From: a virus
IMG/VR virus record: IMGVR_UViG_3300025133_000679
Coordinates: 1-21,753 of that record
Strand: one strand, 5' to 3'
Length of the DNA: 21,753 bases
The translations under genes were made by a program, and so were the position numbers. The notes below the pieces were generated by a model. The model was given only the letters and a program-made list of their open reading frames with translations, was not told the DNA's origin and made no database searches. How positions within the stretch are numbered: position 1 is the first letter of the stretch; every line of letters begins with the position of its first letter. Shown here piece after piece: positions 1-21,753 of the stretch.

Positions 1-99
1 GTTATAAATAAAGCAGAAGATGAAGATTTTAAAGGGATTTGGAAACATAAATTATCAGAACTGTTAAGAAAATCTAAACATAATATAATATTACATTAA
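1..99 (+). CDS. C-terminal end of an unidentified gene
   Basis: An open frame runs from the window edge to a TAA at 97-99 and gives 32 residues ending in KHNIILH. The start lies outside the window. The piece is lysine-rich and helical in composition, and too short to assign. It reads in the same direction as the DNA-metabolism genes that follow, with 10 bases before the next ATG, so it is probably the preceding gene of the same replication operon. I cannot name the product. Confidence 0.6.
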   Translation, partial: VINKAEDEDFKGIWKHKLSELLRKSKHNIILH

Positions 100-109
100 G
101 GAAATATAA

Positions 110-913
110 ATGGAACTAGAAACTAGAATTTTTGCTGAGGGCACATTAACTTTTGATGAACCTAGTCATAAGTATCAATTTATAAAAAATGACGGAGAAA
201 TTATAGATGTGCGATCTGTTACTTCGCATTTTAGCATACTAGGAAGTTTTAATATTGGTGCTATGGCATCTCGAAAAGCATTTAGAACTACTTTTATGGA
301 AGAAATAGAACTTAATAAACAGTATTCATGGCAATATAAAAAAGATGCTGAATCTTTTATTAAAGATATAAGTAAAAAATCAGCTGATGTCTGGACTAAA
401 TCGGCAGAGAGAGGAACAGCAGTACACCTGGTACTTGAACGATATGCTAAAGGAATTAAACCAGTATATGACACAGATGAAAGCATTGCTAAAATGCAGA
501 AAGCTGGCATTGATTGGTTTGATGCTAATGTAGAAAAAGTCATATCTAGTGAGGTATTGGTTTATAATAAAGAACATAATTATAGTGGTAAATATGACCT
601 AGAATGTATTTTAAATGACGGCAGAGGGCGAGTATTACTAGATTGGAAAACTGGCTCTATAGCTAATTATAGACGATTACCGGATATGTCTAGTAAACAA
701 AATTTGCAGCTATTGGCCTATATGGAGTGTTTACTAGAGCAAGAAGGGGGGAATCCTTTTAATAGAATGGTGGTTATCATAGACCGAGATAGTGGCGAGA
801 TAATGACCAGAACATATGGAACAGAAAAATACCAACGAGATAAAAGTATTTTCTTACAGATTATTAATTTAAATAATTATTTCCATGATTATGCAGATGA
901 ATGGAAACAATAA
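110..913 (+). CDS. RecB/Cas4-like PD-(D/E)XK nuclease
   Basis: A probable DNA exonuclease or endonuclease of the PD-(D/E)XK superfamily, 267 aa. The family's signature residues appear in order: a GTAVH motif with His106, Glu148 in SSEVLVYN, Asp163 in GKYDLE, the catalytic DWK at 178-180, and a QLLAY motif at 200-204. The His...Glu...Asp...DxK...QxxxY order is typical of the RecB C-terminal nuclease and Cas4 group, which process DNA ends during recombination or replication. The start is supported by AAGGA at 98-102. It is followed by an SSB and a resolvase-like nuclease, which suits a phage recombination/replication role. There is no Cas context and no visible Cys cluster, so a true Cas4 is unlikely. 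The exact substrate is unknown. Confidence 0.8.
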   Translation: MELETRIFAEGTLTFDEPSHKYQFIKNDGEIIDVRSVTSHFSILGSFNIGAMASRKAFRTTFMEEIELNKQYSWQYKKDAESFIKDISKKSADVWTKSAERGTAVHLVLERYAKGIKPVYDTDESIAKMQKAGIDWFDANVEKVISSEVLVYNKEHNYSGKYDLECILNDGRGRVLLDWKTGSIANYRRLPDMSSKQNLQLLAYMECLLEQEGGNPFNRMVVIIDRDSGEIMTRTYGTEKYQRDKSIFLQIINLNNYFHDYADEWKQ

Positions 914-915
914 AC

Positions 916-968
916 GAGTGAGGTTTTATTTTTATGTAGAGGGGTTAGCTCACTCCTTTCCTCTCTAC
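916..968 (+). promoter_or_regulatory. Interleaved inverted repeats in the SSB leader (possible pseudoknot or switch)
   Basis: Two perfect or near-perfect inverted repeats cross each other between the nuclease gene and the SSB gene. The first pairs GAGTGAG (916-922) with CTCACTC (949-955). The second pairs GTAGAGGGG (936-944) with CCTCTCTAC (960-968), nine pairs including one G-U. Because one arm of each lies inside the other's loop, they can form an H-type pseudoknot or two mutually exclusive hairpins. The element ends 7 bases before the AAGGAG at 976-981 that serves the SSB start. No T-run follows, so it does not look like a terminator. The loop crossing the first stem would be only 4 bases, which may be tight. 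A regulatory role is inferred. Confidence 0.55.
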
Positions 969-987
969 ACCAAATAAGGAGTTAAAT

Positions 988-1524
988 ATGCAGATTACAA
1001 TTAAAGAAATAATAGCACCACAGCCGCCAAATGAAGAAAAAGGGTGGAAGGGTACTAAAAATTATAAGATAGTAACGACAGACGGAAAAAAATTACTATG
1101 TAATCCAGATAAAAGACCTAGCGATTTAGATGTTGGCATGGTGGTTGATATAGAAACATGGGCAGATCAATTTAATAATCTCTATATTAACAGATTTAAA
1201 GTGGTTAATGACGATAATATAGCACCAAGCCCACAACCGACACCAACTGCTCCAACACCTCAACCTCAAGCACCTACTACTAATTATGTAGAAGAAGGAA
1301 CTGCTGGTGGGCATGATGTTAGTGAATTAGTAGGTAGAGATTGGGCGATTATACTACAAGCATGTGTAAACCGAGATGCAACACTTACTGCTGACCAAAA
1401 ACTTAAATTTATATTAATGAATTATAGTAGAGGTTCAGTAGGAGCATTTAAACATCTTCAACAGACAGAAGATTTAGATAATACTGCTATAAGTGAGATG
1501 CCAGATGACAAAATTCCATTCTAA
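988..1524 (+). CDS. ssb: Single-stranded DNA-binding protein
   Basis: Probably coats single-stranded DNA during replication and recombination and recruits partner enzymes through its tail. The 178-residue product has a beta-rich N-terminal part of about 75 residues, consistent with an OB fold. A proline/threonine/glutamine-rich linker follows (about 78-98), then a short further segment and an acidic C-terminus ending in DDKIPF. That ending is the classical SSB tip (DDxIPF), which binds partner proteins. A strong AAGGAG at 976-981 sits 6 bases before the ATG. The neighbours are two recombination-type nucleases. The N-terminal domain is not closely like E. coli SSB by eye, and residues about 99-165 add an uncharacterised segment. 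The tip and linker make the assignment fairly firm. Translation may be controlled by the structured leader just upstream. Confidence 0.75.
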   Translation: MQITIKEIIAPQPPNEEKGWKGTKNYKIVTTDGKKLLCNPDKRPSDLDVGMVVDIETWADQFNNLYINRFKVVNDDNIAPSPQPTPTAPTPQPQAPTTNYVEEGTAGGHDVSELVGRDWAIILQACVNRDATLTADQKLKFILMNYSRGSVGAFKHLQQTEDLDNTAISEMPDDKIPF

Positions 1525-1636
1525 AGCAAAGTTTATAGAGTGTAAAAAATGCAACACGAAAGATATATATTATGTGTTTAGTAGGTTGTATTGTTGGTAT
1601 TGCAAACAAAGATATGAGGATAAAAAATGGTTTTAA
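1505..1636 (+). CDS. Small zinc-ribbon protein (hidden short gene)
   Basis: A 43-residue frame starts at ATG 1505-1507 inside the end of the SSB gene and stops at TAA 1634-1636, inside the start of the resolvase-like gene. It exactly fills a gap that otherwise has no gene. The product has two cysteine pairs, CKKC at residues 13-16 and CWYC at 30-33, separated by 13 residues. This is the pattern of a minimal four-cysteine zinc ribbon. It is basic and aromatic-rich, and could bind nucleic acid or a partner enzyme. It reads in a different frame from both neighbours, overlapping them by 20 and 10 bases. The ribosome site is weak, so translation may be coupled to the SSB gene. It could be a chance frame, but the paired cysteines and exact fit argue for a gene. 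Confidence 0.55.
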   Translation: MTKFHSKAKFIECKKCNTKDIYYVFSRLYCWYCKQRYEDKKWF

Positions 1637-2010
1637 GTGCTAGAAGTGCCAAAGCTAAAGGTTCTAAATTTGAGAAAAAGATTGTTGATACAATAAATAA
1701 AGATAGTGGTTGGGAAGCTAGAAAACAGCCTGGCAGCGGCATATTTAGAGATTTTCCTAATGATGTCTATGTTGTATCACCAACTGGGGAAAAGTATATT
1801 ATTGAATGTAAGAAATGGAAACATGGTTGGCGAACTGGGGATAAAGCCAAGCAGGGTGCAGATTTTTTATTAGTAGAACGAGATCATGGTAGTCCTAAGT
1901 GCTACCTTGAATATGATATGCTTTTAAGTTTAATGAAAACAATAACAGACTTACATCAACAAGTAGAACAATTAAAGGGGAGTAAAGATAATGATACAGA
2001 AACAAAATGA
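1627..2010 (+). CDS. Holliday-junction-resolvase-like PD-(D/E)XK endonuclease
   Basis: A 127-residue nuclease-fold protein that probably cleaves branched DNA. It begins with a basic KGSKFEKKIVD segment (Glu16), followed by a glycine/serine loop (PGSG, 35-38), Asp46 in NDVYVV, and the catalytic ExK at Glu60-Lys62 in IIECKKW. This arrangement of Glu, Asp and ExK after a G-S-x-F/E helix is that of archaeal Hjc-type and related phage resolvases. The C-terminal 30 residues look like a short coiled coil. The start has GAGGA at 1616-1620, six bases before the ATG. It overlaps the zinc-ribbon gene by 10 bases and the HTH gene by 20. Resolving recombination or replication intermediates fits the SSB, RecB-like and primase-helicase neighbours. 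The specific substrate is inferred. Confidence 0.7.
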   Translation: MVLSARSAKAKGSKFEKKIVDTINKDSGWEARKQPGSGIFRDFPNDVYVVSPTGEKYIIECKKWKHGWRTGDKAKQGADFLLVERDHGSPKCYLEYDMLLSLMKTITDLHQQVEQLKGSKDNDTETK

Positions 2011-2209
2011 TATGATTTTAGAACATTTAAAAGAACATGGTAAGATTGATCCTAAACAAGCCTATGAAAACTTTGGTTGTATGCGATTATCGGCAAGAAT
2101 ATTTGATTTAAGAGGTGATGATATTCACATTGAAACAACTTATAAAATGGTTAAGAATAAATTTGGTAAAAAAGTAAAGGTTGCTGAATATAAGTTACTA
2201 GGGGATTGA
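1991..2209 (+). CDS. Small helix-turn-helix protein
   Basis: A 72-residue protein with a winged-helix-like layout. The first helix contains ILEHLKEHGKI, followed by DPKQAYENFG and a recognition-helix-like MRLSARIFDLRG (about 31-42). A beta-hairpin-like tail carries the basic stretch KNKFGKKVKV. This pattern resembles the small phage helix-turn-helix domain family (Pfam HTH_39 type) often found among replication genes. It probably binds DNA as a regulator or replication accessory, but no target can be read from the window. A purine-rich ribosome site (AAGGGGAG, about 1975-1982) lies 8 bases before the ATG. The gene starts inside the end of the nuclease gene and ends one base before the next ATG. 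Confidence 0.65.
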   Translation: MIQKQNDMILEHLKEHGKIDPKQAYENFGCMRLSARIFDLRGDDIHIETTYKMVKNKFGKKVKVAEYKLLGD

Positions 2210-2210
2210 T

Positions 2211-3416
2211 ATGAATAAATTTTTAGATGCTATTATACATAGTTATAAAAAACCAGAGATGGCTTTTCATTTTTGTGGTTCAGAAACAATAAATTACAAT
2301 GTTTTAGATGTTTTTAATCAAAAAGAAGAAAATTGGAAAATGCTTTTTACTCGTTCTTTACTAAAAAGAGATAAAAATTATTTATCAGGGATAAGAAGTC
2401 AATTAAGAAATACGCATAAATTTTCTATTTCTCATGAGTGGATAAATAAAAATTGTCCAAAAAGATTTTATGTTACTGATATTAAAATACCTTATGATGA
2501 TACATGGATAGAAGTAAAAGATAACAACAATGAATTTTTATCTGGTTTTCATATTAAAAAAACTTACAATTCGCAAGTACCAAAAGATAATGATTTTTTA
2601 TACATGATTACACCTTATATACCAACATCATATATCAAAGAGTTTAGTTATATTGGTACTAGAAAAAATCCAATTAAAGTAATAGCTCCAATGTATTCTT
2701 TTTTATTTAGTAATAAAATGTCTTTAATAGATTTAAAATTAAAGCCTAAAGGAATTGACCAAACTGATAGATTTTTATGGGGAAAACATGATTTAGATTT
2801 AAAAAATTTACAGATAAATGACCATATTAGAATAGTATCTAGTGATTTTGGTTCTAAATGGGACAATTTTACTCATTTAGACATATTAGCAAATGATAAA
2901 ACACAATTTACTGTATCAGATACTGCTCATTCATGGTTAGCAATTTTAGAACAAAGAGAAGCTGATGAAAAAATAAAACCTTTTGAAATAAACGATAAAG
3001 ATAAATCAATCGATATAATTGCGAATAAAATAGAATATAAATTAAATCAAATTCAAGAAGAATTGTTTAATTTAAATATAAAATATTTACGAGGTATTAT
3101 TAAAAATTTGTTTATACTTTTATCAGCTATGAGTAATGAAAAAACTGTTAAAGAGATTAATAATAGTAAAGGTTCTAAAAGACATAATAGTAATAAACAA
3201 AATTATTACGAATTTAAAACTTTAACAATAAATCCTAATGTTGTTAATAAATATATAAATACTCCTATTAATATTAATCATCATAAAAATAGATTTCATA
3301 GTGTAAGAGGGCATTTACGCACCTATAAAAATGGTAGGAAAGTATGGATTAAAAATTATGATAGAGGTAATGAAGAATTAGGAATAATAAAGAAAGAATA
3401 TTTAGTAAAAAACTAG
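2211..3416 (+). CDS. Phage protein of unknown function with C-terminal VRGH motif
   Basis: A 401-residue protein that I cannot assign to a family. The N-terminal two-thirds are mixed in character, rich in aromatic and charged residues, with no signal peptide or membrane segment. Residues about 265-312 look helical. The C-terminal 40 residues carry a compact basic motif, HSVRGHLRTY then GRKVWIKNYDRG (about 363-386). I know this His/Arg/Gly plus Trp pattern from the ends of other phage proteins, but no function is certain. The gene is noticeably AT-richer and more Asn/Lys-rich than its neighbours by eye, which could mean faster drift or separate acquisition. It lies between the HTH gene (one base) and the primase zinc-domain gene (nine bases), within the replication operon. 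It might act on DNA, but that is only context. Confidence 0.7.
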   Translation: MNKFLDAIIHSYKKPEMAFHFCGSETINYNVLDVFNQKEENWKMLFTRSLLKRDKNYLSGIRSQLRNTHKFSISHEWINKNCPKRFYVTDIKIPYDDTWIEVKDNNNEFLSGFHIKKTYNSQVPKDNDFLYMITPYIPTSYIKEFSYIGTRKNPIKVIAPMYSFLFSNKMSLIDLKLKPKGIDQTDRFLWGKHDLDLKNLQINDHIRIVSSDFGSKWDNFTHLDILANDKTQFTVSDTAHSWLAILEQREADEKIKPFEINDKDKSIDIIANKIEYKLNQIQEELFNLNIKYLRGIIKNLFILLSAMSNEKTVKEINNSKGSKRHNSNKQNYYEFKTLTINPNVVNKYINTPININHHKNRFHSVRGHLRTYKNGRKVWIKNYDRGNEELGIIKKEYLVKN

Positions 3417-3425
3417 GGGATTAAT

Positions 3426-3707
3426 GTGAGTCTTGATAGAAAATTTGTATTAGGATTAAAAAGAAGTGGCAAGTATTCTTGCCCTAATTGTCAACACGAA
3501 AGAACGAAGAATAAACGAGATACACCATTATCAGTTACTTTACAATCTGATTCTGTTGTATATTTTTGTCATCATTGCAACATAAAAGGAGTGGAATACT
3601 ATGAAGAAACTAACAAACAATGTTATCCAATTCGCAGAAAAGAGGGGGATAAGCCAAAAAACACTAACAGAAATGAAGTGCGAAAGCGGTTCGGCACAGT
3701 TTGGTGA
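3426..3707 (+). CDS. Separately encoded primase zinc-binding domain
   Basis: This frame encodes the four-cysteine zinc domain that T7-type primases use to recognise template sequence. CPNC lies at residues 19-22 and CHHC at 48-51, on a beta-rich scaffold of about 55 residues. The start is GTG at 3426, because the ATG two bases earlier runs straight into TGA; AGGGGA at 3415-3420 supports it. The frame continues to TGA at 3705-3707, overlapping the primase-helicase gene by 107 bases in another frame. Residues after about 58 are basic and look like by-product of that overlap. In T7 gp4 this domain is fused to the rest of the enzyme; here it would act as a separate subunit, or be joined by a +1 ribosomal shift. 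Confidence 0.7.
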   Translation: MSLDRKFVLGLKRSGKYSCPNCQHERTKNKRDTPLSVTLQSDSVVYFCHHCNIKGVEYYEETNKQCYPIRRKEGDKPKNTNRNEVRKRFGTVW

Positions 3708-5100
3708 TAGAAAACTCGAATCATTAGTCTTTGGCTATTATAATAGCAAAGGCGAAAGAGTTAATTATAAAGCAAGAGCTATACAAGAAAAAGCATTTAA
3801 ACAACAGACTGGTGGAAAACAACAATTCTATAATTTAGGTAATGTTTTAAATTCTAAAAACCTTGATACTGTATATATTACAGAAGGAGAAATGGATTTA
3901 TGTTCTTTAATAGAGTCTGGTTTTTCTATTAATAGTGTTTTAAGTGTACCAGGTGGTGCTCCAGCTACTCCTACGGAAGAAGCTCACAATACTAAAAGAT
4001 ACCAATATGTATTAGACGCATTAGCGGAAGGGTTAGATAAAGCAAATTGTTTTGTGTTATTGACCGATAATGATGATCCAGGCCGTAACCTACGAAGTGA
4101 TTTAGCATCTATTTTTGGACATGGTCGGTGTAAGTTTGTGGAATTTTCTAGTGATGTTAAAGATGTTAATGAATATATGCAGAAAGTAGGAAAAGACCAA
4201 TTACAATGGTTGATTAATGAAGAATTGCAACCATTTCCGATTGAAGGTGTATATTCATTAGATGAAATACCAGAACCCTCGCCACCTAAATTATGGAGTC
4301 CTTGTTTTGATGGGTGGGGAAATAAAGTTATGATAGGGGGTGGCATGGTAAGTGTTATGACTGGCTATCCTGGTCATGGTAAAACCACTTTTGCTCAACA
4401 ATTATGGGCAAACATAGCAAAAGAATATAAAATTCAGATAGGAATGTTTTCTGGAGAAACAAGAGTTAAACCTTATGTAAGAAGAAATTTACGAACATTT
4501 TATCATGGCAAACAAGAACGAGATATGTCGGAAGAAGAATTAAATTCTGCTGATTATTGGATAAGAGATACTTTTCATTTTCTTAATCACCCTAGAAATG
4601 CCCCAGAATTTGATTGGGTATGTGATAAAATAAAAGATATGAAAGCACGATTCGGTATTGAAGCATTTATGTTTGATCCTTTTAATAAAATAGAAATACC
4701 AGATATGACGAGAGGATCAGAAACAAATTGGATAGGCAAATGTTTAGATGACTTAACAACATTGGCAAAGGTGTTAGATATTCACATAATGATTTTGGCT
4801 CACCCATCAAAGCCAAGTGAGTTAAAGGTACATAATGCAGCACCTACGGCTTATAGTATAGCAGGTTCGGCTCATTGGTTTAATAAACCAGATCACATCT
4901 TTAGTTTATGGAGAGAAAAGTTTGAAGATGAAGAAGGTAATAGAACAACAGACGCAAAACTTATTGTTTGCAAATGCCGATATGAAGAATTAGGGTATCC
5001 GAGAGTTATGCCTATAAAAATGAATTTGGATAATGGTTGCTTTGAAAGTGTTGATAAGCAACAAGCCTATCAGTCAAATCGCAAAGATATATACGGATAA
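3601..5100 (+). CDS. T7 gp4-like primase-helicase (TOPRIM plus RecA-type helicase, no zinc domain)
   Basis: A 499-residue replicative enzyme that unwinds DNA and probably makes RNA primers. The linker IQFAEKRGIS (9-18) begins the primase part. TOPRIM residues follow: TEGEMD at 94-99 (catalytic Glu95), TDNDDPG at 155-161 and KDVNEY at 187-192. The helicase has Walker A GYPGHGKT at 255-262, Glu286 in FSGET, a Walker B-like MFDP at 357-360, and ILAHP at 398-402. Length and order match the T7 gp4 short form (4B), which lacks the zinc domain. AAGGAG at 3586-3591, nine bases upstream, gives this gene its own ribosome site. The zinc domain is encoded just upstream in another frame (3426-3707), so both pieces are present but split. 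Confidence 0.92.
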   Translation: MKKLTNNVIQFAEKRGISQKTLTEMKCESGSAQFGDRKLESLVFGYYNSKGERVNYKARAIQEKAFKQQTGGKQQFYNLGNVLNSKNLDTVYITEGEMDLCSLIESGFSINSVLSVPGGAPATPTEEAHNTKRYQYVLDALAEGLDKANCFVLLTDNDDPGRNLRSDLASIFGHGRCKFVEFSSDVKDVNEYMQKVGKDQLQWLINEELQPFPIEGVYSLDEIPEPSPPKLWSPCFDGWGNKVMIGGGMVSVMTGYPGHGKTTFAQQLWANIAKEYKIQIGMFSGETRVKPYVRRNLRTFYHGKQERDMSEEELNSADYWIRDTFHFLNHPRNAPEFDWVCDKIKDMKARFGIEAFMFDPFNKIEIPDMTRGSETNWIGKCLDDLTTLAKVLDIHIMILAHPSKPSELKVHNAAPTAYSIAGSAHWFNKPDHIFSLWREKFEDEEGNRTTDAKLIVCKCRYEELGYPRVMPIKMNLDNGCFESVDKQQAYQSNRKDIYG

Positions 5101-5204
5101 ACCGCAGATTTCTGGTGTCAAGAAAAAAATAATTTTTTTTTAAACCGCAGAAAACCGCCATTTATTTACCAAAAATAGCTAAAAATGGCTGAAATCTGCC
5201 ATTT
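5098..5204. repeat. AT-rich cluster of short direct and inverted repeats
   Basis: An 11-base repeat, TAAACCGCAGA, occurs at 5098-5108 (overlapping the primase-helicase stop codon) and at 5141-5151, with a third partial AAACCGC at 5152-5158. GCAGATTTC at 5104-5112 is the reverse complement of GAAATCTGC at 5191-5199. Two near-identical 10-mers, AAAAATaGCT and AAAAATgGCT, stand head to tail at 5171-5190. AAATGGC (5183-5189) pairs with GCCATTT (5198-5204) as a 7-bp hairpin with an 8-base loop. An A-run followed by a T-run lies at 5123-5140. This density in a non-coding segment, next to a promoter, suggests operators or a replication origin. The role is inferred. Confidence 0.5.
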
Positions 5205-5218
5205 CTCAAAACCCAATA

Positions 5219-5227
5219 TGTTATAAT
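5219..5227 (+). promoter_or_regulatory. Extended -10 promoter for the 5325-6064 genes
   Basis: TGTTATAAT is a perfect extended -10 element (TGn followed by TATAAT, hexamer 5222-5227) in the only sizeable intergenic gap of the plus-strand arm. No good -35 lies 17 bases upstream, as is common for extended -10 promoters. The hairpin arm GCCATTT sits at the -35 position, where a bound repressor or activator could act. The predicted RNA would start near 5234 and have a leader of about 90 bases containing an imperfect hairpin (about 5233-5264). It ends in AAGGAG at 5313-5318, six bases before the next ATG. Confidence 0.55.
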
Positions 5228-5324
5228 GGTTTAAACAAAGCGATAAGTATGCTTTATGCTGTTTGACATTGTAAATAAATATTGTGTTTGAGTTGGTAGT
5301 AACTTTTCTATAAAGGAGATTACT

Positions 5325-5741
5325 ATGAATACAAAATACAAATACCATGATGGTAATAGAAGTAAAGATTACACTCGTTCCAGAAAAGGTGCTGATTGTG
5401 TAGTCCGTTCTATTTCAATTATACTTAATCAATCATATAAAACTACACTTAAAGATTTATGTGATTATTCTGTAAAGTATGGTGCAATTCCTAATGATGA
5501 ATGGTTATACGAAAAATATCTTTTATCAAAAGGATTTGAAAAACATAAACCACCAAGAAAAAATGGTAAAAAAATACAATTACTTAAATTTGAATTTAGA
5601 GGTCGTTGTGTATTACTTACCAGAAATCATTTAACTGCTGTTATTGACGACACAGTTTATGATACTTGGGATTGCAGACAATCTAACTGTAATTCATTTT
5701 ATATTTTAACTTCAGAAAATTGGTCTTATTCAACTGATTAA
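5325..5741 (+). CDS. Putative papain-fold cysteine-peptidase-like phage protein
   Basis: A 138-residue protein whose conserved-looking residues fit a small papain-type fold. Cys25 lies in GADCVVRS at the head of a predicted helix. His102 is in NHLTAVID on a beta strand, and an acidic residue follows in VYDTWD (Asp113 or Asp116). Cys, His, Asp in this order and spacing recalls C39/papain-like peptidases, and the HLTAV...DTWD block recurs in phage proteins I cannot name. No signal peptide or membrane segment is visible, so it would act in the cytoplasm. It is the first gene after the extended -10 promoter and has AAGGAG six bases before its ATG, so it may be strongly expressed. Activity is unproven; a non-catalytic role in disabling a host factor is equally possible. 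Confidence 0.6.
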   Translation: MNTKYKYHDGNRSKDYTRSRKGADCVVRSISIILNQSYKTTLKDLCDYSVKYGAIPNDEWLYEKYLLSKGFEKHKPPRKNGKKIQLLKFEFRGRCVLLTRNHLTAVIDDTVYDTWDCRQSNCNSFYILTSENWSYSTD

Positions 5742-5752
5742 AGGAGATTACC

Positions 5753-6064
5753 ATGGTTTACTATGAATGGGATATTGAAATTACAAACAATGAAACTAAA
5801 GAATGTGAAGATCATTGGTTTTCAGATAAATTAAAAGATTTATTGTGGGCTAATCCCAAAAGTAAAGAATACGAAGAACATAAGTCATATCATCCAAACC
5901 GTCATTTTGTGTTGGTTTTAGTTAGAGATGAAGGCAACGGCATTGATAATTTTCCTTGCCGAAATTGGGCTTATGTAGAAAATAATAAAATGCCTACAGA
6001 ATTTGATAATGGCATTAAAGTTCCAAAACGATTTCTTATTGAATATGAAAAAGTTTGGAAATAA
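5753..6064 (+). CDS. Small unknown phage protein
   Basis: A 103-residue protein that I do not recognise. It is rich in Trp, Tyr, Glu and Asn, starts MVYYEWDIE, and has no membrane segment, signal peptide or cysteine motif. Composition suggests a compact soluble domain. Its ribosome site repeats that of the gene before it: both starts are preceded by AAAGGAGATTAC, differing only in the base just before ATG (TATG versus CATG). The two genes, 11 bases apart, therefore look like a coordinately expressed pair driven from the promoter near 5222. It is the last plus-strand gene before the convergent junction. Confidence 0.65.
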   Translation: MVYYEWDIEITNNETKECEDHWFSDKLKDLLWANPKSKEYEEHKSYHPNRHFVLVLVRDEGNGIDNFPCRNWAYVENNKMPTEFDNGIKVPKRFLIEYEKVWK

Positions 6065-6065
6065 A

Positions 6066-6095
6066 AAAGCGTACTAGCACTAACTAATACGCTTT
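6066..6095. terminator. Terminator between convergent operons
   Basis: AAAGCGTA at 6066-6073 is perfectly complementary to TACGCTTT at 6088-6095, giving an 8-bp stem with a 14-base loop. On the minus strand the stem leads into six T residues (complement of the A-run 6063-6068), which fits an intrinsic terminator for the right-hand operon. On the plus strand only TTTAATT follows, so termination of the left arm would be weaker. It lies 2 bases after the last plus-strand gene and 74 bases past the last minus-strand gene. Confidence 0.7.
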
Positions 6096-6151
6096 AATTA
6101 AAACAATTATTAAGTTACTACCATCTTAAACACAATGTTAAAATAAAGCAA

Positions 6152-6167
6152 TGTTTCATGTGAAACA
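6152..6167. promoter_or_regulatory. parS-like palindrome (possible host ParB site)
   Basis: TGTTTCATGTGAAACA matches the consensus bacterial parS element TGTTTCACGTGAAACA at 15 of 16 positions. The only change is C to T at position 8, one of the two central bases. The 7-base arms TGTTTCA and TGAAACA are perfect inverted repeats. The site begins one base beyond the last minus-strand stop codon, in the non-coding convergent junction, and no coding constraint explains it. In bacteria parS is bound by ParB for chromosome segregation. No ParA or ParB gene is visible in the window, so the binder, if any, would be host-encoded or lie elsewhere in the phage. The function is inferred. Confidence 0.6.
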
Positions 6168-6168
6168 A

Positions 6169-6816
6169 TTATTGCCCAGTTAAAGGGTTATTTAATGCTT
6201 TGGTTAGCATATCTCTTAATCGTTCTTCTAACTCTTTTAGCTTAACATCTATAGCTTCATTGCGTCTATTAGCATCAGATTCTATAGCAGTTCTTTTTCC
6301 GTCAAAGCGATCTTCTGCATGTTGTATTAAAGTCTTTACATCATTCTCTGATGTTCTTTGACTTGTTCTTATTTCTTGTTCTGTTAATCTTGACCTTTTA
6401 TCTACTGCACTTATTTGGTCTAATAACTCATTCATATCTTTACGAAGTTCATTACGAATATCTCTGGCATCACCTTGTGCTGCTGTTACTAATTCCATAG
6501 CTGTAGATATTTCCGACTGTAAAATTTGTTCCATATTAGCAATTTTAGTTTCTAATGTATTATCCATGCCAGATATTTTATCATTTAATACTGTTTCTAA
6601 ATTAGTTATCTTTTCTTCAAATACATTTAAACGACTTTCATAACCAGATAAATCAGGTGGTTCATAAGATTTTATGACTTCTTTCATATCCATATAATCT
6701 TTATACACTTCAAATGCACCATAAGCACCACCAACCAATGTTGATAATGCTATTAATATTCCTACTAATTTCCCACCTCTAAATTTAATTCCTGCAAATT
6801 CTAATTCATTACTCAT
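6169..6816 (-). CDS. Membrane-anchored coiled-coil protein
   Basis: A 215-residue protein with one hydrophobic segment near the N-terminus (about 17-38, LVGILIALSTLVGGAYG). It is preceded by basic residues, so the N-terminus is probably cytoplasmic. A long helical region with heptad-like spacing follows (about 60-205), rich in Glu, Lys, Leu and Ile. It would project a coiled-coil rod from the inner membrane into the periplasm. It is the last gene of the minus-strand operon, and its ATG overlaps the end of the 534-residue exported protein by 8 bases. Architecture resembles an oversized inner-membrane spanin, but a shorter spanin-like pair already exists upstream. It may instead alter the envelope or hold the exported proteins. 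No family is recognised. Confidence 0.7.
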   Translation of the reverse strand: MSNELEFAGIKFRGGKLVGILIALSTLVGGAYGAFEVYKDYMDMKEVIKSYEPPDLSGYESRLNVFEEKITNLETVLNDKISGMDNTLETKIANMEQILQSEISTAMELVTAAQGDARDIRNELRKDMNELLDQISAVDKRSRLTEQEIRTSQRTSENDVKTLIQHAEDRFDGKRTAIESDANRRNEAIDVKLKELEERLRDMLTKALNNPLTGQ

Positions 6817-8413
6817 ACTGCATATCCACCATATTATTAAATGTTAAGCTATCACGCACACCAAAATAATTGCCTAATGGGTCTTGTAATATAACATCTG
6901 TATATATTTCTTCGCTTTCATACCATACTGGCTGAACTTGTGTAGGTATTTTTTGATATGTTTTAATGTCTGCACCTAAAGCATTAACCAATGCTAATGT
7001 TGTTATTTGAGCTACGGCATCATATTGACTATCAAAACTTTGCATAATCTCTTTAGCTTTTTCTTGTTTAGCTTCTTGTTTTTTAGTGGGTTTATCTTCT
7101 GCTTTAGCTTCTTTTACTTCTTCCTCTTGTTTAGGTTCTTCTTTCACTTCCTCTTTTACTTCTTCTGGTTCTTCTTTAGGCTCATTTTGTGCCACCTCTT
7201 TTTCTTGTGGCTCTGGTTTAGGTTGCTCCTCTACTACTTCCTTTGATTCTTCTTTAACTTCTTCTACTGGCTCGTCATTAGACGCTGTTTCTGGGGTAGG
7301 GTTACTATCCTCAACCTCTTGAGTTGGCTCTGTAGGAGCTTCTATGGGTGATTCTGTAGTATCATTTGCCGTAGTTACCTCTGTTTCTACTAAAACTTCT
7401 TGAATTTCCTCTGTTACAGCTTCCATAGTTATGACTGGTTCAAAAGAAACAGTTGTATCTTCAAATGTAGTTTCAATAGATATAGTTTCTTCAATAGGTG
7501 CAATTTCTACCATTGGTTCACCCATATTCATTGTCATATCTGGTAAATCAGGCATTTCAATTATTTCTACTAACTCTTGTACTTCTTCTACTGGTGTCGT
7601 GGTATCTTCAAAAGTATCTATAGGATTATATGTATTCATAATATCTAAAGTTGTTGTTGTATCTTGCTCTTGTTGTGCAATCTGCATCCAAGTTTCTACT
7701 GATGTTGTTATATGATTATAAACGACATTATATTGAAATTCATCCCAGAAAAATTCTCCATATCCGCCAATCTCTATATATACTTTATCTAATTGGTTAG
7801 CAAAGTCATAGCTTCCTGTAACTGTATTCACCCAATTTGTATTATTATTATAGTTATTAGGGTTTTGGCTAAAAGTTGTTTTGTCTATAGGTACTAAACC
7901 TGTTTCCCATTGCAATGTATTGTCATTATATCCTTTTGTTTGCATAAAAGCTGTTTGAGAGGAATTGTTATACATACTATTTGGAAAAGCAAAAAGAAAT
8001 TCATAATTAACTTCCCCTCCTTGTTCTATACCAAAAGAATTAAGATCAACATATTGTCGCCAAGTTGTTAAACTATTTGTTCTAGCATGACCACAAGCTG
8101 AAGTACGACCATCTGTGCCAGTTGCAGGAAAACCACTTGCTGCATCACTACATGATGTATGTGAATAAACCGATCCAGCCCCACCCCAGTCTACATCTGC
8201 ATCACCCTCGTATTTACTTGTTACGACACCTGTATCACCATCTAACACATCATCAGTATTTTTATGCTCTATAGTTACAGTTGTTTCTGTAATTTCTTCT
8301 ACATCACCTTGTATTTCTATTTCGGTAGTTGTTGTAGAACCTTCATCTAATAATTGAGCATTAGAGGAAAAGCAATATAAGTAAAACACTAAAAATACCC
8401 AAAGCACTTTCAT
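6809..8413 (-). CDS. Exported protein with TonB-like acidic/proline-rich stretch
   Basis: A 534-residue protein starting with a clear signal peptide (VLWVFLVFYLYCF, cleavage likely after SNA at 17-19). Residues about 30-240 are beta-rich with many Asn, Thr, Gly and aromatic residues, suggesting a jelly-roll or lectin-like domain. Residues about 340-465 are low complexity, dominated by Glu, Val, Pro and Lys with repeated EEVKEE and EEPK units, like the periplasm-spanning part of TonB. A folded C-terminal domain (about 465-534) follows, ending VDMQYE. It lies between two other exported or membrane genes. It could span the periplasm during lysis, coat the host surface, or be a virion appendage. 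The start has GAGGAGA just upstream and lies within the end of the preceding gene. Confidence 0.75.
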   Translation of the reverse strand: MKVLWVFLVFYLYCFSSNAQLLDEGSTTTTEIEIQGDVEEITETTVTIEHKNTDDVLDGDTGVVTSKYEGDADVDWGGAGSVYSHTSCSDAASGFPATGTDGRTSACGHARTNSLTTWRQYVDLNSFGIEQGGEVNYEFLFAFPNSMYNNSSQTAFMQTKGYNDNTLQWETGLVPIDKTTFSQNPNNYNNNTNWVNTVTGSYDFANQLDKVYIEIGGYGEFFWDEFQYNVVYNHITTSVETWMQIAQQEQDTTTTLDIMNTYNPIDTFEDTTTPVEEVQELVEIIEMPDLPDMTMNMGEPMVEIAPIEETISIETTFEDTTVSFEPVITMEAVTEEIQEVLVETEVTTANDTTESPIEAPTEPTQEVEDSNPTPETASNDEPVEEVKEESKEVVEEQPKPEPQEKEVAQNEPKEEPEEVKEEVKEEPKQEEEVKEAKAEDKPTKKQEAKQEKAKEIMQSFDSQYDAVAQITTLALVNALGADIKTYQKIPTQVQPVWYESEEIYTDVILQDPLGNYFGVRDSLTFNNMVDMQYE

Positions 8414-8918
8414 CAGTTACTATCTCCTCATCTTTAAAATTTTCTTTTACCCATTTATCATAATCAGGTCTTTTCTCAGGATTCTCTGCCCATCCTTTTG
8501 CAGCTTCTAAACCAATCTTACCATAATATGGGCAAGGTGTACCTGCCATTTCCATAGCTTGAAAAATTCTAGCGTCTTGACATAGCATAGCAACTGCTCC
8601 TACTTTCATACCCATACGGAACAATGCCCTAGATAATTTAAGTCTTTCACAATTTAAATCTCTAATAGCACCACCACCTGCTAAACCTAGTATTTGTGTT
8701 TGTAATGCAGCACTAGCAGCAAAACTACAGACATCTTGATTATTGATGACAACGCTTGGGGCTGACGCTGTAGAGGGAGTTCTATCTACTGTAGTTGTGC
8801 CACTTACTGTTGAACTTGTACTTGATACAGTATTCGTTTGTGCTTTTGCTATACTACACCAAGACAACCATGACAAGAAAAAAACTACAAATAAAATCGC
8901 CCATAATTTTCCTGTCAT
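8361..8918 (-). CDS. Exported cysteine-containing protein with C-terminal membrane tail
   Basis: A 185-residue protein with a signal peptide (LWAILFVVFFLSWLSW, cleavage probably after AKA at 24-26). A Ser/Thr-rich spacer (27-60) leads into a compact domain (about 62-150) holding four cysteines, in VCSF, LNCERLK, LCQD and TPCPYYG, which could form disulfides in the periplasm. The last 14 residues, ALGIFSVLLILLFL, form a hydrophobic tail. That tail is encoded in the 53 bases that also encode the next gene's signal peptide. The ATG overlaps the lysozyme stop as ATGA, so translation is coupled to lysis. No family is recognised. It is likely envelope-located, possibly a lysis accessory or superinfection factor. 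Confidence 0.7.
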   Translation of the reverse strand: MTGKLWAILFVVFFLSWLSWCSIAKAQTNTVSSTSSTVSGTTTVDRTPSTASAPSVVINNQDVCSFAASAALQTQILGLAGGGAIRDLNCERLKLSRALFRMGMKVGAVAMLCQDARIFQAMEMAGTPCPYYGKIGLEAAKGWAENPEKRPDYDKWVKENFKDEEIVTDESALGIFSVLLILLFL

Positions 8919-9379
8919 TCTTCAATCCAATCTCCTAATAACATCATATCAGATAATCGTTTACTTCTTCTTTTTGTTTGTCTTGCCCAGTTACTATCTA
9001 ACATTTCTTTTGATGCTTCTCCATAATCTTCATTAACTACAGCTTTAAAAAAACTAGGCCACATAGTAGGATTAAATCGTGTTATACCCATATTAAAAGC
9101 CATATCTATTATTATAGCTCTGCGTGCTTCGTTTAAATTTTCTATTGGAAAGTTTTTAATTTCTTCTTCTACTCTTTCAATATCATTCATAAGCATAAAT
9201 TCTGCTTCTTCTTGTGATATTCCTAGACCATCTTTAGCAACATTTCTTCCTACACCTATTGTTGGGTGTCCAATAAGTATATCACCAGCTTTTAATTCTT
9301 TACCTGTACCATCATCATATACTTTTAAAATTACACCTTCATGGTTAGATATTAAATCTACTAATTTCTTTTTATCCAC
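8915..9379 (-). CDS. Endolysin: T4-type lysozyme (GH24)
   Basis: A 154-residue muramidase that cuts the glycan chains of peptidoglycan to release progeny. The T4-lysozyme active site is present: Glu14 in NHEG, Asp23 in VYDDGTG, and Thr40 in PTIGVG. The T4 sequence matches as E11, D20, T26, with about 11 extra residues between Asp and Thr as in many marine homologues. The C-terminal part contains FNMG and SNWARQTKRRSKRLSDM, matching the T4 SRW...RAKR region. There is no signal peptide, so it needs the holin to reach the wall. The start is GTG at 9379-9377, overlapping the previous gene's end by 8 bases. The stop overlaps the next gene as ATGA. Confidence 0.92.
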   Translation of the reverse strand: MDKKKLVDLISNHEGVILKVYDDGTGKELKAGDILIGHPTIGVGRNVAKDGLGISQEEAEFMLMNDIERVEEEIKNFPIENLNEARRAIIIDMAFNMGITRFNPTMWPSFFKAVVNEDYGEASKEMLDSNWARQTKRRSKRLSDMMLLGDWIEE

Positions 9380-9635
9380 TTTTCATACTCATTACTTGTT
9401 GCATAGCTTGTTCTTGGCTCATACCTTGTTGCATTAATTGCATAACCATCATTCTTTCTTCTTCTGTTAATTGTTGTTGTGGCATAATACTTCTACCTCT
9501 AAGTGCTTGTGCTAACATTTGTTGTTCGTTAGGTTGATTAGAAGTTCCTCTTGTTAATTCAGGTGCAAAAGTTGAGCCAACAGGCACAGCACCTCTATGT
9601 TGAGAACGAGGATAATTATGTTTAATCATTGCCAT
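9372..9635 (-). CDS. Small Gln/Met-rich phage protein
   Basis: An 87-residue protein of unknown function. The first 40 residues are polar and proline/arginine-containing. The second half is strongly Gln- and Met-rich (QQQLTEEERMMVMQLMQQGM and on), with two short amphipathic helices separated by GMSQEQA. This half could be a protein-protein binding element. No signal or membrane segment is visible. The ATG at 9635 has AAAGGA upstream; a second ATG two codons later is a weaker alternative. The gene is squeezed between the small SAP-like gene (one base) and the lysozyme (8-base overlap), so it is expressed with the lysis block. It may be a minor virion or scaffold-like protein. Confidence 0.65.
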   Translation of the reverse strand: MAMIKHNYPRSQHRGAVPVGSTFAPELTRGTSNQPNEQQMLAQALRGRSIMPQQQLTEEERMMVMQLMQQGMSQEQAMQQVMSMKSG

Positions 9636-9636
9636 T

Positions 9637-9813
9637 TTATTTTCCTTTCTTAATTTGTTTTTGTACTTGTTTAATAAGTTTATCTTTTTTTAATCGTCTA
9701 TCTAGTTCAATGCCTAACTTCCTACCTTTAGCTTCTAATTGTAGTTTTGTAAGTTTATTTAAATCTACTTCTTTAGGTGTTGGCGTAAACCAACCATTAA
9801 GCCATTCAAACAT
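9637..9813 (-). CDS. Small SAP/HeH-like protein (hidden short gene)
   Basis: A 58-residue frame reads from ATG 9813-9811 to TAA 9639-9637 and fills the gap between the nuclease and the Gln/Met-rich gene. AAGGAG lies five bases before the ATG, and the stop is one base from the next start. The product starts MFEWLNGWFTPTPKEVDLNK, then has LTKLQLEAKGRKLGIELDRR and a basic tail KKDKLIKQVQKQIKKGK. The pattern of a Leu-x-Lys helix, a Gly-Ile turn and a second Lys-Leu-Ile helix resembles the helix-extension-helix of SAP/HeH/LEM-type domains, which bind DNA or partner proteins. It has no cysteine or membrane segment. The gene is well supported by spacing and ribosome site; the fold is a resemblance only. 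Confidence 0.75.
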   Translation of the reverse strand: MFEWLNGWFTPTPKEVDLNKLTKLQLEAKGRKLGIELDRRLKKDKLIKQVQKQIKKGK

Positions 9814-9822
9814 AGTTTCTCC

Positions 9823-10182
9823 TTATACCCATGATTCTTTAGGTCCATAACCAAAATAACTTCTAGCATGACCTTCTTCTATTAATTGCTCACATATATT
9901 AACATCATCAACTAAAGGTATACCTAATATTCTACCAAACTTTCCTTTACCATCTTTTTCTGTTCTTACAATAAAAGTCTTTGGCAAGAGTTCTTTAAGC
10001 CTAGCCTTCGCAGCCAAACCCAACTTCTTTTCTTCCAAGTTTCTTGTTCTGCTTTCAGGCGTGTTAATTCCATATAAACGCACTCGTTCTTTCTGCAAGA
10101 ACACTTTAAATCCCAAATCGATATCAACATCTATTGTATCACCATCAATAACCCTTCGTAATATGCAACGATATTCGTACAT
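9823..10182 (-). CDS. Staphylococcal-nuclease-like (thermonuclease) protein
   Basis: A 119-residue SNase-fold protein, probably a calcium-dependent DNA/RNA endonuclease. RRVIDGDTIDVDIDLGF holds the metal-site Asp15 (SNase D21). RVRLYGINTPES holds Arg35, Thr41 and Glu43, numbered the same as in S. aureus nuclease. KFGRILG holds Arg84, the counterpart of SNase R87. The metal ligand Asp40 is Asn40 here (GINTPE), which may alter metal binding or activity, though I have seen this variant in other phage homologues. No signal peptide is visible. It is translated from a TAATG stop-start overlap with the small lipoprotein gene, in the lysis block. It may degrade host nucleic acid late in infection or ride in the virion. 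Confidence 0.88.
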   Translation of the reverse strand: MYEYRCILRRVIDGDTIDVDIDLGFKVFLQKERVRLYGINTPESRTRNLEEKKLGLAAKARLKELLPKTFIVRTEKDGKGKFGRILGIPLVDDVNICEQLIEEGHARSYFGYGPKESWV

Positions 10183-10382
10183 TACTCACATAACCTTTCA
10201 TAGATTTCATTATGGATTAATAAGTCGTCAACAAGTTCGTCAGATATAACATCTATATCTGCATCAGTAGGATTAATCGGACTGGATATTATACAATAGC
10301 CTTTATTTCCGCTTCCTATACTTCCGCAACTTGCTACGATTAGCAATAGTAGAAGTAGCATTAATTTTCTTTTTAACTTCAT
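10182..10382 (-). CDS. Small lipoprotein, probable outer-membrane spanin (Rz1-like)
   Basis: A 66-residue lipoprotein. The N-terminus KLKRKLMLLLLLLIVASC is a textbook lipoprotein signal with lipobox VASC at about 16-19, so Cys19 would be lipidated and the protein sent to the outer membrane. The mature part is only about 47 residues, with one more Cys pair (YCII and the final ERLCE). The HNEIYERLC ending recalls small phage lysis-cassette lipoproteins. Its first 80 bases overlap, in another frame, the end of the upstream membrane-protein gene, as in Rz/Rz1. AAGGG precedes the ATG by seven bases. Fusion of inner and outer membranes at lysis is the likely role. It could be another small envelope lipoprotein. 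Confidence 0.7.
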   Translation of the reverse strand: MKLKRKLMLLLLLLIVASCGSIGSGNKGYCIISSPINPTDADIDVISDELVDDLLIHNEIYERLCE

Positions 10383-10509
10383 CAGCTACCCTTATATCGT
10401 CTAATTGTTCTTTCATAACATCAGCTTGGACTGCTTTCCGCATCATCATAAAGCCAAATAATTTTGCTCCTAATTTAGCTATGCCACCTAATGCAGAAAG
10501 CCAACCCAT
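10303..10509 (-). CDS. Small membrane protein, possible inner-membrane spanin (Rz-like)
   Basis: A 68-residue protein with an N-terminal hydrophobic helix (about 3-23, WLSALGGIAKLGAKLFGFMM). A short charged helix follows (AVQADVMKEQLDDIRVADEVKKK, about 26-48) and a basic tail ending RKYRKRK. N-in topology with a short periplasmic coiled coil would suit a compact i-spanin. The 3' end shelters the start of the lipoprotein gene in another frame, which is the classical spanin layout. Its ATG overlaps the holin stop as TAATG. The helix is rather glycine-rich and the coil is short for an Rz, so a minor virion or holin-associated protein remains possible. Confidence 0.55.
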   Translation of the reverse strand: MGWLSALGGIAKLGAKLFGFMMMRKAVQADVMKEQLDDIRVADEVKKKINATSTIANRSKLRKYRKRK

Positions 10510-10703
10510 TATTTATCGTCCTTGTTTGTATTCTTTCCAATATTACCAGCTACTAAATTAAGTATGCGTAGTATAAAAGAAATTGCTTTGTCGTCTGTTT
10601 TTGTAGGTGTTAGGGCTGTGATTGCCGTTGCAGCTGTTACTAAAGCTGTTACAGCAGAAACCCAAGCAGGTGCTCCACTTACTAAATTTAATATTGCGTC
10701 CAT
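10509..10703 (-). CDS. Holin
   Basis: A 64-residue membrane protein that probably opens the inner membrane for the lysozyme at the timed end of infection. A strongly hydrophobic helix (about 13-33, [21 protein letters not shown]) is followed by a polar TKTDDKA turn and a second, weaker helix (about 41-56, [16 protein letters not shown]). A charged tail GKNTNKDDK ends the protein. Size, two-helix layout and position, first in a block with a spanin-like pair and a signal-less endolysin, fit a small phage holin. Translation is linked to the next gene by TAATG. The second segment could be amphipathic instead of membrane-crossing, and no dual-start motif is obvious. Confidence 0.7.
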
Positions 10704-10712
10704 GTTATTCTC

Positions 10713-11018
10713 CTATTCTGCACTAAATGTGCCTAATTGCGACCATAAACTTCCAGGTGCTGTTGTTCCATTTTGTTTACCCAACTGCCCCATAGCTTCA
10801 TTCACATTTGTAAATGGTCCTTCTCCCCATTCAGAAACATCCCATTGTCCATTATCCCATGCACTACCTTGTGCATTAGTATATGCCAACATCTTTTCTG
10901 AAAAAGTTCCAGTTGTAAAGCCTGAATCTGCAAAAACTTTATTCCAGTCCTCATTATAAGTACCAGTTGTTCCTGCTTCTGTTCGGCAACTTGCTTGTCG
11001 TAGTGATTGTTGTGTCAT
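10713..11018 (-). CDS. Small phage protein, tandem paralogue A
   Basis: A 101-residue protein of unknown function. It is clearly related to the gene upstream on the same strand. Both share RT...T.GT.NEDW, GTF.E..LAY.N and a closing S.(L/M)GTF in the same order and spacing. This copy has about 17 extra residues in the middle (SAWDNGQWDVSEWGEGPF), rich in Trp and acidic residues. No signal or membrane segment is visible. Its ATG overlaps the stop of the other copy as ATGA. Its place after the fibre genes and before the holin suggests a minor virion component, perhaps fibre-tip or baseplate-like, but I cannot assign it. Confidence 0.7.
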   Translation of the reverse strand: MTQQSLRQASCRTEAGTTGTYNEDWNKVFADSGFTTGTFSEKMLAYTNAQGSAWDNGQWDVSEWGEGPFTNVNEAMGQLGKQNGTTAPGSLWSQLGTFSAE

Positions 11019-11266
11019 GGTGTAAATGTTCCCATACTAGAAAAATTATAATCATCTTGATCTACAGCAAATGCTTGTAAAGCTAAATTCACATCAGTAT
11101 AAGATGCACTTAACTCACCATTAATATATGCTAATAATCTTTCATTAAATGTTCCAGCAGGAATAGACCGAGCAGTAAACAAAGCTAACCAATCTTCATT
11201 TACAGTACCTGCGGTTGAAGTTACTGTTCTTATTGCTATTTGTCTTGCTTCATTATTTGTTGCCAT
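11015..11266 (-). CDS. Small phage protein, tandem paralogue B
   Basis: An 83-residue protein of unknown function and the shorter partner of the pair. The shared core is AIRTVTSTAGTVNEDWLALF, then GTFNERLLAYINGEL, then a VNLALQAF helix and SSMGTF. It lacks the Trp-rich insertion present in the downstream copy, so the insertion was gained or lost after duplication. The two genes overlap by 4 bases as ATGA and are presumably made in similar amounts. Composition is soluble. The recurring NEDW and GTFNE(R/K)LLAY motifs should identify homologues elsewhere; I do not know a named family. Confidence 0.7.
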   Translation of the reverse strand: MATNNEARQIAIRTVTSTAGTVNEDWLALFTARSIPAGTFNERLLAYINGELSASYTDVNLALQAFAVDQDDYNFSSMGTFTP

Positions 11267-11275
11267 TTTAAAGCC

Positions 11276-11449
11276 CTACAGTTGCTTTATAATTATTGTT
11301 ACTAACATTAGCATAGTTGCACCACTAAATGCAATAAAGATAGCTTCTAGGCGTTTTATACGCAGTATAGTTTCTTTCCATCTTTCAGCACATACAGCTT
11401 CATGAGTGTCTAATTTAGCTTTAACTCTTTCTGCTGATATTCTAGTCAT
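11276..11449 (-). CDS. Small coiled-coil membrane protein (hidden short gene)
   Basis: A 57-residue frame reads from ATG 11449-11447 to TAG 11278-11276, filling the gap between the fibre-associated gene and the paralogue pair. Residues 1-35 form a charged helix (ISAERVKAKLDTHEAVCAE, then RWKETILRIKRLE). Residues about 37-55 form a single hydrophobic membrane segment (IFIAFSGATMLMLVTIIIK). An N-terminal coil plus a C-terminal membrane anchor resembles the topology of XhlA-type phage proteins, which assist lysis from the cytoplasmic face. It starts two bases after the previous stop and lacks a strong ribosome site, so translational coupling is likely. The gene is fairly certain; the XhlA comparison is topological only. 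Confidence 0.65.
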   Translation of the reverse strand: MTRISAERVKAKLDTHEAVCAERWKETILRIKRLEAIFIAFSGATMLMLVTIIIKQL

Positions 11450-11451
11450 AA

Positions 11452-12093
11452 CTATCTTCTATGTTGCTTTACATCTTTATCGTCTGTCCAACGATTTACT
11501 CTTGCAACAACATCTACTGTGCCATCACCTTTATATGTATCATTATGCAATGCAATAAAAGCATCTAAATCACTAGCACCATCAATAGCATCACATATTG
11601 CTTTATGGTCGGTACGAATTGCTGCCATATAGGTAATTACATCTGAAGGGATTGCAGTATCAGCAGTAACTTTGCGTTGTATTAGCCAATCAAATCCTTG
11701 TAATAAACCATTAGCATCTGTTGTTGCTTTGTTTTTAGCATTAGTTTTTAAACCATAATTTATTACTTGATTGCCATCTTTGTCTTTTAATTTATTACCA
11801 TCTTGGTCTTTAGCATCTTCATCTTCTAGTTTTCTATCGGCTGCTTTTTCTCCAATAGTTCTTACAACACTATTCTTATCACCTGCTATAGCAAATGCTT
11901 CATTCTTTTCTATGTAATAAGCACTATTAAGAGATGTCCCACTTATTGTTACTGGCAATATACCAATAGCTTTTCTTTCGGCATCTGTCCAAGCACTAAA
12001 TAATGCTCTAGGGTGTCGAACATCATCTATTATCATTTCTTTTGGATTAGATATTATTTCTTCTATTTTATTACTTTTTATTAACGCCCACAT
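11452..12093 (-). CDS. Tail-fibre-associated protein (fibre assembly / DUF4376-like)
   Basis: A 213-residue protein whose start MWALIKSNKIEEIISNPKEM, then HPRALFSAWTDAERKAIGI, resembles the N-terminal part of phage proteins found just after tail-fibre genes. These are often annotated as fibre assembly or DUF4376-like. The middle holds a charged, repetitive stretch (EDEDAKDQDGNKLKDKDGNQ, about 90-109) that may be a flexible linker. The C-terminal half is helical. AAGGAG lies about 7 bases before the ATG. It immediately follows the large fibre gene (11 bases), which supports a role as fibre chaperone or distal fibre component. The family link is from memory of the pattern and is moderate. Confidence 0.55.
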   Translation of the reverse strand: MWALIKSNKIEEIISNPKEMIIDDVRHPRALFSAWTDAERKAIGILPVTISGTSLNSAYYIEKNEAFAIAGDKNSVVRTIGEKAADRKLEDEDAKDQDGNKLKDKDGNQVINYGLKTNAKNKATTDANGLLQGFDWLIQRKVTADTAIPSDVITYMAAIRTDHKAICDAIDGASDLDAFIALHNDTYKGDGTVDVVARVNRWTDDKDVKQHRR

Positions 12094-12104
12094 TGTTTTC
12101 TCCT

Positions 12105-14645
12105 TTATCTTGCTGTTGCGTATTTAAATGAATTTTTTGCTATGGCTAGATAAATATATGTTCTAGCTGCACCTAAATCTCCATCTGCATCTCGTACTTT
12201 AAAGCCATTACTCAGAATATCTATATTATAATTACTTAACTCTGCACTATCTGTATTTGCTTGAAGAACAGTATCAGCAACATTAAAAGGAGAAGTTGCA
12301 TCATCATGAATATTCCACCCATCTCCACTATTAACACCTTTTGTTAATACAAATGCAGGTCTAAATCCAGTATAGACAAATGCATTATCTGTAGAAGCAT
12401 TTCCAGTGTATGATCCTGTTTTGCAATAGCCTTCCATATTTGCAAAACAATAAGATATAATTTTTTGAGAACCAGCTCCTAATATATCTGTATTATTTAT
12501 TGAAAAAACAGTTGAAGTAGGAGCTGACATATTACCATTACCAGATTTATCTACTGCAGCAGCAGTATCATTAAGTTTAAGAACATAATTCCAATTTGTT
12601 AATTCATCACTTCTTACCCACCTATTACCATCTCCTCCATCTAAATCATCATAGCAGAAATTTATAATCATTGAAGGAGCTTTATTTAATCCATGTCCAA
12701 CAGTTTCTGTACCAGCACCACTTATACCTCCTACAAATTTTACCATAGAAAAACTACCAGAAGGATCAGCTTGTACTGTAGAACTTACTGAACCATTACT
12801 ATCTGTAGATGTTGTTCCACCATTTGCTCTCCATGACCATGAAGCATAAGTATTTGCTCCTTGATTATAGTATGTTCCCATATCATAACCATCAGTATTA
12901 AAAGCTGTTAAACCAGAAGATGTGGCTTCCTCACCTGTACCATTTGAATTTAATACTTTAGTAGTTCCTCTTGAACTATCCCACAAACCATTACTTTGAC
13001 TTGTACTTCTAGCTTTTACCCATACCAAATCTGGTTTAAAACCAGTTACATGACCAGTTGTTCCACCAGAGTATGCTAAAGCACTAAATAATTTCTGTGG
13101 ATAATCGTCATCAGTTTCAGCAGGATTTATTGCATCAGCTAGTGGTAAATTGCCAGAACATAATGCTTTAAAAGAACCTGCTTCATCATAATAAAAGTTA
13201 CCATAGCCAGTAATATCAGTTTCACCTTGTGCTGTAACTAATCCATTAAAAGTACCATTCTGACCAAAATTCATATCAAAACCTAAAGCATCACTTGTTG
13301 AACCTCCAGTTCCAACCCAAGGATATAAATCTGTCGTTGTGTTTAAATTTGTTTGTGAACCAACCAAAGTACCATTTTTATAAAATGTAATTGTAGTATT
13401 TGCTCTATCTATTTTTACAGCTAAAATATCACCTGCACTACCACTACCAGCAGCATCATATTGGGTATAACTATTTGAACCATTATATAGTCTTACATAA
13501 TCTGTATTTGTAATACACCATGCAGTAGGTCTACCTCCTCTATCTGAAGTTAAATCTACAGTTGGTATATTAACACCTACTGATTGTTCTATTCCACCAC
13601 TATAACCAGTTTTCATTCTCGCTTCAAAATAATATATATTAGTATCACTTGGTGGTATAGCAAAGGTACTCATACAACCTTGTTCATTAACAGAACCACC
13701 ACCTGCTGAACCACCCCATGCTAAATTACCATTAGTAATTCTTGCTGCTGTAATATCAGGATATATAGAATTTAATGTACAAAAATTACCACCATTAGAA
13801 CCAGAGTTGAAGGTAGGACTATCTAATGTTGTAGCACTTGCTGGTATGCTACCAATATTAGTAAAATCATTATCATTACCACTAAAATCTTCACCTGGAT
13901 TACTTGCATTAGTAAACTTTAACCAAAATCCATTATTGCCAAATGTCAGTCCTGAAGGGTTTTTAGGTCTCCAAACTCCATTATGCGTTTCACCAAAATC
14001 AGAAATAGATGCTGCACCATCAATCATAATAAAGTCAGCCATTTGACCACCCCACCAGCCAGCATCATCATATACATACCTGCCTATGTGCATTTCATTT
14101 CCATTTAAACCAAATGATGTATCTGCACCTGAACTTGGATAGCCATTGTTACCATCATTATCCCAATAAGTAGAATCGTTTATAGTATTACTTTCACCAT
14201 TAATATAAACTTTAAGTCTATCAGTTGTTGTTGATTCATCAGAATTATAAATCCATACTATATGCATCCAAGCAGATGGGTCTCTCCATTTAGCTTTTAA
14301 AAAATTAGATCCTCCACTAGCAAGATAATAATGAAATTGATCACTATATCCAGTTGGATTATTTGTATTAATTTCTAACATATCAGAAACAGCACCACTA
14401 CCAGTAGAAGAAGAACATAATTTAGTATTGGTTGTACTGCCAAATGCTGAATTAGTACCACCAGCACCAGACCTTTTTATCCAAAAAGATAATGCTTTTT
14501 TATCATCATCAGATGCAGCACTACTAAAACTTCTTTCTAATGCTTGGCTTGTACCATTTAATCTTAAAGAATTAGCTATTTGGTAAGAGTAAATACCAGT
14601 TGCACCTGCTGCTGTTGGTTTTTGCCATAATTCACTATTAAACAT
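12105..14645 (-). CDS. Large receptor-binding / tail-fibre protein with LamG- and SPRY-like domains
   Basis: An 846-residue extended virion protein that probably contacts the host surface. The N-terminal part (about 20-260) has the pattern of a concanavalin-A/LamG-like jelly roll: SLRLNGTSQALERSF, LSFWIKRSG, WMHIVWIYN, RLKVYINGE, MHIGRY. Residues about 320-460 resemble a SPRY-like domain (YYFEARM, GDILAVKIDR, TITFYKNGTLVG). The rest (about 520-846) has repeated Gly/Ser/Asn/Thr-rich beta segments with GHGLNKAPSMIIN and WVKARSTSQ blocks seen in marine phage fibres. It lies between the other fibre gene and the fibre-associated protein. Sugar- or protein-binding specificity cannot be read. It lacks catalytic motifs that I recognise. 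Confidence 0.75.
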   Translation of the reverse strand: MFNSELWQKPTAAGATGIYSYQIANSLRLNGTSQALERSFSSAASDDDKKALSFWIKRSGAGGTNSAFGSTTNTKLCSSSTGSGAVSDMLEINTNNPTGYSDQFHYYLASGGSNFLKAKWRDPSAWMHIVWIYNSDESTTTDRLKVYINGESNTINDSTYWDNDGNNGYPSSGADTSFGLNGNEMHIGRYVYDDAGWWGGQMADFIMIDGAASISDFGETHNGVWRPKNPSGLTFGNNGFWLKFTNASNPGEDFSGNDNDFTNIGSIPASATTLDSPTFNSGSNGGNFCTLNSIYPDITAARITNGNLAWGGSAGGGSVNEQGCMSTFAIPPSDTNIYYFEARMKTGYSGGIEQSVGVNIPTVDLTSDRGGRPTAWCITNTDYVRLYNGSNSYTQYDAAGSGSAGDILAVKIDRANTTITFYKNGTLVGSQTNLNTTTDLYPWVGTGGSTSDALGFDMNFGQNGTFNGLVTAQGETDITGYGNFYYDEAGSFKALCSGNLPLADAINPAETDDDYPQKLFSALAYSGGTTGHVTGFKPDLVWVKARSTSQSNGLWDSSRGTTKVLNSNGTGEEATSSGLTAFNTDGYDMGTYYNQGANTYASWSWRANGGTTSTDSNGSVSSTVQADPSGSFSMVKFVGGISGAGTETVGHGLNKAPSMIINFCYDDLDGGDGNRWVRSDELTNWNYVLKLNDTAAAVDKSGNGNMSAPTSTVFSINNTDILGAGSQKIISYCFANMEGYCKTGSYTGNASTDNAFVYTGFRPAFVLTKGVNSGDGWNIHDDATSPFNVADTVLQANTDSAELSNYNIDILSNGFKVRDADGDLGAARTYIYLAIAKNSFKYATAR

Positions 14646-14653
14646 TTTTTATC

Positions 14654-15712
14654 CTAACTAAATGCAAGTTGTGGTGCTCCTAATTGAATAGAACCAGACG
14701 CTTTAACAAAATATGGTATAATGTCAACAGCATTAGCTGCTGTAGATATTGTTAAACCACTACCCCCTGCTGTTTCATAATCTGTTCCTAAACTTAATGT
14801 ACGACTTCCTGTACCATCTTGTATTAATGTTATAATACCAGATTGACCTGCTGCTTCTGTACTTGGATTTGCTAGTGTAACATTACCAGTAGCTGTCAAT
14901 ATAAAGTTTTGATAAGTAAAATCTAATGTTGTTGAACCAGTAACACTTGCAGTTGATGTGCGACCTTGTTGTGCTGCTGCCCATGTATTAGCTGCATTTA
15001 ACTTACATATTGTACTATCCACACTTACTGTTACAGTATCAGTAGCACCCACTACTGTATCAATACCAGTTCCACCTGCAATGTCCATTGTATTAGAATC
15101 TGATATAGTTTGATTAGAACCACTATCTCCAGTTAAAGTAAATGATGTCATACTACCAGCACTTGTACCTAATTGTGATATCATTTGGAAAGATGTTCCA
15201 TCATATAAGACTTTAATTATCGCATCTTCTTCAATATCACCTGCTGCTATAGCTTGGTCATTTCTCTTTTTAATATTTTTAGTACCTAAACCATTAACAT
15301 TTAATGTTGATGCTCCTGTGCTAGTTGCACCTGCTTTAAAGTTAAATTCTTGACCTGCTACATAAGCTGTTACTGCTGGTGTTAATGCTATAGCATAAGC
15401 ATCAGCCGAACCTGTATCACTTGCTTGAAATACTAGGCCACCATCTTGTATCTGACCAGCATTTATACCATCTGTATGTGCTGTACCATCTGCTAATGCT
15501 GTTATCTTTTGACTTCCTAGATTAGCATTACCTGTAAAAGCATTTGATCCACTTTTCTCTATACAACTATTAATACCTGTAGCTAATCCATCATCATTGG
15601 TGTCATGGTGAGAAGCAGTAATTTTAGTTCCTGCATCTCTATCCTTTGCCCAGCTTCCAGAACCTGAAAAAGCTCCATTGTACCTTGTAAATGTACCACC
15701 TGACCACGCCAT
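14654..15712 (-). CDS. Tail-fibre protein
   Basis: A 352-residue fibre-type protein. The N-terminus MAWSGGTFTRYNGAFSGSGSWAKD is a start I associate with marine podovirus fibres and probably anchors it to the tail. Residues about 50-90 hold a GNANLGSQKITALADGT.HTD block typical of phage fibre stalks. The remainder is Thr/Ser/Gly/Ala-rich, beta-structured and repetitive (TGDSGSNQTISD, STTLDFTYQNFILTATGNVTLANP), as in trimeric shafts. AAAGGAG lies 8 bases before the ATG. It precedes the larger LamG/SPRY protein by 8 bases, so this may be the tail-proximal shaft and the next gene the distal receptor-binding part. It has no recognisable enzymatic domain. Confidence 0.75.
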   Translation of the reverse strand: MAWSGGTFTRYNGAFSGSGSWAKDRDAGTKITASHHDTNDDGLATGINSCIEKSGSNAFTGNANLGSQKITALADGTAHTDGINAGQIQDGGLVFQASDTGSADAYAIALTPAVTAYVAGQEFNFKAGATSTGASTLNVNGLGTKNIKKRNDQAIAAGDIEEDAIIKVLYDGTSFQMISQLGTSAGSMTSFTLTGDSGSNQTISDSNTMDIAGGTGIDTVVGATDTVTVSVDSTICKLNAANTWAAAQQGRTSTASVTGSTTLDFTYQNFILTATGNVTLANPSTEAAGQSGIITLIQDGTGSRTLSLGTDYETAGGSGLTISTAANAVDIIPYFVKASGSIQLGAPQLAFS

Positions 15713-15739
15713 TATTCTTCTCCTTTATTTGTCTTTGTT

Positions 15740-15745
15740 ATTATA
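15740..15745 (-). promoter_or_regulatory. Possible promoter for the fibre genes
   Basis: The 65-base gap between the 910-residue protein and the fibre gene is the only break in the structural arm long enough for a promoter. On the minus strand it holds TATAAT (15745-15740), 28 bases upstream of the ATG. No convincing -35 hexamer or TGn extension accompanies it, and TATAAT is easy to find by chance in this AT-rich DNA. Confidence 0.25.
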
Positions 15746-15777
15746 CTACTTATTCTTATATTAATTTCCACTAATTT

Positions 15778-18510
15778 CTACATTCCGATGTATGTGCCTT
15801 CTTCTTCTTCTAGTCTTAAATCAATTCCTGCTTGCAAAAAAACTGCGTTTAATTGTCGTATTTGTCTAGCTTTACCTGCTGCATTTACAGGTTTAAGAAG
15901 AAGTAATTCCATTTTTTTAGGGTCAAACATAGCTTCCTTTAAAACATCTTTAATTTTAGCTTGTGGCATTTTACTTAAAATATTTCTAAAACTTTTTGAA
16001 CCAGCACCTGCAACAATTAAACCGCTACCTGAAAAATTTCCTCCAATTCCTAGTCCTGCTGCTTTTGCTCCTAATGTTCTTAAAAAGAATTCAAAAATTA
16101 CATCTTCTGTTTCTAATAATTCATCTAATGTTTCTGAACTTTTTATAGCATTTTCAAAAATTTCTGCTTTGTTTGCTAATATTTCTATATTTTCTTTTTG
16201 TCTACGAGTTAATAACCCTTTTCTTATCAAAAGATTAGCAACTGTTTCTCCTGTTTCTGTTGTTGAATTTAATTTATCTTTAATTACAGCACCAAAAACA
16301 ACTTCTTCTCCTGTAGAATTTTTTCTTGTAGCACTTTCTAAAATATTTTCCATAATTGCGTATTGTGCACCTTCTCGCCCTCTACTACCAACTGCTTTTG
16401 CGATACTCCCAAAATCTCTAGCTTTATTATTAGAATTAAAAGCAAAATTAATAACTCTATTTATATCGTTATTTGCAATTCGTGAAGTAACGCTTTTTGC
16501 TTTGTAACTTTTTTTCATTTTTGTTACAGCTTTAATAACTTTATCAGCAGTTTTTTTAGCATCTATTACATTTTCAAAACGATTGTATAAACCTGCTGTT
16601 TTTAATGAAGGTGCATATTGTTTTACAAAATTTTCTAATTTTTTTGGGTCAACTACATCATTAATTGTTCTTGTTTCTGCTGCTAAACCTCGTAATAAAT
16701 TATTTTGTAAATCTGCCATATCTGTAGCTCTTTCAGAATTTATTGAAGTTGGAGTTATTCCTAAACCTGCTGCTTGTCTTATATCTTTTAAATTAATATT
16801 ACCAACATCTTTAGGAAGCAAGGCAGCATTTAAAGATAATTCACTATTAACTTTTTCTCCACCAGCTCTATTTCTTTTTAAAATGTTTGCAATAACTGGT
16901 TTTTGTGTAAAATTTTCGTTTAAATATGCTGAGTATTTATTTGCTGCAATAACTTCAGGAGAATCTAATTTTGCTAAATCATTTCTAACAGATTTTTCTA
17001 TTCTTTTGTATTGATTAGCAAGAGCAAATTTTCCATTTGCTGTATATTCTCTGTAACTAGCTCCTGCTTCTGTTTTTAAATTTAATAATTCTTCTGCTGT
17101 TAAATTATCAGTTTTTTTAAAATCTTTTCTATACGCAGTTAAAACGCTATCTAATTTTTTACCTTTTGCTAATTTTGCATAAATATCTTCTATTGTGTTT
17201 TTTGTATTTGATGCAACAATTATTGGCTTTCTATCAATTTTATTCCATAACTCTGTTTCTGTTTTTCTTCCGTCTTTTAATGCGTCTAAAAGAATATTTT
17301 TAGCTTGTATATTTGCTTGTGTTTTTGGCATTGCTTGAAAAACATCACTTCTTTTATTTAATAAATCTTCTGCAATTTTTACTCTGCTATCTAAATACCC
17401 AGTTAAAACTTCTAGTCTTTTTTCAGATGCTTGCACCATACTTTGTTTATCACCACTTGCCATTATGGTTTGAAATTGCTTATTAAAATCTTTTATAGAT
17501 TCTTTTGTCCTTGTGTTAGCTAGACCTGCTGTTTGACTACTTAAAGATAGTAATTTTTTTTCTATAGCTAATAACCCTTTATCTCCTGTTATTTGACCAG
17601 AAGTTAAACTTTTTGATGCTGGGCTATACAGTTGTTTTGCTACTTCTTCTGGATTACCTCCTGATGCAGTTACAGCTTCTTGTAAAATTTTTGCAGCTTC
17701 TCTATTTTTTCCTTCTTCTCCAAATCTTGAAGTTATTGCTCTTCTAGCCGATCTTATTGCATTTGGAACATTTCTTGCTGCTAATGTAGAGGGTGATAAA
17801 GGAGCTAAAATTTCTCCATACATTCTAGCAGTAGGATTGCCAGGAACTAGAGTTTCTGCAAATCCTCCTCCTGTAGCACTTAACCCTCCCATAATAGCTT
17901 CGTTTCTACCAAATTCAACTGGTGATTCTTTTGCTTTTCTTAGTATAGGAGCTAATATACTTTCTGGTGTTAATGCTGATGCTGCTGCTTTTCGTACTGC
18001 TAAATAAGGTGCTGCTGCAAAACTTGCAGTATTTCCAAGAACTTCTCCTCCTATTGCGTAAGGTCTTAAATTAGGAGGAATATCTTTTATATTTCTATAG
18101 CCCATGTTTGTTTTAGCTAAAGCACTTGTAATGTTTTTTCTTCCTCCTATTGCATCAGGAGTACCACCTAAAGATTCTGTAATAGTTTGGTTTAAAACAG
18201 GGATTTTAGAGTAAGGACTGTCTTTAGGGTCTGCACGCCCATACTGTGTGGGAAATAAATATCCTACATTAGACAGAGCTTTTCCTGTTAATTTAGGCAA
18301 TTCATTAACTAAATCTACTGTTGTGCCAGCTAAATTTCCTAAAGCAGTATTTAATCCTTGCCCAATAGCACCAATTTTTTCTTTAATACTAAAAGACCTA
18401 CCTTTAATAAGCCCTCTGTTTCTAGCTTCTTCTAAATACGCTTTTTCTTTAGAATTTGCTAAATTTCTTCTTTCTTTTTCTTCTAAATATAATAGTTTTT
18501 TATTTGCCAT
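15778..18510 (-). CDS. Large internal virion / DNA-ejection protein
   Basis: A 910-residue, mostly helical, Lys/Ala/Asn-rich protein with no fibre or enzyme motif that I recognise. It begins with a charged helix (KKLLYLEEKERRNLANSKEK), continues through long stretches of amphipathic helix (about 260-700), and has a glycine/alanine-rich segment near 855-880 (GAKAAGLGIGGNFSGSGLIVAGAG) that could insert in a membrane. Size and place, after two other virion proteins and before the fibres, match the third internal or ejection protein of podoviruses (compare T7 gp16 by position, not by sequence). No lytic transglycosylase motif is visible. The start overlaps the upstream stop as TAATG, so expression is coupled. 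Confidence 0.65.
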   Translation of the reverse strand: MANKKLLYLEEKERRNLANSKEKAYLEEARNRGLIKGRSFSIKEKIGAIGQGLNTALGNLAGTTVDLVNELPKLTGKALSNVGYLFPTQYGRADPKDSPYSKIPVLNQTITESLGGTPDAIGGRKNITSALAKTNMGYRNIKDIPPNLRPYAIGGEVLGNTASFAAAPYLAVRKAAASALTPESILAPILRKAKESPVEFGRNEAIMGGLSATGGGFAETLVPGNPTARMYGEILAPLSPSTLAARNVPNAIRSARRAITSRFGEEGKNREAAKILQEAVTASGGNPEEVAKQLYSPASKSLTSGQITGDKGLLAIEKKLLSLSSQTAGLANTRTKESIKDFNKQFQTIMASGDKQSMVQASEKRLEVLTGYLDSRVKIAEDLLNKRSDVFQAMPKTQANIQAKNILLDALKDGRKTETELWNKIDRKPIIVASNTKNTIEDIYAKLAKGKKLDSVLTAYRKDFKKTDNLTAEELLNLKTEAGASYREYTANGKFALANQYKRIEKSVRNDLAKLDSPEVIAANKYSAYLNENFTQKPVIANILKRNRAGGEKVNSELSLNAALLPKDVGNINLKDIRQAAGLGITPTSINSERATDMADLQNNLLRGLAAETRTINDVVDPKKLENFVKQYAPSLKTAGLYNRFENVIDAKKTADKVIKAVTKMKKSYKAKSVTSRIANNDINRVINFAFNSNNKARDFGSIAKAVGSRGREGAQYAIMENILESATRKNSTGEEVVFGAVIKDKLNSTTETGETVANLLIRKGLLTRRQKENIEILANKAEIFENAIKSSETLDELLETEDVIFEFFLRTLGAKAAGLGIGGNFSGSGLIVAGAGSKSFRNILSKMPQAKIKDVLKEAMFDPKKMELLLLKPVNAAGKARQIRQLNAVFLQAGIDLRLEEEEGTYIGM

Positions 18511-20336
18511 TAATTTTCTTCTTTTAAATCATCTTCGGTTATGCTGTTAAATTCTTCGTCTGTGTAATTTTTAAAAGGGTTGTCTGTATTAGAATAATTT
18601 AAATCAAATTGTATTAAAGAATTTTCTAATATAGGAACTATTTGTTGTAATTTTAACATAACATCTATAGCATCTAGTTTTGCTTTTGATGCTCTTTTTT
18701 TGTCATTTGGATATATTACACCACTATTTCTTATCATTTCTTTTGCTTCTATAATTTTATTATTTAAATGGGGAATTAAAGATTTTATTTTTGCATAATT
18801 AGAAGCATCACTATTTGAGGTAGAAGGTAAAAGCGCTTCTATACTTTTTTGTGTGTATATTGCGCCTTTATCAGAAATTTCTTTTACCATTGGGACTTTA
18901 ATTTTATTATTAATAATGTCTAAATTTGTTCCTGCTTGTACTTGATCTTGAAAAGGCACTTTTCCTCCTCTTAAGCCGTAAGCAAAATTTATTGCTCCTT
19001 TACCTGCTCCCATAACATCTGCCTTAGACATTAATCTTATATCTAATTCAGGTAAAGGTTGCTTTAAATCAATGTCTGTTAGTTCTTCTATAGCTCCTTG
19101 TTCTAAATCTGGTTCAAATTCTTGAGTTCTAGTTGTGCTTGCTAATGTAGCTGCATTTCTTTGTATTTCCGTAATAGATAATTTTTTATCATCTGGTAAT
19201 TTAGAATTTCTTTCAATTTCGCTATTTAAAAATATTTTATATTTTTTATCATAAGCTGTTTCAGATTCTTCTTTTGGTAACGGCACTAAAATGTTTTTTG
19301 ATTCTGCAATTTCTTTTTCTGTAGCAAATTCTATTTCATTAGTAACTGTGTTTAAAACAGCTTTTGTTGATGCTTGTTTTATTTCTTTCGGTGGTTCTAT
19401 AGTATATTCTGGTCCAAATGGAACATTGGCATTTGGCTCTTGTGAAAAAGATGTCCTACCATTTACTGGGTCTGTCCTTTTATACGCTGTTTCCATTCCT
19501 CCTTCTTTATTGTAAATTACTGTTCTTTCTACTTGTGGTTGTAAATTTCTTAATCTTTCTTCTTCTGCTAATTCTAAAGTTCTATCTTGTATTCTTTTAT
19601 TTTGCATATAATCTCTAAATTCTAATTCATTTACATCAGCACCTCTTAATGCTTGAGATAATGCTTGTTCTGCATTAGTTGGTAAAACCTTTTGTGGTAA
19701 TGTGCCACTTAGAAACTTACTTATTGCAGATTTATCTTCTGGTATTTTTTCTCCTACTGTTAAAGCTACATTTTGTGGTGCTAATGGTATTCCTGTTGGT
19801 GTTATTGATGTAGCTTCAAATTCAGAGCCAACATAAGGTATTTTAGGTTTTTCTCTATAAGAACTATAACCTTTTAATCCTTCTATACTTCTTAAATTTC
19901 CTTCTTTATCTCTTATTTCATTTAATTTATCTATTTCTTCTTGTGTAAATAATATGTCAGGTCTAGTCCATGTAGACACTCCACCACCTTCTACATTAGT
20001 TGGTAATATTTCTAAATTACCTTCAGGACTTACACTCATACCTGTTGTAGATAAATTATTACCTCTTTCCATAGCATTTGCTATTTCCATAGCTCTACTA
20101 TAAGATTCTTTAGCTTGTTCTTCTCTATTTATAGCTCTTTTATCAGCAGCTCTAGCTAATACACTACCTAATATTTTAGCAGTCATAGTTCCTACTGGAA
20201 ATTTACCACCATAAGACTCTGCTGCTATATCACCAGGGCCAATACTACCACTCATTTGTCTTAATTGTTCAGCTAATAATTTATCATACTCTGTTAAATA
20301 TGATTGTTGTCTAACTGGTGCTTTTAATACTGTCAT
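18510..20336 (-). CDS. Internal virion / ejection protein
   Basis: A 608-residue hydrophilic protein, rich in Glu, Lys, Asn and Pro, without signal peptide or membrane helix. The N-terminus (LTEYDKLLAEQLRQMSGS) and residues 50-95 form a helix-rich segment. The middle is low in predicted order with many PLPKEE-type stretches, and the last 100 residues are again helical with an acidic end (SITEDDLKEEN). It is joined by TAATG overlaps to the 326-residue gene before it and the 910-residue gene after it. A run of three coupled, long, otherwise featureless proteins between tail and fibre genes is the usual layout of podovirus internal core genes. Assignment rests on position and composition only. 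Confidence 0.6.
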   Translation of the reverse strand: MTVLKAPVRQQSYLTEYDKLLAEQLRQMSGSIGPGDIAAESYGGKFPVGTMTAKILGSVLARAADKRAINREEQAKESYSRAMEIANAMERGNNLSTTGMSVSPEGNLEILPTNVEGGGVSTWTRPDILFTQEEIDKLNEIRDKEGNLRSIEGLKGYSSYREKPKIPYVGSEFEATSITPTGIPLAPQNVALTVGEKIPEDKSAISKFLSGTLPQKVLPTNAEQALSQALRGADVNELEFRDYMQNKRIQDRTLELAEEERLRNLQPQVERTVIYNKEGGMETAYKRTDPVNGRTSFSQEPNANVPFGPEYTIEPPKEIKQASTKAVLNTVTNEIEFATEKEIAESKNILVPLPKEESETAYDKKYKIFLNSEIERNSKLPDDKKLSITEIQRNAATLASTTRTQEFEPDLEQGAIEELTDIDLKQPLPELDIRLMSKADVMGAGKGAINFAYGLRGGKVPFQDQVQAGTNLDIINNKIKVPMVKEISDKGAIYTQKSIEALLPSTSNSDASNYAKIKSLIPHLNNKIIEAKEMIRNSGVIYPNDKKRASKAKLDAIDVMLKLQQIVPILENSLIQFDLNYSNTDNPFKNYTDEEFNSITEDDLKEEN

Positions 20337-21316
20337 TATAAACTCATTCCTAACCCTACTAAATTACCTAAAGCGTTCATTCCTGAACTATATCCTGCTA
20401 CTTGATTTGCATATCTATTCGTTGCATCTGCTCCTTGAGCCATTGCTCCTTGCATAATTGGTGGTGGTGCAATACTTGTTCCTGGTACATTTAATCCAGT
20501 AGTAGCTGTACCTAAACCAGCAGAACCAACACTTGGTGAACCAGTTAATGTTGCTAATTCTTCCATAGGTAATCGTCTTTGTAATAATGTATCTGCCATA
20601 GCTTGAGCTCTCGCTTGATTTTGCATTTCTCTTATCATACTCGCTTCTGCTAATTGTGATTGACGCATAGATTGTGCTTCACCTGCTAACCCTTGACGCA
20701 TACGCTGTCCTTCGGCAATAGAAGATTGTGCTAATCCAGATAATTGGTCAGAATGCGTCATTTCTAATCGACTCATAGCATCATTATATGCAGTAGAACC
20801 TACTGGTAAGCCAGAATTAATTAATTGTGTGTGTAATTGGGTTTTTTGTTGATCCATTGCTGGTTGTAACCGATTTAAAGCTCTATCATAATAAGCTGTT
20901 TCACTACGAGTTGCATAATCAGATAAATCATCAGTAGTTGCTAATGGTGTAAATCCTGTTGTATCTACCCCTCCTCTATATGTTGGTAAAGATGAAATAT
21001 CAAATTGTCCACTAGGTAATTCTCCTAATCTTTCTCCTGCTACATCTAAATATTGCCCACCTATTTGTGCTTGTTTTTGTCTTTGTGTTTCATACTCTGG
21101 TCGTAAAGAATATTGTGCTTCAAATCTTGGTTTATCTTCTGTACCTACATCAGTCCATTTTGTTATATCATAAGGACTATACACATCTGGTCTATTCATT
21201 ATCCCTTCAACAATAGCCGTTTCTTTATTCGCCGCACCTTGTGCTACTGCTGCTCCTGTATAATCTGGAGCTGGTGGTGCTTTTGGTGGACTAAAAAAAT
21301 TTTTTACAAATGCCAT
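20336..21316 (-). CDS. Virion structural protein, probable internal/ejection component
   Basis: A 326-residue protein. The proline-rich start (FFSPPKAPPAPDYTGAAVAQG) followed by INPYG-like DVYSPYDITKWTD and a long Gln/Arg/Ala-rich helix (about 150-245) is a layout I associate with a widespread podovirus structural protein. The helix holds AYNDAMSRLEMTHSDQ and LAEASMIREMQNQARAQAM, and a Gly/Met-rich tail (NALGNLVGLGMSL) ends it. In T7-like order it stands where gp14-type small core proteins lie, before larger internal proteins. No membrane segment is present apart from the weakly hydrophobic end. The start overlaps the GNAT-like stop as TAATG. Confidence 0.65.
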   Translation of the reverse strand: MAFVKNFFSPPKAPPAPDYTGAAVAQGAANKETAIVEGIMNRPDVYSPYDITKWTDVGTEDKPRFEAQYSLRPEYETQRQKQAQIGGQYLDVAGERLGELPSGQFDISSLPTYRGGVDTTGFTPLATTDDLSDYATRSETAYYDRALNRLQPAMDQQKTQLHTQLINSGLPVGSTAYNDAMSRLEMTHSDQLSGLAQSSIAEGQRMRQGLAGEAQSMRQSQLAEASMIREMQNQARAQAMADTLLQRRLPMEELATLTGSPSVGSAGLGTATTGLNVPGTSIAPPPIMQGAMAQGADATNRYANQVAGYSSGMNALGNLVGLGMSL

Positions 21317-21651
21317 TATAATTCCTTTCGCAACAATACTGCTTTTTTATTATATCCTTCTAATACTCTTTCCCAACCTTTGCGTCCTAAAATATCAATA
21401 TACTTATAATTACGCTTTTTTGCATATTTTTCAATTCTTTTTGTAATTTCTTTAATATTTTCTAATTTTCCCCCACCTACACCTATACGCAAAATATCTC
21501 CATGATGTGCAGTAATTATAGCACTTTCTTCTTTTGTAAACAGTTGGTACTCTCCTTTTTTAATTAAAATTTCTAATTCTTTTCTCGTTATTTCACCCAA
21601 ACCTTTTATAGCTGGTTCTAATACTCTCCATATTTTATCGGTAATAAACAT
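21316..21651 (-). CDS. Small GNAT-fold-like protein (compare T7 gp13)
   Basis: A 111-residue protein resembling short phage proteins with a degenerate acetyltransferase (GNAT) fold. After a helical start, the core runs QLFTKEESAIITAHHGDILRIGVGGGK, then a helix (IKEITKRIEKYAKKRNYK), a strand (YIDILGRKGWERVL) and the ending YNKKAVLLRKEL. Strand-helix-strand with GRxGW before the end is seen in phage gp13-like proteins that help assemble the internal core. A canonical acetyl-CoA loop (Q/RxxGxG/A) is not evident. It sits directly before the putative ejection proteins, as T7 gene 13 does. Both ends overlap neighbours as TAATG. Enzyme activity is doubtful. Confidence 0.5.
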   Translation of the reverse strand: MFITDKIWRVLEPAIKGLGEITRKELEILIKKGEYQLFTKEESAIITAHHGDILRIGVGGGKLENIKEITKRIEKYAKKRNYKYIDILGRKGWERVLEGYNKKAVLLRKEL

Positions 21652-21753
21652 TATAACCCCCTACCTATTTCAAACATAATATCAGTAGAGTGCCATTTTA
21701 CTTGTTGAAGTTTTGTACTTGTTCTAATACGAATAGATGCACACCACCCTATA
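21651..21753 (-). CDS. C-terminal end of a structural protein (possibly tail tubular)
   Basis: An open frame enters from the right edge and stops at TAA 21653-21651, overlapping the next ATG as TAATG. The 33 visible residues end in TDIMFEIGRGL and contain a beta-like RIRTSTKLQQVKWHSTDIMFEI. By position, before the GNAT-like and ejection proteins, it could be the end of a tail tubular protein B or another tail-stub protein. The piece is too short to prove this. The start is outside the window. Confidence 0.5.
   Translation of the reverse strand, partial: IGWCASIRIRTSTKLQQVKWHSTDIMFEIGRGL

Follow-up and report, generated by a model that had tools for sequence, protein, structure and literature searches.

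The leader of the SSB-like gene in the viral DNA analyzed here almost certainly folds into a real RNA pseudoknot, as judged by comparison with related sequences. Our full explanation, to which we assign a probability of about 0.5 and which leans in part on analogy, is that this conserved H-type pseudoknot controls SSB translation, most likely via SSB autoregulation. The window, i.e., the whole stretch of 21,753 nucleotides under study (IMG/VR record IMGVR_UViG_3300025133_000679), has a 74-nt gap between the exonuclease stop codon and the SSB ATG at position 988. Both helices lie in this gap and cross each other in the order a-b-a'-b', with loops L1, L2 and L3 of 12, 4 and 4 nt, respectively. 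The features of the locus are as follows.

110-913, + strand: PD-(D/E)XK exonuclease gene, the 5' neighbor (Pfam PF12705, PHROG 298)
911-913, + strand: exonuclease stop codon; the S1 5' strand begins 2 nt further on
916-922, + strand: S1 5' strand GAGUGAG, forming 7 pairs, all Watson-Crick, with CUCACUC at 949-955
923-934, + strand: L1, 12 nt, U/A-rich; its final A precedes S2 in 13/13 leaders
935-944, + strand: S2 5' strand UGUAGAGGGG, pairing with 960-969, with strong covariation across 12 leaders
945-959, + strand: S2 loop UUAGCUCACUCCUUU, including the S1 3' strand (949-955) and the anti-SD-like ACUCCUU (952-958)
960-969, + strand: S2 3' strand CCUCUCUACA, forming 10 pairs with UGUAGAGGGG, one of them G-U
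970-987, + strand: conserved single-stranded leader composed of CCAAAU, the SD AAGGAGU (976-982) and UAAAU; 17-22 nt across leaders
988-1524, + strand: SSB-like gene, 178 aa, with an OB-like N-domain, a flexible linker and a tail ending in DDKIPF

The earlier note on this DNA had described crossing inverted repeats of 7 and 9 pairs in the leader. The crossing and the 7 pairs of S1 were confirmed, while S2 was found to have 10 pairs, not 9. The note had also described the leader as the sole gap in a packed operon, which holds true for positions 110-5100 if the next gap is filled by a possible 43-aa zinc-ribbon-like ORF (1506-1636) that contains two CxxC pairs and overlaps the SSB end. Elsewhere in the window, the primase zinc-finger part (3426-3707) and the Toprim/helicase part (3601-5100) are encoded in different frames that overlap by 107 bases, and PHROG 239 matches 37-107 of the former ORF and 118-606 of the latter. 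This split with overlap is likewise present in the relatives L040 and L013 and is a candidate for a programmed frameshift or a T7 gp4A/4B-like arrangement.

When both strands of the 21.7-kb window were scanned by stacking energy, the combination of S1 and S2 was the top-ranked H-type pseudoknot (-31.9), and the second-ranked one, within 1.2 kcal of it, combined S2 with a pairing between the S2 loop and the SD (935-982; -30.7). None of 300 dinucleotide shuffles of the window leader yielded an equally good H-type pseudoknot. The pseudoknot beat 300/300 shuffles in 9 of 11 leaders (i.e., the window and 8 of 10 relatives); that of L009 was outdone by 4/300 shuffles, and in L040 the homologous knot was not the top choice of a simple ungapped scan. 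The minimum free energy of region 880-1010 was not unusual (z -0.88) because nested folding cannot represent a knot, and plain minimum-free-energy folding was set aside as uninformative for a knot.

Relatives were collected from uncultured-virus contigs with the SSB, helicase and resolvase-like proteins and the leader pattern as queries, which gave 13 distinct leaders (window, L003, L006, L008, L009, L010, L011, L040, L013, L074, L082, L095, and L097). Pattern searches showed that the motif was confined to SSB leaders, chance matches apart; matches of a looser pattern in viral contigs were also due to chance save those in SSB leaders, and L040 was gained in this way. The S1 5' strand is absent from L010 because of a scaffold join inside its leader. 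We noticed that the 10 N of this join (L164, G001:C1:8300-9300, ~118-127, inside the SSB leader of L010's record) are flanked by two different S2 types, one of them a window-type arm, which indicates a polymorphic leader. MAFFT alignment of whole leaders misaligned the S2 arms and was dropped; covariation was therefore counted on arm-only rows of 12 leaders that were hand-anchored on the flanking AUG and CACC, both of which are conserved. Hand anchoring biases these counts towards structure, a bias that is addressed by shuffle, swap and slide controls.

In the outer 7 pairs of S2 across the 12 leaders, 98.8% of cells were paired, compared to 66.2% when the 3' letters were shuffled, and 32 cells were altered on both sides. 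The S2 covariation was 1.009 vs. 0.269 after shuffling, a value that 0 of 500 shuffles reached (12 leaders). Sliding the S2 partners by 1-3 columns lowered the paired fraction to 33-55%, and swapping S2 arms among leaders lowered it to 49%, with 0/10,000 permutations matching the real value. The S2 helices of 11 leaders comprise 106 Watson-Crick pairs, 11 G-U pairs and 1 mismatch; these G-U pairs on the + strand indicate RNA rather than DNA pairing. In five lineages, S1 is made of other sequences that again pair. Its forms are GAGUGAG/CUCACUC (window), GAGUGGG/CUCACUC and GAGUGAA/UUCACUC, and further forms in the relatives are AAGGAGUG/CACUCCUU, CAACAAGGA/UCCUUGUUG, AAGGAGC/GCUCCUU, and UGGAGCAAC/GUUGCUCCA.

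The possible pseudoknot raised in the earlier note is thus borne out by the shuffles, the ranking within the window and the compensatory change. The covariation analysis that it had suggested revealed both helices to be kept with strong compensatory change, and the outcome that would have spoken against the structure, arms without compensating changes in the relatives, is clearly not what was observed for either S2 or S1. We consider both helices and their spacing to be established by this comparison, by which the pseudoknot is judged to be real and selected as RNA. The 13 leaders with their swapped helices also provide a ready-made natural series of compensatory mutations. In L095 (2415-2484) and its relatives, the S2 loop carries an additional small hairpin, CUACgcaauGUAG, and CAAC is an alternative partner of the S1 3' strand in this clade. 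One leader is common to L095 and L101, though their SSBs are only 64% identical, so the leader is not strictly tied to SSB type.

The distance from the S2 end to the SSB start codon is 17-22 nt in 13/13 leaders. In L003, L006, L011, L040 and L013, the exonuclease gene still includes the S1 5' strand at its end, and in the remaining leaders this strand is past the exonuclease stop or overlaps it; a ribosome terminating on the exonuclease gene would be expected to cover it. In L074 (1557-1585), the exonuclease frame stops early and the usual ending KEW...Q* is not in frame with it, yet the bases of this ending still make S1. S2 itself changes quickly. Between the window and L003, the SSB gene is 98.9% identical and the leader following S2 is identical at 18/18 positions, but the S2 arms agree in only about half of their letters. 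Compared with L003 and L006, the arms of S2 (935-944/960-969) have been replaced pairwise between near-identical phages, much faster than the flanks. The pace of this turnover is itself striking; it may reflect neutral drift in a helix that matters only for its pairing, strain-to-strain exchange, or diversifying selection. The upstream genes of L003 (2166-2942) and L006 encode another exonuclease type beside a window-type leader and SSB, forming a mosaic junction at the leader.

An OB-like domain combined with an acidic tail is the usual plan of SSBs. The protein encoded downstream of the leader had no match among Pfam or PHROG families. AlphaFold2 models of nine relatives have a five-stranded N-terminal domain (pLDDT ~80), for which the best PDB matches were all OB folds, i.e., IF1, a cold-shock protein with dT7, and Teb1 OB-A, at weak significance (E ~0.01-0.1). 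The tail is acidic, and its final F is found in all ten aligned relatives. Given this agreement of the modeled domain and the acidic, F-ending tail with the SSB plan, the assignment of the 178-aa product as SSB-like is well supported, if not proven. Searches of phage records, T4-like ones included, gave no match for the three SSB proteins queried or for positions 1-3000 of the window, and genome-contig searches with the SSB gave none either. No Rfam family, including the cis-regulatory families of riboswitches and r-protein leaders, matched the leader at its covariance-model threshold.

Given that the knot is located at a fixed distance from the start of an SSB-like gene, the element probably controls SSB translation. 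The S2 hairpin, whose sequence is freely variable, would present a loop that pairs back to the strand at the exonuclease gene end to form S1. The knot would then end 17-22 nt 5' of the SSB start codon, where the upstream boundary of a bound 30S subunit would be expected from the textbook footprint, and the pseudoknot would set the rate of SSB translation. By analogy, excess SSB may bind the knot and the U/A-rich single strands, spread across the short open ribosome site and repress its own synthesis; single-stranded DNA would draw SSB away and repression would end. The idea that SSB itself is the regulator is more tentative than translational control as such, and such autoregulation is best regarded as putative. 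Several points weigh against this explanation: with an L3 of 0-4 nt against an S1 of 7-9 bp, the knot cannot be of the simple coaxially stacked type, the leader is not bound strictly to SSB type, its open part is shorter than the T4 operator requires, and the OB-fold matches are weak.

The mutually exclusive hairpins also suggested earlier could work as a bistable switch, in which S2 would be a fixed scaffold and its loop would pair either upstream (S1, with the SD free; ON) or with the SD (ACUCCUU 952-958 with AAGGAGU 976-982; OFF), the balance being tipped by a protein or by ribosomes finishing the exonuclease gene. The second rank of the loop-SD pseudoknot in the window agrees with this reading, as do loop-SD pairings at roughly -8 to -11 kcal/mol in 10/11 leaders, including L013 and L082 with their differing loops, and the exonuclease stop codon that is always at the S1 5' strand. 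The loop can thus indeed pair with the SD, but 7 of 28 other ribosome sites of the window pair with it at least equally well (own -9.0, best -13.7). Such generic anti-SD complementarity may be incidental, and this lack of specificity led us to downgrade the switch. The loop-SD pairing is also weak in L074 (-4.7) and L095 (-6.5), and S1 is much stronger than it in L011, L074 and L082. We therefore regard the switch as rather unlikely. Also unlikely is a constitutive element that acts without regulation, by protecting the mRNA, by insulating the translation of SSB from that of the exonuclease gene or coupling the two, or as a roadblock. Retention of the structure although no ligand-like sequence core is conserved, and the overlap of the upstream gene end by an S1 strand, would suit such an element, whereas its restriction to SSB genes and its exact distance from the start codon would not.

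The AUG that precedes S2 in 13/13 leaders (934 in the window) might start a short leader ORF that controls SSB through translational coupling. The ORFs, however, are 1, 2, 3, 6, 9, 13, 15, 19, 21 or 27 codons long, their peptides are not conserved across lineages and an SD is often absent; the conservation of the AUG is explained by its UG, which makes the outer S2 pairs, and this reading is very improbable. Less credible still is an inverted repeat acting at the DNA level, as a recombination or replication site, promoter or terminator. The exchange of exonuclease types beside conserved leaders (L003 and L006) does imply breakpoints nearby, but the one-strand G-U pairs, the crossed arrangement and the constant distance to the start codon are inconsistent with a DNA element, and searches for terminators and promoters gave no match within the leader. 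We accordingly set aside a leader ORF, a terminator and a promoter as explanations.

A bolder version of SSB control by the pseudoknot, which we consider quite unlikely, is that of a hitherto undescribed family of leader RNAs in phages. Here, an SSB that is not related to T4 gp32 would control its own translation by means of an independently evolved pseudoknot, whose loop would pair either with a strand supplied by the preceding gene's end or with the SD of SSB itself. With two exclusive partners for the loop, SSB output would also sense ribosome traffic on the exonuclease gene.

Among known systems, the preQ1 and SAM/SAH riboswitches place an H-type pseudoknot close to the SD or across it (PMC11625349, PMC7367207), an arrangement that the alternative loop-SD fold resembles; in contrast to them, the leader has fully variable helix sequences, no conserved ligand-pocket sequence and no Rfam match. 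Ribosomal protein S15 (rpsO) controls translation of its own gene via an mRNA pseudoknot (PMC3014915), a likeness in the pseudoknot within the mRNA that involves a different gene and no shared sequence. The precedent for SSB autoregulation via a leader pseudoknot comes from T4 and RB69 (PMC3014915, PMC535899), where gp32 of T4 binds the pseudoknot and then extends across the open ribosome site (PMC3014915). As in gene 32, a pseudoknot is found here in an SSB gene leader, 5' of the ribosome site and followed by an SSB gene (with a weak OB match). The 5' strand reaches into the preceding reading frame in both cases, that of segG in T4 (PMC535899) and that of the exonuclease in the relatives, and the T4/T2/RB69 operators are divergent in sequence with the fold retained (PMC535899). 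The T4 gene 32 knot is, however, a compact coaxial one of ~28 nt followed by an open leader of >40 nt with UUAAA repeats (PMC535899, PMC3014915), whereas here the knot is ~54 nt with longer helices (7-9 bp and 9-14 bp), and the window leader has a single UUAAA without repeats. The open leader past the knot is ~18 nt (17-22) vs. ~45 nt in T4, and the T4 operator needs a longer one than the 18 nt present here. Given the absence of a long open leader and that no homology to T4 gene 32 or its leader was detected, the leader is not classed as a gene 32-type member; the gene 32-type operator is its closest functional analogue. According to PMC535899, SSBs other than T4-like ones are not known to autoregulate via a leader pseudoknot. 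If the pseudoknot described here is controlled by SSB, it would represent a second, independent origin of the autoregulation long known in T4-like phages.
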